Positions 1-64,000 of a DNA stretch of 64,000 bases are shown piece by piece. The DNA comes from Chloroherpetonaceae bacterium (GTDB taxonomy: Bacteria > Bacteroidota > Chlorobiia > Chlorobiales > Thermochlorobacteraceae): assembly GCA_025056565.1 (NCBI GenBank), contig JANWWA010000004.1, forward strand, positions 125,689 to 189,688. The letters are read 5' to 3'. The stretch's first letter is position 1, and each line of letters begins with the position of its first letter. A program made the position numbers and the translations under genes. Below the pieces are notes generated by a model, which was not told the DNA's origin, made no database searches, and saw only the letters and a list, made by a program, of their open reading frames with translations.

Positions 1-266
1 AAGTGCGCGATAAGTTTCTCCAGCGTGTGGTGTTGCGACTAGACGCAGACGATGCGGAAAGTCTTGCCAAAGCCCAAGCGGTAAAAGAAATTTGCGACAT
101 GCATCGAGGCAGCGTCCCAATTGATTTTGAAGTATGCTACTCGGAGAACGGCAAAGCCGCACGAATGCGGCTCTTTGCACGCAGAGCAACCGTTGACCCC
201 GACAATGAGGTTTTGGAGAAACTTGAACATGCCTTAGGTGCAGGGGCAGTTTGGCTATCATCATAA
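1..266 (+). CDS. dnaE: DNA polymerase III alpha subunit, C-terminal end (partial)
   Basis: Only the last 88 or so residues are present; the gene enters from the left edge already in frame, so no start is visible. The fragment shows the pattern of the DnaE C-terminal OB-like region: alternating hydrophobic strands, then a histidine-glycine turn (HRGSVPIDFEV), and a final leucine-rich helix ending in LGAGAVWLSS, like the usual L..llG...v.l ending of replicative polymerases. In the family this region contacts single-stranded DNA or the clamp; catalysis lies further upstream and cannot be judged here. It is followed 67 nt later by trxA. The short length makes the family assignment good but not certain. 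Confidence 0.7.
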   Translation, partial: VRDKFLQRVVLRLDADDAESLAKAQAVKEICDMHRGSVPIDFEVCYSENGKAARMRLFARRATVDPDNEVLEKLEHALGAGAVWLSS

Positions 267-281
267 TTTTTCAACAAGTTG

Positions 282-289
282 TAACTTTG
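282..289 (+). promoter_or_regulatory. Candidate -7 element upstream of trxA
   Basis: TAACTTTG matches the Bacteroidota-type -7 consensus TAnnTTTG exactly and lies 44 nt before the trxA ATG. No TTG lies at the usual 19-21 nt upstream distance (the nearest good one, 251-253, is 28 nt away), so only half of the promoter is supported. Confidence 0.4.
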
Positions 290-333
290 CGCAGTTTCGA
301 CTTTTCTCAACCTAACTGAAATCGTACATAGCA

Positions 334-660
334 ATGGCAAAATACATCACAGCAACTGATGCCAACTTCGAGGCAGAGGTGCTGAAATCCGACAAACCTG
401 TTTTAGTTGACTTTTGGGCAGTCTGGTGCGGTCCATGCCGAATGATTGCACCCGTCGTCGAAGAGTTGGCTGCCGAGTATGAGGGCAAAGCCAAGGTAGC
501 AAAGCTCAACGTCGATGAAAACCCAATGACCTCAATGAAATACGGCATTCGAAGCATTCCCACCTTGCTCATCTTTAAGAATGGGCAAGTCGTTGACCAA
601 ATCATCGGGGCGGTCCCAAAAGGCGTCATTGAAAGCAAACTCAAATTGCAGTTGGCATAG
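334..660 (+). CDS. trxA: Thioredoxin
   Basis: This is a 108-aa cytoplasmic thioredoxin that reduces disulfides in client proteins. The classical WCGPC active site is at residues 31-35, preceded by the strand VLVDFWA, and the cis-proline loop (RSIPT) is about 40 residues further on. Length and motif order match the standard single-domain family. The stop codon is followed without a gap by the ATG of a glutaredoxin-like gene, and a thioredoxin reductase follows, so reductant and reductase are probably co-transcribed. A TAACTTTG promoter element lies upstream. Confidence 0.95.
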
Positions 661-924
661 ATGACAACGAAAATTACAATCTATGCCACAACGTGGTGCC
701 CTGACTGCTACCGCATTGAGCGAGTGCTGACCGAACACAACATTCCTTTTGAAAAGATTGACATTGAGCGCGTAGCAGGCGCAGCTGAAATCGTGATGAA
801 ACATACAGGAGGCAAACATGTGGTGCCAACTGTAGTGGTGCGCACGCAAAGCGCTGAAGCCGTCTTCGTCAATCCCAGACCCCTTCAGCTCTTGGAAGCA
901 CTCAGTGCAGCCGAACAGCTTTGA
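661..924 (+). CDS. Glutaredoxin-like / mycoredoxin-type redox protein
   Basis: This is an 87-aa one-domain thiol-disulfide protein. The redox motif CPDC is at residues 13-16 after the strand ITIYATTW, and a cis-proline (HVVPTVVV) lies near residue 57, as in glutaredoxins and NrdH/mycoredoxin proteins. CPDC differs from the CPYC of classical glutaredoxin and resembles the mycoredoxin group, which can be served by thioredoxin reductase or by low-molecular-weight thiols; which partner applies here is not visible. It starts directly after the trxA stop and precedes trxB, which favours a thioredoxin-reductase-linked role. Confidence 0.8.
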   Translation: MTTKITIYATTWCPDCYRIERVLTEHNIPFEKIDIERVAGAAEIVMKHTGGKHVVPTVVVRTQSAEAVFVNPRPLQLLEALSAAEQL

Positions 925-968
925 AGCTAAGCCACGAAACTGAGGGTCATGTGAGAAAGGAGAAAGTA

Positions 969-1934
969 ATGTCCGAGCACACACATTACGAGGTCGTCAT
1001 CATAGGTTCAGGCCCAGCAGGCTTGACTGCGGCAATTTACGCTGCACGCGCCATGTTGCACCCCTTGGTGATTGATGGTGTGCAACCCGGCGGTCAGCTG
1101 ATGACAACTACTGAGGTTGAAAACTACCCCGGCTTTGCGCGCGGCATAATGGGGCCGCAACTGATGGACGAAATGCGTGAGCAAGCAAAGCGCTTTGGCA
1201 CAGAATTTCTTTACGGTGAGGTAACGGCTGTCGATTTGTCAGAACGCCCATTCAAACTTACAGTTGATGACAAGAAAACTGTTCTGGCAGAGACGCTTAT
1301 CATCGCTGCAGGCGCACGCGCAAAGCTCTTAGGCTTGGAAAGCGAGCGCAAGTATATGGGCTATGGCGTCTCTGCATGCGCCACATGTGATGGCTTTTTC
1401 TTCAAGGGCAAAAATGTCTTTGTGGTGGGTGGTGGCGATTCAGCAATGGAAGAAGCCCTATTTCTCACCAAATATGCGGCAAGCGTAACAATTCTGCATC
1501 GCCGTGATGAATTTCGAGCATCCAAAATTATGCTAGACCGTGCCCGCCGAAATCCCAAAATCAAATTCATCACAAGCGTTGTGGTCGAGGACATCTTGGG
1601 CGATGGCAAAGTGCTCACTGGGCTTCGGCTGCACTACCTCAAAACAGGTGAGCGCGTAGAAGTACCAGCCGATGGCTTATTTGTCGCAATTGGGCACGAA
1701 CCGAATACCAAGCTATTTGTCGGACAACTGGCACTTGACCCGCAAGGCTATATCATCACCAAGAAGTCTACGATGGAAACCAGCGTTGAGGGCGTTTTTG
1801 CCTGCGGTGATGTACAAGATAGTCAGTATCGACAAGCCATAACAGCAGCGGGCACAGGCTGTATGGCTGCCATAGATGCAGAACGGTTTCTGGAGCGCAG
1901 AAAATCGGAGCTGGCACAGAAGGTTGCACCCTAA
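969..1934 (+). CDS. trxB: Thioredoxin reductase (NADPH)
   Basis: This 321-aa flavoprotein transfers electrons from NADPH through FAD and a CATC disulfide to thioredoxin. The FAD-binding GSGPAG loop is close to the N-terminus, the redox motif CATC follows in SACATCDG, the NADPH-site [10 protein letters not shown] comes after it, and the C-terminal GVFACGDV motif closes the FAD site. I chose the ATG at 969 because an AGGAG at 958-962 is well placed and the protein then begins [13 protein letters not shown], like relatives. An upstream in-frame ATG at 921 would overlap the glutaredoxin gene and add an unlikely extension. It is the third gene of a trxA-grx-trxB run. Confidence 0.93.
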
Positions 1935-1988
1935 GTCGCAGGTGAAAAGTCCCGCAAGGAATCGCTTAGTGAGCATGGTTACCATTTC

Positions 1989-2019
1989 TTTGCGTAGCGA
2001 GCGAAAAACGCTATATTTG
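1989..2019 (+). promoter_or_regulatory. Bacteroidota-type promoter for rpmB
   Basis: TTTG at 1989-1992 and TATATTTG at 2012-2019 are separated by 19 nt, matching the TTTG / TAnnTTTG promoter of the Bacteroidota primary sigma factor. The -7 element ends 30 nt before the rpmB ATG. The same layout recurs before tRNA-Asn, rpsL and rpmJ in this window. Confidence 0.65.
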
Positions 2020-2049
2020 CAGCTCTTTTCGGAAAAATCACGGAACAGT

Positions 2050-2274
2050 ATGGCAAAAGTTTGTGCACTCACTGGCAAAAAGCCCGTGTATGGAAACGCC
2101 GTATCGCATGCGAACAATCACCGTCGCACACGCTTTGAGCCAAACTTGCATGAAAAGCGTATTTGGCTCGAAGAAGAAAAGCGTTGGGTGCGTGTGCGCC
2201 TTTCAGCAAAAGCGCTGCGCACAATCGCCAAGAAAGGCACGGCTGAGTTGGCCAGAGTCCTGAAAGCGCGCTAA
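2050..2274 (+). CDS. rpmB: Large ribosomal subunit protein bL28
   Basis: This 74-aa protein begins [20 protein letters not shown], the characteristic L28 opening, and ends in a basic helix. It has a single cysteine, so it is the form without a CxxC zinc site. A longer in-frame reading from 1876 exists, but its first 58 codons overlap trxB and lie upstream of the promoter at 1989-2019, so the ATG at 2050 is preferred. The gene stands alone rather than beside rpmG, with its own promoter. Confidence 0.93.
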
Positions 2275-2394
2275 CTCTCTACCAAAGCGTGCCTGACCGA
2301 CGCCTGAGCAAGTTGTGGTGCGTAAAGAGCAGGCAAAGTGACTGCTGAACGCTATCTTGTGAAGCAGGATGTAGTGATTCGCTATGCCGCAGGT

Positions 2395-2853
2395 ATGCCT
2401 AAACGAAAGCAAGTAACAATATACACCGATGGTGCCTGCAGCGGTAATCCGGGCAAGGGAGGCTGGGCAGCTATTCTCCTCTACGGCAACACCACAAAAG
2501 AGCTGTCTGGCTTTGAAGCACACACCACCAACAACCGCATGGAACTGCTCTCCGCAGTTAAAGCGCTGGAAGCTCTCAAAGAACCTTGCACGGTCGATCT
2601 CTACAGCGACTCGGCCTATCTTGTGAATGCATTCAATCAAGGTTGGCTAAGTGTGTGGCAAAAAAACGGCTGGAAAACGACTCAAAAAAAGCCTGTGCTG
2701 AACCAAGACCTGTGGCAACGGTTAGCTGATCTGACAGCCAAGCACACCGTGCGTTTCCACAAGGTAAAGGGACACAGCGACAATGCACTGAACAACCGCT
2801 GCGACTTCTTAGCCACACAAGCGATTGCTAACCACTATGCACATCAAGACTGA
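2395..2853 (+). CDS. rnhA: Ribonuclease HI
   Basis: This is a 152-aa nuclease that cuts the RNA strand of RNA-DNA hybrids. The metal-binding carboxylates of the family are visible in order: YTDGAC, NNRMELL, YSDSAYLV and GHSDNALNNRCD, together with the basic handle region (QKNGWKTTQKKPV). A GTG at 2338 would give 171 residues; the ATG at 2395 gives the usual RNase HI length and is chosen, although no strong ribosome-binding site decides it. It lies downstream of rpmB on the same strand. Confidence 0.92.
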   Translation: MPKRKQVTIYTDGACSGNPGKGGWAAILLYGNTTKELSGFEAHTTNNRMELLSAVKALEALKEPCTVDLYSDSAYLVNAFNQGWLSVWQKNGWKTTQKKPVLNQDLWQRLADLTAKHTVRFHKVKGHSDNALNNRCDFLATQAIANHYAHQD

Positions 2854-3114
2854 CATACTGTATGCAAAACTCGAGCAGCCAACTCCTTTTGTCGCAATGC
2901 TTGTAAGGCGCCACGCTTGGAGAGGGAAATTCTGTCGTCAGAATCGGCAAATTTGCATAGGTTGCAGTCTAGCATTGCGAAACTCATGCTACAAGTTTGC
3001 CTACTGCAATGAGCGTGCCGAACGAACATTGCGGTGTTTTGTGTATCTTGATGGTGCGTTGAGCAAAGTGTGGACGCTTGCTCAAGCTGAATGCAGTGAG
3101 AGAGGAGTAAAAGT

Positions 3115-4221
3115 ATGCCAGATAACATTGAAAAATCGCCATCATCACCTTCTTCTGATGAAGCCAATCCCCCTGAGCCTGCGCTTAATCCACTGGAAGT
3201 CAGCAGCGACCCGATGGCGGGAATGTTTCCCAAAAAGGGGCGCGGTATCGGTGCACTGATATTTGTGATATTGGTCTCATCTCTGTTTGGATATGCAGCA
3301 CTGCTAGCGAATTTGCCGCGTGAGCGTCCGCCTGCAGAGCCACTGCCAGCGTCAATTCGTGAGCGCCTATCGGGTTTGCCGCTCAATGCGAATGTGTTAG
3401 TTTATGTGGGCTTGAAAGAAATTCGTGCCTCTGAGTTTTGGCACACATTCGTGCCTGATTCGCTTAAAACAAACTGGTTTGCCGATACCAGCACTGCCTT
3501 TGGCCGCTTTGCCAGAGCAGCGCGGATTGATGTGGCACAGGACGTGGATACAGCACTTTATGCCGAAGTCAATCGGCATGGTATGGAAAACACCTTTCTT
3601 GCCGTGTTGATGGGGCGCTTTGGGAAAGCTCAATTCGCACAGCTTTCACAGCGCGCAATGGATAGCCTTGTATCGGGTGGCAAGAAAGCCTATCAACTCG
3701 AGCCTTCTTTGTGGTATAGCCGTGTATCTGACTCTGAAGTGGCGTTAGCTAGCCATGCAGACGCTATCGCTAACTATTTGCAACCGCAAACTAATTTCTG
3801 GGCAACGGATTCTACAATGACCCCGCTCTTAGAGCGCGTGCAATATAAGTCGCATTTCTGGGTTGCTTTGGGTTCGGCACGCTGGGCGTTTGGGGCAATG
3901 CGCGGCTTAACTTCTGGCAATCAAGGTATGCAAGCAATGGGCAACATTCGAAACATTCGTCAGCTGGTGCTATCGCTGAAGCTGACCGATGGCATTGAAG
4001 GGCAGTCCGAATGGATTTACGAGAACCGTGCAGCCGCATTTTTTGCAGGCGGACTAATCGGTATCACGCTATGGGTTACCAAAAATTTCAGCCAACGACA
4101 AAGCGAGAGGGTCAAAAAGCTCATCGGCACGATTGATTTTAAGCAAAATCTGGAGGCGCTCATGTTTCGCACAACGCTCTCAAAATCTATGCTGGAAGAG
4201 CTTTTGCATAAACCGCAGTAA
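3115..4221 (+). CDS. Unknown single-span membrane protein
   Basis: This is a 368-aa protein I do not recognise. It has a proline/serine/glutamate-rich N-terminus (residues 1-40), one hydrophobic stretch at about 45-65 (GALIFVILVSSLFGYAALL), and then a long soluble part that would be extracytoplasmic if the span acts as an anchor. A second moderately hydrophobic segment (FFAGGLIGITLWVT) occurs near residue 305. No catalytic motif is evident; the segment with repeated F-W residues has a loose resemblance to DUF3352-like exported proteins, but I cannot support that. An AGGAG lies just upstream of the ATG. It is 38 nt from the following peroxiredoxin and may share its transcript. Confidence 0.75.
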   Translation: MPDNIEKSPSSPSSDEANPPEPALNPLEVSSDPMAGMFPKKGRGIGALIFVILVSSLFGYAALLANLPRERPPAEPLPASIRERLSGLPLNANVLVYVGLKEIRASEFWHTFVPDSLKTNWFADTSTAFGRFARAARIDVAQDVDTALYAEVNRHGMENTFLAVLMGRFGKAQFAQLSQRAMDSLVSGGKKAYQLEPSLWYSRVSDSEVALASHADAIANYLQPQTNFWATDSTMTPLLERVQYKSHFWVALGSARWAFGAMRGLTSGNQGMQAMGNIRNIRQLVLSLKLTDGIEGQSEWIYENRAAAFFAGGLIGITLWVTKNFSQRQSERVKKLIGTIDFKQNLEALMFRTTLSKSMLEELLHKPQ

Positions 4222-4259
4222 CATCAACTTTCAACCAACTTTAAGCCACTTGCAGAGAT

Positions 4260-4796
4260 ATGAAGAACCAAAATACATTTTCTCTGGTTCGCACCGTGCT
4301 GGTGCTACTTTTTGCGCTGACGCTGGCTGCCTGCGCTGCAAAGTCCAATGAAACGGCACTTAAGGCTGGAGACCTTGCGCCAGACTTTGAGCTGAAGGCT
4401 GACGATGGACGCACAATCAAACTATCTGACTACAGGGATAAAACGGTCGTGCTGTTTTTCTACCCAAAAGATGAAACGCCGGGCTGCACCAAAGAAGCTT
4501 GCGCATTTCGTGATGTCTATGCAGAGTTTAAAGCAGCAGACATTGAAGTCTTTGGCATCAGTGTGGATAATGTGGCGTCTCATCAAGCCTTTAAGCAAAA
4601 GCAAAATTTGAACTTCACGCTGCTGGCTGACGAGACGAAAGAAGTGTGCAAAAAGTATGGTGTGCTAGGTGCATTAGGCTTTGCACAACGCGTAACCTTT
4701 CTCATTGGTAAGGGCGGCGTAATTAAAAAGATTTTTAGAGACGTGCAGCCTGAAGTGCATGCGAAAGAAGTCTTAGAAGTGGCAAAGACCATTTAG
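4260..4796 (+). CDS. bcp: Lipoprotein peroxiredoxin of the Bcp/PrxQ family
   Basis: This 178-aa thiol peroxidase reduces hydroperoxides using thioredoxin-type reductants. The N-terminus is a lipoprotein signal with lipobox LAAC (Cys25), so the enzyme should be membrane-anchored outside the cytoplasm, unlike the usual cytoplasmic Bcp. The catalytic motif TPGCTKEAC gives a peroxidatic Cys76 and a resolving Cys81, the atypical two-cysteine spacing of Bcp/PrxQ. A further cysteine follows near residue 129 (EVCKKYG). It sits after an unknown membrane protein. The exported location raises the question of which reductant serves it; the trxA-grx-trxB products encoded nearby are cytoplasmic. Confidence 0.88.
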   Translation: MKNQNTFSLVRTVLVLLFALTLAACAAKSNETALKAGDLAPDFELKADDGRTIKLSDYRDKTVVLFFYPKDETPGCTKEACAFRDVYAEFKAADIEVFGISVDNVASHQAFKQKQNLNFTLLADETKEVCKKYGVLGALGFAQRVTFLIGKGGVIKKIFRDVQPEVHAKEVLEVAKTI

Positions 4797-4982
4797 CTTC
4801 ACTTACTATTTACTGCACGGCGACTATCGTAGCAAACTCTGGTGGCGAGAGCAATTCTCCACTGCATGTTTCCCACTTTGTCGAGGCGAAAGCAGGCACT
4901 AGGTCAAGTCTGCTAAGTGTTTTCTTGCCTGACCATACTCTCTCTAAGTTGCTCCAATCATCATAGGGCACTGTGTGATGCG

Positions 4983-5942
4983 ATGAAGAAAGTCATTATC
5001 TCGAATGGGCGGCTGGAGCTGGTAGAAGCGCCGCCGCCTGAGCTACACGATGATGAAGTTGAAATTGAAGTGAAGGCAGTCGGCGTAAACTTTGCCGACA
5101 TCAAAGTGCGCAAAGGTTATACGCCGCAGCCTGATATTCCAATGCCGGGTTTCGGCTACGAAGTAGCAGGCATCGTGCGACGCACAGGGCGCGATGCCCA
5201 TCGCTTTGCCATCGGCGATAGGGTGTTCGGCGTCTCCCACTACGGGGGCGGCTATGCAGAGCGCGTCGTGATGCCAGAGTTTAGTGTCTTTCGCCTGCCG
5301 CTCTATATGAGTTTTGAAGAAGGTGCAGGCTTTCCAGTAGCGTTTCAAACTGCCTATCACCTTCTCAAGACAGCAGCGCAAGTTCAAGCAGGTGATACGG
5401 TTTTGATTTACTCGGCAGGCGGGGCAACGGGCACCGCATTGGTGCAGCTGGCTAAGCTCTTTGGATGCACGGTCATTGCTGAAGCCAGTGCAGACCACAA
5501 GCTGCAGCGCGTCGCTAAATTGGGTGCAGATTTTACCATTAACTCTACACAAGAGTCACTGAGAGAAGCAATTCGCCGATATGCACCAGACGGGGTACAA
5601 GTCATCCTCGACGGCAAAGCAGGAGCACACTTCCCACAAAACATTGAGCTACTTGCCATGCGGGGCAAGATTGTGCTCTACGGCAATAGCGATGGAATGC
5701 CACCAGCGTTTGACCCCTACTCACTGGTCTATCGCTCCGCACATCTGATTGGCTTTTCAATGCGCTCTATCACAGCTGACCCAGAACATTATCAGCAAAC
5801 CTATAATTTGCTGCTGCAGTGGCGCAAAGAAGGCAAATGGAAAGTCGAGATTGGGCATTGCTTCCCACTTTCTGAAGCAATGAAAGCCCACGAACTGTTG
5901 GAGTCACGCCAAAGTTACGGCAAAATTATTCTCGTGCCGTAA
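4983..5942 (+). CDS. Zinc-independent quinone oxidoreductase-like dehydrogenase (MDR family)
   Basis: This is a 319-aa medium-chain dehydrogenase/reductase. It has the GroES-like N-terminal fold with VKAVGVNFADIKVRKGY, the quinone-reductase signature region, and a Rossmann motif YSAGGATGTALVQLAK for NADPH. No structural or catalytic zinc cysteines are present, which places it in the QOR/VAT-1-like group; the substrate is unknown. The ATG at 4983 starts MKKVIISNGRLELVEAP; a longer frame from 4917 adds residues that do not look like the family. No clear ribosome-binding site is seen. It converges on the minus-strand terminator at 5969-5996. Confidence 0.82.
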   Translation: MKKVIISNGRLELVEAPPPELHDDEVEIEVKAVGVNFADIKVRKGYTPQPDIPMPGFGYEVAGIVRRTGRDAHRFAIGDRVFGVSHYGGGYAERVVMPEFSVFRLPLYMSFEEGAGFPVAFQTAYHLLKTAAQVQAGDTVLIYSAGGATGTALVQLAKLFGCTVIAEASADHKLQRVAKLGADFTINSTQESLREAIRRYAPDGVQVILDGKAGAHFPQNIELLAMRGKIVLYGNSDGMPPAFDPYSLVYRSAHLIGFSMRSITADPEHYQQTYNLLLQWRKEGKWKVEIGHCFPLSEAMKAHELLESRQSYGKIILVP

Positions 5943-5968
5943 CGCAACCCTCACCCAGCGCAGCCAAC

Positions 5969-5996
5969 AAAAAAGCCTCAGCATAATGCCGAGGCT
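5969..5996 (-). terminator. Intrinsic terminator for the hemE-kdsB minus-strand operon
   Basis: The arms AGCCTC (5974-5979) and GAGGCT (5991-5996) form a stem that can extend inward through GCAT/ATGC past one mismatch. Read on the minus strand, the hairpin is followed at once by six T residues (5974-5969). It lies about 240 nt beyond kdsB and 30 nt beyond a short candidate ORF. On the plus strand there is no T-run. Confidence 0.7.
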
Positions 5997-6025
5997 CTCC
6001 CATTTCTCTTTCTCGAGGAAGCACT

Positions 6026-6139
6026 TCAAAAATCAATGCTTTTTATGGCCCAATTGGCAAGCAAAGGTTTGCCGTGCTTCACGACTGGGCAGCCAGATGC
6101 CGCAGCCGATTTATGATTGGATTCACTTCTCGTTGTCAT
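6026..6139 (-). CDS. Candidate 37-aa small protein after kdsB
   Basis: A short minus-strand frame runs from an ATG at 6139 to a TGA at 6026-6028, between kdsB and the operon terminator. The product is basic, begins MTTRSESNHKSAAASGCPVV and ends LANWAIKSIDF, with one cysteine. I do not recognise it and see no clear ribosome-binding site. The support is positional: the kdsB transcript seems to continue across it to a hairpin terminator 30 nt past its stop. It may be only an untranslated tail. Confidence 0.3.
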   Translation of the reverse strand: MTTRSESNHKSAAASGCPVVKHGKPLLANWAIKSIDF

Positions 6140-6234
6140 AGTTGCTTCGTCGCTTTGAAAGAGCGCGAAACGAAATGTGCGTGCCCTAAATTAAAAAAGG
6201 GCTGGATAAAACAAATGCGTTCATAAAAAAATTG

Positions 6235-6978
6235 TCACAGTTTCTGCTGCAAGTGCTGACGCACAGCCTCTAAGTCCTCAGGCGTATCAACAGCTTGGCT
6301 CTCCATTGTGGTGCGCACGCAATAAATTCGATACCCGTTCTCTAAGAGTCGCAGCTGTTCAAGTCCCTCCAATTTTTCAAGTGGCGAGGGTCGTAAGCGG
6401 CGAAAGGCAAGGAGCGTCTCTCGCTGGTAGGCATAAATGCCAATGTGCTTGTAGTAGATAGGTCTCTCAGATTGGTGACGGTGATATGGAATCGCACTGC
6501 GCGAGAAATAAAGCGCAAACCCATGTCTATCTACCACCACTTTGACCACACTGGGATTTGAAAGCAAGGCATGCTCTTGGAAAGGCTTGATGAGTGTCGC
6601 ACATGCTGGCGAGTGTTTCTGCAATAGCGGCGCAATCGCTTGGTCAATCATTTTCGGGTGAATCAACGGTTCATCACCTTGAAGATTGACAATCACATCA
6701 GCGCGTAGCGACTTTGCCACAAATGCCACACGGTCAGAGCCAGTTTTGAGCGTCTTTGGCGATAGAATCACTTTGCAGCCAAAAGGTAGAACGGCATCTG
6801 TAATCTTGCGGTCGTCTGTAGCGATGACAACTTCGTCAGCCAGCTTTGCCTTCAGCGCTTGCTGGTAGGTGTGCACAACCAGCGGCTTGCCTGCAAGGTC
6901 AGCCAGCATTTTTTCAGGCAAGCGTGTGGAGCAAAGTCGCGCAGGAATCACGATGGCAACATGTGGCTTTTGGCTCAT
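6235..6978 (-). CDS. kdsB: 3-deoxy-manno-octulosonate cytidylyltransferase (CMP-KDO synthetase)
   Basis: This 247-aa enzyme activates KDO with CTP for the LPS inner core. Family features are the N-terminal IPARLCSTRLPEKML nucleotide-binding loop, ATDDRKI, NLQGDEPLI, and the later YYKHIGIYAY segment. Length is normal. Its ATG overlaps the dtd stop by 4 nt (6975-6978), indicating translational coupling, and it is the last clear gene of the minus-strand run starting at hemE. It supports a Gram-negative envelope with KDO-containing LPS. Confidence 0.94.
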   Translation of the reverse strand: MSQKPHVAIVIPARLCSTRLPEKMLADLAGKPLVVHTYQQALKAKLADEVVIATDDRKITDAVLPFGCKVILSPKTLKTGSDRVAFVAKSLRADVIVNLQGDEPLIHPKMIDQAIAPLLQKHSPACATLIKPFQEHALLSNPSVVKVVVDRHGFALYFSRSAIPYHRHQSERPIYYKHIGIYAYQRETLLAFRRLRPSPLEKLEGLEQLRLLENGYRIYCVRTTMESQAVDTPEDLEAVRQHLQQKL

Positions 6979-7424
6979 TGTGGAGAGGTGTCTAGCAAGA
7001 TGGTTACAGGACCGTCGTTAAGGAGACTGACCGCCATAGTGGCTCTAAATTGTCCGCTCTGAATGTTGAGCGAAGAGCCAGCGCGCAAGGCGGCAAGAAA
7101 GTGCTCATAGAGGCGCTCAGCATGCTCGGGCAACGCTGCATTAGTAAAACTCGGGCGGTTGCCTTTGCGCGTGTCAGCATAGAGTGTGAACTGCGAGACA
7201 ACCAATACCCCGCCCTGCACATCTGTAACCGAGCGATTCATTTTGCCCTCGGTATCTTCAAAGATGCGTAGCGCAAGCACTTTTCTAGCCAGATACTCCG
7301 CCTCTTTTTCTGTATCGTGATGCGCAATGCCTAAAAAGACCAAAACGCCCTGCCCAATTTCACCGACTACCTTATCCTCAACGGCTACAGAGGCATAGCG
7401 CACGCGCTGAATCAATGCACGCAT
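6975..7424 (-). CDS. dtd: D-aminoacyl-tRNA deacylase
   Basis: This 149-aa proofreading enzyme hydrolyses D-amino acids (and glycine mischarged on tRNA-Ala) from tRNA. The two family signatures are present: SQFTLYADTRKGNRPSF and, near the C-terminus, NDGPVTILLDT (the Gly-cisPro element is GP in NDGPV). It begins MRALIQRVRYASVAV as expected. It overlaps kdsB by 4 nt and follows rfbC by 14 nt in the same operon. Confidence 0.95.
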   Translation of the reverse strand: MRALIQRVRYASVAVEDKVVGEIGQGVLVFLGIAHHDTEKEAEYLARKVLALRIFEDTEGKMNRSVTDVQGGVLVVSQFTLYADTRKGNRPSFTNAALPEHAERLYEHFLAALRAGSSLNIQSGQFRATMAVSLLNDGPVTILLDTSPQ

Positions 7425-7438
7425 AATCGGTGAGCACC

Positions 7439-7987
7439 TTAGAAATTGGTTTCCAAATCTTGAAATGTCTGTCCGCTTCGGTCTTTTTCAGAGAGGCAGT
7501 AAGGAATATCTAGCTTCGGCCATTCAATCCCCACCATAGGGTCGTCGTATCGCAAGGTGCGCTCATGCTCCGGTGAGTAGAAGTTGGTAACCTTGTAGTG
7601 AAAGTCAGCAATATCTGAAAGTGTAAGAAAACCGTGTGCAAAGCCGGGTGGAATCCAGAGCATTTTTTTGTTTTCTTCGGAGAGCAGGGTGCCAAACCAC
7701 TTGCCAAATGTGGGTGACTGGCGGCGAATATCCACCACCACATCGAAGACTACGCCTTGTGAGACGCGCACCAGTTTGCCTTGAGCCATCGGTTGAAGCT
7801 GGTAGTGCAAGCCGCGTATCACACCCTTCTTAGAGCGACTGACATTATCCTGCACGAAGGTAGCAGTAATGCCAAACTCTGCAAAGAGACGTGCATTATA
7901 GCTCTCGAAAAAAAAGCCTCGCACATCTTCAAAGACGCGCGGCTCTATGATGTAAAGTCCAGACAATGGCGTGTGAGTGCAGCGCAC
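7439..7987 (-). CDS. rfbC: dTDP-4-dehydrorhamnose 3,5-epimerase
   Basis: This 182-aa cupin-fold epimerase is the third step of dTDP-L-rhamnose synthesis. Visible motifs are VFEDVRGFFFESYN, GVIRGLHYQ (the histidine is the catalytic base) and WIPPGFAHGFLTLSD. Length matches RmlC. The other rfb genes (A, B, D) are not in this window, so the pathway is split. It lies 5 nt after the response-regulator gene and 14 nt before dtd. Confidence 0.93.
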   Translation of the reverse strand: MRCTHTPLSGLYIIEPRVFEDVRGFFFESYNARLFAEFGITATFVQDNVSRSKKGVIRGLHYQLQPMAQGKLVRVSQGVVFDVVVDIRRQSPTFGKWFGTLLSEENKKMLWIPPGFAHGFLTLSDIADFHYKVTNFYSPEHERTLRYDDPMVGIEWPKLDIPYCLSEKDRSGQTFQDLETNF

Positions 7988-7992
7988 GGCTT

Positions 7993-8373
7993 TTAGAGAG
8001 CTTGCCTTCGGAGATAAAGTTTTACAGCTGTATCCACGCTACGCGCCAAGCGTTCAAAATCCACTGGCTTGGTAAAAAATTGATAGATGAGCCGCTCTTT
8101 GAGCAGAGGCTCAATGCGCTCGAAGTCAACATAGCCCGACATCATAATGATAAGGATATTCGGGTCTATGCGGTGAATCTCACGAGCCACTTGCTCACCG
8201 TTCATTGTCGGCATGGCGTAATCCACAATTGCAACTTCCACTAAGCCACGATTCATCTCCACAAATGCCAGTGCCTCTTCTGGCTTGCTAAAAGCCCGCG
8301 TAACTTGAATGTCAGAGAGAAACTCCGCCAAAGGGTGCAAAATCTCTTCGTTATCGTCGACTACGACCAGCAT
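7993..8373 (-). CDS. Single-domain response regulator (receiver only)
   Basis: This 126-aa protein is a CheY-like receiver domain with no output domain. The acidic pocket is Asp6-Asp7 (VVVDDNEE), the phospho-acceptor Asp51 lies in AIVDYAMP, the switch Ser79 in MMSG, and Lys102 in TKPVDF, so all key residues are intact. No histidine kinase is nearby. Single-domain receivers act by protein-protein contact or in phosphorelays; the target here is unknown. It sits tightly between hemE (8 nt) and rfbC (5 nt), so it is expressed with a heme gene and envelope genes. Confidence 0.88.
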   Translation of the reverse strand: MLVVVDDNEEILHPLAEFLSDIQVTRAFSKPEEALAFVEMNRGLVEVAIVDYAMPTMNGEQVAREIHRIDPNILIIMMSGYVDFERIEPLLKERLIYQFFTKPVDFERLARSVDTAVKLYLRRQAL

Positions 8374-8381
8374 TAGGTTGC

Positions 8382-9467
8382 TTAGTTTGCGTTTGAGATA
8401 AACTGAGCATTCCGGTGATACTGAACGCTCTCGCTCTTGACAAAGTCAATCAAGGCGCGAAGGTGTGCAGGGTCAATGTCAGGCAAGATGCCGTGCCCTA
8501 AGTTAAAGACGTGCCCAGATGTATCGCTGTGGTCGCCAAACTTTTGCAGAATTTTAGCTGCTTCTTGACGGATAATGTCAGGTGGTGCATAAAGCACCGT
8601 AGGGTCTAAGTTGCCTTGCAAAGCCACGCGGTCAGAAAGTTGCCAGCGTGCCTTACCAATGTCGATGGTCCAGTCTAGCCCGATTGCATCGCAGCCTGTA
8701 CTGACAATCTCGCTGAGAAGTGTGTTAGCACCCTTTGCAAAGACGATAACGGGCACATTCGGGTGCTTCATCTTGACAGTCTGAACTGCCTCATGAAGGT
8801 ATGGCAGCGAAAAGGTCTTGAAGGCTTCTTCACTGAGGAGCGACGCCCAGGTATCAAAAATTTGCACAATGTCGGCACCTGCTTCAATTTGCAAAAGCAG
8901 GTAGTCCGTCAGCACTTTGTTGAGCTTACACAGCAAAGCGTGTGCATCATCGGGACTGGCATATATCATTTGCTTGGCGGCCTTGAAGTCCTTGTTGCCG
9001 CGCCCTTCGACTACATACACGAAAAGCGTCCAAGCAGAGCCTGAAAAGCCAATAATAGGCACGCGTCCCTGTAGCTCACGCTTCGTAAGGCGAATCGCAT
9101 CTTCCACAAAACGAAGTGCGCAAGAGACATCAGGCACAACCAGTTTTTCAATCTCGTAGCGCGTGCGAACAGGCGTGGCAAACTGCGGTCCCTGCGATTC
9201 CTGCATTTCCAGTGGCAAGCCCATCGCCTCAGGCACAACCAGAATGTCCGAAAAAATAATCGCCGCATCAACTTGCAGAATCTCAACTGGCTGAATAGTT
9301 ACTTCCGCTGCCAGTTCAGGGGTTTTGCAAAGCGTCAGGAAATCGGTCTTCTTGCGCACTTCACGGTATTCAGGCAAGTAGCGCCCAGCCTGACGCATAA
9401 TCCAAATTGGTGTGCGTGGAACGGGTTTGCGCTGTAAGGAACGAATAACTAAATCGTTTTTTATCAT
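8382..9467 (-). CDS. hemE: Uroporphyrinogen III decarboxylase
   Basis: This 361-aa cytoplasmic enzyme removes four acetate carboxyls from uroporphyrinogen III to give coproporphyrinogen III, on the shared path to heme and (bacterio)chlorophyll. The substrate-binding signature PIWIMRQAGRYLPEYREVR is at residues 21-39 and GFSGSAWTLFVYVVEG follows near residue 140; HVFNLGHGILPD is near the C-terminus. Full length for the family. It is the first gene of a five-gene minus-strand operon, with a TATCTTTG element 34 nt upstream of its start. Confidence 0.96.
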   Translation of the reverse strand: MIKNDLVIRSLQRKPVPRTPIWIMRQAGRYLPEYREVRKKTDFLTLCKTPELAAEVTIQPVEILQVDAAIIFSDILVVPEAMGLPLEMQESQGPQFATPVRTRYEIEKLVVPDVSCALRFVEDAIRLTKRELQGRVPIIGFSGSAWTLFVYVVEGRGNKDFKAAKQMIYASPDDAHALLCKLNKVLTDYLLLQIEAGADIVQIFDTWASLLSEEAFKTFSLPYLHEAVQTVKMKHPNVPVIVFAKGANTLLSEIVSTGCDAIGLDWTIDIGKARWQLSDRVALQGNLDPTVLYAPPDIIRQEAAKILQKFGDHSDTSGHVFNLGHGILPDIDPAHLRALIDFVKSESVQYHRNAQFISNAN

Positions 9468-9501
9468 CGCTCGGGATAAATGCAGTCGTTTTGAAAGTTA
9501 G

Positions 9502-9509
9502 CAAAGATA
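9502..9509 (-). promoter_or_regulatory. Candidate -7 element for the hemE operon
   Basis: On the minus strand this reads TATCTTTG, an exact TAnnTTTG match, 34 nt before the hemE ATG. No TTG is found 19-21 nt further upstream, so the promoter is incomplete by that criterion. The rest of the 297-nt divergent spacer (9468-9764) shows no gene. A weaker plus-strand TTG (9706-9708) plus TAAATTCG (9729-9736), 20 nt apart, may serve ymdB. Confidence 0.45.
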
Positions 9510-9764
9510 TGAGAAACAGCATAAGAAACAGAGCATTCAGACCGCTCAAAGGATGGATGTGTTGCGAACAACACGCCATGCTGACCGCGCCCCTAACCCT
9601 TCGCTGCAATAGGTAATTCCAGCGAGAATTGGAAAGAAAGTCAAAGCAACCTGATGCCGCAGCCTTGCTACAACTGTAAGGTTTGCAATGCTTTTGCAAG
9701 GCGGATTGGCAAGGGCAAGGGATTGTTGTAAATTCGGCTTTTCTCTAAGCAAACGGATGAAGAT

Positions 9765-10619
9765 ATGTCAAAGACCATCAACATCTTTTTTATGGCAGAT
9801 GTCGTGGGGCAGCCCGGCGTGGATATTGTAGTCAAGCTTCTCAAAAGCTACATTCAGAAATACGATGTGCATTTTACAATCTGCAATGGCGAAAATGCTT
9901 ACCACGGCAAAGGAATGAGCCTTGAAATTCTCCATCAGCTGCGCTCTGCGGGTGTCAACGTCATCTCAGGTGGCAACCACATTTGGGATAACTTCAAGTT
10001 TCACGAAGTTCTAAAGCGCGACCCGCATGTGCTACGCCCGATGAACTACCCAAAGGGCACTTGGGGCACAGGGATGGGCATCTATGACTTGCCCAAAGGA
10101 TTAGGTAAAATCGGCGTGCTGAATTTACAGGGCAGAACTTTTATGTACACAATTGATTGCCCATTTCGCACAGCAGATTGGGCGCTGGAGAAGATGAAAG
10201 ACGTCAAATACATTATCGTTGATATGCATGCCGAAGCAACAGCAGAAAAAGTGGCAATGGGCTGGTATCTTGATGGGCGCGTGTCTGCGGTGATGGGGTC
10301 GCATTCGCACGTGCCGACTGCGGATGAGCGCATCTTACCGAAGGGCACAGGCTACTGCACCGACATTGGAATGACAGGTCCATATGACTCCGTTATCGGA
10401 ATGGTAACGAAATCGGCGATTGAGCGGTTCATTTACCAAACCCCTCACAAGTATGAGTGCGCAACCAACGATGTGCGGCTTTGTGCCATGCTGATTCAGC
10501 TAGACCCTGAGACAGGCAAGTGCGTGCGCTTAGAGCGCATCATCTATCCAGAATTCCCTAAGACCGCACCGCTTAGCACAGCCAAAAAAGAACCGCAGCT
10601 TGATTCCTCAACGGCTTGA
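9765..10619 (+). CDS. ymdB: YmdB-family metallophosphoesterase
   Basis: This 284-aa protein belongs to the YmdB/DR1281 calcineurin-like family (TIGR00282); in Bacillus YmdB is a 2',3'-cyclic nucleotide phosphodiesterase affecting biofilm and motility decisions. Metal ligands are visible in order: MADVVGQPG, CNGENAYHGKG, SGGNHIWDN, IVDMHAEATAEK and GSHSHVPTADE. The phrase TYCTDIGMTGP-like ending (GYCTDIGMTGPYDSVIG) is typical. It overlaps the longest reading of the next gene. The function in this organism is inferred only from family. Confidence 0.9.
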   Translation: MSKTINIFFMADVVGQPGVDIVVKLLKSYIQKYDVHFTICNGENAYHGKGMSLEILHQLRSAGVNVISGGNHIWDNFKFHEVLKRDPHVLRPMNYPKGTWGTGMGIYDLPKGLGKIGVLNLQGRTFMYTIDCPFRTADWALEKMKDVKYIIVDMHAEATAEKVAMGWYLDGRVSAVMGSHSHVPTADERILPKGTGYCTDIGMTGPYDSVIGMVTKSAIERFIYQTPHKYECATNDVRLCAMLIQLDPETGKCVRLERIIYPEFPKTAPLSTAKKEPQLDSSTA

Positions 10620-10632
10620 AAGGTATGCATCA

Positions 10633-11562
10633 ATGCAGGGCACAAAGAGTGCGGTCGTAATAGGCACAGTGGTGTGCTGGCTGAGCTGGACGCCCCTCCT
10701 TGCCCAATCGCTCGATACACTGGTGTTGCTCTATACTGGCGGTGCATTTGGCTACTTGGAAGCATGTCCGTGCTCCAAAGAAAATTTGGGCGGTCTGGCA
10801 CGGCGAATGACGCTCGTGATGCAAACCCGTGCCGCTTTTGGTGAAAAGGTAGTGCTGGTCGACGCGGGCAATCAATTTTCTACCTATCCAAAATCAAGAG
10901 AGGAAGCAGCACTGGTGGCGAATTTGCTTGCGGCAATGCAGTACGATGCCATCAATCTTGCCGAGTATGATTTGACCTACGGACTGGACTTTGCAAAAGT
11001 CACCCTTTCAACACTGCCAGTTGTCTCTACCAACCTAAGCGACAAGCAAGGAGCAACACTGGCGCCACGCTATCGCATCAAACGCATCAGGCGCGTTTCC
11101 ATTGCATTCATCGGTGTGCTGACTGAAAGTGCCTTTGCAAATGCACAAGACTCTGCCAAGATGGATGCAAGGCTTGAGCCTGCCTTGCCTGCATTAGAAC
11201 GCACACTGGAAAGTCTCCGTAAAGAAGCCCCTGACCTCACTGTGCTACTTTTACGCACGCAGGATATTGGCTTAGAGAAGAAGTTGGCAGAGCGCTTTCC
11301 GCAACTGTCAGTGATTATAACCAACTCGGAAGAATTTCTGACTGAGACGCCGTCCAAAGTCGGCAGTACCTTTGTGCTGTCGGCAGGACACGATGGCGAG
11401 TATATCGGTCGCTTGATGCTGATTTTGAACGGAAAAGAGGTGATCAAAGCGGAGAACGCGCTCATACCGCTTTCGCCCAAAGTGCAGAGCGACCCCAAAA
11501 TGGAGGCGGCAATTCAAGCCTTCAAGCAATCGCAAAAGCGAAAGCAAAAAAGTGTCAATTAA
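10633..11562 (+). CDS. Secreted UshA/5'-nucleotidase-like protein with degenerate metal motifs
   Basis: This is a 309-aa exported protein with an N-terminal signal peptide ending near LLAQS. The body resembles the metallophosphoesterase half of UshA-type 5'-nucleotidases: an initial strand [25 protein letters not shown] in place of the GD motif, and [12 protein letters not shown] in place of the GNHEfDyG motif. The usual metal-binding D/H residues are largely missing, so hydrolase activity is doubtful. A CPC motif followed by NLGGLARR is reminiscent of a subgroup with a cysteine pair at this position. I chose the ATG at 10633 because GAAAGG precedes it and it opens the signal peptide; an in-frame ATG at 10600 overlaps ymdB. 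Confidence 0.65.
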
Positions 11563-11610
11563 CGACCGTTTAACTTTATCTTTTCAAGCAATGCAAAAGC
11601 AAAACAAAAA
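11521..11610 (+). repeat. Imperfect 30-nt direct repeat spanning the hisI start
   Basis: Copy A (11521-11550) at the 3' end of the UshA-like gene and copy B (11583-11610) at the 5' end of hisI both begin TTCAAGCAAT and continue with the same A-rich pattern. Copy A reads CAATCGCAAAAG where copy B reads CAATGCAAAAG; loss of one C yields the ATG used by hisI. Confidence 0.6.
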
Positions 11611-12025
11611 CGATTTTCTCTCTGCTGTAAAGTTTGACAAAGATGGACTGGTGCCTGTTATCGCACAAGACGCCGTAACGGGGAAAGTCCTAATGCTGGC
11701 GTATATGAACCGCGAAAGTTTGGAAATCACGATTGCCGAGAAAAAGGCGTGTTACTGGAGCCGCAGTCGCCGAGAACTTTGGCGCAAGGGCGCTACATCA
11801 GGCAATACGCAGGAGGTCAAGGAGATTTTGCTGGATTGTGATGGTGATGCAATCGTGCTCAAAGTTATGCAGAAAGGCGGCGCTTGTCACACGGGCTATG
11901 AGTCGTGCTTCTACCGCCGAATGACACCAGATGGGGCACTCGAGATTTGTGACCAAATTGTCTTCGACGCAGAAACCACATATGGAAAAGTTGCACAAAA
12001 GCCAGCCTCTAAACCAGAGCCGTAA
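11591..12025 (+). CDS. hisI: Phosphoribosyl-AMP cyclohydrolase
   Basis: This 144-aa enzyme opens the purine ring of PR-AMP in histidine synthesis. Conserved segments are [38 protein letters not shown] (metal-binding aspartates) and [13 protein letters not shown] (zinc cysteine and histidine). It is the stand-alone HisI form without the HisE pyrophosphohydrolase domain; hisE is not in view. The ATG at 11591 was chosen over an in-frame GTG at 11552 that overlaps the preceding gene; neither has a good ribosome-binding site. It overlaps menG by about 44 nt if that start is right. Confidence 0.92.
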
Positions 12026-12746
12026 CGCTGTCCAGAAAGCGGAGGCGCTGGCGCAGCAGAAGTCGCATCGAGCGGTGCGGCAGATGTTTGATGAAATTGC
12101 GCCTGTCTACGACTTACTCAACCGCACGCTAAGTCTGGGACTGGACCAATACTGGCGCCGAACTGCAGTGAAGCTGGCATACCAGATGCTGTCGCCACGC
12201 CAAGCATTCTCAGCCTTAGATGTAGCCACGGGCACTGGTGATTTTGCACAGTTGCTGCAGGATTTACCAGCTTGCACGGCGGTAGTCGGCATTGACCTCT
12301 CAGCGGAAATGCTGCGCTATGCACAACGCAAAGTGCCGACGGCTCGCTTTGAAGCAGCGGCTGTCGAAGCCCTGCCTTTCGAGAGCGAAACCTTCGAGCT
12401 TGTAACCATTGGCTTTGGCGCACGCAATTTTGCCGACCTGTCAAGAGGGCTAAGCGAGATTTATCGTGTGCTGAAGCCGAACGGTGTGGCTGTCTTTCTT
12501 GAGCCGATGCTTCCGCGTCGTGCTCTGCTGCGCAGAATCTACAGCGCTTACTTTAAGCATCTTTTGCCGCGCCTTGCATCACTCCTAAGTCCATCGGATT
12601 ATGCATACTACTACCTACCTTGCTCTGTGGAAGCCTTTGCAAGTGGCGAAGACTTTTTGTTGCAGTTAGGCAAAGTGCGCTTTCGCAAGGCGCTGTGGCG
12701 CACCTTGAGCTTTGAGACCGCCGCAATCTATTTGGCTCAGAAATAG
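11982..12746 (+). CDS. menG: Demethylmenaquinone methyltransferase (UbiE/MenG family)
   Basis: This 254-aa SAM-dependent C-methyltransferase carries out the last step of menaquinone synthesis. Features are [24 protein letters not shown] motif [13 protein letters not shown], and [23 protein letters not shown], the family signature. A shorter start next to MFDEIA would remove conserved residues, and the ATG at 11982 leaves a moderate N-terminal tail, so it is a compromise; an in-frame ATG at 11931 is also possible. The start lies inside hisI. No other men genes are in the window. It converges on metG with an 11-nt gap. Confidence 0.9.
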
Positions 12747-12757
12747 AGACTTAGGCA

Positions 12758-14875
12758 TTACTTCACAGGTCTACCGCTAAGGCTGTCGCCCGCTACAGTT
12801 ACAACGCAGAGCTTTCCATCTGCGTCCTCCACCGCAAGCAGCATTCCCTGCGACTCAATGCCGCGTATTTTGCGTGGCGCAAGGTTGGCAACCACGATGA
12901 TGTTCTTGCCAAGCATTTCCTCAGGCTTGTAATGCTCAGCAATGCCTGAAAGAATGGTGCATGTCTTGCTGCCAATCTTGACCGAGAGCCTAAGGAGCTT
13001 GTCCGCTTTGGGTACTCTTTCAGCAGCGACAACTGTGCCGATGCGCAAATCGATTTTTTCGAACTCTTCAATTGTGATAGGAGGCTTGATGGGTGCAAAG
13101 CCATCGGTAGGTGCGACTTGCTGAGCTAGCTTCTCTGCATCTGCAGCTTCGGCAGCCTTGATAAGGTCGTCAATCTTTTTGAGTTCGGGTTCAATTTCGC
13201 GGTCATCAATTTTGCGAAAGAGGATTTCAGATTCGCCAGAAAGTTTATGCCCTGCTTTGAGAGCGGGCTTTTTGGCATCATTCCAGCAAATTTTGCCGTC
13301 TATGCCGAGCATTCGAAGAATCTTCTGCGATGTATGTGGCAAAATTGGCTCAAAGAGCACCGCTAAGGTGAAGCAGAGATTTAGCGAGACGGCAATTGAC
13401 TTCGCAGAGGCTTCAGGATTGGTTTTGTAGGTCTTCCAAGGCTCTGTTTCTGCAAGGTAACGATTGGCACGGCGGGCAATTTCCATCGTGTAAAATGCAG
13501 CGTCCCGAATGTGGAAACCCTCATAAGCCTCGTCAATTTTGCGGAAAGCCTCTATGAAGTCTGAACCCAGTGCTTCCCAGTCGCTCAGGGTGCATTCAGC
13601 AGGGACGGTGCCACCAAAGCGTGTGTTGCAAAAGTCCACTGCGCGTTTAACGAAGTTGCCTAAAGTGTCAGCTAACTCACCATTGGTTCGATTCTGAAAA
13701 TCTTTCCAGCTAAAATCTGTGTCGTGTGTCTCAGGATAGTTCATCGCAATCGTGTAGCGCAGTGCATCGGCAGGAAACTTTTCTAAGAATTCGTGCAAGT
13801 AGACTGCATAGCCCCGTGACTTGGAAAACTTTTTGCCCTCAATGTTCATAAACTCCGACGCAACGACATTATCCACCAACACATACTTCTCCGTGCTGCC
13901 TTCATTTTTAGCCATCAGCATCGCAGGGAACATTAGGGCATGAAAGACCACATTGTCTTTGCCAATGAAGTGCACAAGGCGCGTGTCGTCCCGAAGCCAG
14001 TATTCTTTCCACTTGTCAGGCTCACCGATTTTTTCTGCCCACTCTTTAGTTGAAGAGATATAGCCAAGCACGGCGTCGTACCACACATAAATCACCTTAC
14101 CTTCAGCATCTTTTTCCTCGAGCGGCACTTTGACACCCCAGCTCACATCACGCGTGATAGCGCGGTCGCCCAAGCCTTCTTTAAGCCATGCTCGAGCGTA
14201 GTTAATAACGTTCTGCCGCCACTCGCCAGAGCGTTCTTTTTCGTCGATGAAGGCTTCCAAGGCTTTCTGATAGCGACCAAGCGGGAAATACCAGTGCAGC
14301 GTTTCACGCAAAATGGGTGTTTTGCCCGTGAGTTTGCTCTTGGGATTGATGAGTTCTGTTGGGGTTAGATAAGTGCCACAGTTTTCGCACTGGTCGCCAT
14401 TTGCTTCAGGATGTCTGCAGACGGGGCAAGTGCCCACAATGTAACGATCGGCTAAAAACATTTTGGCATCTTCATCATAAAACTGCTTCTCGACTTTTTT
14501 GACGAAAATGCCTTTCCTTGCCATATCAAGGAAAAATTCCTGCGTGGTCTGGTGGTGAATGGGCAAAGATGTGCGCGAGAAATTGTCAAACGAAATGCCA
14601 AGCTTTTGCAAGGCTTCCTTTTGCAAGGCGTGAAACTTATCGACAAGGGCTTGGGGCGTGGTGCCAGCTTTTTCAGCCGCAATAGTAATCGCTGCGCCAT
14701 GTTCATCAGAACCGCCAATGTGGATGATGTCTTCGCCGCATAGGCGCTTGTAGCGCACGAAAATATCCGCTGGAATGAAAGTGCCTGCACAGTGTCCAAG
14801 ATGCAGGGGGCCGTTGGCATAAGGCAAAGCTGTCGTAACCAGTGTTCGTGTAAAGCGCTTCGCAGACATGCTCAA
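12758..14875 (-). CDS. metG: Methionyl-tRNA synthetase with C-terminal tRNA-binding domain
   Basis: This 705-aa class I synthetase charges tRNA-Met. The HIGH-type motif is LHLGH, the KMSKS-type motif is KFSKSRG, and a zinc knuckle lies between them (CPVCRHPEANGDQCENCG). After the anticodon-binding helical domain there is a linker rich in D, K and A and a C-terminal EMAP/Trbp111-like OB domain (IDLRIGTVVAAERVPKADKL) that promotes dimerisation and tRNA binding. A second ATG two codons in (14869) is equally possible. It converges with menG. Confidence 0.96.
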   Translation of the reverse strand: MSMSAKRFTRTLVTTALPYANGPLHLGHCAGTFIPADIFVRYKRLCGEDIIHIGGSDEHGAAITIAAEKAGTTPQALVDKFHALQKEALQKLGISFDNFSRTSLPIHHQTTQEFFLDMARKGIFVKKVEKQFYDEDAKMFLADRYIVGTCPVCRHPEANGDQCENCGTYLTPTELINPKSKLTGKTPILRETLHWYFPLGRYQKALEAFIDEKERSGEWRQNVINYARAWLKEGLGDRAITRDVSWGVKVPLEEKDAEGKVIYVWYDAVLGYISSTKEWAEKIGEPDKWKEYWLRDDTRLVHFIGKDNVVFHALMFPAMLMAKNEGSTEKYVLVDNVVASEFMNIEGKKFSKSRGYAVYLHEFLEKFPADALRYTIAMNYPETHDTDFSWKDFQNRTNGELADTLGNFVKRAVDFCNTRFGGTVPAECTLSDWEALGSDFIEAFRKIDEAYEGFHIRDAAFYTMEIARRANRYLAETEPWKTYKTNPEASAKSIAVSLNLCFTLAVLFEPILPHTSQKILRMLGIDGKICWNDAKKPALKAGHKLSGESEILFRKIDDREIEPELKKIDDLIKAAEAADAEKLAQQVAPTDGFAPIKPPITIEEFEKIDLRIGTVVAAERVPKADKLLRLSVKIGSKTCTILSGIAEHYKPEEMLGKNIIVVANLAPRKIRGIESQGMLLAVEDADGKLCVVTVAGDSLSGRPVK

Positions 14876-15321
14876 AAAAAGAGTTAAAAAGCCGAAGTAT
14901 CAATATACAGACTTTATGCAAATTTGCTGATGGATGAAAACAGCCTTGCAGGTGTGCAGGAGGCTTAAATTGCACTGGGGTGAGTGGCGACTGTAGCAGA
15001 TTGGAGAGGAACAAGCGTGTAGCGTGCACAGAGAGCTGAAGAGTGCTTACACTTGAAATTGAGCGCTCGCCTGAAAGGTTTACCATGATGCGGAATTTTT
15101 GTAGATACGCATTTCACACAAGCGGGGCACAGCATAGCCAAAGCAAGGCGGAAGTTGCCCCTCATGCGCTACAGCCACTTCAGCTGCTGGGTAGCAAAAT
15201 TCAAGTTGAGAAATGCGACATGACTGCGTATAAGGATTCCAACCTTGCTATGCAAGTAGACTGTTCTAACTGTTAGCGGCGCTGCATAGCGGTGTTACCA
15301 TACTGATGCAATTTCACAACG
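14876..15321 (+). other. 446-nt divergent spacer between metG and lpxH
   Basis: This intergenic stretch should contain the metG (minus) and lpxH (plus) promoters, but I find no exact TAnnTTTG element with a -33 partner for either. Two short frames cross it on opposite strands (plus 15043-15276; minus 14706-15086) without recognisable protein character. No tRNA, terminator or riboswitch-like structure was recognised. A small RNA gene cannot be excluded by eye. Confidence 0.5.
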
Positions 15322-16116
15322 ATGAAGAAAACTTACTTTTTTAGCGACGTGCATTTTGGCTTGCAAGAGCGGCACATTGAAGAAGCCAAAATGAACTTGA
15401 TGCTTAGGCTACTCGGCGAAGTAGGGCAAGAGGGCAAACGACTCTATATGGTCGGTGACATTTTGGATTACTGGATGGAATACAAGCATGTCGTGCCCAA
15501 AGGACATTTTCGATTTTTTGCGGCACTCTACGACTTGGTGCAAAGCGGTGTGGAAGTGCATTATATCGCAGGCAATCACGACTTCTACTTGGGCAAGTAT
15601 TTTGATGAGGAAATAGGCATCAAGACGCACTACGGCGCAGTGCTTCACGACATTGACGGCAAACGCTTCTACATCTTGCATGGCGATGGGGTAGGCAGAG
15701 GCGACACAGGCTACAAGATTTTCCGTGCCGTCGTGCGCAACGATTTTAACCTAAGTTGGTTTCGCTGGCTGCACCCTGATTTCGGCGTGGGCTTAATGGC
15801 ATTTCTCTCCAAACTCTCGCGCAAGCATTCCTACACTGAAAAAGATGATGGAGAAAACGAGCGGCTAATCGTGTTTGCTAATGAAGAACTATCGCGCATA
15901 CCGTTTGACTACTTCGTTTGTGGACATCGCCACATCGTCAAGTTGCATCGATTACGCAATCAGAAAAGCTATTACGTAAACTGTGGCACGTGGATTGGTG
16001 GCACACCAACATATGCTGTGTTTGACGGTATCGAGATGCGACTGATGAAAGCCAAAACGCAAGAGGTGCTCTTTTCAGAGTCGCAGCAAGTAGAGACGCT
16101 GACGGAATCGCTCTAA
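15322..16116 (+). CDS. lpxH: UDP-2,3-diacylglucosamine pyrophosphatase (LpxH-like metallophosphoesterase)
   Basis: This 264-aa calcineurin-like phosphoesterase is predicted to cleave UDP-2,3-diacyl-GlcN to lipid X in lipid A synthesis. Metal-binding motifs are [31 protein letters not shown] and CGHRHIVK. The arrangement and the GNHDF/LHGD pairing match the LpxH-type group found in Bacteroidota/Chlorobiota. Lipid A genes fit with kdsB in the window. Another phosphoesterase function is possible. Confidence 0.78.
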
Positions 16117-16147
16117 CTTATTCAGCTATCAAAAAACGCATCACAAA

Positions 16148-17023
16148 ATGCCAAACATTCTTAAACTGGGCTTGCCCAAAGGTTCTTTGCAAGACGCAAC
16201 GCTGGATTTATTTGCCAGAGCAGGCTTTCATTTCATTGTGCGTGAGCGCTCCTACTTCCCCTCAATTGATGATGATGAACTCTCTGCAATTTTGATTCGG
16301 GCGCAAGAGATGGCGCGCTATGTCGAGCAAGGCGCATTTGACTGCGGACTGACAGGCAAAGACTGGATTATTGAAACCAATGCGAAAGTCATTGAGGTGG
16401 CTGACCTTGTGTATTCCAAAGCCTCTATGCGCCCTGTGCGCTGGGTGCTGGCTGTGCCAGAGAATTCCCCCATTCAGTCGGTGAAGGATTTGGAAGGCAA
16501 GCGCATTGCTACAGAGGTCGTCAATATCACCAAAGCCTACTTAGCAAGGCACGGCGTCAATGCCGATGTGGAGTATAGCTGGGGTGCTACGGAAGTCAAG
16601 CCGCCCGACCTTGCTGATGCAATTGTAGAAGTTACAGAAACAGGCACATCGCTGCGCGCCAATAAGCTGCGCATTGTGGAGACGGTGTTGGAGTCCAATA
16701 CGAAATTCATTGCAAATGAAAAGTCTTGGAACGACAAGTGGAAGCGCGAAAAAATTGAAAACATTGCGATGCTCTTACAAGGCGCCATCAATGCGATGGG
16801 CAAGGTAGGCTTAAAGTTCAACATTCGAAGAGAGGACTTGAAAGGGCTTGTGCATAAGCTGCCCGCCCTGCGCAACCCGACGGTTTCACCACTCTCGGCA
16901 GAAGAGTGGGTCGCTGTGGAAATCATTGTGGAGGAGAAGGTGGTGCGCACGCTGATTCCGGAGCTGAAACGTGCAGGTGCCGAGGGCATCTTTGAATATG
17001 AAATCAACAAACTGATTTACTAA
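16148..17023 (+). CDS. hisG: ATP phosphoribosyltransferase, long form
   Basis: This 291-aa enzyme condenses ATP and PRPP in the first step of histidine synthesis. It begins [18 protein letters not shown] as in HisG, carries the PRPP loop [18 protein letters not shown], and has a C-terminal ACT-like regulatory domain from about residue 210, so it is the long, histidine-inhibited form that needs no HisZ. It follows lpxH by 31 nt and is not next to hisI, so histidine genes are dispersed. Confidence 0.95.
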
Positions 17024-17123
17024 GCATTGCGCAGAGCCGCATCGCTAAGCCCAGCGCGTGGCGCGCTAAACCGTAGCGGCACAAAAGCTGTAATCTTTTG
17101 GGTAAAAGTTCTATATTTCAAAA

Positions 17124-17816
17124 ATGAACAAAGTCTCGCCGAATCCGAAGTTCTTGCAGGAACGAAGTTTTGTCCTTAGTTCTAAACTTTTGACAACCGT
17201 GGCTGAGCAAGTGAAACATACCCGTTCCGCCGCTGAGGAGCGGCTTATTCGCGTGGCAGTGATTACGGTGAGCGACAGAGCTTATCAAGGCATCTACAAA
17301 GACGAATCTGGACCCAAAGTGGCCGCAGCCTTCCCCAAAGACCAATATGAGGTGGTAATTACCAAAATTGTGCCCGACGAAATCAAGGCGATTGCCGATG
17401 AAATTATCAACTGTGTCGACAAGGAGCATGTCGATGTCGTCGTTACAACAGGTGGGGCTGGCTGTTCAGCACGCGATGTAACGCCCGATGCAACGGCTGC
17501 AGTCATTCACCGTGAGGTAATTGGCTTTTCAGAGGTGATTCGCCTGGCTAATCGTGATAAGAATCCGAATCTGATTCTGTCACGTGGCGTGAGTGGAATT
17601 CGCAACCAATCCGTGATTATCAATCTGCCCGGCAATCCAGAAAATGCGCGGTTAGCCGTAGAATCGGTTTTACCTGCGATTCCGCACTGCATTAAGACGA
17701 TGCGCCAGCAAAAGCCGTTAAAACGAGTTGGCTCAACGCCACACGGGCATATCAGTCAAACAGGCCAGAAAGGCAGCGCAAGCAGCGGTGCTAAAACCAA
17801 GCAAACCAAGCATTAG
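17124..17816 (+). CDS. mog: MogA/MoaB-type molybdopterin adenylyltransferase
   Basis: This 230-aa protein contains a MoaB/MogA domain at about residues 40-190: VAVITVSDRAYQGIYKDESG, the GGAGCSARDVTPDAT loop and VIINLPGNPENARLAVE. In the family it adenylates molybdopterin before molybdenum insertion. It has an N-terminal extension of about 38 residues and a C-terminal lysine/glycine/serine-rich tail, so it is longer than the usual 160-200 aa; the start at 17124 could be late-initiated but no closer Met is available. No other moa/moe genes are near. Confidence 0.85.
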   Translation: MNKVSPNPKFLQERSFVLSSKLLTTVAEQVKHTRSAAEERLIRVAVITVSDRAYQGIYKDESGPKVAAAFPKDQYEVVITKIVPDEIKAIADEIINCVDKEHVDVVVTTGGAGCSARDVTPDATAAVIHREVIGFSEVIRLANRDKNPNLILSRGVSGIRNQSVIINLPGNPENARLAVESVLPAIPHCIKTMRQQKPLKRVGSTPHGHISQTGQKGSASSGAKTKQTKH

Positions 17817-17892
17817 CTATTTGCAAGTGCTCTGGGCGAAACCGAGTTTGCAGTCCCTTTGTTTTCCTTGAAGTTGTAAACACCTTAGTGCT

Positions 17893-19095
17893 ATGCGAAT
17901 TATCGTTTTTACTGGCAAAGGCGGCGTAGGTAAAACGTCCGTAGCCGCTTGCACGGCGCTGCGTGCAGCCGAAATGGGCTATCGAACCCTGATTATGTCC
18001 ACCGACCCTGCACACAGCTTAGGCGATTCGTTGGATAGGGAACTCTCCTCTGAACCAATGGAGGTAGTGAAGAATCTCTACGCCCAAGAAGTGAGTGTCT
18101 TTAGCGACCTAAACAACAACTGGGAAGTGGTACGCGCACACTTTGCAGAACTGATGCGCAGCAAGGGTGTGGAGGGCGTCTATGCCGAAGAAATTGGAAT
18201 TCTGCCCGGAATGGAGGAACTGTTTTCGCTCTCCTACATCAAGCAATACAATGAGTCTGGCAAGTATGATTTGCTGGTGGTAGACTGTGCCCCTACTGGA
18301 GAAACCCTGCGTCTTTTGTCGCTACCTGAAACCTTCGGCTGGGTGATACGGCTGCTGCGCAATGTGGAAAAATATGCCGTAAGGCCCATCATTCGTCCCC
18401 TCTCGAAAATGTCGCCAAAGATGGAAAAGACGGTCGCCCCACCAGAAGTCTTCAATGCGATAGACAATCTCTTCACAGCCGTAGAGGGTATTATTGACCT
18501 ACTGAGCGATAACTCCAAGACCACCGTGCGCCTTGTGATGAACCCTGAAAAAATGGTTATCAAAGAATCTATGCGTGCCCTGACCTACCTTAACCTCTAC
18601 GGCATTACGGTTGACCGGGTAATCATCAACCGCATTTTGCCTAGCGAAAAGGATTCAGGCTACCTGAACGAGTGGAAAGCGATTCAGCACAAATACATTG
18701 ACGATATCTACAATGCGTTTTCTCCTATCCCCATCTCCAAAGTGCCCTATTTTTCGCACGAGGTCGTCGGATTGGATATGCTTCGCTTGATGGCGCAGGA
18801 AGTCTATGGCGACCTCGATCCGCTGACAGTCTTCTTCAAAGAAAGCCCGCTTGAGATTCGCAGAGTCCCCGAAGGACACTTCCAGATGCGAATGAAATTG
18901 CCCTTCCTGTCCGATGTCAATATGTCAATTGCTCTGCAGCAGCATGGCGATGACCTCGTGGTACGCATTGGTGACAATCAAAAGACGGTTACGCTGCCCA
19001 TCTTCCTTGCAGGAATGAAATCCGATGAAGCCTACTTTGACGGACAGTGGCTCTGCATTGATTTCAAGCCTGAAGAGAAAGTCGCAGTCAGCTAA
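17893..19095 (+). CDS. ArsA/Get3-like anion-transporting-type ATPase
   Basis: This is a 400-aa single-domain P-loop ATPase. The deviant Walker A motif GKGGVGKTS is at residues 8-16, the switch I-type [10 protein letters not shown] follows, and [17 protein letters not shown] carries the switch II region. The last 80 residues form a separate domain ([19 protein letters not shown]...) resembling the alpha-crystallin-like C-terminal part of bacterial ArsA homologues. No arsenic gene or arsB is adjacent, and Get3's CxxC is not seen, so arsenite efflux is unlikely. Green sulfur bacteria and cyanobacteria carry such homologues of unclear role. Confidence 0.85.
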
Positions 19096-19230
19096 ATTTT
19101 CAAGCGCTGCACCGCGTTTTTATACCTTAGCTTGGTAAAGAGAAACTTTGCCAAAGCGCGGTCACTTTTTTGCTGCTGGCTGTCAGCGGTAATTTCTTGA
19201 TAGCGTGCCGCTTGTGTGCGCTTCGGGAAA

Positions 19231-20370
19231 ATGAGTTCAAAAATTGTTCAAACCTTGCGCCAAATGCAGAGAAAGAAAGTCGTGGTTGGAATGTCGGGCG
19301 GCGTAGACTCGTCAGTTGCAGCCTGCTTGCTGGCTGAACAAGGCTATGAGGTGATTGGCATTACAATGAAGACTTGGGACTACGACCTTGCAGGGCTGAG
19401 TCAATCTTCCAGTAAGGAAACAGGTTGTTGCTCACTGGAATCTATCAATGATGCGCGCAGTGTAGCGGTCTCACGCGGGTTTCTCCACTACACAATTGAC
19501 TTTCGTGAAGACTTCGGGGAAGCCGTGATTGAATACTTCAAGTCGGAATACCTGCGTGGACGCACGCCAAACCCGTGTGTGATGTGTAACACGAAAGTGA
19601 AATGGGATTCACTTCTGCAGCGTGCTCGTCTCTTAGGCGCAGACTATATTGCCACAGGGCATTATGCTCGCGTAAAGTGCATAAACGGACGATACCGCTT
19701 GTTCAAAGGTAAGGATGCCAACAAAGACCAAAGCTATGTGCTCTGGGGCATCTCACAAGAGGCACTATCGCACACCATCTTCCCGCTTGCAGAGCTAACA
19801 AAACCTGAAGTAAGAGCCTTAGCACGCCAGTTCGGCTTGAAAGTCGCCGAAAAAAGCGAAAGCTACGAGATTTGCTTTATTCCTGACAATGATTATGAGC
19901 GCTTCCTGAAAGAAACCGTGCCTGATTTGGCGGAAAAAGTGGCAGGAGGCCCGATTGTCGATAAGTCAGGCAAAGTGTTGGGTGTGCATCGCGGCTATCC
20001 CTTCTACACAATTGGGCAACGCAAGGGCTTGGGACTAACGACGCCTGAGCCAGTGTATGTAACGAAAATTCACTACGAAAGCAATACAATTGTGGTCGGT
20101 AGAAGTGAAGACCTGCTGCATCGTGGGTTGCTGGCATCGCAAGTGAATTGGATTGCATTTGCGGAACTGACAGAGCCGCTTCGGTGTGAAGCCAAGATTC
20201 GTTACAAAGATACCCCTGAGCCATGCGTGGTAAGCCCTGAACCAGTAGGACGCGTGCGAGTGATGTTTGACCAACCTAAGCGTGCTATCACGCCTGGGCA
20301 AGCTGTGGTGTTTTACAGCGGCGATGAAGTGCTCGGTGGTGGCTTCATTGACGAAGTCATAGAGTCGTAG
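19231..20370 (+). CDS. mnmA: tRNA-specific 2-thiouridylase
   Basis: This 379-aa enzyme thiolates U34 of tRNA-Lys, -Glu and -Gln. The PP-loop GMSGGVDSSVAACLL lies near the N-terminus, one catalytic cysteine is in NPCVMCNTKVKW and the second in YEICFIPDNDY; GQRKGLGL follows. The ATG at 19231 was preferred to an in-frame GTG at 19216. It converges with the minus-strand barrel gene. Confidence 0.94.
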   Translation: MSSKIVQTLRQMQRKKVVVGMSGGVDSSVAACLLAEQGYEVIGITMKTWDYDLAGLSQSSSKETGCCSLESINDARSVAVSRGFLHYTIDFREDFGEAVIEYFKSEYLRGRTPNPCVMCNTKVKWDSLLQRARLLGADYIATGHYARVKCINGRYRLFKGKDANKDQSYVLWGISQEALSHTIFPLAELTKPEVRALARQFGLKVAEKSESYEICFIPDNDYERFLKETVPDLAEKVAGGPIVDKSGKVLGVHRGYPFYTIGQRKGLGLTTPEPVYVTKIHYESNTIVVGRSEDLLHRGLLASQVNWIAFAELTEPLRCEAKIRYKDTPEPCVVSPEPVGRVRVMFDQPKRAITPGQAVVFYSGDEVLGGGFIDEVIES

Positions 20371-20408
20371 GCTCGCAAAAGTATGTCCAGCAGGTAAGCA
20401 CGCATTGC

Positions 20409-21530
20409 CTACTTCTGATTTGATTCAGTGGACGGCTCAATCACTAAAAAGCGCTTCCATACCTCGAAGAGTGCCTCACTGACGCCACGAATGTTCCTAA
20501 GTTCATCAAGGCTTTCAAAGCGTTTGTAAGTTTGGCGATAACGCAAAATGCGGTCGGCAAGAGTGCGGGTCATTCTTGGCAGTCGCATCAGATCTTGAAA
20601 AGTTGCGGTGTTGAGATTGAGTGTGTCGCCTTCTGCCAGCGGGGGTTTAGTGTCAAAGGCTTCTTCTATCAAGCGTTCAAAATCAGCTTGGGGTGAGTCG
20701 CTCTCGCTGCCAAGTCGAATAGAAAGCGTCAGATAATGTGAAAAGCCCAGTTCAGGGTGAGTGGTAAGGGCATAGTCAGCATCAAACACACTATAGCGTA
20801 CGCCAACGCCAGCAGTGAATCGCTGTGGCTCTGTGCTAAACCCTGCACGCAAGGCAACAGCTTCTACAGCTTCAAATTCCATCCCCGATTTAATGGATAA
20901 CGGATACCGAATGTCTTTCTCCACATCAAAGAAAGCCCGCAACGATTTAAGTAGCCGATACGACAAACCTGCCATATAAACCTGCGCAAGCGTCTCGCCA
21001 GAATGACTAAATGCAGGGCGATTGAGGTTCATTGCGGCTACGCCAATTGAAAGGTCAGGAGTAATCAAAGCCAAGATGCCAATGTCAAGTCCCACAGCTC
21101 CTGCATAGCCATAACCTTGAATAGAGAGCAATTGGTAACTTGCACTGACGCCAATAAACAAGCGGCGCTCGAATGGGCGTGCGTAGGTAAGGGAAACGGC
21201 TGTTTCGTTATAGAGCGAGAAGCCAAAGCGGCGTATAGCAGCGCCGAGTGAGCCCCACCCTTGTGGCAAAAGAAGTGGGTCTGCATACGTGATAGCAATG
21301 TCAGCTAGCTCAGGCAATCCAAATGGCTGCACATAGAAAAAGCTAGCCTCACGATAGGGAAGCAGGGCTAAGCCAGCAGGGTTGTAGAAAACAGCGAATG
21401 ATGAGTTAGCCAGCCCTGTAAATGCGCCACCTAGGGCAATGGCTCTTGCGCCCTTATCTAAGCGAGGCGTTTGTGCATAGAGCAAGTGTCCAACTAAGCA
21501 ACTAAGCAGAAGTATCGCTGTTGGCTTCAT
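20409..21530 (-). CDS. PorV-like outer-membrane barrel fused to a ComEA-like helix-hairpin-helix domain
   Basis: This 373-aa protein has a signal peptide (cleavage after LLYAQ) and about 270 residues of alternating amphipathic strands with the PorV/FadL-like opening GARAIALGGAFTGLANSSFAVFYNPAGL. After an acidic linker, residues 305-365 are a double HhH unit (LNLNTATFQDLMRLPRMT...FESLDELRNIRGVSEALF) of the ComEA type, known for non-specific DNA binding. The barrel predicts an outer-membrane location, so the HhH part would lie in the periplasm. HhH units also mediate protein contacts. It shares its 5' spacer with tRNA-Asn on the opposite strand. Confidence 0.75.
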   Translation of the reverse strand: MKPTAILLLSCLVGHLLYAQTPRLDKGARAIALGGAFTGLANSSFAVFYNPAGLALLPYREASFFYVQPFGLPELADIAITYADPLLLPQGWGSLGAAIRRFGFSLYNETAVSLTYARPFERRLFIGVSASYQLLSIQGYGYAGAVGLDIGILALITPDLSIGVAAMNLNRPAFSHSGETLAQVYMAGLSYRLLKSLRAFFDVEKDIRYPLSIKSGMEFEAVEAVALRAGFSTEPQRFTAGVGVRYSVFDADYALTTHPELGFSHYLTLSIRLGSESDSPQADFERLIEEAFDTKPPLAEGDTLNLNTATFQDLMRLPRMTRTLADRILRYRQTYKRFESLDELRNIRGVSEALFEVWKRFLVIEPSTESNQK

Positions 21531-21564
21531 TGTCGTAGCTCGGAGAGTTGAAAAAGTCGCTCTG

Positions 21565-21596
21565 TTTGGAAATATGCACGGTGTATCCTAACTTTG
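21565..21596 (+). promoter_or_regulatory. Bacteroidota-type promoter for tRNA-Asn
   Basis: TTTG at 21565-21568 and TAACTTTG at 21589-21596 are 20 nt apart. The -7 element ends 18 nt before the tRNA 5' end, a spacing expected for a short precursor leader. Confidence 0.7.
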
Positions 21597-21614
21597 CAGC
21601 CCTTAATCGCACAT

Positions 21615-21686
21615 TCCGCGATAGCTCAGCGGTAGAGCAATCGGCTGTTAACCGATGGGTCGCAGGTTCGAATCCTGCTCGCGGAG
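21615..21686 (+). tRNA. tRNA-Asn (GTT)
   Basis: A complete cloverleaf folds: acceptor TCCGCGA pairs with TCGCGGA, the D arm contains AGCGGTA, the anticodon loop CTGTTAA carries GTT, and the T arm GCAGG-TTCGAAT-CCTGC is canonical. The discriminator is G and CCA is not encoded (GCAAG follows). It has its own promoter and a hairpin terminator 12 nt downstream. Confidence 0.95.
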
Positions 21687-21697
21687 CAAGGTGGCGT

Positions 21698-21728
21698 TGC
21701 CCAGCTCTGAGCTGGGCAGTTTTATTTT
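21698..21728 (+). terminator. Intrinsic terminator of tRNA-Asn
   Basis: TGCCCAGC (21698-21705) pairs with GCTGGGCA (21711-21718) around the loop TCTGA, followed by GTTTTATTTTG. Together with the upstream promoter it makes tRNA-Asn a monocistronic unit. Confidence 0.75.
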
Positions 21729-21741
21729 GCACAGTTTTTGC

Positions 21742-22023
21742 TTATGCAAGAAGCGTGCTGTAGCTATCCAGTGGGTCGGGGCTGTTCCGTGCCTGCTGCA
21801 GATCAGTAGGCAGCGGTGAGACAATCTCTATGCGCTGCTGAAGTGCATTCAGGCGTGCTTCACAGATTTTTGCGATGCGTTGCCCTTCCTCATACAGCTC
21901 TACAGACTTTTCAAGACCAAGCTGTCCGCTTTGTATTAGGCCGACAATCTCTTCCAAGCGCGCTACAAGCGCCTCCAAAGTCTCTTGCTCAGTAGTCTCT
22001 GCGTCTGTTTTCTTTCTCGGCAT
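21742..22023 (-). CDS. xseB: Exodeoxyribonuclease VII small subunit
   Basis: This 93-aa helical protein starts MPRKKTDAETTEQETLEALV and carries the family pattern ARLEEIVGLIQSGQLGLEKSVELYEEGQRIAKICEARL (two helices with the S-LYEEG motif). It partners XseA, whose gene is not here. The internal ATG at 22023 gives normal length; the longer frame to 22071 has an unrelated leader. Confidence 0.9.
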   Translation of the reverse strand: MPRKKTDAETTEQETLEALVARLEEIVGLIQSGQLGLEKSVELYEEGQRIAKICEARLNALQQRIEIVSPLPTDLQQARNSPDPLDSYSTLLA

Positions 22024-22335
22024 AATCACTTTGCAATGAAGAGTTGACGAAAACTCTGCTACACACATCAAAATACAGCATCTTTGATAGAAGCGAAAGA
22101 AATCGTGAGAAAAACATGAGCAGCCACTCTAGCAAACTTTGCTTGCTTAGCTCTGCTGAGAGGGGTGCTGCAAAGCTGAAGTGGCTGGTGCTATGTTAGG
22201 ATTTGCTGAACGGTTTATGTATCTTCGCAGTAAGCTTGCAAAAATGAACCAGCTGCCGCAGACCGTTCTTTTGCATAGCTTGACATTTGTCTGGGCAGCG
22301 CTTTGGACACGCAAAAGAAAAAGGAGTAATTAACT
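22024..22335 (+). other. 312-nt divergent spacer between xseB and korA
   Basis: This should carry promoters for both genes. A near-match -7 element, TATCTTCG (22220-22227), has a TTTG only 14 nt upstream, so it is weak. A TTGACA at 22280-22285 has no matching -10. A good AAGGAG lies just before korA. No gene or RNA structure was recognised. Confidence 0.45.
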
Positions 22336-24201
22336 ATGAGCGAGGTTAAATCGGTCCGCCTCGAGACCAAAGAAGATGTTACCATTCTCTTCGCTGGTGA
22401 CTCTGGCGATGGGATGCAACTCACTGGCACGCAGTTCAGTGAAACCGCAGCTCTCTTGGGAAACGACCTCAACACCTTCCCGAACTATCCTGCCGAGATT
22501 CGTGCGCCTGCTGGTACGCTTCCAGGTGTTTCCGGTTTTCAGATTCAATTCGGGAGCAAAGAAATCTATACGCCAGGTGACCAGATTGATGTGCTGGTGG
22601 CCATGAATGCAGCGGCGCTGAAAGCAAATCTCAAAAATCTCAAGAAAGGCAAATTCATCATCGCCAATAAAGATGGCTTCGATGAAAAGAACTTGGAGCT
22701 GGCTGGCTACAAGAGCAATCCGCTCGAGGACGGCTCACTACACGACTACCAAGTTTATGCAATTGAAATCACGCGTCTAACGCATGATGCGCTCACTGGC
22801 TCTGGGCTAAGCACCAAAGACATTGAGCGATGCAAAAACATGTTTGTCTTAGGGCTGCTTTATTGGCTCTACTGCAGACCAATTGCCCCGACCATTGAGA
22901 ACATTCGCGAAAAGTTCAAAAAGAAACCCGAAATCGCCGAAGCTAATGTGCGCGCGCTAAAGGCAGGCTACAACTATGGCGAAATGACCGAGCAATTCAC
23001 TGTGCGCTTCGAGGTCAAGAAAGCCAAGTTGCCTGCTGGCACCTACCGCCACATTATGGGCAATCAAGCGGTAGTGTTAGGACTCATCGCTGCGTCCAAG
23101 AAATCAGGTTTGCCGCTCTTCTTAGGCTCCTATCCTATTACGCCTGCTTCCGAGATTCTCCACGAGCTGGCAAAGTACAAAAATTTCGGCGTGCGTACTT
23201 TCCAAGCTGAAGATGAAATTGCGGCAGTGTGTGCAGCGATTGGCGCAAGCTATGGTGGGCATTTGGCAGTAACATCGACCTCTGGGCCTGGTATGGACTT
23301 GAAGGCAGAGGCGATTGGGTTAGCCGTAATGCTTGAACTGCCACTGGTCGTAATTGATGTGCAGCGCAGCGGACCATCCACAGGAATGCCTACCAAAACG
23401 GAGCAATCCGACCTGCTAATGGCAATGTTCGGGCGACACGGTGAAGCCCCAGTGCCCATTTTGGCAGCACAGTCGCCATCTGATTGCTTCGATACGGTAT
23501 TTGAAGCCTGCAAGCTGGCAATTGAGTTTATGACGCCAGTGATTTGCCTAACTGATGGCTACATTGCCAACGGTTCAGAGCCATGGCGATTCCCGCAAGC
23601 GAAGGATTTGCCAGAAATTCCTGTAAGATTTGTGCCACCGCGCGAGGCAGGTGACCCGCCCTACCTACCCTACAAGCGCAATGAACGTCTGGCACGCTCT
23701 TGGGCGATTCCGGGCACAAAAGGTCTGGAGCACCGTATAGGAGGGTTAGAGAAGCAAAACGAGACAGGCTATATCTCCTACGACCCTGAAAATCACGAGA
23801 CAATGGTGCGCCTGCGTGCAGCAAAGATTGAGCGGGTAGCCGACGCCATTCCGCTACAGACCATTGACAACGGCGAGCCCAGTGGCAAGCTCTTGGTGCT
23901 GAGTTGGGGTTCAACCTACGGAGCAGTGAAAACGGCGGTGCGCGACCTGCGCAAAGAAGGCTATCTTGTCTCGCATGCGCATCTGCGCCACCTTCATCCG
24001 TTCCCGAAAAACTTGGGCGAAATCATCTACGGCTTTGAGAAAATCTTGATTCCAGAACTGAATTCTGGGCAGCTGATTCGGCTGATTCGTGATAAGTTCC
24101 TTGTGCCAGCAATCGGCTACAGCAAGGTGCAAGGCTTGCCATTTACAGTTGCAGAACTCAAAGCCAAAATCTTGGAAACCCTAAACCAAAAGGAGAAGTA
24201 A
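22336..24201 (+). CDS. korA: 2-oxoglutarate:ferredoxin oxidoreductase, fused gamma-alpha subunit
   Basis: This 621-aa subunit works with KorB to interconvert 2-oxoglutarate and succinyl-CoA plus CO2 using ferredoxin. The gamma domain occupies about residues 1-200 ([40 protein letters not shown]) and the alpha domain the rest ([59 protein letters not shown]). The gamma-alpha fusion is typical of the two-gene KorAB type. In green sulfur bacteria the enzyme fixes CO2 in the reductive TCA cycle; in heterotrophs it can run oxidatively. It is 2 nt from korB and has a strong ribosome-binding site. Confidence 0.95.
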
Positions 24202-24203
24202 CG

Positions 24204-25265
24204 ATGTCAGCATTAGACCTCAGCGGAAATGGGAAAACGTTGGCACGAGAGTTACCTGTGCTGACAGCGAAGGATTTTGTCTCGGCGCAAGATGTGCGCT
24301 GGTGTCCGGGCTGCGGCGACTACTCTATTTTGAAGCAAGTGCAAACCATCTTGCCTGAGCTGGGCATTCCAAGAGAGAAATTTGTCTTCATCTCAGGTAT
24401 CGGCTGCTCGTCGCGTTTTCCATACTATATGGAGACCTTTGGGATTCACGGCATTCACGGTCGCGCAACAGCGATTGCCTCAGGCTTAAAGATGGCTCGC
24501 CCTGACCTTGATATTTGGGTTGTAACGGGCGATGGCGATTTGCTTTCTATCGGGGGCAATCACTTCCTACATCTTTTGCGACGCAATTTGAACCTGCAGC
24601 TCTTGCTCTTCAACAATGAAATTTATGGCTTAACCAAAGGGCAATACTCACCAACGTCACACGAAGGGCAAATCACAAAATCCTCGCCATTTGGCGTCAT
24701 TGACCACCCTGTTAATCCTGTTGCATTAGCATTGGGCGCAGAGGGGACATTCGTGGCGCGCACAATGGATCGGGATGTCAAGCATCTGCGCGAAATTCTA
24801 AAACGAGCACACCAGCACAAGGGCACTTCGTTCGTGGAGATTTATCAAAACTGTGTCATCTTCAACGATGGGGCATTTGAAGCCTTCACGGAAAAAGCCA
24901 CCAAAGCAGAAAACGACCTCTTCCTTGAGCACGGCAAGCCTCTCATTTTCGGAGCAAAGCAAGACAAAGGGATTCGCCTCGATGGCTTTAAGCCAATTGT
25001 GGTCAATCTGAACGATCCTAACGTATCAGTCAATGACCTTTGGATTCACGATGAAACTGACCGTGTAAAGGCGAATATTTTGGCACGCTTCTTCGATGCA
25101 CCGGGCTCTGAACACTACATGCCACGTCCATTTGGGGTCTTCTACCGTGAAGAGCGCTTCTGCTACGAAGATGCAATGCTTGACCAGATTGAAATGGCGC
25201 AAGTCAAAGGTGAAGGCGATTTGGATGAGCTGTTGCGTGGCAAGGAAACTTGGGTGATTGAATAG
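24204..25265 (+). CDS. korB: 2-oxoglutarate:ferredoxin oxidoreductase, beta subunit
   Basis: This 353-aa subunit binds thiamine diphosphate and an iron-sulfur cluster. The opening [13 protein letters not shown] gives the CxxC, a further cysteine lies in [16 protein letters not shown], and [23 protein letters not shown] is the TPP/Mg site. [16 protein letters not shown] is also conserved, and the C-terminal half contains the family extension. It is co-transcribed with korA and ends at a strong hairpin terminator 32 nt downstream. Confidence 0.95.
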
Positions 25266-25296
25266 CACAAAACCGTTCTTTCTTTTTCTCAGTAGT

Positions 25297-25330
25297 AAGG
25301 GGGCAGTGCAGTATGGGCTGCTCCCTTTTT
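25297..25330 (+). terminator. Intrinsic terminator of korAB
   Basis: AAGGGGGCAG (25297-25306) pairs with CTGCTCCCTT (25318-25327) with one G-T pair, an 11-nt loop, and a run of five T residues. It isolates korAB from the ribosomal cluster that starts about 165 nt later. Confidence 0.85.
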
Positions 25331-25494
25331 ATTGTGTAGGCTGGGTTATACCAGTCTGTTAGAGAATACGAAGTGTAGCTTATTATATCCCTGCTCTCCC
25401 TTGTCTAAGTTCCCTGTGCTGGTCTGAGGCTCTTCTGCCGTAGATGCCTTCGCAAAAGGCATACTTCATTCGGAAACAAAAAGCACAAAAAGAA

Positions 25495-25526
25495 TTTTGA
25501 AAATTGGAAAAATTCTTTTACTTTTG
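25495..25526 (+). promoter_or_regulatory. Bacteroidota-type promoter for the str operon
   Basis: TTTTG at 25495-25499 and TACTTTTG at 25519-25526 are 19 nt apart. It lies about 95 nt before rpsL, leaving an untranslated leader in which no obvious stem was found. The rest of the 356-nt korB-rpsL gap holds only the korB terminator. Confidence 0.7.
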
Positions 25527-25621
25527 CAGTCCTTTGTGTTTACGACTATTTCCGAAGAAAATACATCGCTCGCAAAAGCCCGCTTGGCAAAGGGTGCAGG
25601 GCGATTTTGTTAGAGAAGGCA

Positions 25622-26047
25622 ATGCCAACAATTCAGCAATTAGTCCGAAAAGGACGGCATACGAAGAAAGCGAAAACAAAGGTGCCAGCGCTGGAAGCCT
25701 GTCCGCAGAAGCGTGGGGTGTGCACCAGAGTCTATACGACAACACCGAAAAAACCGAACTCAGCGCTGCGTAAAGTAGCCAAAGTGCGCCTGTCGAACCA
25801 GCAAGAAGTGATTGCTTACATTCCGGGCGAGGGGCACAACTTGCAAGAGCATTCCATTGTACTGATTCGTGGTGGACGTGTAAAGGATTTGCCCGGTGTG
25901 CGGTATCACATTATTCGTGGCACACTGGACACAGCCGGCGTTCAGGACCGCAAGCGCGGTCGCTCGAAGTATGGCGCAAAAAGACCGGGCACCGGTGCTG
26001 CGGCAGGCGCAAAAGGAGCCGCAGCGGCCCCTGCTAAGAAAAAGTAG
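25622..26047 (+). CDS. rpsL: Small ribosomal subunit protein uS12
   Basis: This 141-aa decoding-centre protein starts [12 protein letters not shown]. The loop [19 protein letters not shown] has the wild-type lysine and [12 protein letters not shown] the second conserved lysine, positions where streptomycin-resistance changes occur in other bacteria; neither is altered. Compared with the usual 123-137 aa it carries an Ala/Gly/Lys-rich C-terminal tail. A TTG start five codons upstream (25607) is less likely. First gene of the str operon; rpsG follows after 17 nt. Confidence 0.96.
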
Positions 26048-26064
26048 AAGAGGCAATAGTTGCA

Positions 26065-26532
26065 ATGAGGAAAAAACGAGCTGTTAAGCGTCCTGCCCAA
26101 CCTGATGCAAAGTACGGCGATCCAGTAGTTGGGCGATTTATCAATGTAATTATGCAGCGTGGCAAGAAAAACTTGGCACGCCGCATTGTGTATGGTGCGT
26201 TTGACATTATCACCCAGAAAACGCAGGAGCCGGGTGTGGAAGTGTTCAAAAAGGCGATTTCAAATGTGGCGCCTGTTGTGGAAGTGCGAGGAAAACGAAT
26301 TGGCGGTGCAACTTACCAAATTCCAATGGAAGTACGTGCCGACCGCCGAATTGCACTAGCGCTCCGATGGATGAAAGAGTTTGCAAAAAAACGCAGTGGG
26401 CGCACAATGTCTGAAAAACTGGCAGCGGAGCTGATTGACGCTGCAAACAATCAAGGCGGAGCGGTCAAGAAGAAAGAAGAAGTGCATAAGATGGCGGAAG
26501 CCAATAAAGCCTTCTCGCATTTCCGATTCTAA
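26065..26532 (+). CDS. rpsG: Small ribosomal subunit protein uS7
   Basis: This 155-aa protein nucleates the 30S head. It starts MRKKRAVKRPAQPDAKYGD and contains RRIVYGAFDII, GGATYQIPMEVRADRRIALALRW and the C-terminal AEANKAFSHFRF. Normal length. It sits between rpsL and fusA. In E. coli S7 represses this operon by binding the rpsL-rpsG spacer; that spacer here is only 17 nt, so that mechanism is not evident. Confidence 0.97.
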   Translation: MRKKRAVKRPAQPDAKYGDPVVGRFINVIMQRGKKNLARRIVYGAFDIITQKTQEPGVEVFKKAISNVAPVVEVRGKRIGGATYQIPMEVRADRRIALALRWMKEFAKKRSGRTMSEKLAAELIDAANNQGGAVKKKEEVHKMAEANKAFSHFRF

Positions 26533-26597
26533 GAGCATCGTAGTGAGAGTGATTTTAACCAACTTAAACCAAGCAAAGGGAGATAGAGACATCAATT

Positions 26598-28718
26598 ATG
26601 CCGAGACAAGTTCCGTTAGAGAAAGTGAGAAATATCGGGATTATGGCGCATATCGATGCAGGTAAGACGACCACGACCGAGCGCATCTTGTATTACACGG
26701 GTCGTGTGCATCGTATGGGAGAAGTGCACGATGGCGCTGCAACAATGGACTGGATGGAACAGGAGAAGGAGCGGGGTATCACCATTACCGCTGCGGCAAC
26801 AACCTGCTTCTGGACACCAAAATACGGTAACTTTAAGGATAAAAAACATCGCATCAACATCATTGACACACCTGGACATGTCGATTTTACAGTCGAAGTA
26901 GAACGCTCTCTACGCATCTTGGACGGTGCAGTAGCGCTCTACGACTCTGTTGCTGGCGTGCAACCGCAGTCTGAGACGGTCTGGCGTCAGGCAACAAAGT
27001 ATAATGTGCCACGCATTGCCTTTGTTAACAAGATGGACAGGGTCGGCGCCAATTTCTTCCGATGCATTGATATGATGAAAGAACGATTGGGCGCTAATGC
27101 TGTCCCGATTCAAATCCCATATGGAGAAGGAGAAAACTACAAGGGTGCAATTGACCTTATCCGAATGAAAACAGTGGTCTACGACGCTGAGGACGGCACA
27201 AGCTACAAAGACATAGAGATTCCAGCAGAATACAAAGAGGCTGCGGAAAAGTGGCGAACGAATATGCTGGAAGCAGTCTCAGAGGTCAATGACCACTTGA
27301 TGGAAAAATATCTTAGCGGAGAGGAAATTACCGAAGAAGAAATCCGCGAGACGCTACGCAAAGCAACGCTATCTTCCAAGATTGTACCTGTGCTCTGCGG
27401 TTCAGCCTTCAAGAACAAGGGCGTGCAGTTCCTCTTGGATGCTGTAGTAGACTACTTGCCGTCGCCGCTGGATATCCCAGCTATTAAGGGTACTCATCCG
27501 AAAACAGGTGAGGTAATTGAACGAAAGGTTGATGACAATGAAGCTTTCTCAGCCTTGGCATTCAAGATTATGACCGACCCCTTTGTAGGGCGACTGACAT
27601 ACTTTCGAGTCTATTCAGGCAAGCTCACAAAAGGGAGCTATGTGCTAAATTCTGTCTCTGGCACAAAAGAGCGCATTAGCCGCCTTGTGCAAATGCACGC
27701 CAATCATCGTGAAGAAATTGAAGAGGCTCTGACAGGCGATATTGTGGCAGCAGTCGGCTTGAAAGATACGCGCACGGGCGACACGCTGTGCGATGAATCC
27801 AAACCAATTGTGCTCGAGAAGATGAGCTTCCCAGAGCCTGTAATTCAAATTGCAATTGAGCCAAAAACCAAAGCCGACTCTGACAAGCTCAGCCTTTCGC
27901 TGCAAAAGCTCGCCGAAGAAGACCCGACTTTCCGTGTAAGTACCGATGAGGAGACCCAGCAGACTATTATTGCTGGAATGGGTGAGCTACACTTGGAAAT
28001 CATTGTCGATCGCTTGAAGCGTGAGTTCAAAGTCGAAGCGAATGTAGGCAAGCCGCAAGTGGCTTACCGAGAAACCATTCGCCGTCGTGTGGAATCAGAA
28101 GGCAAGTTTGTGCGTCAGTCGGGCGGAAAAGGTCAGTTTGGTATCGTCAATCTCATCATTGAGCCGCTTGAACGTGGCAAGGGCTTTGAATTTGTCAATG
28201 AAATCAAGGGTGGCGCAATTCCGAAAGAATACATCCCAGCGGTGCAAAAGGGTATTGAAGGGGCAATGAAAGACGGAGTCTTGGCAGGCTACCCTGTGCA
28301 AGATGTTCGAGTCATACTCTACGACGGTAAGTATCACGAAGTCGACTCGTCTGAGATGGCGTTTGAGTTTGCAGGCTCTATTGGCTTCAAGGAAGGGGCA
28401 CGAAGAGCAGACCCCTATATTCTCGAACCGATTATGTCAGTAGAGGTAGAAACGCCAGAGGAATATATGGGCGCCGTGATGGGCGACCTGAACAGTCGTC
28501 GAGGGCGCATTGAGGGAATGTCGGAACGCTCTGGAGCGCAGGTCATCACGGCCAAAGTGCCGCTTGCAGAAATGTTCGGTTACTCAACTGACCTGCGTTC
28601 AATGACGCAAGGTCGTGCGAACTACACGATGGAATTTAGCCACTACGAAGAAGTGCCTAGAAACGTGGCTGAGGAAATCATTGAAAAGAGCGGAGCAAAA
28701 GTTACCGCACAAGTCTAA
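26598..28718 (+). CDS. fusA: Elongation factor G
   Basis: This 706-aa translocase GTPase has all G motifs: [15 protein letters not shown] (P-loop), [11 protein letters not shown] (switch I), [11 protein letters not shown] (switch II) and NKMDRVGA (NKxD). Domains II-V follow to the C-terminal [19 protein letters not shown]. Full length for bacterial EF-G1. It lies in the str operon, 65 nt after rpsG and 46 nt before tuf. Confidence 0.97.
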
Positions 28719-28764
28719 GTTATTTCTAACGCATTAAATCACAGTATCGGAGGAAATACCAGCT

Positions 28765-29946
28765 ATGGCAAAAGAGGTTTTCAAGCGCGACAAGCCACAC
28801 GTGAATGTCGGTACAATTGGGCACGTCGACCACGGTAAGACGACGCTCACTGCCGCTATCACCAAAGTGCTGGCTGAACAAGGTTTGGCGCAAGCATTGG
28901 CATATGATCAAATTGACAAGGCGCCAGAAGAAAAAGCGCGTGGTATTACCATTTCTACCTCGCATGTGGAGTATGAGACCAAGAATCGACACTACGCCCA
29001 TATAGACTGTCCTGGGCATGCGGACTACATCAAAAATATGATTACAGGTGCGGCGCAAATGGACGGCGCCATCTTGGTTGTGGCAGCCACCGATGGTCCG
29101 ATGCCACAAACACGAGAGCATATTCTGCTTGCGCGTCAGGTGAATGTGCCTGCCATCGTGGTATTCCTCAACAAAGTCGACATTGCAGACCCCGAGCTGA
29201 TTGAGCTGGTGGAAATGGAACTGCGTGAGCTACTTACAAAATACGGTTTCCCCGGTGATGAAATTCCAATTGTGCGTGGTTCCGCATTAGGTGCGCTGAA
29301 CGGCGACCCCAAGTGGGTGCCATCTGTCTTGCAACTGATGGACGAGGTCGATCGCTACATTCCTACACCTGTGCGCGATGTGGACAAGCCATTCCTAATG
29401 CCTGTCGAAGACGTGTTCTCGATTCAAGGTCGTGGCACAGTCGGCACGGGTCGCATTGAGCGTGGTCGCATCAGACTCAACGAAGAAGTGGAAATCGTGG
29501 GTCTAGGGCCGACCAAGAAGTCCGTTGTAACAGGCATTGAGATGTTCCGAAAGAGCCTTGAAGAAGGTCAGGCTGGAGACAATGCTGGACTCTTGCTTCG
29601 TGGTATTGAAAAGAAAGACTTGGAGCGCGGAATGGTGATTGCAAAGCCGGGTTCCATCACGCCGCACACCAAGTTTAAGGCAGAGATCTATGTGTTGAAG
29701 AAAGAGGAAGGGGGACGCCATACTCCATTCTTCTCAGGTTATCGCCCGCAGTTCTACTTCCGAACCACAGACGTAACGGGTGTCGTTACCTTGCCGCCTG
29801 GTGTTGAGATGGTGATGCCCGGCGACAATGTCAGCATTGAAGTCGAGCTGATTTCACCTATCGCAATGGACGAGGGGTTGCGCTTTGCAATTCGCGAGGG
29901 CGGTAAGACCGTCGGGGCGGGCGCAGTAACGAAGATCATTGAGTAA
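28765..29946 (+). CDS. tuf: Elongation factor Tu
   Basis: This 393-aa GTPase delivers aminoacyl-tRNA to the ribosome. G motifs are [32 protein letters not shown] and NKVDI. Domain 2 and 3 signatures ([23 protein letters not shown]) are intact. A GGAGG lies 11 nt before the ATG. A 12-bp terminator-like hairpin begins 21 nt after the stop, between tuf and rpsJ. A second tuf elsewhere in the genome cannot be judged. Confidence 0.97.
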
Positions 29947-29966
29947 AACGATGCAGTGAGTTGCGC

Positions 29967-30001
29967 AAAGGAGTGAGCGTCTTTAAGCTCACTCCTTTTT
30001 T
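29967..30001 (+). terminator. Strong hairpin with T-run between tuf and rpsJ
   Basis: AAAGGAGTGAGC (29967-29978) pairs perfectly with GCTCACTCCTTT (29987-29998) around loop GTCTTTAA, and a run of six T residues ends at 30001. It has every mark of an intrinsic terminator, yet only 25 nt separate it from the rpsJ start, too little for a promoter there. It may be an attenuator, or the S10 genes may be read from read-through. Confidence 0.85.
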
Positions 30002-30026
30002 GTCCCAAAAACTTGGAGACCGAATC

Positions 30027-30338
30027 GTGGCGGTACAGCAAAAAATTCGCATCAAGTTAAAATCATATGACCACAGCTTAGTGGATAAGTGGGCAGAAAA
30101 GATTATTGATGTGGTCAAGCAAACCGATGCGATTATTTCGGGTCCGATTCCACTGCCCACCGAGGCGCAAATTTATACTGTCAACCGCTCGCCACATGTG
30201 GATAAAAAATCACGTGAGCAATTTATGATTGCTTCCCACAAGCGGCTCATTGAGATTATCAATCCGAGCGGAAAGACAATTGACCTGCTGATGAAGCTGG
30301 AGCTACCAAGTGGCGTCGATGTAGAAATCAAGGGCTGA
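30027..30338 (+). CDS. rpsJ: Small ribosomal subunit protein uS10
   Basis: This 103-aa protein of the 30S head (also NusE in antitermination) starts at GTG 30027, reading [20 protein letters not shown]. That start is preferred because GGAG lies 8 nt upstream and the length is exact; an in-frame ATG at 29961 lies inside the terminator hairpin. [21 protein letters not shown] is the conserved loop. rplC follows after 62 nt. Confidence 0.95.
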
Positions 30339-30359
30339 GAAGCCTATATATGATTCACT

Positions 30360-30383
30360 AACCCGAAAACGGCTTTCGTGGTT
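30360..30383 (+). other. Bulged hairpin in the rpsJ-rplC spacer
   Basis: AACC-CGAAA (30360-30368) pairs with TTTCG-GGTT (30374-30383) with one bulged T, loop ACGGC. There is no T-run, so it is not a terminator. It may be a small regulatory or processing structure. Confidence 0.4.
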
Positions 30384-30400
30384 ACAAAATCAAACGAACA

Positions 30401-31030
30401 ATGAGCGCAATTTTAGGTCGGAAAATCGGAATGACAAGCCTTTATGACGCAAAAGGCAAAGTCATTCCTTGTACAGTGATTGAGGCAGGACCGTGCTATG
30501 TCTCACAAGTGAAGACTGTTGAAAACGATGGTTATGCGGCGTATCAAATGGCCTTTGATGAAAAGAAAGAATCACGCACGCCAAAGCCGCAGTTAGGACA
30601 CTTCAAGAAAGCAGGTGTGCCGCCAGCCTATTTCGTGAAGGAATTTCGTGCAGAGGTAATGGGGCGTGAGCTGAAGGTAGGCGAGGTGGTAAAGGCTGAT
30701 ATTTTCAAGGAAGGAGATGTGGTCGATGTGATTGGCACCTCGAAAGGCAAGGGTTTTCAAGGTGTGGTGAAGCGTCATCATTTTGGTGGCGGCTGTCGCA
30801 CGCACGGTCAATCAGACCGCTGGCGCGCACCTGGTTCAATGGGCGGCTCATCGTTCCCATCACGCTCCTTTAAAGGAATGCGAATGGCAGGTCGAATGGG
30901 TGGTGAGACCGTAACAGTCAAAAACCTCAAGGTGGTTAAAGTGCTCGCCGATTCAAACTTGCTGGTCGTCAAGGGAGCTGTGCCGGGCAAAAACGGCGGT
31001 TATGTGCAAGTGGTAACTGCAAAAGGATAA
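30401..31030 (+). CDS. rplC: Large ribosomal subunit protein uL3
   Basis: This 209-aa protein binds near the peptidyl-transferase centre and starts 23S rRNA assembly. It begins [20 protein letters not shown] and carries [15 protein letters not shown] and the loop containing [21 protein letters not shown]. Normal length. rplD follows after 5 nt. Confidence 0.97.
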
Positions 31031-31035
31031 GGCTT

Positions 31036-31668
31036 ATGCAGGTCAAAGTTTTAACCAAGACAGGTCAAGAAAGCGGCGAAGTTATTGAACTGAGCCCAAA
31101 CATCTTTGAAATTGAGCCAAACGACCACGCCATCTATATGGATGTGCGCTCGATTATGGCTAATCAACGTCAGGGCACGCACAAGGTCAAAACGCGTGGT
31201 GAAGTGCGTGGCGGGGGCAAAAAGCCTTATCGCCAGAAAGGCACGGGAATGGCACGGCGCGGTTCACAACGCTCTCCACTTTTGCCCGGCGGTGGCGCTA
31301 TCTTTGGACCGAAACCACACGATTATGTAGTAAAAATCAATCGGAAGATGAAACAGCTAGCGCGTAAATCAGCGCTCAGCTACAAAGCCAAAGCCTCTGA
31401 AATCATCGTTGTAGAGGACTTTACCTTCGAACAAATCAAGACAAAAGAGATGGCAGCGGTGCTGAAAAATCTGGGTCTAAGCGAAAAGAAGACCCTCTTT
31501 CTCACCGCAGGCAAAAATGAGGTGCTCTATAAATCAGGGCGCAACATCCCTGACTTAGAAGTCCTCGAGGCACAAAAGGCGTCGACTTACGACATTCTCA
31601 ACTGCAAAATGCTCTTGCTGCAAAAGAGCGCGGTGAGAGTGCTGGAAGAAACCCTAAGTATGAACTAA
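31036..31668 (+). CDS. rplD: Large ribosomal subunit protein uL4
   Basis: This 210-aa protein lines the exit tunnel; the extended loop [27 protein letters not shown] is present, as is [19 protein letters not shown] at the C-terminus. In E. coli L4 also represses its own S10 operon by attenuation. The tuf-rpsJ hairpin offers a conceivable target, but that is speculative. Confidence 0.97.
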
Positions 31669-31678
31669 GGAGAGAAAC

Positions 31679-32011
31679 ATGACACTGTCCGAGGTGCTAA
31701 TTCGCCCACTGCTGACAGAAAAAGTGATGAAGCTAAGCGAGGAAAAGAATCAGTATGCCTTTGAAGTGCACCGTGAAGCGACAAAGGAAGAAATTAAAAA
31801 AGCCGTAGAGGAAAAGTTTGGGGTCAAGGTTGTGTCGGTGCGCACGGCGAACATTGAAGGTAAGCGCAAGGTACGTTTTACGCGCAAGGGCTTGCAAGTC
31901 GGCAAAAAGCCCGACATTAAGAAAGCATATGTAACGCTGGATAAAGACTCCAAGATTGATTACTACGCCGCATCAGGAGGGAGCAGTGGGGGCGAAACGC
32001 CACAAGGATAA
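31679..32011 (+). CDS. rplW: Large ribosomal subunit protein uL23
   Basis: This 110-aa protein sits at the tunnel exit and docks trigger factor, SRP and SecYEG. It starts [20 protein letters not shown] and has the conserved [17 protein letters not shown]. It has a short serine/glycine-rich C-terminal tail. An AGGAG precedes the start. Confidence 0.96.
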
Positions 32012-32029
32012 TCCGAAAGTGAGGAGACT

Positions 32030-32869
32030 ATGCCAATTCGCAATATGAAGCCACGGACGCCCGGAACGCGCTTTATGTCGTTTCCGACGTTCGAAGAAAT
32101 CACAAAAACAGAGCCAGAGAAAAGTCTGATTGTGCCACTGCGCAAGACAGGCGGTCGCAACAACTTAGGGCGAATCACCTGTCGGGGACGAGGCGGCGGA
32201 GCAAAGCGGCATTACCGCATCGTTGACTTTAAGCGCGACAAAGACGGCATCAATGCGACCGTGCTGGCTATTGAGTATGACCCCAACCGCTCTGCACGCA
32301 TTGCGCTGTTGGAGTATGAGGATAAAGAACGGCGCTACATCTTAGCGCCCAATGGTTTGAAAGTAGGCGACAAGGTTGAAACAGGTGAGAGCGCTGACAT
32401 CAAAATCGGCAATGCGTTGCCATTGAAAAATATCCCTGTCGGCACCGAGGTGCACAACGTTGAAATGCGAGCTGGAAAGGGAGGGCAAATTGCGCGCAGC
32501 GCTGGAGCATTTGCAATTCTTTTAGCAAAAGAGGGTAATTACGCTACACTGAAAATGCCATCTGGCGAACTGCGCAAAGTGCGTGTCGAGTGCAAAGCCA
32601 CAATCGGCGTCGTAGGGAACTTAGATCACGAAAATATCTCGCTCGGCAAAGCGGGTCGCTCACGCTGGCTGGGACTGCGTCCCATCACGCGCGGTATGGC
32701 ACGCAACCCTGTCGATCATCCAATGGGCGGTGGCGAAGGTCGCTCTAAGTCTGGTGGCGGTCGCAGGCATCCAAGGTCGCCTTGGGGACAGCTGGCAAAA
32801 GGCTTTAAGACCCGCAATCGCAAGAAAGCTTCCCAAAAACTGATTGTGCGAGATAGACGAAAGGCATAA
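32030..32869 (+). CDS. rplB: Large ribosomal subunit protein uL2
   Basis: This 279-aa protein supports subunit association and the peptidyl-transferase centre. It contains [22 protein letters not shown], and [22 protein letters not shown] with the functionally important histidine. C-terminal [15 protein letters not shown] is typical. Normal length. Confidence 0.97.
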
Positions 32870-32883
32870 CCATCTGAAGTGCT

Positions 32884-33183
32884 ATGGCTCGTTCACTGAA
32901 AAAAGGTCCATTCATTCAAGCGCGCCTCTTGGAGCGCATTAGAGAACTGAACGAAAAGGGACAGAAAAAAGTCTTGAAGACTTGGTCTCGGGCGTCTATG
33001 ATTTCGCCAGAGTTTGTGGGGCATACGATTGCAGTCCATAACGGCAAGACGCATATCCCTGTCTATATCACCGAAAATATGGTAGGACACAAGCTCGGCG
33101 AATTTGCGCCCACACGAACCTTCAGAGGACATACACCGGGCGACAAGAAAGAAAAAGCGGGTTCAGCACCTGGCAAAAAGTAA
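32884..33183 (+). CDS. rpsS: Small ribosomal subunit protein uS19
   Basis: This 99-aa head protein begins [19 protein letters not shown] and contains [22 protein letters not shown] and [15 protein letters not shown]. The C-terminus has a short Lys/Ala/Gly extension over the usual 92 aa. Confidence 0.97.
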
Positions 33184-33194
33184 AAGGAAAAGCG

Positions 33195-33638
33195 ATGGGA
33201 GCAAGAAAACGCGAAGCAGCTGAAGCGCGCAAAGAAGCGCGCCGCCAAGCCAGTCGAAGCCGAGCGGTGCTAAGGCACATGCCGACCTCACCACGCAAGA
33301 TGAGGCTGGTAGTGGATTTGGTGCGTGGCAAAGATGTAGAGACGGCAATGGCCATCTTGCAGAACTCTACTAAGCACGCTGCACGCACCGTGATGCGCAC
33401 GCTCAAATCAGCAGTGTCAAACTACCTAAATCGCAATCCAAATGACCCTGTTAGCGAGCGCGATTTAGTTATTGTGGAAGCCTTCGTCAATGAAGGGGTC
33501 ACGCTAAAGCGCATCTTGCCTGCGCCGATGGGTAGAGCCTACCGCATTCGCAAGCGTTCTAATCATCTTACGATTGTTGTAGACAAGCGCAAGCCAGTGC
33601 GTGAAAAACAGCCAAAAGCCGACGCAAAAAACGCTTAA
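33195..33638 (+). CDS. rplV: Large ribosomal subunit protein uL22
   Basis: This 147-aa tunnel protein has an Arg/Ala-rich N-terminal extension of about 20 residues before [20 protein letters not shown]. The core ends with the tunnel loop [21 protein letters not shown], where deletions cause macrolide resistance in other bacteria; no deletion is seen. Confidence 0.95.
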
Positions 33639-33664
33639 CCACAAACTAAGAAAGGAAACGACTC

Positions 33665-34474
33665 GTGGGTCAAAAAGTTAATCCAATAGGCTTTCGATTG
33701 GGCATTATCAAAGATTGGGACTCTCGCTGGTATGACAACTCGAGAAGTGTCGCCGATAAGATTAAAGAAGATTACGTGATTCGTAACTATGTCACAACTC
33801 GCTTAAAGCGACAGAAAGCGGGCGTCTCAAAGGTCGTAATTGAACGGACGACCAAGAATATCAAGCTCTATATCTATGCTGCACGCCCAGGTGCAGTGGT
33901 GGGCAAGAGTGGCGAAGAAATTAACACACTAAGCCAAGAGTTAGGGAAGCTCACAAAGAAGGAAGTCAAAATTGATGTCATTGAAATTAAGAAGCCTGAA
34001 TTAGATGCGCAGTTGGTTGCAGACAATATTGCAGCGCAACTGGAAGGGCGTGTGGCATTTCGCCGAGCAATGAAACAAGCAATTCAGCAGGCAATGCGCG
34101 CAGGTGCAGAAGGTGTGCGCGTGCAAGTGAGTGGTCGCTTGGGCGGTGCCGAAATTGCGCGTATGGAGCAGTATAGGGAAGGAAAAGTGCCGTTGCACAC
34201 GCTGCGCGCAAACATTGACTATGCGCAGAGCACCGCCTTCACCATTACAGGCACGGTAGGCGTGAAAGTGTGGATTTACAAAGGTGAGGTGCTCGGCCAG
34301 CGAATTGAAGCGCTCGAGGAAGAAGAGCGCCAGAAGGTGCGGGACCGCCGAGAAAGTGCCAGAGCACGTGGTCGTCAGGAACAAAAGCAAGGTAAGCGTC
34401 GCCGCCGTCGCAGAGGGGGCTCAAAAAGCACTGCGTCGCAGGAAGGTGGAAGCAATCAAGCACCTGAAAGCTAA
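33665..34474 (+). CDS. rpsC: Small ribosomal subunit protein uS3
   Basis: This 269-aa protein of the mRNA entry channel begins at a GTG ([19 protein letters not shown]) with AGGAAA upstream. The KH domain shows [14 protein letters not shown], and [25 protein letters not shown] follows. The C-terminus has a basic Arg/Lys/Gly/Ser-rich tail of about 45 residues, longer than in E. coli. Confidence 0.96.
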
Positions 34475-34491
34475 AAAGGAGGGCAGCTCTA

Positions 34492-34935
34492 ATGAGTTTA
34501 CTAATGCCAAAGCGCGTCAAGTATCGCAAATCGCAGCGCGGGCGTATTCGTGGAAACGCCACACGTGGCACAGAAGTGGCCTTCGGATCTTTCGGACTAA
34601 AAGCCCTGGACCCGGGCTGGATTACCAGCCGCCAAATTGAAGCAGCCCGTATTGCAATGACGCGCTATATGAAACGCGATGGCAAGACATGGATTCGCAT
34701 CTTCCCTGATAAGCCTGTTACAAAGAAGCCAGCAGAGACCCGAATGGGTTCAGGTAAGGGTTCGCCAGAGTTTTGGGTCGCTGTCGTCAAACCGGGTTGC
34801 ATTATGTTCGAGATTGATGGGGTGCCGAAAGCAACAGCCGAAGAAGCATTTCGCTTGGCTGCTGCAAAGTTACCAGTTAGGACAAAGTTTGTCGTGCGCC
34901 CTGACTATGAAGAAACTTCAGCAGCGAAAAAGTAA
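34492..34935 (+). CDS. rplP: Large ribosomal subunit protein uL16
   Basis: This 147-aa protein organises the A-site region. It starts [18 protein letters not shown] with a GGAGG 9 nt upstream, which supports this ATG over the internal one at 34504. Conserved are [15 protein letters not shown]-like [15 protein letters not shown] and [21 protein letters not shown]. Confidence 0.96.
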
Positions 34936-34950
34936 AGAAGGAGATGCACC

Positions 34951-35175
34951 ATGAAAAAGTATGAGATTGCTGCACTGACTGAGGCAGAGATGAAAGCACG
35001 TATCAAGGAGTGCAAACAGCAGATTGCGAACATCAAGTTTAACAAAGTCATTGAGCCGCCTACGAACCCGATGATTTTGCGCAATCTGCGAAAAGATATT
35101 GCGCGAATGAAAACACGATTGCGGCAGATGCAACTTCAAAGAGAAAAAGAAGCTTCAAAAAATAAGGAAGCCTAA
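34951..35175 (+). CDS. rpmC: Large ribosomal subunit protein uL29
   Basis: This 74-aa two-helix protein contacts the tunnel exit. It starts MKKYEIAALTEAEMKARI and carries IEPPTNPMILRNLRKDIARMKT. An AAGGAG lies just before the start; rpsQ follows after 3 nt. Confidence 0.94.
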   Translation: MKKYEIAALTEAEMKARIKECKQQIANIKFNKVIEPPTNPMILRNLRKDIARMKTRLRQMQLQREKEASKNKEA

Positions 35176-35178
35176 GCT

Positions 35179-35502
35179 ATGTCGGAGCAAGAAATGCTTT
35201 CTCAAACGCCAGCTGAGGCGCCAAAAGATGAGCCAGCGCGACCAGCTGAAAAGAAGAGCCTCAAACGCGAAAGAATCGGCAAGGTTATCAGCGACAAGAT
35301 GCAGAAGAGCATCGTGGTAGCGATTGAACGACGTGTGCAACACCCAATTTACAAGAAATACTTTAAGAAAACGACCAAGATTATGGCGCACGATGAGCAC
35401 AACGAGGCTAAAGTAGGCGATACGGTGCGCATCGTGGAGTTTCGCCCAATCAGCAAGCGCAAATCATGGGTCTTAGCTGAGATTATTGAACGGGCGAAGT
35501 AA
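35179..35502 (+). CDS. rpsQ: Small ribosomal subunit protein uS17 with N-terminal extension
   Basis: This 107-aa OB-fold protein has a 30-residue Glu/Ala/Lys/Pro-rich N-terminal extension before the core [20 protein letters not shown]. The core ends [20 protein letters not shown]. The usual length is about 85 aa. An internal ATG after the extension is not available, so the extension is probably translated. Confidence 0.94.
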
Positions 35503-35537
35503 TTCAGCTAAACAGAGATGAAAGGAGCGTTGAGCAA

Positions 35538-35906
35538 ATGATTCAAAATGAAACAAACTTAGTCGTAGCGGACAATAGTGGGGCTAAGAAAGTCCGAGTA
35601 ATTCACGTGCTTGGTGGCACGCGTCGCCGCTATGCACGTATTGGCGATGTGGTTGTTGTATCGGTAAAATCAGCTATTCCGGGCGGAACAGTGAAAAAAA
35701 AGGAAGTCTCACGCGCAGTGGTCGTGAGAACCAAGAAGGAATACCGCCGCAAAGATGGCTCCTACATTCGTTTTGATGAAAATGCGGTGGTGCTTATCAA
35801 TGCGCAAGGCGAGCCACGCGGCACGCGTATCTTTGGACCCGTTGCAAGAGAGTTGCGTGATAAGCAATACACGAAAATTATTTCACTTGCGCCAGAAGTG
35901 TTGTAA
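35538..35906 (+). CDS. rplN: Large ribosomal subunit protein uL14
   Basis: This 122-aa protein forms intersubunit bridge B8. It starts [19 protein letters not shown], contains [20 protein letters not shown] and ends [23 protein letters not shown]. Its stop lies 22 nt before a tRNA-Gly gene. Confidence 0.97.
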
Positions 35907-35928
35907 ATTCAAACCCCCCAAGAATGAT

Positions 35929-36001
35929 GCGGGAGTAACTCAGTTGGTAGAGTCACAGCCTTCCAAGCTGTTGGTCGCGGGTTCGAGTCCCGTCTCCCGC
36001 T
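35929..36001 (+). tRNA. tRNA-Gly (TCC) inside the spc operon
   Basis: A complete cloverleaf folds: acceptor GCGGGAG/CTCCCGC, D arm ACTC-AGTTGGTA-GAGT, anticodon stem ACAGC/GCTGT with loop CTTCCAA (TCC), T arm GCGGG-TTCGAGT-CCCGT, discriminator T. CCA is not encoded. It lies on the sense strand in the 117-nt spacer between rplN and rplX, with 22 nt on each side, and shows no promoter or terminator of its own. RNase P and RNase Z processing would cut the ribosomal-protein mRNA here. Confidence 0.95.
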
Positions 36002-36023
36002 CAAACTTTGAAACGGGTCAGTT

Positions 36024-36299
36024 ATGAAAACAGGGGTCAAGCGACCAAAGATGCATATCAAGAAAGGTGACACGGTCGAGCTTCTAAAAACGATTACTTC
36101 ATCGGAAGCAGTCCGTGCTGACAGAGAAAAAGGCTATCAGGGTAAAGTGCTGCGCGTCTTCCCTGAAACCAACCGAGTAATTGTCGAGGGCGTGAACATA
36201 CGCCGCAAACACATACGCCCGAATAAAAATTACCCGCAGGGCGCTATCATTGAGCGGGAGATGCCAATTCACGCCTCGAACGTGCGCAAAGTGTCATAA
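36024..36299 (+). CDS. rplX: Large ribosomal subunit protein uL24
   Basis: This 91-aa assembly-initiator protein contains [17 protein letters not shown] and [20 protein letters not shown], the KOW-type fold. The first nine residues precede an internal ATG (36051), so a slightly shorter product is possible. If the upstream tRNA is processed, its mRNA would begin 22 nt before this start. Confidence 0.94.
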
Positions 36300-36349
36300 T
36301 CTCTTCAAATAACGGAGGTGACCAAGACCATCTCTTAATCACGCACGCT

Positions 36350-37009
36350 ATGGCAGACAAAGAGCAAAAGAAACAAGAGCCAAAAGAGCAAAAAAAACAA
36401 AAGCAAAAGAAGACTGAGGAAGCGGCTAAGGCACCAGCAACTATGTCAAATGAGCCAGCGCCGCCGCCACGGCTCTTAGTGAAATACCGCCAAGAGGTGG
36501 TAAGGCGCTTGATGGAGCAGTTCAAATATAAAAATGTGATGATGGTGCCACGCCTCGAGAAGATCTGCATTAACATGGGTATTGGTGAGGCAGCACAAGA
36601 CCCGAAATTGCTCGACACAGCCGCAAAGGAGCTGGCACTCATTACAGGACAGAAGCCTGAGATTCGTAAAGCCAGAAAATCCATTGCAAACTTCAAACTG
36701 CGAGAAGGTCAGCCCATCGGTTGTCGCGTAACGCTGCGCCGCGCCCGAATGTATGAATTTATGGATAGACTCATCTCACTGGCGATTCCGCGCATTCGAG
36801 ATTTCAGGGGTGTGAGCGACAGCAGTTTCGACGGCCGAGGCAATTACACCTTGGGCATTAAAGAACAAATTATTTTTCCTGAGATTGATATTGACAAAGT
36901 AACGAAGATCAACGGAATGGATATCACCTTCGTAACCACTGCCAAGACAGACGAAGAGGCTTATGCCTTGCTAAAAGAACTGGGAATGCCATTCCGAAAG
37001 AAAAACTAA
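36350..37009 (+). CDS. rplE: Large ribosomal subunit protein uL5 with Lys/Gln-rich N-terminal extension
   Basis: This protein binds 5S rRNA. The core from about residue 40 ([18 protein letters not shown]) and motifs [37 protein letters not shown] and [20 protein letters not shown] are standard. As drawn it is 219 aa, about 35 longer than usual, because of a low-complexity K/E/Q/A extension. An internal ATG at 36443 gives 188 aa. Neither has a good ribosome-binding site; the strong GGAGG at 36315-36319 is 30 nt from 36350. Confidence 0.9.
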
Positions 37010-37018
37010 ACCATACCC

Positions 37019-37288
37019 ATGGCAAAGAAAAGTGTGATTGCACGCAACGAAAAGCGCAGGAGGCTGATTGAGAAATACGCAGAGCTGCGCAAGAAGCTGA
37101 AAGAAGAAGGCAATATGGATGCTTTGCGTGAACTACCGCGCGACAGCTCGCCAACACGGTACCGAAACCGCTGCGCAATTACAGGCAGGGGACGAGGAGT
37201 CTATCGCAAGTTTGGTGTCTGCCGCCACATTCTTCGAAAGTTTGCCTTGGAAGGCAAAATTCCAGGAATGAAGAAAGCAAGTTGGTAA
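37019..37288 (+). CDS. rpsN: Small ribosomal subunit protein uS14 (zinc-free form)
   Basis: This 89-aa protein lacks the CxxC-x-CxxC zinc ribbon and has the C-minus motif [21 protein letters not shown] followed by the basic C-terminus. Length fits the Bacteroidota/Chlorobiota form. An 83-nt structured spacer separates it from rpsH. Confidence 0.95.
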
Positions 37289-37310
37289 AACCTAACCCTG
37301 TAAGTTCAAC

Positions 37311-37357
37311 CTTCGTGGCTGCCGCAGTGCAATGGCGAGCCTGCGGGACGCACGAAG
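37311..37357 (+). promoter_or_regulatory. Long hairpin upstream of rpsH
   Basis: CTTCGTG (37311-37317) pairs with CACGAAG (37351-37357) and CCGCAG (37322-37327) with CTGCGG (37341-37346), separated by a symmetric 4x4 internal loop and capped by a 13-nt loop. It ends 14 nt before the rpsH ATG. There is no T-run. A structured RNA directly before the S8 gene could be an S8 autoregulatory site, as S8 represses the spc mRNA in E. coli; sequence identity to the S8 site was not established. Confidence 0.5.
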
Positions 37358-37371
37358 AAATCTAAACCGCT

Positions 37372-37767
37372 ATGCCAGTAACAGATCCAATTGCAGATTA
37401 CTTAACACGCATTCGTAACGCAGCGAAAGCTAAGCATAAGACAGTTGATATCCCAAGCTCAAAGCTCAAGGTGGGCATTACGCAACTGTTGAAAGATAAG
37501 GGATACATCAAGGACTTCACAGTGATTGAGTCTGGGAAGTTCCCAATAATTCGTATCCAGCTCAAATATGATGCGTTTGGGCAGCATGCGATTAAGACTT
37601 TGCAGCGTGTCAGCACGCCCGGACGACGCGTCTATGAAGGCAAGAACATCAAAAAGTATCTGGGTGGACTGGGGCTATCAATCCTCACAACCTCGAAGGG
37701 CTTGATGACTGATAAGGAAGCCCGCGCTGCAGGGGTTGGCGGTGAAGTCCTCTTTCGCATCAGTTGA
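37372..37767 (+). CDS. rpsH: Small ribosomal subunit protein uS8
   Basis: This 131-aa central-domain protein begins [20 protein letters not shown] and ends [24 protein letters not shown]-type ([20 protein letters not shown]) RNA-binding segment is intact. In E. coli it represses the spc operon; the preceding hairpin at 37311-37357 is a candidate target. Confidence 0.96.
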
Positions 37768-37791
37768 TCCAGAGAGAAAGGAGATGCTAAA

Positions 37792-38331
37792 ATGTCAAGA
37801 ATTGGCAAGAAACCAATCCCATTAGTCAAAGGCGTGAAGGTCGAGGTAAAAGACGGTCTTATCAAAGTTGAGGGACCGAAAGGTAAGTTGGAATATCCGC
37901 TGCGAGGTGCACTCACGGTGAAGGTAGAACCTGACAGTGTAAAAGTAGAACGACAAAATGACGAGAAACAAACCAAGGCGATGCACGGACTCTATCGTGC
38001 GCTAATCAACAATATGATTGTCGGTGTCTCACAAGGCTACACACGCAAGTTAGAGCTAGTGGGAGTTGGTTACAAAGCCGAAGCAAAGCAAAACTACATC
38101 ATTTTTTCACTAGGGTATTCGCACCCGATCTATTTCAGACCGCCAGAAGGTGTTAGAGTGGAAGTGCCGCAACCAACCAGCGTCGTTGTAAGTGGGATTG
38201 ATAAGGAGCTGGTAGGTAGCGTCGCTGCGAAGATTCGCTCGTTCAAAAAGCCAGAGCCTTACAAGGGCAAAGGCATCAAGTATGAAAATGAGGTCATTCG
38301 CCGCAAAGAAGGCAAGACTGCAGGTAAGTAG
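37792..38331 (+). CDS. rplF: Large ribosomal subunit protein uL6
   Basis: This 179-aa two-lobed protein starts MSRIGKKPIPLVKGVKVEV and includes GYTRKLELVGVGYKAEAK and the C-terminal signature PEPYKGKGIKYENEVIRRKEG-type segment. AAGGAG precedes the start. Confidence 0.97.
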   Translation: MSRIGKKPIPLVKGVKVEVKDGLIKVEGPKGKLEYPLRGALTVKVEPDSVKVERQNDEKQTKAMHGLYRALINNMIVGVSQGYTRKLELVGVGYKAEAKQNYIIFSLGYSHPIYFRPPEGVRVEVPQPTSVVVSGIDKELVGSVAAKIRSFKKPEPYKGKGIKYENEVIRRKEGKTAGK

Positions 38332-38338
38332 AGACAAA

Positions 38339-38390
38339 TTTTCCTTAACCTGAAAGCGAGAGCTTCGCTTTCGCAACTGTTTTAGGAAAA
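38339..38390 (+). promoter_or_regulatory. Two-part hairpin covering the rplR ribosome-binding site
   Basis: The inner stem GAAAGCGA (38352-38359) / TCGCTTTC (38365-38372) is perfect with a 5-nt loop. An outer stem TTTTCCT (38339-38345) / AGGAAAA (38384-38390) would pair the AGGAAA Shine-Dalgarno-like sequence and the A of the start codon. It could limit rplR translation unless opened by ribosomes finishing rplF. Confidence 0.45.
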
Positions 38391-38749
38391 TGATTCTGAA
38401 ACGAAAACGCAGAGAGAAAATCAGAGCACGAGTTCGCGCAAAGATAAGAGGCACTGCAGAGCGACCACGCCTCTCCGTCTATCGGAGCTTGAAACATATC
38501 TATGCACAGATTATTGATGATGAAAAAGGCGAAACACTCGTAGCCATAACCAGCAATTCAAAAGCATTTGCACCGATGCTGAACGGCAAAAAGAAAGTAG
38601 AAGTGAGCCGAGAAATCGGTAGGATGCTGGCTGAGAAAGCTAAGGCAAAAGGTATCACGAAGGTTGCGTTTGACCGAAATGGATATCGCTATCATGGACG
38701 TGTGAAAGCCTTAGCAGATGGGGCACGAGAAGGCGGGCTGGAGTTTTAA
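38390..38749 (+). CDS. rplR: Large ribosomal subunit protein uL18
   Basis: This 119-aa 5S rRNA-binding protein has the opening [19 protein letters not shown] and conserved [46 protein letters not shown]. Its start codon lies in the outer stem of a predicted hairpin. Confidence 0.97.
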
Positions 38750-38766
38750 TCAAAACCAAGTCAAAA

Positions 38767-39294
38767 ATGCCAAAAGTAACTACACAGGCTAAGAAAAAAG
38801 TTAAGCCAGGGGAGCTAAACTTAAAGGAAAAGCTGGTGCAAGTGAATCGCACGGCAAAGGTAGTGAAAGGTGGCAAGCGCTTTGGGTTTAATGCGATTGT
38901 CGTCGTTGGCGACGGAGAAGGGCATGTGGGCTATGGCTTAGGTAAGGCAAATGAAGTGCAGGATGCAATTGCGAAGGGGGTTGAAGATGCAAAGAAAAAC
39001 GTCTTCGAAGTGCCGATCGTGAAGGGCACAATTCCGCACGAAGTGTTTGCAAAGTTCGGTGCAGCAAAGGTGCTGCTCAAGCCAGCCACGCCCGGCACAG
39101 GAATCATCGCAGGTGGCGCAGTACGTGCTGTCTTGGAAAGTGCAGGGGTTAAGGATGTGCTCACCAAATCACTCGGCTCATCAAATCCGCATAATGTCGT
39201 AAAGGCGACCATCAAGGGTTTGCTGAGCCTGAGCGATGCACGTGATGTCGCCATGCGTCGTGGTAAAACTCTGAAAGAAGTCTTCGAAAGCTAA
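38767..39294 (+). CDS. rpsE: Small ribosomal subunit protein uS5
   Basis: This 175-aa fidelity protein has [20 protein letters not shown], the RNA-binding loop [20 protein letters not shown] and a C-terminal [10 protein letters not shown]. No change in the loop linked to spectinomycin resistance is obvious. Normal length. Confidence 0.97.
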
Positions 39295-39307
39295 ACTCAG
39301 TAGAGCG

Positions 39308-39514
39308 ATGTCAGAGTCAGCGGCACAACCAAAAAAGAAACTGAAAATCACGCAAGTTCGCAGCATCATAGGCTCAACAAAAAAACAAAAAGCGACTATC
39401 AGAGCACTGAAGCTGGGAAGACCCAACTACTCTGTAGTCCTGAACGATGACCCCCGTCTGAGAGGACAGCTCGAGGTAGTTGCCCACTTGGTAAAAGTGG
39501 AGGAACTGAACTAA
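39308..39514 (+). CDS. rpmD: Large ribosomal subunit protein uL30
   Basis: This 68-aa protein shows KKKLKITQVRSIIGSTKKQK and LKLGRPNYSVVLNDDPRLRG. This matches the typical L30 pattern, with a short Ser/Ala N-terminal lead. It sits between rpsE and rplO as in the E. coli spc operon. Confidence 0.95.
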   Translation: MSESAAQPKKKLKITQVRSIIGSTKKQKATIRALKLGRPNYSVVLNDDPRLRGQLEVVAHLVKVEELN

Positions 39515-39569
39515 GGACGCTTAATTTGCGGCTTACACAATTCCAGAAACGCTTGAAACGGAAACGACA

Positions 39570-40151
39570 ATGAACCTCAGCACACTGCGTTTTGCGAAAG
39601 GGTCAAGAAAAACACGCAAGCGCGTCGGACGCGGACCTGGCTCTGGTCTGGGCACAACCGCAGGTCGAGGCACGAAAGGGCATAAGTCGCGTAGCGGTTA
39701 CACCAGCTCACTGAAAGAGGGCGGTCAGATGCCGTTTTTCCGCCGCATTCCAAAGTTTGGCTTCATAAATCCCAGTCGTGAAGAGTATGAAACGATTAAT
39801 GTGGGACAGATTGAGGCGTGGATAAAAAAAGGTAAATTGACGCCCGAAGTATCGCTGGAAGCCTTAGCGAAAATTGGTGTGCCAGCCAGACGTCGTCGCA
39901 TAAAAGTACTTGGCAACGGCGACATTACAGTAGCAATTACCATTACAGCGCATGCATTTAGCGAAAGCGCAAAGGAAAAAATTGAAAAAGCAGGCGGCAA
40001 AGTTATCTTAGCAGAGCGCACACTCGAAGAAGCTGAGCGAATGCAGAAGACAAAGCCACTTGACGAAGCGCTGCTGACACCAAAGAAGCCTGTTGAGGAA
40101 ATCAAAAAAGCAGCCAAGCTAGCACGCAAGGCTGCAGCAGCCAAAAAATGA
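39570..40151 (+). CDS. rplO: Large ribosomal subunit protein uL15 with C-terminal extension
   Basis: This protein begins MNLSTLRFAKGSRKTRKRVG and contains RGPGSGLGTTAGRGTKGHKS and the C-terminal ERTLEEAE. At 193 aa it exceeds the usual 145-150 by a Lys/Ala-rich tail of about 40 residues. secY follows after 17 nt. Confidence 0.95.
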   Translation: MNLSTLRFAKGSRKTRKRVGRGPGSGLGTTAGRGTKGHKSRSGYTSSLKEGGQMPFFRRIPKFGFINPSREEYETINVGQIEAWIKKGKLTPEVSLEALAKIGVPARRRRIKVLGNGDITVAITITAHAFSESAKEKIEKAGGKVILAERTLEEAERMQKTKPLDEALLTPKKPVEEIKKAAKLARKAAAAKK

Positions 40152-40168
40152 TTAACCCATAGAGACTG

Positions 40169-41503
40169 ATGAAGCTCATTGATAGCATTCGGAACATCAG
40201 CAAGATTCCAGAACTGAGAGATAGGATTCTCTACACGGTAGGATTGCTGGTTGTCTATCGCATTGGGTCGCATATCACCATTCCGGGCGTAGATGCCTCA
40301 GCGGTTGCTGAAGCAGGGCAAGGACCGACCAACGATTTGTTCGGACTGTTTGATCTCTTCGTAGGAGGCGCATTTAAGCGCGCTTCAGTGTTTGCATTGG
40401 GTATTATGCCCTACATCTCCGCCTCAATCATTATTCAACTGCTAGGTGCAGTAACGCCGTATTTTCAGAAACTTCAAAAAGAAGGGGAAGAAGGGCGTAA
40501 GAAAATCAACCAGCTTACGCGCTATGGAACTGTGCTGGTAGCGATGTTGCAGGCATGGGGCGTAAGTGTTAGCCTCTCAAGCCCAGCCTCGTTTGGGCAG
40601 CCAATTGTGCCTGAACCTGGCTTTTTCTTCACCCTTTCAACCATCATCACATTGACGGCAGCGACCATTTTCACGATGTGGCTGGGTGAGCGCATCACTG
40701 AGCGAGGCATCGGCAACGGCATTTCGCTTATCATTATGATTGGTATTTTGGCACGCTTCCCGCAAGCCTTAGTGGGTGAATGGCAACTGGTGGCATCAGG
40801 AAGCAAGAATCTCATCGTAGAAATCATTGTGTTAGGTGTCATGCTGCTGATTGTGGCAGGTGTTGTGTTTCTAACAGTGGGCACGCGCCGAATTCCCGTG
40901 CAGTATGCACGACGAGTGGTGGGCAGGAAAGTCTATGGTGGCACCACACAGTATATTCCAATGCGAGTCATTACTGCAGGCGTAATGCCTATTATCTTTG
41001 CTCAGTCAATTATGTTTATTCCAAGCACAATTGTCTCATTTTTCCCCGAAAGTGAGGCCATGCAGAGCATCAATGCCTTTATCTCATATGATTCATGGGG
41101 CTATGCCATCATTTTCGGCATTTTAATCGTGTTTTTCACATACTTCTATACGGCTATAGCCTTTAATCCGAAGGATGTGGCGGATACGATGCAAAAACAA
41201 GGTGGATTTATTCCTGGCGTGCGCCCCGGAAAGCCAACAGCAGATTTCATTGACAACATTCTTACCCGCATTACATTACCCGGGGCAATCGCATTAGCAA
41301 TTATTGCAATTTTGCCTACGCTGCTGACTAAATTTGGGAACGTAACCCCGGGCTTTGCACAGTTTTTTGGAGGAACAAGTCTGCTCATCATTGTCGGCGT
41401 AGCGCTGGACACGCTGCAACAAATTGAAAGCCATCTGCTGATGCGCCACTACGATGGCTTTATGAAGTCAGGTAGACTCAAAGGGCGCAGCGTGCCTGCC
41501 TAA
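40169..41503 (+). CDS. secY: Protein translocase subunit SecY
   Basis: This 444-aa integral membrane protein is the channel of the Sec translocon, with about ten spans. TM2 region FGLFDLFVGGAFKRASVFALGIMPYISASIIIQLL is a hallmark, as are GERITERGIGNGISLIIMIGIL and the cytoplasmic loop FNPKDVADTMQKQGGFIPGVRPGKPT. It ends the spc part of the cluster and is followed by map; adk is absent between them. Confidence 0.97.
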   Translation: MKLIDSIRNISKIPELRDRILYTVGLLVVYRIGSHITIPGVDASAVAEAGQGPTNDLFGLFDLFVGGAFKRASVFALGIMPYISASIIIQLLGAVTPYFQKLQKEGEEGRKKINQLTRYGTVLVAMLQAWGVSVSLSSPASFGQPIVPEPGFFFTLSTIITLTAATIFTMWLGERITERGIGNGISLIIMIGILARFPQALVGEWQLVASGSKNLIVEIIVLGVMLLIVAGVVFLTVGTRRIPVQYARRVVGRKVYGGTTQYIPMRVITAGVMPIIFAQSIMFIPSTIVSFFPESEAMQSINAFISYDSWGYAIIFGILIVFFTYFYTAIAFNPKDVADTMQKQGGFIPGVRPGKPTADFIDNILTRITLPGAIALAIIAILPTLLTKFGNVTPGFAQFFGGTSLLIIVGVALDTLQQIESHLLMRHYDGFMKSGRLKGRSVPA

Positions 41504-41523
41504 ACTAAAAGAGAGAAACGCAG

Positions 41524-42354
41524 ATGGTTACAGCACGAAGCGAATGGGAAATTGACATAATGAGAGAAGCTGGGAGAATTGTAGCTGAGACATTGGATAT
41601 GTTAGAGGCTGAGATAAAGGAAGGGGTAACGACGAAACGACTGGATGAATTAGCTGAGGACTACATTCGCTCACAAGGTGCAAAGCCGAGTTTTTTGGGC
41701 TATGTGCCGAAAGGAGCACGCAACACCCGACCATACCCTGCGACGCTTTGCACATCTATCAATGAAGAAGTTGTGCACGGCATTCCAAGTCCGAAGCGCG
41801 TGCTCAAAGATGGAGATATTATCTCAATTGACTGTGGAGCCTGCAAAGACGGCTACCACGCCGATTCAGCTCGAACATTTTTGGTTGGCAATGTAAAGCC
41901 AGAAGTGGTAAAACTCGTAAAAGTAACTGAGACCTGTTTGGAGCTGGGAATTAAGGAAGCCGTAGTTGGGAAACGGCTATACGATATCTCTGCTGCCATT
42001 CAGCAGTATGCAGAAAGCTTTGGCTATGGTGTGATTGAAAATATGGTGGGGCATGGAATTGGTACACGCCTGCACGAAGAGCCACCTGTGCCGAACATTG
42101 GAAAGCGTAATACAGGTGTCTTCCTAAGGGAAGGAATGTGCTTGGCAATTGAGCCGATGATTAACTTAGGCAAGTCTCGCAAGTCTATCATTGCGGCAGA
42201 TACTTGGACAGCGATTACAAGTGACAAGAAACCTGCGGCACACTTTGAGCATACTGTAGTAGTGCGCAAAGGTCAGGCAGAGATTTTAACCCTATCCCGA
42301 AAGCATAAATCTGCCGTAGAAGAGGCTGCAGAGAAAAAAGTTGAAACCATATAA
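41524..42354 (+). CDS. map: Methionine aminopeptidase, type I
   Basis: This 276-aa metalloprotease removes the initiator Met. Metal ligands are in [19 protein letters not shown] (two Asp), [17 protein letters not shown] (His), [10 protein letters not shown] (Glu) and FEHTVVV (Glu). A short Glu/Lys-rich C-terminal extension is present. It lies between secY and infA, as in many bacteria. Confidence 0.96.
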
Positions 42355-42377
42355 TCTCAACCAAACAGGGAAGGAGT

Positions 42378-42596
42378 ATGGCAAAGGAAGAAGCAATTGA
42401 GATTGATGGCGTGATTTTGGAAGCCTTACCGAATGCAAATTTTAGAGTAAGGCTGGAAAACAACCTTGAGATTTTGGCGCATGTATCGGGCAAGATGAGA
42501 ATGAATTTCATCAAGATTTTGCCCGGCGACCGTGTACGCGTTCAAGTGTCCCCATATGACTTCAGCAAGGGGCGGATTACCTACCGCTTTAAGTAG
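42378..42596 (+). CDS. infA: Translation initiation factor IF-1
   Basis: This 72-aa OB-fold factor starts [20 protein letters not shown] and contains [32 protein letters not shown]. Length is exact. A GGAAGGAG lies before the start. The 88-nt gap to rpmJ holds a separate promoter. Confidence 0.97.
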
Positions 42597-42611
42597 CACT
42601 GCACAACGCAG

Positions 42612-42643
42612 TTTTGCAAATTAAGGCAAATACAGTATCTTTG
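42612..42643 (+). promoter_or_regulatory. Bacteroidota-type promoter before rpmJ
   Basis: TTTTG at 42612-42616 and TATCTTTG at 42636-42643 are 19 nt apart, ending 41 nt before rpmJ. It would drive rpmJ-rpsM-rpsK-rpsD-rpoA-rplQ independently of the S10-spc transcript. Confidence 0.7.
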
Positions 42644-42684
42644 CGCCCTTTCTGTCTTACAGCAATTGAAAACAAACAATCACG

Positions 42685-42801
42685 ATGAAAGTCTATTCAG
42701 CCGTCAAAAAGCGCTGCGAAGCCTGCAAAATTATTCGCAGGAAAGGCAAGATTCTGGTGATTTGCAAGAAAAATCCAAACCATAAACAGCGTCAAGGATA
42801 A
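42685..42801 (+). CDS. rpmJ: Large ribosomal subunit protein bL36 (zinc form)
   Basis: This 38-aa protein reads [20 protein letters not shown] and ends [13 protein letters not shown]. The zinc ligands are CEAC, the later C and H, so it is the C-plus form. It is 1 nt from rpsM. Short length is normal. Confidence 0.95.
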
Positions 42802-42802
42802 G

Positions 42803-43183
42803 ATGAGAGTTGCAGGAGTTGATCTTCCAAGAAATAAGCGTGCCGTTATCGGGCTAACTTACATTTACGGCATTGGTAGAACATCAGCAAAAAAAATTCT
42901 CGCCAAAGCAGGTATTAGTGAAGATAAGCGTATTGGCGAACTGACAGACGATGAAGCCAATGCGATTCGCAATATCATCGCCACGGAGTATAAAGTGGAA
43001 GGACAGGCGCGTAGCGAGCAGCAGCTTGCCATCAAGCGGCTAATGGATATTGGCTGCTATCGTGGGCTGCGGCATCGCAAAGGATTGCCTGTTAGAGGGC
43101 AACGCACGCGCACTAATGCACGCACCCGAAAAGGTAAGCGCAAAACTGTGGCAGGTAAGAAGAAAGCTGTCGCAAAGAAATAA
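42803..43183 (+). CDS. rpsM: Small ribosomal subunit protein uS13
   Basis: This 126-aa head protein starts [20 protein letters not shown] and contains [17 protein letters not shown] and the C-terminal [19 protein letters not shown]. Its ATG comes right after the rpmJ stop. Confidence 0.97.
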
Positions 43184-43198
43184 TCTGGACGCAAAGAT

Positions 43199-43594
43199 AT
43201 GGCAACAGAGAAAACCACTACAGCAAAGCGCAAGAAGAAAGTTGCTGCAACGACCGAAGGAATCGCGCACATCAAAGCGACCTTTAACAATATTCTTGTA
43301 ACCATTACCGATATGGCGGGCAACACAATCGCGTGGTCGACCGCTGGCAAGAATGGGTTCAAGGGTTCGAAGAAAAACACACCATATGCGGCGCAAGTAA
43401 CGGCGGAAGCTGCAGCCAGAGAAGCGGCAGAGCATGGTGTGCGGAAGGTCGATGTGCTCATCAAAGGTCCAGGATCGGGACGAGATGCAGCGATTCGCTC
43501 TCTGCAGACGGCAGGCTTAGAAGTTCGTTCTATTCGCGACATTACGCCACTGCCGCACAATGGCTGTCGCCCACCTAAGCGCAGAAGAGTCTGA
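43199..43594 (+). CDS. rpsK: Small ribosomal subunit protein uS11
   Basis: This 131-aa platform protein has a Lys/Thr-rich N-terminus, then [21 protein letters not shown] and [22 protein letters not shown] with the ending [13 protein letters not shown]. Confidence 0.97.
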
Positions 43595-43633
43595 GTTGTT
43601 CAAAACCGATGTCAATCACCTAAGCATTTCTAT

Positions 43634-44245
43634 ATGGCAAGATATCTGGGTTCAACTGCTAAGGTTTCACGACGCCTTGGCGTGGCAATTGTGCCGAAAG
43701 ACGAAAAATACTTAGACCGCAGACCATACCCTCCAGGTCAGCACGGTCAGAACAAGAAGGGTAAGATTTCTGAGTATGCGGTGCAACTGCGCGAAAAGCA
43801 AAAGATGAAGTATATCTACGGCGTCTTGGAGCGCCAGTTCCGACTTTACTTCGAGAAAGCCTCACGGATGAAAGGCGTAACAGGCGACAATCTGGTCAAG
43901 ATGTTGGAATCAAGGTTAGACAATGTCGTCTATCGCGCAGGGTTTGCGCCAACTCGTCCAGCTGCCCGACAGTTAGTTACGCACTGCCATCTACTGGTCA
44001 ATGGCAAGAAGGTGAATATTCCATCGTATCAGCTGCGTCCAGGTGATGTGATTGAGTTTCGTCCGAAGAGCAAAAATCTGGAAGTAGTGCGTAACTCCCT
44101 TAACAAAAAGCCTGACTCACAGATCCCACAGTGGATTCAGGTTGATAAGGCGAACCTGAAGGCAGTGTTTCTGAACGCGCCTGAACGCAGCGAAGTGCAA
44201 GAACCGTTTAACGAGCAGCTGGTGGTCGAACTCTATTCTAAGTAG
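43634..44245 (+). CDS. rpsD: Small ribosomal subunit protein uS4 (zinc-free form)
   Basis: This 203-aa assembly initiator starts [20 protein letters not shown], lacks the N-terminal cysteine zinc site, and has the S4 domain [38 protein letters not shown]. In E. coli S4 represses the alpha operon. Confidence 0.97.
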
Positions 44246-44294
44246 GCTGAGGGAAGTTCGCTTACTTGCTTGCTAAACCAAACTAAGGAGCACT

Positions 44295-45287
44295 ATGATT
44301 CAACCGATGCAGATGCCAGAGCGGTTGGAGCTTGATGAGAGCACTTTTTCTAACCAGTTCGGTCGTTTCATTGCACAGCCACTGGAACGCGGCTATGGCG
44401 TAACAATAGGCAACGCAATGCGACGTGTCTTGCTCTCATCGCTGCCCGGCACAGCTATCACAGGTATCAAAATTGAGGGGATTCTACACGAATTCTCCAC
44501 GATTGAAGGAGTCAAGGAAGATGTGCCTGATATTATCCTGAACCTCAAGCAGGTGCGCTTCCGCTCTATTAGCAAGCGCAATGCAATGGTTTCACTCACG
44601 CTGAAGGGGCCAAGAGACTTCGTAGCAGGGGATATTGTCAGCCCGGAAGCAGACTTCGAGGTGCTCAATCCTGACCTTCACATTGCCACAATTACAAAGA
44701 ATGTAACCGTGAAGATGGATATCTATGTTGGGCGAGGACGTGGATATGTGCCTGCTGAGGAAAACAAGCCTGAAGGAATGCCATTGGGGTTCATTGCCGT
44801 AGATTCTATTTTCACGCCGATTCGCAATGTCAAATACACAGTGGAGAACACACGCGTAGGGCAGCGAACTGACTACGAAAAACTTATTTTGGAAGTTACA
44901 ACCGATGGCTCAATTCAGCCCGATGAAGCGGTCAGTCTTGCAGGAAAGATTATTGCCGATCACGTAAGCCTCTTTACCAAGTTTGCACCGACCGCTGAGG
45001 AAGAGCCCGTCGAGCAAGAAGTAAAGGAAGATGACGCTGAGTTTGAGCGCATTCGCAATCTTTTGATGACACGAATGGAAGACATTGAGCTATCGGTGCG
45101 CTCGCATAACTGCCTGCGCTCAGCTGAGATTGAAACGCTTGGACAGTTGGTCAGCAAGCGAGAAGAAGAACTCCTAAAATTCAAAAATTTCGGCAAAAAG
45201 TCACTGGCTGAGCTTAAAGAACTCGTGGAGTCGAAGGGGCTACACTTTGGAATGGACGTTTCAAAGTATCGCTTGAACGAAAAGTAA
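44295..45287 (+). CDS. rpoA: RNA polymerase alpha subunit
   Basis: This 330-aa subunit has the dimerisation domain with [23 protein letters not shown] and the C-terminal domain with [20 protein letters not shown] and [16 protein letters not shown], which contacts UP elements and activators. An acidic linker joins them. AGGAG lies before the start. Confidence 0.97.
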
Positions 45288-45307
45288 CACCATCCGATTG
45301 AACGGCA

Positions 45308-45802
45308 ATGCGAAAACGAATTTCACTAAGGAAATTAGGGCGCACCGCTAGCCATCGCCGAGCCACAATGGCTAACCTGTGCACGCAGCTCATCTTGCAC
45401 AAGCGCATACGAACCACTGAGGCGAAAGCCAAAGAAATGCGGCGTTACATTGAACCGCTGATCACACGCGCCAAAGAAGGCACAGGCCACGCCCAGCGAG
45501 AGGTCTTCAAGTTTATCCGCAATAAAAAGGCTGTCAAAGAACTTTTCACCGAAATCGCAAACAAAGTAGGCGATAGACCAGGCGGTTACACCCGAGTAAT
45601 CAAGATGGTACCACGCTATGGCGATGCTGCCAAAATGGCAATGATTGAGCTGGTCGACTACAGCGAAGCACCTACGGAACGGCGACGTCAGCGTCAAGAC
45701 CGTGAAAAGCGCGTGCGCGGCTCCAAAGAAGCGCAAAGCAAAGCCGCCGCAGCAAAAGAATCAACTGAGGGCAAAAAGGAGGCAGCGGCAGGAGCGGCGT
45801 AG
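45308..45802 (+). CDS. rplQ: Large ribosomal subunit protein bL17 with C-terminal extension
   Basis: This protein begins [20 protein letters not shown] and contains [20 protein letters not shown] and [26 protein letters not shown]. The 164-aa length includes a Glu/Ala/Lys-rich tail of about 40 residues. It is the last gene of the cluster, followed by a terminator at 45829-45854. Confidence 0.96.
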
Positions 45803-45828
45803 ATGCACGAATGCCAGACGCACAAAAG

Positions 45829-45854
45829 AGGCTTGCAGATACGCAAGCCTTTTT
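45829..45854 (+). terminator. Intrinsic terminator of the ribosomal cluster
   Basis: AGGCTTGC (45829-45836) pairs with GCAAGCCT (45843-45850) around loop AGATAC, followed by a T-run to 45854. It lies 26 nt after rplQ. Confidence 0.85.
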
Positions 45855-45946
45855 CATTTTTTCCGCAACGCAATCGCAATTTACATGCCGCTTCGCTTGA
45901 TGTATATTGAAAGCGAAGGCCTTTTAACCAAAATTCATCGCAGAGA

Positions 45947-46585
45947 ATGTCGCTGGCTGATTTGCGCAAAGAATACACAAGAGGCTCCCTGAGTGAGGAA
46001 GACCTTGAGCCCAATCCATTCAAGATGTTTGAACGCTGGTTCAATGAAGCAAAGGCAGCAAACATTGAAGAACCTAATGCGATGGCACTGGCAACAGCGA
46101 CGAAGGACGGCAAGCCATCGGTGAGGATGGTCTTGCTCAAAGGCTTAGATGAGCGTGGGTTTGTCTTCTACACAAACTATGAAAGTCGGAAGGGAAAAGA
46201 GCTGGCTGAAAATCCAAATGCGGCACTCTGTTTTCACTGGCAAACTCTCGAGCGCCAAGTAACGATTATGGGCACGGTGGAGAAAGTCAGTCGAGAGGAG
46301 TCGGAAGCCTACTTCAACTCACGACCGCTAACCAGCCGATACGGCGCATGGGCATCGCGCCAAAGTGAAGTGATTAAAAGCAAAATGGAACTGATGAAGC
46401 GCGCCGCAGAAATTGCGCTGAAGTATCCGACTGGAAAAGTGCCACTGCCCCCATTCTGGGGTGGCTATCGACTTCTCCCTGATGAAATCCAGTTTTGGCA
46501 GGGGCAGCCGTCACGTCTGCATGACCGTTTTCGCTACCTTAGGCAAGCTGATGGCACTTGGAAAATTGACCGACTTTCACCGTAG
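45947..46585 (+). CDS. pdxH: Pyridoxamine 5'-phosphate oxidase
   Basis: This 212-aa FMN enzyme converts PNP or PMP to pyridoxal 5'-phosphate using O2 in the family. It has [24 protein letters not shown], the FMN and substrate region [15 protein letters not shown], and the C-terminal [10 protein letters not shown]...KIDRLSP signature. Length fits. An oxygen-using PdxH suggests at least microaerobic life. Confidence 0.95.
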
Positions 46586-46615
46586 CAGCAACGGATTGGC
46601 ACGGCCTACCGCAAA

Positions 46616-47662
46616 TTAGCTGCGTAGATGAGAGCTATTTTCCACTGCTTTCGGTGGTAGCTCCAGAAGTGCTTGGCGATGAAGCAATCCGCGTGCAGCT
46701 TTTTGAATGCGCTCGGCAAGATAGCGCGTAAAATCATCCGTGTCATTGACACACGGTAAGTAGTATGCAGCACGAAACTTTGCACGGGACAGGACCTCAG
46801 CCGCATGATGGGTTTCGCTGCTGTCCGTAAAATAGCCACTAGCGAAAGCCACAGCGGTCTCTATGCCATGAGCTTTAAGCGTAGCGATGGCGTCCTCTAA
46901 GGTAGGGGTTGTCCAACGACCTCCGACAGTATGATTCAAGTAAGCCACTGTAATGTGTGAAAACAACTTAGGCGATGCTGCACGCAGCCCTGACGCAAGG
47001 CGCTCATAAAAACTTTCCGTCTCTTTTAAGCCATTGCGGAATGAGACAGGAGCCCCATTTTTCTGTGCAACCACTGTGCCATGCATAATGAGGATTAGTC
47101 CGACTCTGCCGTAAAGCGTCAGCTCTTGAATTTGAGACAAGATATAGGTGCAATACACTGCTGAGAGCGCCTCATCACGCCATAGCCCACCTATCACCGT
47201 GAGTTTGCTTAGCATATCGGGTGGAAAGGTCTGTTGTGCAAATCGGCAAAGCGTGCCGCAAGAGAGGTCGCCATCGATAGGGTTCATTGCAAGCACGATC
47301 ACACCATCATACCGCTGCATCGCATCCTGAAGCTGGTCTTCAGTGTAAGGGGGCGTGGTTTCAAATGTAGGAATGACCTCCAGCGTTACGGGCAGTGATG
47401 TTGCGATGTTGGAAAGGTGTGCTTTGACTTTCTCAGCTTGCTGGCGCGTAAGGTGATTGTGCGGTGAAAGGTATCTGGCTCGCCTGTATTTGAGTGTCAT
47501 CAGAGCACCACCAACGGTAGGAATGACGTGCAAGACAGGTTTAGGAATGTGCATATATGCAGAAGCGTGATGAAAGATATGACGAATCTGATTGCGGTAG
47601 GCAGAAAAGCTGGGTGCCTCCACTTCGCCGTGTGATGAGATAAGGACAGCAAATGTTTTCAT
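46616..47662 (-). CDS. hemH: Ferrochelatase-like protein (HemH family, divergent)
   Basis: This 348-aa protein has the class II chelatase pattern: an N-terminal SSHGEVEAP, a central LILIMHGTVV strand with the metal-site histidine, and the C-terminal ASGYFTDSSETHHAAEVL, where the SSET matches the usual D-ETL region. It probably inserts Fe2+ into protoporphyrin IX, but it diverges from E. coli HemH and another metal or tetrapyrrole is possible. The ATG at 47662 has a GGAG upstream; a longer frame to 47851 crosses the M61 gene. It starts divergently from that gene. Confidence 0.68.
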   Translation of the reverse strand: MKTFAVLISSHGEVEAPSFSAYRNQIRHIFHHASAYMHIPKPVLHVIPTVGGALMTLKYRRARYLSPHNHLTRQQAEKVKAHLSNIATSLPVTLEVIPTFETTPPYTEDQLQDAMQRYDGVIVLAMNPIDGDLSCGTLCRFAQQTFPPDMLSKLTVIGGLWRDEALSAVYCTYILSQIQELTLYGRVGLILIMHGTVVAQKNGAPVSFRNGLKETESFYERLASGLRAASPKLFSHITVAYLNHTVGGRWTTPTLEDAIATLKAHGIETAVAFASGYFTDSSETHHAAEVLSRAKFRAAYYLPCVNDTDDFTRYLAERIQKAARGLLHRQALLELPPKAVENSSHLRS

Positions 47663-47768
47663 CTGTTTTTCTCCGTTGTTTAGCAGGTGAAAGTTAGGCA
47701 TTTCACAGGGCTTTCTCACACTGCGATAAGAACGATTTTGTAATTTGCACGCAAGCCAAAGTGAGTCT

Positions 47769-49604
47769 ATGTTGCCGCTTGCTCGCGTTACTTGTCTCTT
47801 GCTACTCGTCTGCGGGACTGTCTGCTGGCTATACGGTTGCAGTTTTGGCATAAGGAATGCAGACGACCAACCCGCTATGTTTGTCTACATAGTTGATGCA
47901 ACAAAGCCGCAGCGAGGTGAATTTGCAGTAACGCTAATGCCGCGTGGCCTGCAGTTTCGCGAAGAGGAAATTTTTTCCTTACCTGCTTGGGCGCCAGGTG
48001 CCTATCAACTGGTGCATTATGGACAGTATCTGCGTAACCTGATGGCGTTTGACCATCGAGGGGAGCCACTAACAGTCATAAAAGTGGATAGTAACTCGTG
48101 GAAAATTCGACCTGCAACGCAGCTATCGAGGTTGCAATATTGCATTACGCAAATGCATCGTCCTGACTTGCTCTACCCTGAGACCACAGAGCTGAACGCC
48201 CAGCGCGGTTACTTCAACGGCACAAACGTGTTTGGCTACCTACACGGCTATAAAGACCTGCCTTGCATGGTACAATACCGTTTGCCAGAGGGCTGGCAAA
48301 TGGCATCGGCAATTGAGACAGCACCGAACTCACAGACAGCACATGCCAGAGATTATGATGAATTGGTCGATGCCCCCGTGATGCTGGGTAAGTTTCAGCG
48401 CTACGACTTTACGCTGCTTGGGAAACTGCACAGTGTCGTAATTGATGCTGATGCAAAGCCAATGCCCGATAGTCTTCTTGCACTGATTAAAGAAATCATC
48501 GTTACACATCATCGCTTCTTCGGTGAATTACCATACAGCAAATACCTGTTTCTCTTTCGCTTAGTGAAGCCGAAGACATTCTGGCAATTTGGTGCACTGG
48601 AACATCGGAATTCTTCGGCCTACTATATGCCACTCTTCGACTGGGACGCTGTGCGATACGACCCGATTGCAACCACAATCAGCCACGAATTTTTTCATCT
48701 CTGGAATCCTAAGCGCTTTCGTAGCCACTTGCTTGGCCCATTTGATTATCAGCACCCGATTCGGACTTCTACAATGTGGTTCGTGGAGGGCGTAACAGAC
48801 TACTATGCTGAACTCTTGATGGTAAAGGGGGGTATTATGTCGCCGCAAGTCTTTTTGCGAAATATGTTAGAACGGATTCGGCTAATGCACTTACCAAAAA
48901 AAAGGGAGAGTTTAGTGGCGCTTAGCCGAAGATTAGCATACATTGAGGACAACTCTGAAATGTTCCCATTCTACACACGGGGCACAGTGGTGGCTATGCT
49001 ACTGGATATTTACCTGCGCACCCACCACCCTGCACGGTGCGGCACAGATGAACTTTTGCAGAAACTCAATTTGGAGTATGGAAAACCAGAAAAGCCCTAC
49101 CACGATGATTCACTAGTTACAGTTCTCTCATGTCTGGCACAAGTTGATATTGAACCGTTCTACACGCGCTTCATTGCAGGGACAGACACACTGCCGCTTC
49201 ACGCTTATTTCAGCAAGGCGGGCTTCTACTACGGCAAGCGAAGGAGAGCAGTTCCACAAATGGGCTATTTCATTCAGCTTGACTCAAGTGGGGCACTGAA
49301 AGTGGCAAGCGTGTTGCCAGAGTCAGCGGCAGAACGAATGGGCTTGAAACCAGATGATGAAATTCTGGCAATCGACGATGTCGACACCAGCCGCAGCAGC
49401 ACACTCTTGGAAAGAATTTTCTCGCTTGAGGGTTTAAAGGCGGGCGCGCGAGTTCAGATACGCGTGAATCGTAGAGGCAAAGTAGTGAAGCTAACGGGTA
49501 GAGTAGGCGCTCAGCAAAGCACAGTAGAGGTGCTGGAACTCAACGAGCATGCAACGCCGCTCGAGGCAGAGGTGCGAAGACGAATGCTGACATTTCAGAA
49601 CTAA
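47769..49604 (+). CDS. M61-family metallopeptidase lipoprotein with PDZ domain
   Basis: This 611-aa protein begins with a hydrophobic signal ending in LYGCS, a possible lipobox. The N-terminal domain is beta-rich, the catalytic domain has HEFFHLWNPKRF at about residue 306 (HExxH type) with the downstream Glu in VEGVTDYYAELLM, and a PDZ-like domain is at about 510-590 (SAAERMGLKPDDEILAIDDV). This is the M61 glycyl-aminopeptidase order. The ATG at 47769 is preferred to 47745. The substrate is unknown. Confidence 0.85.
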   Translation: MLPLARVTCLLLLVCGTVCWLYGCSFGIRNADDQPAMFVYIVDATKPQRGEFAVTLMPRGLQFREEEIFSLPAWAPGAYQLVHYGQYLRNLMAFDHRGEPLTVIKVDSNSWKIRPATQLSRLQYCITQMHRPDLLYPETTELNAQRGYFNGTNVFGYLHGYKDLPCMVQYRLPEGWQMASAIETAPNSQTAHARDYDELVDAPVMLGKFQRYDFTLLGKLHSVVIDADAKPMPDSLLALIKEIIVTHHRFFGELPYSKYLFLFRLVKPKTFWQFGALEHRNSSAYYMPLFDWDAVRYDPIATTISHEFFHLWNPKRFRSHLLGPFDYQHPIRTSTMWFVEGVTDYYAELLMVKGGIMSPQVFLRNMLERIRLMHLPKKRESLVALSRRLAYIEDNSEMFPFYTRGTVVAMLLDIYLRTHHPARCGTDELLQKLNLEYGKPEKPYHDDSLVTVLSCLAQVDIEPFYTRFIAGTDTLPLHAYFSKAGFYYGKRRRAVPQMGYFIQLDSSGALKVASVLPESAAERMGLKPDDEILAIDDVDTSRSSTLLERIFSLEGLKAGARVQIRVNRRGKVVKLTGRVGAQQSTVEVLELNEHATPLEAEVRRRMLTFQN

Positions 49605-49746
49605 GTGCAAAGAATCCTATTCTGAGGTGCAGCATCGTACGATACTTCTCCCCTTTGCAACACCTCACTACGAAGAAACTGAGTCTACGGCAGCATCTGC
49701 GTGTCAGAACCTCACACTCTCTTTGCGAAAAAAGAGTGCCCAGCAG

Positions 49747-50436
49747 TCAGGCTGAGAGATGGGTGCGGAAAAATTTAAGTGAACGCTCCCACGCATCACG
49801 AGCGGCATCTGCGTTGTAGACCTCTGGTCTAGTGTCATTGAAGAAAGCATGTGAAGTATTTGGGTAAGTGTGAAACTCAAAGGTCTTACCAGCAGCTTTC
49901 AGCGCTGCTGCCAGATTAGAGACTACCTCTTGATTAACAAATGTGTCGTTTCCTGCAAATAGTCCCAAGACAGGGGCATTCAGTTTTGTAAAATCAGGCT
50001 TAACGGCTGGATGCACGCCGTAGAAGTCGATACAAGCTCCGATGTTTGGGTTCAGTGTGGCGGCAAAAAGCGCAAGCTGACCGCCCATGCAAAATCCCAC
50101 GACGCCTACTTTCTTGGACGAAACTGCTTCATTTTTGAGCAGGAAGTCAATAGCTCCGCGCAGGGTTTTCTCGGCCTCGCCGATGTTGAGTGCCATAAAG
50201 AGCTTGCTGGCTTCATCGGGCGAAGAGGTGGTAACTCCATCATACAAATCGGGCGCAAGTGCTGTGAAACCTTCAGCCGCAAACCGATCACAAACATCCT
50301 TGATATGGTCAACCAGCCCCCACCACTCTTGGAGCACGATGATACCAATGCCTTTGCCTGATGAGGGCTTGCTCAGATAACCACTTGCGCTGCGTCCGTT
50401 AGAAGGAAAGAAGACAATTTCGCCGTGATGTGGCAT
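49747..50436 (-). CDS. Dienelactone hydrolase family protein
   Basis: This 229-aa alpha/beta hydrolase has the Cys nucleophile elbow GFCMGGQLALF, Asp in LFAGNDTFV and His in PNTSHAFFND. LQEWWGLVDHIKDVCDRFA is typical of the family. It could act on dienelactone or other esters; no aromatic-degradation genes are near. The start is taken as the ATG at 50436 because an earlier ATG (50472) lies inside the putative -7 element at 50470-50477. Confidence 0.85.
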   Translation of the reverse strand: MPHHGEIVFFPSNGRSASGYLSKPSSGKGIGIIVLQEWWGLVDHIKDVCDRFAAEGFTALAPDLYDGVTTSSPDEASKLFMALNIGEAEKTLRGAIDFLLKNEAVSSKKVGVVGFCMGGQLALFAATLNPNIGACIDFYGVHPAVKPDFTKLNAPVLGLFAGNDTFVNQEVVSNLAAALKAAGKTFEFHTYPNTSHAFFNDTRPEVYNADAARDAWERSLKFFRTHLSA

Positions 50437-50469
50437 AGCTGTATGAAGTTTTTTGTTAGTTTGCATGTG

Positions 50470-50503
50470 CAAAGATACAGAATCTACTTATTCACTTGTT
50501 CAA
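50470..50503 (-). promoter_or_regulatory. Putative promoter of the dienelactone hydrolase gene
   Basis: On the minus strand TTG (50503-50501) and TATCTTTG (50477-50470) are 23 nt apart, the long end of the accepted range. The -7 match is exact. It places transcription after the ATG at 50472. Confidence 0.45.
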
Positions 50504-50599
50504 GCCGCTGCCGACTTTCTTAGCAGTATTTGTAAGCTATAAAAGACTCTTTTCCCCGATAAGCTGAGCCTTCGCAAATGCCCTAACTTCATCGCAGTG

Positions 50600-51826
50600 T
50601 CAGAATGCACTTGCATGTAAAACGCTGGACTGCTGAAGCATCTGTGCCAAAGACAAGGCAACGGCTTTTGCGCGTAGAAGAGCAGCCTCACGTTCGACAC
50701 GGGCGTGCTGACAAAATGCTTGCTTTGCAGCATCTGCTGCTTGCGGTTGCTGGCTGAGCTGAATTAGGCGCTGCAGGAGTGCTGCAGGGTCGGGGCAGTA
50801 GTCTGCCAGATGGCGTGAAGTAGCAACTGCCAAGTTGAATTTCTCTGGCCCTGGATTGATACGGTGAATCAAAATCGGGCCGGCATCAGTTTCCAGCAGT
50901 TCGTAAAGCGTAGCCGGCGCAATGCCAGATAGCACAGTAACGCTTGCGCTTCGAAACGCCAGTGACATTTGCTCGGCATTGAGAAAGGGGAGCGGAATAA
51001 TGCGTTTTCCACTGCGCTCAGCAAGGTCAGAAAATTTCTTATACGCACGTGCATTATTGCCGCAAACTACTAACACTTGACTGTTATGCCAATCAAACTC
51101 GTCATCTGTGGCTAAGACTTCGAACTGCTTGTAGAGATGTTCAACCCAATAAGTGCCGCCAGTCGCAACCACAGTAAAGCACTCGGGTAGGACATTAGAC
51201 ACCATCGGCAAGTTTTGCCGCTGAAAGGCGACTCTGGCCTCCATTTGTGATAGTGAGCGTGCAGCCGTAAAGGGCGAGCGAGGTATGTATCCAGCTTGAA
51301 GCGTCTGCGAAGCCAGCAAACCATATTTTTCTTGCAGCTTAGCTAAGTAAGCTGGGCTTTGTGCAATCACACTGTTGGGCAAAAGCCCTCTGTAGCGTGG
51401 CACGTGAATAAGAGATTCATCGAAGTCGGGAACGTAGGCAGCGATATGGGTATCGGCTTGTAGGCTTGCTTTGAGCTGCAGGAGCGCATATGTTTGCATA
51501 AAGTGCGTGCTCACGATAAGCCCTGTCTGTGCGCGTTCAAAGAACGGGCGTAACTCTGCTTTAAGTTGCTCAATGATGCTGCGCGTAAAGCAGAAGTAGG
51601 CGCCGCGCACCGCATCTTGCTCCATCAGGTCATAGAATCGGTCATAGAGCCGAGTAAATTTGGAGTAGATAACACGGTGTGCTTTCTCAATATCTTCAAC
51701 GGTGCTCTCAAAATACACCACACGCACATCAGGGGCGTAGCGCTTGAGAGATTCACCGAGCGAATGCATTGCGCTCTTGTGACCGCCACCAGCAGTAACG
51801 GACACAATCACAATTTCTTTTTCCAT
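50600..51826 (-). CDS. MGDG-synthase-like glycosyltransferase (GT28)
   Basis: This 408-aa protein starts MEKEIVIVSVTAGGGHKSAM, the N-terminal glycine-rich loop of the MGDG_synth family, with YSKFTRLYDRFYDLMEQDAV and STHFMQTYALLQLKASL further on. The C-terminal GT-B half contains VVATGGTYWVEHLYKQF and LSGIAPATLYELLETDAGPI, where UDP-sugar binding lies. It could make monogalactosyl-diacylglycerol, an important lipid of green sulfur bacterial membranes and chlorosomes, or act as a processive glucosyltransferase like UgtP. The ATG at 51826 excludes a 16-residue lead. Confidence 0.75.
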   Translation of the reverse strand: MEKEIVIVSVTAGGGHKSAMHSLGESLKRYAPDVRVVYFESTVEDIEKAHRVIYSKFTRLYDRFYDLMEQDAVRGAYFCFTRSIIEQLKAELRPFFERAQTGLIVSTHFMQTYALLQLKASLQADTHIAAYVPDFDESLIHVPRYRGLLPNSVIAQSPAYLAKLQEKYGLLASQTLQAGYIPRSPFTAARSLSQMEARVAFQRQNLPMVSNVLPECFTVVATGGTYWVEHLYKQFEVLATDDEFDWHNSQVLVVCGNNARAYKKFSDLAERSGKRIIPLPFLNAEQMSLAFRSASVTVLSGIAPATLYELLETDAGPILIHRINPGPEKFNLAVATSRHLADYCPDPAALLQRLIQLSQQPQAADAAKQAFCQHARVEREAALLRAKAVALSLAQMLQQSSVLHASAF

Positions 51827-52000
51827 TGCTCCGATTGAAAAGTTGGGAAAAAGGTTTTTTGAAAAGAACCGCAAAACATACGAATGCTATGCAGCCAGCG
51901 CAAGCAGCGCGGAAATTGCATTAATTTTGTCAAAGTTTTCACACTAAGTTGCGTTTATTGGTATGCCCAAAAATTGGCAAGTCGAGCTGCTTCTGCTGGT

Positions 52001-52720
52001 TCATTCAGACACTGCAGCACTGGAAAAGACACCCAGCACGCCATCTTTCATTTGCAAGCATCGGTCGGAGAGAGCCGCATAGCGAGGGTTGTGCGTAACG
52101 ATGACAAATGACACGCGATGCTCACGAGCGAGCTGAGCGATAAGGTCATAGAGCTTATCGCTGTTATAAGAGTCCAGATTGCCTGAGGGTTCATCAGCGA
52201 GCACAAGCGAAGGGCGGTTAATCAAAGCGCGCGCCACAGCGACGCGCTGCTGCTCACCGCCAGAAAGCTCAGAAGGCAAGTGATGCAACCTGTCTTGAAG
52301 ACCCACGCTGACTAGAAGCGCTTCAGCCTCAGCTTTGGCTTGCCTAAGGTTGCCTGTGGCAATGAACTTGGGCATAGCAACATTTTCCAGCGCGGTAAAA
52401 TCCTCAAGCAAGTGATGGAATTGAAACACAAAGCCGATATGTTGATTGCGGAATGCAGCTAGTGCATCAGGTGAAAGTAAGGCTTCTCTGCCCTGCACGA
52501 TGCATTTGCCTTGAAAGTGCACCTCACCACTATCAGGCAAGTCCAGTGTGCCTAAGATGTTCAGCAGCGTTGTTTTCCCGCTGCCTGAAGCGCCAACAAT
52601 CGTAATGATTTCGTTCTCGCTCACAGAAAGCGAGATACCACGCAAGATTTGAATCGGCTCACGACCTTTGGGCAGGTAGGTCTTGAAGATAGCTTTTGCT
52701 TCCAAAACAGGGCGTGTCAA
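52001..52720 (-). CDS. lolD: LolD/MacB-type ABC transporter ATPase
   Basis: This 239-aa ATPase has Walker [12 protein letters not shown], signature [15 protein letters not shown], Walker [13 protein letters not shown] and the switch His in VTHNPRY. It belongs to the LolD/MacB/FtsE group, exporting lipoproteins or extruding substrates with a permease encoded elsewhere. It overlaps the AI-2E family gene by 4 nt. No LolC/E permease is adjacent, so the LolD name is tentative. Confidence 0.8.
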
Positions 52721-53967
52721 AATTCCTTTACCTCCTCTTCGGGTTGGGCTTCGGGACGTGACTCGGCTGCCGCAATCGCAGCTTCGCGCTGTGCCAGATA
52801 GCGCCGCAAAACTTCCACCAAAAATGCGGAAAGCGGCACAGCTAAGAGCACACCAAAAAAGCCAAAGAAGTAGCCGAAAAGAAAAATTGCAAGAAATAAC
52901 ACAATCGGATTGAGCTTGACGCGCTCACCGATAATCTTTGGTGCTAACACGAAGTTTTCCAACGCATGACCTGCAGCGTAAATAATTGCAATAAGCAAAA
53001 TCGTCTGTGCGACATTTTCTCCAAACACGGCAACCAGCACGCTGGAAAGAAACGCAATGATGCCACCAATGTAGGGCACAAATGACATCACACCATAAAT
53101 AATGCCGATTAAGAAGGAATACCGCAGCTTAATGAGCGCAAACGCTACAGAGTAGAATGCAATAAGAATGAAGACGACAATAAGTTGCCCGCGCAAATAC
53201 TGACGAACAATTTCGCCGCCCAACAAAGCATACTCTTGTGCCGATTGGCGATACTGTGGCGGCACCAGCTGTCGAATCGTGCTTTTAATGGCTGGCAAAT
53301 CGCTAAGGAAGTAATAAGCAAGAAAAGGAATCAAGACAATATCAATAATGGCAGAGAGCAACTGTGGAAAGCTGCTGGCGATTGCAGAGACTGCGTTGGC
53401 AGAAAATGAGCCAATATCATCGGAGCGATGGCGTAACCACTCAACGACAGCGTCTTGCAAGTCTTTGCTATTCAGTCCGATTTGTGTGGCAAGAGGATGC
53501 TGCATCAAGTCTTGAATGAGTGCCTCAGCTTGGGCAGGAAGGTCAGAGAGCGTGTTAGAGAGTAGTGCCAGTTGTGCTGTGATAAGCGGCGTAATAAACA
53601 CGACCGCAAGAATCACACTGCCAACTCCAAAAAGTGTAATGATAAGGGCGGCAATACTTCGCGTGATACGTCGGTGCAAACGCATGAAAAGCCCGATAAG
53701 CGGCTCAAATAGGTATGCGAGCACAAACCCAATAATGAACGGTGCCAGAAGACCTGAAAGCGTTTTGGCAAACCATGCAATGAAAAGTATCACGCAAATC
53801 CAGACCAAGCGGTTGGCATAAAAGTTGTCGCTAATCGGGTAGAGCAAGAACACGGCGAGAATGAAAATGAGCAGCGGCGAGAGCACCTCGCGCACTTCAT
53901 ATGCGAAGAAAATTACAAGTAAGCTCGCTAGCGTAAGCAGGAAGTACTGCGTTAGCTTATCCGACAT
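52717..53967 (-). CDS. AI-2E/PerM family membrane transporter
   Basis: This 416-aa protein has about 7-8 hydrophobic spans, including LFAPFIIGFVLAYLFEPL-type LLAPFIIGFVLAYLFEPLI and GIIYGVMSFVPYIGGIIAFL, and FIIAIIYAAGHALENFVLAPKII-like LENFVLAPKIIGERVKLNP, the family signature. Members export autoinducer-2 or act as Na+/H+ antiporters. It overlaps the deacetylase gene by 11 nt and lolD by 4 nt. Confidence 0.88.
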   Translation of the reverse strand: MSDKLTQYFLLTLASLLVIFFAYEVREVLSPLLIFILAVFLLYPISDNFYANRLVWICVILFIAWFAKTLSGLLAPFIIGFVLAYLFEPLIGLFMRLHRRITRSIAALIITLFGVGSVILAVVFITPLITAQLALLSNTLSDLPAQAEALIQDLMQHPLATQIGLNSKDLQDAVVEWLRHRSDDIGSFSANAVSAIASSFPQLLSAIIDIVLIPFLAYYFLSDLPAIKSTIRQLVPPQYRQSAQEYALLGGEIVRQYLRGQLIVVFILIAFYSVAFALIKLRYSFLIGIIYGVMSFVPYIGGIIAFLSSVLVAVFGENVAQTILLIAIIYAAGHALENFVLAPKIIGERVKLNPIVLFLAIFLFGYFFGFFGVLLAVPLSAFLVEVLRRYLAQREAAIAAAESRPEAQPEEEVKEF

Positions 53968-54742
53968 CGTTCAAGACGCGCACTGATTGAAGTTGATGCA
54001 TCAAGACCGTCAGCCCTGAGAAAGCGCTAATTGTTCGGAGTCTTAGAAGTTCCCACTTTCTGCCCTCTAATTTGGCTCGGAGTTGAAACAGGGTGTCAAA
54101 ACGATAAACAGCTAAACTACGCTGCACAAACCCACAGCTTGAGGCACGCCGAATGGACACAGCAGACTCGTATCCTACTTCTTGGCACATTTCTACGGTG
54201 CGTCTATCAAACAAACCAAACGGAAAAGAGATTCGCTTTACAGGTTTGCCTAATGCATCTTCCAAGTATTGTTTGGAGCAGAGCAGCTCCCTTCGAAGGG
54301 CAGCAAGCGAAAGGGTGGTCAGTGCGCGATGCGAGACACCGTGACTGCCAATCTCCCAGCCTGCTACTGATAGCGCACGAAGTTCACTCAGCGAAAGATG
54401 CCGAAAAGCCCCGAAGAAATTTGCGTCCCAATCATTACGCTTCCCAATTGCATCCGTGATGACAAATACTGTCGCTCTGAGACCAAAGGATGCCAGAATT
54501 GGAAATGCAACTTGATAGGTATCCTCGTATCCATCGTCGAAGGTAATCTCTGGGCGCAAGGCAGACGGCAGCGACGCAAGCCATTGCACGTCTTGCTGAA
54601 AATCGCCGGGCAGACGTGTGCAGATGCCAAAATCAAGGCGTGGCGTGATTTTATGGTAACAAAAAATTGCCACTGCAGGTGCAATTTTTGCATAAAGAAA
54701 CAACAAAATCGCCTCGAGTGCAAGTTCAGACTTCCACATCAC
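53957..54742 (-). CDS. Polysaccharide deacetylase (NodB domain)
   Basis: This 261-aa protein carries the NodB fold: TFDDGYEDTY (motif 1, catalytic and metal Asp), SHGVSHRAL (H-x3-H metal site) and SFPFGLFDRRT (motif 3). The N-terminus is hydrophobic (LALEAILLFLYAKIAPAVAIF), so it may be membrane-bound or exported. The substrate, N-acetylated sugars of capsule or peptidoglycan, is unknown. It heads the minus-strand pda-permease-lolD cassette. Confidence 0.85.
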   Translation of the reverse strand: MMWKSELALEAILLFLYAKIAPAVAIFCYHKITPRLDFGICTRLPGDFQQDVQWLASLPSALRPEITFDDGYEDTYQVAFPILASFGLRATVFVITDAIGKRNDWDANFFGAFRHLSLSELRALSVAGWEIGSHGVSHRALTTLSLAALRRELLCSKQYLEDALGKPVKRISFPFGLFDRRTVEMCQEVGYESAVSIRRASSCGFVQRSLAVYRFDTLFQLRAKLEGRKWELLRLRTISAFSGLTVLMHQLQSVRVLNDVG

Positions 54743-54837
54743 GCCCAGCCCAAAAGCAGATTTGAAAAGACGCTCAAAAACCAGTGGTGCTGGCAGAAGG
54801 GCAGTGATGCGTAAATTCGAGCAAGAGAAAAAGCACT

Positions 54838-56805
54838 ATGCTGGATAGTGATGCAGTTGATATAAAAGAATCTCTGCCAGAGTCGCTCAGGCTGAAGCTG
54901 GAAAGCTTGCCCGTAGCGTGTGGCGTCTATCAATTCAAAGACAAAAGTGGAGAGGTAATCTACATTGGCAAAGCCAAAAACCTGAGAGCGCGTGTGCTCT
55001 CGTATTTTCGCAATCAAGCAGAGCACAATCAGAAGACACGTTTGCTGGTAAGCAAAATCGTTGACCTTGACATTATCCTAACTTCGTCTGAGGTCGAGGC
55101 GCTTATTTTGGAGAATAATCTTATCAAGCAGCTAAAACCGCGTTATAACATCAATCTACGCGACGATAAGACCTATCCTTACATCGTAGTTACAAATGAG
55201 CCGTTTCCGCGCGTGTTTCCGACGCGCACGGTGCGGCGAGACGGCTCTAAGTATTTCGGCCCTTACACAGAGTCCAAGCAAATGCGCGCTCTGCTGGATG
55301 CAATTGGAGAAATTTTTCAAGTGCGTAGTTGCTCGCTGAAGCTGAGCGAAGAGAACATTAAGGCAAAAAAATTCAAGGTGTGCTTGGATTACCATATCAA
55401 AAAGTGTCAAGGGCCTTGCGAAGGCTTGCAAACTCAGGCTGATTATGATGCAATGATTGCTGAAGTCAAGCGACTGCTTTCAGGCAAAACGCGTGAAGCC
55501 ATGCGCTCGCTTGAGACAAGAATGAAAGAGTATGCCAAAGCCTTGAAGTTTGAGCAAGCAGCTGCACTGAAACGTCAGCTCGAGGCACTCAAACGCTACA
55601 CAGAACGCCAGCGCGTGATGAGTACCGACGACATTGACCGAGACATTTTCGCAATTGCCGTCGAGGGAGATGAGGCATGCGGCGTGCTCTTCAAGGTGCG
55701 AGAAGGTAAGCTCTTAGGCTCAATGCATTACTACTTCTCGAACATTCAAGATGTGCCACGACCTGACTTGCTGACAAAGCTCTTGGAGAAGTATTACCTC
55801 GAGACCACCGATGTGCTGCCTGACGAAATTTTCGTGCCTGAAATGCCATCTCACTTCGAGACCATTTCGGCACTACTGGAAAAACGGTTGGCAGAGCAAG
55901 GCGAGCAAAGAAAAATTGAGTGTATTGTGCCACAGATTGGTGACAAGGCGAAGCTGGTGGCACTGTGCGAAGCCAACGCAAGACATCTTCTTAGCGAATA
56001 CCTGTTGCAAAAACAAAAGCGTGGTGAGGCACTGGCAATTCCACGCAGCGTCTATGCACTGGAGCGAGATTTGCGCTTACCGAAGTTACCGCGCCGAATT
56101 GAGTGCTTCGATAACTCACATTTTCAAGGCGCAGAGCCTGTTTCAGCAATGGTGTGCTTTGTAGATGGCAAACCTAAAAAATCCGATTACCGCAAGTTCA
56201 AAATCAAGAGTGTAGTCGGCAATGACGATTTTGCGGCAATGGCTGAAGTAATTGAGCGACGCTACAGTGGCACACTGGCAACCGAATTGCCCTTGCCTGA
56301 TTTAATCGTCATTGATGGTGGCAAAGGGCAGCTCTCAGCGGCGCACGAGGTTTTGAAGCGGCTCAGGATTGATGTGCCAATTATCGGCTTAGCAAAGCGG
56401 CTGGAAGAAGTGTTTTTCCCGAATGAGTCTCTACCACATAACCTGCCGAAAACATCATCCTCGCTGAAACTGTTGCAGCAAGTGCGAGACGAAGCGCATC
56501 GTTTTGCGGTGAGCTTCCACCGAGAATTGCGAAGCAAGCGCACACTTTCAACGGAGCTCACAGAGATTGCGGGCATCGGCCCCCGCACAGCTGAAAAACT
56601 CCTGCGAACCTTTGGTTCGGTAGCAAAAGTCAGAGATGCATCCCTTGCAGATTTGGAAAAGGTGGTAGGGCGCAAAACCGCAGAAGCCGTGCGACGATAC
56701 TTCGACCAAGCCCAAAATCAGGCAGCTAGCAGTGAGGAGCATTTTGCACTGCAACCCAATGAGTTTTCAGATGACCATACTGATGACAATAGCGCCAACA
56801 ATTAA
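54838..56805 (+). CDS. uvrC: Excinuclease ABC subunit C
   Basis: This 655-aa nuclease makes the dual incisions in nucleotide excision repair. The GIY-YIG domain is at residues 32-110 (CGVYQFKDKSGEVIYIGKAK), a UVR helix pair at about 240 (LKFEQAAALKRQLEAL), the RNase H-like domain has ECFDNSH and LIVIDGGKGQL, and the HhH pair is near residue 580 (LTEIAGIGPRTAEKLLRTF). Its 3' end overlaps an Uma2 gene. Confidence 0.95.
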   Translation: MLDSDAVDIKESLPESLRLKLESLPVACGVYQFKDKSGEVIYIGKAKNLRARVLSYFRNQAEHNQKTRLLVSKIVDLDIILTSSEVEALILENNLIKQLKPRYNINLRDDKTYPYIVVTNEPFPRVFPTRTVRRDGSKYFGPYTESKQMRALLDAIGEIFQVRSCSLKLSEENIKAKKFKVCLDYHIKKCQGPCEGLQTQADYDAMIAEVKRLLSGKTREAMRSLETRMKEYAKALKFEQAAALKRQLEALKRYTERQRVMSTDDIDRDIFAIAVEGDEACGVLFKVREGKLLGSMHYYFSNIQDVPRPDLLTKLLEKYYLETTDVLPDEIFVPEMPSHFETISALLEKRLAEQGEQRKIECIVPQIGDKAKLVALCEANARHLLSEYLLQKQKRGEALAIPRSVYALERDLRLPKLPRRIECFDNSHFQGAEPVSAMVCFVDGKPKKSDYRKFKIKSVVGNDDFAAMAEVIERRYSGTLATELPLPDLIVIDGGKGQLSAAHEVLKRLRIDVPIIGLAKRLEEVFFPNESLPHNLPKTSSSLKLLQQVRDEAHRFAVSFHRELRSKRTLSTELTEIAGIGPRTAEKLLRTFGSVAKVRDASLADLEKVVGRKTAEAVRRYFDQAQNQAASSEEHFALQPNEFSDDHTDDNSANN

Positions 56806-57379
56806 ACCGCCAGCGGAGCGACGAAAGATTACGGTAGCGGAGTTTGCGGCGATGTATCAGGCGGGCATTTTGAGTGAAGATGAACACCTTGAACTCATCA
56901 ACGGAGAGCTGATTACAATGGCCGCAATGGACGCACCACATCTGGCGCACGTGATGCGTTTGGCAAGATTGCTTATCGTAGCGCTGCGACACCGTGCAAA
57001 TGTCTCTGTGCAAAGTCCAATCGTGTTGGGCGAGTATTCGGAGCCTGAGCCAGATGTAGCGGTATTGCGTTGGCGTGAGGACGATTACTGTTCTGGCAAG
57101 CCGACGGCGAAAGATGTGTTGCTGGTGGTGGAAGTAGCTGACCGTTCTTTGCTCTATGACCGAGAAACCAAACTGCCACTGTATGCCCAGCATGGTATCA
57201 CGGAGGTATGGATTTTGAACTTGCAAGCCAAGCAGGTAGAGGTGTATCGCAACCCGCAAGGCAGCGCTTACCAAGAAAAGCAAATCTTCAAACCCAGCGA
57301 CGACTTGGCGATGCAAGCCTTCCCAGACTTGCAATTCCCCGTCTCAGAAATGTTTATTGCGCCAAAAGAGCATAAGTAG
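56783..57379 (+). CDS. Uma2-family putative restriction-like endonuclease
   Basis: This 198-aa protein is of the Uma2 (DUF820) family, with the fold of PD-(D/E)xK nucleases. Conserved parts are LEHLELINGELI-like HLELINGELITMA, SEPEPDVAVLR, and VVEVADRSLLYDRETKLPLYAQHGITEVWIL with E and K at the expected places. Function in the family is unclear. Earlier ATGs at 56759 and 56771 are possible. It overlaps the uvrC end by 23 nt, so translation may be coupled. Confidence 0.82.
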   Translation: MTIAPTIKPPAERRKITVAEFAAMYQAGILSEDEHLELINGELITMAAMDAPHLAHVMRLARLLIVALRHRANVSVQSPIVLGEYSEPEPDVAVLRWREDDYCSGKPTAKDVLLVVEVADRSLLYDRETKLPLYAQHGITEVWILNLQAKQVEVYRNPQGSAYQEKQIFKPSDDLAMQAFPDLQFPVSEMFIAPKEHK

Positions 57380-57438
57380 AAGCAGCCACCTAAAAAGTGA
57401 AGAGGAGTCTCAGTGCAGAAGACCTATAATTTTACTTT

Positions 57439-57471
57439 GCATAATTATGCGATGTCTTGTATAATTATGCA
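57439..57471 (+). promoter_or_regulatory. Tandem ARG-box-like operators before argC
   Basis: A perfect 12-bp palindrome GCATAATTATGC is at 57439-57450 and a near copy, GTATAATTATGC, is at 57459-57470; the centres are 20 bp apart. ArgR binds paired 18-bp ARG boxes with 2-3 bp between them (20-21 bp between centres) and a TnnATAATTATnnA-like core, so this layout fits. argR itself is not in the window. Confidence 0.7.
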
Positions 57472-57500
57472 TTGCCAAACGAAAGGTAGCACAAAGAAAG

Positions 57501-58526
57501 TTGAGCGACGTTGTTTCCGTCTCTATCGTTGGCGCATCAGGATACTCGGGCGCAGAGCTTGTACAAATCTTTCTGAGACACTCAGGCGTGCGCATCCACA
57601 AGCTCTTTGCGAATGCGTCAGCTGGCAAGCACTTTGCCGAACTCTATCCACGCTTTCGTGGGCAAGTGGAGCTCACGCTAGAGCCCTATTCGCTTGACGC
57701 TGCCTGTGAGAGCCAGTGTGTCTTTCTCGCCTTGCCTTCTGGCGAAGCAATGCACCTTGTCCCTGAACTCCTTTTGCGTGGCAAAAAAGTCATTGACCTT
57801 GGCGGCGATTTTCGCCTCAAGGAGGCGACGCAATACGAGCGATTCTACAAACACACGCACGCTGCGCCTAACCTTCTCTCGAAAGCCATCTATGGATTAA
57901 CGGAACTTAATCGCGCTGCCATCAAGAACGCGACCTTGCTAGCTAATCCGGGCTGCTATCCGACCAGCATCATTTTGCCGCTTGTGCCTTTGCTGAAAGC
58001 AAAGCTCATCGAACCAGAGCGCATCACAGTGGTCTCAATGTCAGGTGTCTCGGGCGCAGGACGAAGCGCTTCAATTGACCTGCACTTCTGTGAGGTGAGC
58101 GAAAGCGTCAAAGCCTACAAGGTAAGTGAGCATCAGCACCTACCTGAAATTGAGCAGGCACTACAAGAGTTCAGTGGTCAAGCGGTTTCGGTGTCATTTG
58201 TGCCACACCTTATTCCGATTGTGCGCGGCATCTACACCACAATTCACGCCACGCTCAGTAGAAACGCAACTGAAGAAGAAATTGAGCAAGTCTATGCAGA
58301 GCACTACGCCGGTGAGCCATTTGTGCGCTTCAGTAAGTCGCTTGTGCCGCACGTTAAAGGCGTGGCGCATACCAACTGCATTGACATCGGTTTCAAGATT
58401 CGAAGGGAAACGAACCAGCTCATTGTGCTATCAGCCATTGACAACTTGCTCAAAGGTGCAGCAGGTCAAGCTGTTCAGAATTTCAACCTGATGTTCGGCT
58501 TTGACGAAACGGAGGGACTGCAGTGA
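57501..58526 (+). CDS. argC: N-acetyl-gamma-glutamyl-phosphate reductase
   Basis: This 341-aa NADPH enzyme reduces N-acetylglutamyl-5-phosphate in arginine synthesis. It starts at a TTG, reading MSDVVSVSIVGASGYSGAEL, as in relatives; no ATG gives this N-terminus. The catalytic cysteine is in LLANPGCYPTSII and the histidine in VPHLIPIVRGIY. argJ begins within its stop codon. Two ArgR-like palindromes lie upstream. Confidence 0.95.
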   Translation: MSDVVSVSIVGASGYSGAELVQIFLRHSGVRIHKLFANASAGKHFAELYPRFRGQVELTLEPYSLDAACESQCVFLALPSGEAMHLVPELLLRGKKVIDLGGDFRLKEATQYERFYKHTHAAPNLLSKAIYGLTELNRAAIKNATLLANPGCYPTSIILPLVPLLKAKLIEPERITVVSMSGVSGAGRSASIDLHFCEVSESVKAYKVSEHQHLPEIEQALQEFSGQAVSVSFVPHLIPIVRGIYTTIHATLSRNATEEEIEQVYAEHYAGEPFVRFSKSLVPHVKGVAHTNCIDIGFKIRRETNQLIVLSAIDNLLKGAAGQAVQNFNLMFGFDETEGLQ

Positions 58527-59746
58527 GCTACGCATTTCAAGAAATTCGCGGTGGCGTCTGTGCGCCGAAGGGATTTAGAGCAGCAGGCGTTAGCGCGCAC
58601 ATTCGCAAGCCAAAGAAAGACATTGCGCTCATTGTCTCCGATACGCCTGCGTCAGTGGCGGCTGTTTTCACGACCAACCGAGCTGCTGCGGCACCGATTG
58701 CGGTGTGCAAAGCACAATTGCAGAAAAACCAGATGTGCTCTGCAATCGTTGCAAATAGCGGCAATGCTAATGCGTGCACGGGCGAGCGCGGTCTCTCGGA
58801 CGCATGGCGAATGGTGCGTGAAACCGCCACCGCGTTAAACCTACCTCAAGAATCGGTATTGGTGGCCTCTACTGGCGTGATTGGGCAGTTTCTGCCAATG
58901 GATCGTATCTCTGATGGCATTCGTCGTGCTGCCTTACAGCTTGCTGCAAGCCCAGAAGCCAGCCGTGATGCAGCCGAAGCAATTATGACCACCGACACAT
59001 GCCCCAAAGAATTTGCGGTGAGCTTTACACTGGGCGAAAAGAATGTGCATATTGGCGCAATCGCCAAAGGCTCTGGAATGATTTCACCTAAAATGGCAAC
59101 AATGCTTGCGTTCATTACGACGGACATAGCGATGTCGCCTAGCCTTCTTCAGCATGCACTCTTTGAAGCCAACACGCGCTCCTTCAACCGCATTAGCGTC
59201 GATGGCGATTGCAGCACCAACGATGCGGTGTTCATCTTAGCAAACGCACTGGCGGAAAATCCACGCATTGAACAAGCAGATTCAAAGGAATACCACATAT
59301 TCTTTGCTGCGCTACAAGAAGTGATGACGCACCTTGCAAAGATGATTGTAAGAGACGGCGAAGGCGCAACAAAACTCATTGAAATTCATATAAGCGGGGC
59401 TCATAGCGAAAGCGAAGCCGAGCAAGCAGCGCGCAGTGTAGCCAATTCACTCCTTGTCAAAACAGCCCTGCACGGTGCAGATGCAAACTGGGGCAGAATC
59501 ATGGCAGCGATTGGCTATTCGGGTATTGCGTTCAATCCTGAGAAAGTCTCTATCTCATTTGATGATGTCGCTGTCTTGAAGCCGAACTTCCGCATTGAGC
59601 TGGACGAAGCAAGAGCAAAAGAGGTGTTGAGCAAGCCTGAAATCACCTTGCATATTGATCTGGGTCAAGGCAAAAGTGAAGTGAGGTTTTGGACATGCGA
59701 CCTTTCTGCAAGGTATGTGGAAATTAATGGCAGCTATCGCTCATAG
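58523..59746 (+). CDS. argJ: Ornithine acetyltransferase / N-acetylglutamate synthase
   Basis: This 407-aa protein recycles the acetyl group from N-acetylornithine to glutamate. It starts at a GTG overlapping the argC stop (4 nt). The autocleavage site KMATMLAFITTD carries the nucleophilic Thr. Two subunits form from one precursor. Whether it also uses acetyl-CoA (bifunctional type) cannot be told from the sequence. Confidence 0.95.
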   Translation: MSYAFQEIRGGVCAPKGFRAAGVSAHIRKPKKDIALIVSDTPASVAAVFTTNRAAAAPIAVCKAQLQKNQMCSAIVANSGNANACTGERGLSDAWRMVRETATALNLPQESVLVASTGVIGQFLPMDRISDGIRRAALQLAASPEASRDAAEAIMTTDTCPKEFAVSFTLGEKNVHIGAIAKGSGMISPKMATMLAFITTDIAMSPSLLQHALFEANTRSFNRISVDGDCSTNDAVFILANALAENPRIEQADSKEYHIFFAALQEVMTHLAKMIVRDGEGATKLIEIHISGAHSESEAEQAARSVANSLLVKTALHGADANWGRIMAAIGYSGIAFNPEKVSISFDDVAVLKPNFRIELDEARAKEVLSKPEITLHIDLGQGKSEVRFWTCDLSARYVEINGSYRS

Positions 59747-59761
59747 CCTATTTCGACTGAT

Positions 59762-59775
59762 TGCATAATTATGCA
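59762..59775 (+). promoter_or_regulatory. ARG-box-like palindrome before the GNAT gene
   Basis: TGCATAATTATGCA is a perfect 14-bp palindrome centred at 59768.5, nearly identical to the argC-proximal boxes. It lies 37 nt before the GNAT start, suggesting a second ArgR control point within the arginine cluster. Confidence 0.6.
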
Positions 59776-59812
59776 TCGGAGAGTTTCGTCAATCCTCTTT
59801 TGAAAGTGAGAA

Positions 59813-60313
59813 ATGACCACGCAGCACGAATCGAGGTATTTTGTAAGCACAGACAAAAGTCTGCTCGATATTGACGCTATTCACGGCTTTCTTACAAACT
59901 GCCACTGGGCGAAGGGTATTTCACGTGAGCTTGTGGTGCGATCAATTGAGCACTCGCTTTGCTTCGGGGTCTATGAAATGTGGCCTGATGGCGCCCGAAA
60001 GCAGGCAGGCTTTGCGCGCGTCATTTCGGATTTTGCCACCTTTGCATACCTCTCCGATGTGTTTATTCTCGAAGAGTATCGCGGTCGAGATTTATCTATG
60101 CTGCTTTTAGAGAAAATTATGAGCCACCCCGACTTGCAAGGTTTGCGCCGATGGCTACTCGTTACCACTTACGCACACGGGCTGTATGAAAAGTTTGGCT
60201 TCTCTGCGCCCGCTCACCCTGAAAAGTTTATGGAGATTTTCATTCCGAATCTCTATGAAAGGGAGAAAGCACTCACAGCGCTTACTGTAGAAGAAAAAAT
60301 TGAAGTAAAGTAG
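59813..60313 (+). CDS. GNAT-family N-acetyltransferase
   Basis: This 166-aa protein has the acetyl-CoA motif VFILEEYRGRDLSMLLLEKI (motif A, R/Q-x-x-G-x-G/A-like) and GLYEKFGFSAP near the C-terminus. It belongs to a widespread group of unknown substrate that begins with a domain like GISRELVVRSIEHSLCFGVY. It lies between argJ and argB, with an ARG box upstream, so it may be a short N-acetylglutamate synthase or may act on a related amine. Confidence 0.8.
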   Translation: MTTQHESRYFVSTDKSLLDIDAIHGFLTNCHWAKGISRELVVRSIEHSLCFGVYEMWPDGARKQAGFARVISDFATFAYLSDVFILEEYRGRDLSMLLLEKIMSHPDLQGLRRWLLVTTYAHGLYEKFGFSAPAHPEKFMEIFIPNLYEREKALTALTVEEKIEVK

Positions 60314-60330
60314 TCAAACAACTGCAAGCA

Positions 60331-61245
60331 ATGACCGATTACAAAACCAAAGAAGAAGTCTTGATTGAGGCACTGCCTTATATCACGACTTATGAGAACA
60401 AGACATTTGTCATCAAATACGGTGGCGCAGTGATGACAGACGATGCGTTGAAGCAAACTTTTGCGCAAGATGTAACCCTTCTAAAAAAAATTGGCATCAA
60501 CATCATCGTAGTGCATGGAGGCGGCAAAGACATCACAGAAATGGCACAAAAGCTCGGTATTGAATCGCGCTTTGTGAATGGAATGCGCTACACTGATGAG
60601 AAGATGATGGATGTGGTGATGATGGTACTGGCAGGCGCACTTAACAAGGAAATTGCTGGACTGATTACCAAACATGGTGGCAACGCAGTTGGTCTCTGTG
60701 GCGTGGATAGCGCGCTCCTACGTGCAAGGAAGTTACAGGGCGAGATAGATTTGGGTCTGGTGGGCGAGATTGTGCAGGTCAATACTGCGTTCCTTAGGCT
60801 TCTAATGCAGAATGAGATGATTCCTGTGGTTGCACCGATTGGCTTAGGCGAGCGCGGCGAACTTTACAATATCAACGCTGATGTTGCAGCAACGGAAATT
60901 GCAGTAGCACTGCGAGCAGAGAAACTCGTTTATCTTTCCGATACCGATGGCGTGATTGTTGACGGTGCACTTGTGCCAACGCTGGCAAAAAGCGAGGCAC
61001 AAGAATGGATTGAGCAGGGCAAAATCTACGGCGGAATGATTCCAAAGGTTAATTCTGCCTTCGAGGCAATTGAAGGAGGGGTCAATAAAGTGCACTTTAT
61101 CAACGGAGGTATCAAGCACGCACTGTTGCTTGAAATTTTTACCAATGAAGGCATTGGCACGGAAATCATCAATGAAGATGCCCCAACGACAGCCACCTCG
61201 CAGCGACGCCGTGTGCAACGCATTTTGGAAGGAGCCTCAAGATGA
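60331..61245 (+). CDS. argB: N-acetylglutamate kinase
   Basis: This 304-aa kinase phosphorylates N-acetylglutamate. VIKYGGAVMTD, VVHGGGKDITEMAQKLG and INADVAATEIAVALRAEKLV mark the family. An N-terminal helix before the core (LIEALPYITTYENKTFVIKYGG) and a C-terminal EGIGTEI are features of the hexameric, arginine-inhibited type. argF begins 4 nt before its stop. Confidence 0.95.
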   Translation: MTDYKTKEEVLIEALPYITTYENKTFVIKYGGAVMTDDALKQTFAQDVTLLKKIGINIIVVHGGGKDITEMAQKLGIESRFVNGMRYTDEKMMDVVMMVLAGALNKEIAGLITKHGGNAVGLCGVDSALLRARKLQGEIDLGLVGEIVQVNTAFLRLLMQNEMIPVVAPIGLGERGELYNINADVAATEIAVALRAEKLVYLSDTDGVIVDGALVPTLAKSEAQEWIEQGKIYGGMIPKVNSAFEAIEGGVNKVHFINGGIKHALLLEIFTNEGIGTEIINEDAPTTATSQRRRVQRILEGASR

Positions 61246-62210
61246 AGAGCGATTTTCTTTCCTTACAAGACATTGAGGGTCGTGAGGAACTCTTTCATCT
61301 CTTTGAACTTTGTGATGCACTCAAAGCCGACCGCACTGTTAAACCGCTCGCAGGCAAGACCGTAGCGCTGCTGTTCCAAAAGCCCTCGCTACGCACCCGC
61401 GTCTCGTTTGAAGTGGGTGTGGTAGAACTAGGTGGCTACCCGATTTACCTAGGACAGGAATCAGTGGGACTGGGCAAGCGCGAAAGTGTGGCGGATGTGG
61501 CACGCGTGCTCTCGCGTTACAACGACCTCATTATTGCGCGGCTCTTTGACCACAGCGTGCTGTTAGAGCTGGCTGAATATGCCAGCGTGCCCGTTATCAA
61601 CGCGCTTACTAATCACTCACACCCTTGTCAAGTGTTTGCCGACTTATACACAATGCGTCAGCACGGCAAACTCTTTGAAGGCGTCAAAGTGGTATTCGTG
61701 GGCGATGGCAACAATGTGGTAAACTCGTGGCTGGAAATGTCTATGCTCTATCCGATGCATTTTGTACTGGCAGCGCCACCGGCATACAATCCGCATGTTG
61801 CAACCCTCAAAGCTGCAATGAAAGCAGGTGTGAGCAAAATTGAGATTCTGGAAGACCCCGAAGCAGCGGTGCGAGATGCCGATGTCGTTTACACCGACGT
61901 ATGGACAAGCATGGGGCAAGAAGATGAAGCTGAAGAGCGTCGCAAGGCATTTCGACCGTATCAAGTGAATGCAAGGTTGCTCTCACTTGCAAAGCCAACT
62001 GCGATTTTAATGCACTGCCTGCCTGCTAATCGGGGTGAGGAAGTAACCGATGAAGTATTAGACGGCAAGCAATCGGTGGTCTTTGACCAAGCTGAAAACC
62101 GCTTGCATGCGCAGAAAGCAATTTTGGTAACACTTTTGCAGAAAAGCGTGCCGAAGTCCTCTCCACGCACGGCATCGGGCAAGCGCAAAAGGCTGGCAGC
62201 AGCAGAGTAG
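61242..62210 (+). CDS. argF: Ornithine carbamoyltransferase
   Basis: This 322-aa enzyme makes citrulline. The carbamoyl-phosphate loop SLRTRVSF, the HPCQ motif, DVWTSMGQEDE and MHCLPANRGEEVTDEV are present; the HCLPxxRG and SMG motifs point to ornithine rather than N-acetyl/succinylornithine as substrate, unlike Bacteroides. A basic C-terminal tail is present. argGH and argR are not in the window. Confidence 0.93.
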   Translation: MKSDFLSLQDIEGREELFHLFELCDALKADRTVKPLAGKTVALLFQKPSLRTRVSFEVGVVELGGYPIYLGQESVGLGKRESVADVARVLSRYNDLIIARLFDHSVLLELAEYASVPVINALTNHSHPCQVFADLYTMRQHGKLFEGVKVVFVGDGNNVVNSWLEMSMLYPMHFVLAAPPAYNPHVATLKAAMKAGVSKIEILEDPEAAVRDADVVYTDVWTSMGQEDEAEERRKAFRPYQVNARLLSLAKPTAILMHCLPANRGEEVTDEVLDGKQSVVFDQAENRLHAQKAILVTLLQKSVPKSSPRTASGKRKRLAAAE

Positions 62211-62280
62211 TGGGGTGCGTGCGTCAGAAAGAAGCAATCTGAAAGCTATATAGCGAAAATGCAGCGATAGGTAAGGCAGC

Positions 62281-62862
62281 CTACTCAAAGTAAAGAATGA
62301 GACCGCTTTTCGTTTTCTCGTAGAAAATCATCTGGACTGTAATCTCTTCGGGAAGACGCTTCTCGTCAATACTGTATGTTTTGGGCTTGATACTCACAGG
62401 CGTCTCACCAATAAATCCATCAATGCCTTTGGCTTCTTCTTCGGGCGAAGCCGTGCGATAGGAGACGCCCTTTAGCTCGGCGATTTTCCGCAGAATTGCA
62501 CTCTGGAATTTTAACCCGATAAATGTCTTCACGATCACCAAATCTTTCACCCATTTTTCTACCATCTCTTTGTCAACCTGAGAAAGTGCTGATTTAAAGT
62601 TTTCAACCATTTGAAGAATCTTTTCACTAGCATGCTTAATAGCTTCTGGATACTGCTCTACATACCATCGCTCCCACTCCTCAAGTGTGTTGCCTCTGAA
62701 AGACCGTATAAGTTCACTCATTTGACCAACAACTTTTGGACGCGTGCCTTGTGCATTTTGGTTTGCAAGATTCAGGAGCTGTGTAACATACTTGGGAAAG
62801 TCAGGAGTGTCTATGTCGAGCAGCTCGGCTATCTCACGATCTTTTAGCTCTAACTTTTTCAT
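62281..62862 (-). CDS. MjaI-like type II restriction endonuclease
   Basis: This 193-aa protein resembles the MjaI family: LLNLANQNAQGTRPKVVGQM in the N-terminal half and GIDGFIGETPVSIKPKTY near residue 155, where D...SxK gives a modified PD-(D/E)xK centre. MjaI recognises CTAG in Methanocaldococcus. Its ATG overlaps the methyltransferase stop by 4 nt (62859-62862), the expected coupling of an R-M pair. The similarity was judged by eye, so specificity is unproven. Confidence 0.6.
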   Translation of the reverse strand: MKKLELKDREIAELLDIDTPDFPKYVTQLLNLANQNAQGTRPKVVGQMSELIRSFRGNTLEEWERWYVEQYPEAIKHASEKILQMVENFKSALSQVDKEMVEKWVKDLVIVKTFIGLKFQSAILRKIAELKGVSYRTASPEEEAKGIDGFIGETPVSIKPKTYSIDEKRLPEEITVQMIFYEKTKSGLILYFE

Positions 62863-64000
62863 CCTCCAGTGGGAGAAGCAGCTTTGAGTTTATCCCGATA
62901 CTTTATTGCAAATGTCTCACTGAATCTCACAAGTCCTGTGCGCAAGTAGTGCAAGTTCACGAAGGTTTTATTCTTCAAGTAGAGATACGCTAAGAGCGTT
63001 CCATTTTCATCGTATTTCACGGCGTCGAACTTCAAAAACAAGCTTTCGCCACGCAGTTTTTCTTCCAAAAATCGCATCGCTTCAGCAGCTCTTTCCTCAA
63101 TCGCTTCAACGCCGATGAGACGCACAACCACGCCATTTTCAAGCTCAATCAGGTTAGGTGAAAGCACAGTTCTAAGGCGCAGATATTCAGTTGGAGAGAT
63201 GATTTGCTCAGCGCTGACTCGCGAGCCAAAAGACAAGGCTCTGGGGTCAACCTTCTTGTCGAACTTTACTGGATCCTTAAACACATAAGGTAGTGCTTTG
63301 ATGTGCTCAGAGAAATCCAGTTCTTCACGGCAGGGCTTGAGCACTTCGAAGGAGACTTGCTCAAAAACATCGGTTTGTCCAATGCCTAGTTTTTCTGCGA
63401 TGATAGGCAGAAATTGCTCGTTTACTTCATAGCCGATAGAATGTCGTCTTAGTCGGCGTGCTGCAAGCGATGTGGTGCCGCTGCCAAGAAAGGGGTCTAG
63501 AACTGTTTCGCCTACGAAGCTAAACATCTTGATGAGACGGCGAGGCAATTCTTCGGGAAACATTGCAAGGTGCTTATCCTGCCTTTCACCTGAAAATGTC
63601 CAATGTCCTGAAAAGTATTCGTTCCACTCTTCTGGCGTCAGCTTAGAGCGTTCTTTTGCTTCACGGCTCACTTTGGGTGGCGCTCCACCTTTTTTGAAAA
63701 GCAGGATGTATTCGTAGTCAATTTTCACAATACCATTACGTGGGTAAGGAAAAGACCCCATCACTGCAGCGCCGCCAGTTGTGTTGCAGGTTGTAACCTT
63801 TTGCCAGATAATCTTGCCCATATAGTCGAAACCGATAGCCTCACAGAACTTAATGATTTCGGTATGAATAGGTATAACCTTATAGCGTCCGTAATAGACC
63901 GCACGTGCAAATTGGTCGCCGATGTTAATGCAGAGGCGGCAGCCATTGTGTAAAACGCGGTAGCACTCTTTCCAGACAAGGTTGAGGTTGTTGATGTAGT
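62859..64000 (-). CDS. DNA methyltransferase with C-terminal SNase-like domain (partial, 5' end missing)
   Basis: At least 380 codons are open to the right edge; the ATG at 63821 is internal. Upstream residues read VWKECYRVLHNGCRLCINIG and FCEAIGFDYMGKIIWQKV, typical of N4-cytosine/N6-adenine enzymes. Motif I, LDPFLGSGTTSLAARRL, comes late (residues 108-124 from that Met), as in the beta class; motif IV (S/DPPY) must lie beyond the window. After it, residues 222-313 form a staphylococcal-nuclease-like domain: VVVRLIGVEAIEE, then YDENGTLLAYLYLKNKTFVN. Of the SNase catalytic residues, Arg35-equivalent and Glu43-equivalent are kept, Asp40 is Glu, and Arg87 is Thr, so it is probably non-catalytic. 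Confidence 0.85.
   Translation of the reverse strand, partial: YINNLNLVWKECYRVLHNGCRLCINIGDQFARAVYYGRYKVIPIHTEIIKFCEAIGFDYMGKIIWQKVTTCNTTGGAAVMGSFPYPRNGIVKIDYEYILLFKKGGAPPKVSREAKERSKLTPEEWNEYFSGHWTFSGERQDKHLAMFPEELPRRLIKMFSFVGETVLDPFLGSGTTSLAARRLRRHSIGYEVNEQFLPIIAEKLGIGQTDVFEQVSFEVLKPCREELDFSEHIKALPYVFKDPVKFDKKVDPRALSFGSRVSAEQIISPTEYLRLRTVLSPNLIELENGVVVRLIGVEAIEERAAEAMRFLEEKLRGESLFLKFDAVKYDENGTLLAYLYLKNKTFVNLHYLRTGLVRFSETFAIKYRDKLKAASPTGG

Follow-up and report, generated by a model that had tools for sequence, protein, structure and literature searches.

A tRNA-Gly(UCC) gene relocated into the spc ribosomal-protein operon of Chlorobiales

It was found that the only tRNA-Gly(UCC) gene of a Chlorobiales genome (G000) lies between rplN and rplX, inside the spc operon of ribosomal-protein genes, and that this position is shared by nearly all genomes of the order. 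The gene was relocated from a tRNA cluster and, in the window (the whole stretch of DNA that was analysed, 64,000 nucleotides in length), lacks a promoter-like element of its own. It is likely that the relocated gene is now part of the spc transcription unit, being cotranscribed with its neighbours and excised from their mRNA, which would be split by the excision. Few gene orders are as well conserved in bacteria as that of the S10-spc-alpha cluster. With a sole essential tRNA fixed in the middle of this cluster, either each spc mRNA would have to cope with tRNA excision or read-through would have to supply the tRNA pool.

ARAGORN and Rfam (RF00005; 69.8 bits against a gathering threshold of 29, E 3.6e-13) agree on a complete tRNA-Gly(UCC) on the plus strand at 35929..36001. 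These 73 nt are the mature part; the ARAGORN end at 36002 is one base beyond the discriminator. The sequence has the structure of a functional tRNA-Gly(UCC), with an intact cloverleaf, a TCC anticodon, and a discriminator U. The CCA tail is absent from the gene, as it is from most tRNA genes of G000. On the 5′ side lies the ORF of rplN (ribosomal protein uL14; 35538..35906, plus strand), whose orthologues in Chlorobiales and Ignavibacteria are 78-97% identical. The closest rplN loci, 92-95% identical, belong to Candidatus Thermochlorobacter aerophilum and Thermochlorobacteriaceae MAGs, and the window is from a Thermochlorobacter-like genome within Chlorobiales. On the 3′ side lies the ORF of rplX (ribosomal protein uL24; 36024..36299, plus strand), whose start is backed by an MKTG.K N-terminus conserved in relatives. 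In the 117-nt rplN-rplX gap, the tRNA is flanked by 22 nt per side: a spacer (35907..35928) and a leader before rplX (36002..36023), both on the plus strand and unstructured in the fold. The surrounding S10-spc-alpha cluster, from rplC to rplQ (30401..45802, plus strand), has the canonical order according to its ORFs and its synteny with relatives. Thus, the tRNA predictions, the ORF coordinates, and the synteny all bear out the preliminary description of a complete sense-strand tRNA-Gly(TCC) in a 117-nt gap of an otherwise canonical operon. The same strand, the close coding genes, and promoter and terminator scans at background are the marks of a mixed tRNA-mRNA operon.

An Rfam search found 44 tRNA genes in G000, and an ARAGORN reading of all 44 gave a single gene for each of Gly(TCC), Gly(CCC), and Gly(GCC). 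Since the copy in the spc operon is the only tRNA-Gly(TCC) among them, no other reader of GGA codons was found in this genome.

Is this arrangement common in Chlorobiales? In a comparison that includes draft MAGs among the assemblies, rplN was detected in 85 of the 98 genomes of the class. All of these 85 rplN-rplX gaps were read, and 84 contain the tRNA-Gly(TCC). A search with the tRNA sequence gave one near-identical match per genome in every genome with rplN. In the 13 assemblies that lack rplN, no near-identical copy was detected either, which is expected of a gene confined to the rplN-rplX locus. The arrangement is thus fixed order-wide, and its conservation is far beyond chance; an insertion by lateral transfer limited to the window's genome is excluded by the same distribution. 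The distance from the rplN stop codon to the tRNA is 18-35 nt in the window's genus (g1), 9-13 nt in Chlorobiaceae (family f2), 5-8 nt in a Chloroherpeton-like family (f3), and 70-82 nt in the genera g3 and g4. In g2 it is 163 nt, and this longer stretch includes a degenerate tandem copy ahead of the intact tRNA.

The sole exception, G089, revealed where the gene came from, a point that the preliminary description, correct in its observation, had overlooked. The rplN-rplX gap of G089 is short, measuring 33-57 nt according to which start codon is taken, and contains no tRNA. Its Gly(TCC) gene instead sits in a Thr-Tyr-Gly-Thr-Trp-secE cluster, with a degenerate Gly copy ahead of it. The Ignavibacteria outgroups also retain Gly(TCC) in this cluster, which reads Tyr-Gly-Thr-Trp in G098 and G100; in the outgroup G099 it is Thr-Tyr-Gly-Thr-Trp-Cys. 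The Gly gene is gone from the cluster of G000, G025, G087, and G093, which reads Thr-Tyr-Thr-Trp. Since Gly was lost from the cluster in the Chlorobiales checked but kept in G089 and the outgroups, the tRNA-Gly(TCC) gene was relocated. Judged from these gene orders, it moved between two transcription units related to translation, from the tRNA cluster to the spc operon. A single clean relocation does not fit the tree of concatenated operon proteins (19 proteins; 14 for the locus of G089), because G089 is placed as the sister of family f1 with a support of 100/99. The simplest readings are that G089 underwent a reversal, or that a copy entered the spc operon and the two genes coexisted for a time before being lost differentially. 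Two independent insertions into the same gap are possible but less likely than these. Degenerate tandem tRNA-Gly-like copies lie directly 5′ of the intact gene in the rplN-rplX gap of G090 (L032/L127) and in the Tyr-Gly gap of G089 (L298). The degenerate copies of G090 and G089 have an altered D-loop, GTAACC.GAGC, in common, while their genomic positions differ.

The promoter model was the Bacteroidota motif TTTG-N18-21-TAnnTTTG, scored out of 10. Most stand-alone tRNA genes of the window's genome are preceded by this motif with a score of 8-10. In contrast, the 120 nt upstream of the spc tRNA reach 7/10, which is the commonest score of random sequence, and the 22-nt spacer holds no promoter-like element above background. 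A sigma-70-type scan of 35400-36400 gave one promoter-like site (35641-35670) at shuffle level, and a terminator scan of the same region gave one minus-strand terminator-like site, also at shuffle level. Neither folding nor scanning found a terminator or an attenuator within the rplN-rplX gap of the window. Between 26 and 46 kb, a score of 10/10 is reached only once (shuffles 0.0), by an element TTTG-N19-TATCTTTG between infA and rpmJ (42613..42643, plus strand). It serves as a positive control, and the scan is therefore able to see promoters inside the operon. This perfect match may be a separate promoter, suggesting that the alpha operon has its own start. The consensus was calibrated on 10-44 tRNA loci per Chlorobiales genome, and full matches to it are few among the tRNAs of Chlorobiaceae; the scores upstream of the spc tRNA in Chlorobiaceae are mostly 6-8.

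Can the tRNA be released from a common transcript? The genome of the window has an RNase P RNA (RF00010, 235 bits), which would serve for the 5′ cut, expected at the 3′ end of the spacer (35928/35929). RNase E/G is also present. On the other hand, profile searches found no RNase Z above the TIGR02651 cut-off in 31 Chlorobiales genomes, G000 included, and none above the NF000801 cut-off in 5 of those 31. Each of the two models gave a match in all 14 control genomes, with a score above the cut-off in 9 of them, and NF000801 passes in the outgroup G099. The weak RNase Z-like matches in Chlorobiales that were read are, by their appearance, PhnP-type or other proteins of the metallo-beta-lactamase fold. 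The preliminary description had given rplX a new 5′ end 22 nt before its ATG. Such an end presumes a cut at the discriminator, of the kind that RNase Z makes, and no canonical RNase Z was found in the order. Since RNase E/G is present, the 3′ cut may instead fall inside the leader. Thus, precise cleavage at 36001 is uncertain, and the 3′ end of the tRNA may be made by another nuclease and then trimmed. The apparent absence of RNase Z, together with tRNA genes that mostly lack an encoded CCA, makes the route of 3′ processing a concrete question.

In Chlorobiaceae, the leader between the tRNA and rplX is 31-36 nt in length and 72% AU. Its pairwise conservation is 72%, versus 54% for the third codon positions of rplN and 48% for the gap on the 5′ side of the tRNA; outside Chlorobiaceae, the leader is not conserved. 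The conserved Chlorobiaceae leader is compatible with a single-stranded entry site for RNase E/G or with translation signals of rplX. An upstream ORF was considered and rejected; an ATG is conserved in the leader, yet its reading frame varies between species.

For the window, and for the majority of the order, the data are best explained by cotranscription with rplN followed by excision. In the Chlorobiales ancestor, the gene would have been moved or copied from the Thr-Tyr-Gly-Thr-Trp-secE cluster into the rplN-rplX gap, and the old copy would have been lost later. The tRNA, which in the window and the greater part of the order probably lacks its own promoter, would be transcribed together with rplN. 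RNase P would then cut its 5′ end; its 3′ end would be freed within the short rplX leader, by another cut or by trimming, and CCA would be added afterwards. The mRNA would be divided into a part from the S10 genes to rplN and a part from rplX to secY.

Alternatively, the tRNA could be an independent unit that lies within the operon: it would be transcribed from a promoter of its own, some lineages would also have a dedicated terminator, and the operon would be read through it. This is unlikely, but some lineages have elements of the kind that it calls for. The g4 genomes have ATTG, CTTG, or TTGG-N18-20-TATTTTTG or TATCTTTG 25-30 nt before the tRNA (9/10), and g3 has TATCTTTG 38 nt before the tRNA in a 9/10 motif. 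In the window's own genus, matches overlapping the rplN stop codon score 9/10 in G097 and 8/10 in G096, where the window carries just TAAATTCA. A hairpin with a T-run, terminator-like and with a fold z of -3.1 to -5.2, stands between the tRNA and rplX in g4. It is not a dispersed repeat; the exact 14-nt arm occurs once each in G093, G092, and G095, at the tRNA locus. Against an independent unit stand the random-level score of the window and, in f2 and f3, gaps of 5-13 nt, too small for a promoter outside rplN, with scores mostly of 6-8. The claim that the tRNA has neither promoter nor terminator holds in the window. Strict coupling of the tRNA to the operon is not obligatory in the order, since promoter-like elements occur in g3 and g4 and terminator-like ones in g4. 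Because g3, g4, and G097 carry promoter-like matches, a weak promoter may have been overlooked. It is extremely improbable that the gene is a pseudogene or a misassembly, a tRNA-like remnant left in the gap. Degenerate tandem copies do exist at such sites, in the gap of G090 and in the cluster of G089; however, the intact cloverleaf, the 100% identical tRNA sequence in G090, G096, and G097, the same site in 84 independent assemblies, and the lack of a second genomic copy exclude this.

A different question is whether the tRNA is kept in the operon for the sake of the mRNA. It might be a deliberate punctuation mark under selection, giving each half of the mRNA its own stability or stoichiometry, or tying the supply of tRNA-Gly(UCC) to the output of ribosomal proteins. 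I regard this as doubtful. Its order-wide retention would agree with it, but retention follows anyway from an essential single-copy tRNA, which is kept wherever it has landed; conservation therefore does not show a regulatory role, and a regulatory split of the mRNA is a hypothesis here. The conserved AU-rich leader also speaks for the idea, but it is confined to Chlorobiaceae. The tRNA is the sole GGA reader, and in a crude comparison GGA makes up 20% of the Gly codons in the S10-spc-alpha genes versus 13% in the other long ORFs of the window. On the other side, G089 has no tRNA at this site, and in g3 and g4 elements resembling promoters or terminators have been added; that the layout is open to change is evident from the g4 genomes and from G089. 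A specific form of the idea may be put forward tentatively, as one that is more probably wrong than right. The embedded tRNA would be a fixed cutting signal of the spc mRNA where, in the absence of RNase Z, RNase E/G enters the conserved AU-rich leader. One event would then both mature the sole GGA-reading tRNA and make a 5′-monophosphorylated rplX-secY mRNA with its own decay. If so, decoding capacity would be tied to the supply of ribosomal proteins. The order offers a natural experiment on tRNA excision versus mRNA stability and stoichiometry, having an embedded tRNA in most genomes, a tRNA flanked by a promoter-like element and a hairpin in g4, and none in G089.

Transcripts shared by a tRNA and a protein gene are known. 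The secG-leuU transcript of E. coli, said to have been described by Mohanty and Kushner in 2008, reportedly holds a tRNA and a protein gene and is processed by RNase P, with leuU reportedly at its 3′ end. The spc tRNA is proposed here to share a transcript with protein genes in the same manner; in Chlorobiales, by contrast, a long mRNA continues after the tRNA. A closer parallel is thrU-tyrU-glyT-thrT-tufB, a mixed tRNA-mRNA operon of Salmonella and E. coli. In Salmonella, no tRNA other than the glyT product is predicted to read GGA, and glyT is probably essential (PMC6134099). The same tRNA thus shares its transcript with a translation gene in the tufB operon (PMC6134099), and the order thrU-tyrU-glyT-thrT matches the cluster of G089 and the outgroups. 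In the tufB operon, however, the tRNAs lead, next to the promoter, whereas the Chlorobiales tRNA stands alone in mid-operon with coding genes on both sides. In mitochondrial transcripts, tRNAs act as punctuation and their excision frees the flanking mRNAs (for example, PMC11144196). Excision of the spc tRNA would likewise release flanking mRNAs. Mitochondrial punctuation is organelle-wide and uses RNase P and RNase Z, in contrast to one site in Chlorobiales, where the profile searches found no RNase Z. A search of open-licence papers yielded no description of a tRNA within the Chlorobiales spc operon and no transcript map of Chlorobi. The Chlorobiales arrangement is thus of a known type, the mixed tRNA-mRNA operon, in a new form, the order-wide one in the spc operon.

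A similar case was found in a sister lineage. Ignavibacteria have a single sense-strand tRNA inside the same operon, a tRNA-Gln(TTG) between rplR and rpsE (L037:9059-9130, L040:9126-9197, L041:3512-3583, L042:9050-9121, L045:9030-9103, L047:9068-9139, and L048:9064-9135). Because both the tRNA and the gap differ, this is an independent event. Two minor observations concern other loci. In g4 (L033, L034, L035, and L060), the strong hairpin in the middle of the spc operon is conserved as GCGTCAATCTTCAC...GTGAGATTGACGC followed by AAAATTTTT. In a Patescibacteria contig, too, a tRNA-Gly(TCC) lies near the S10 operon, with rpsC about 2.7 kb downstream of it (L104:674-749).
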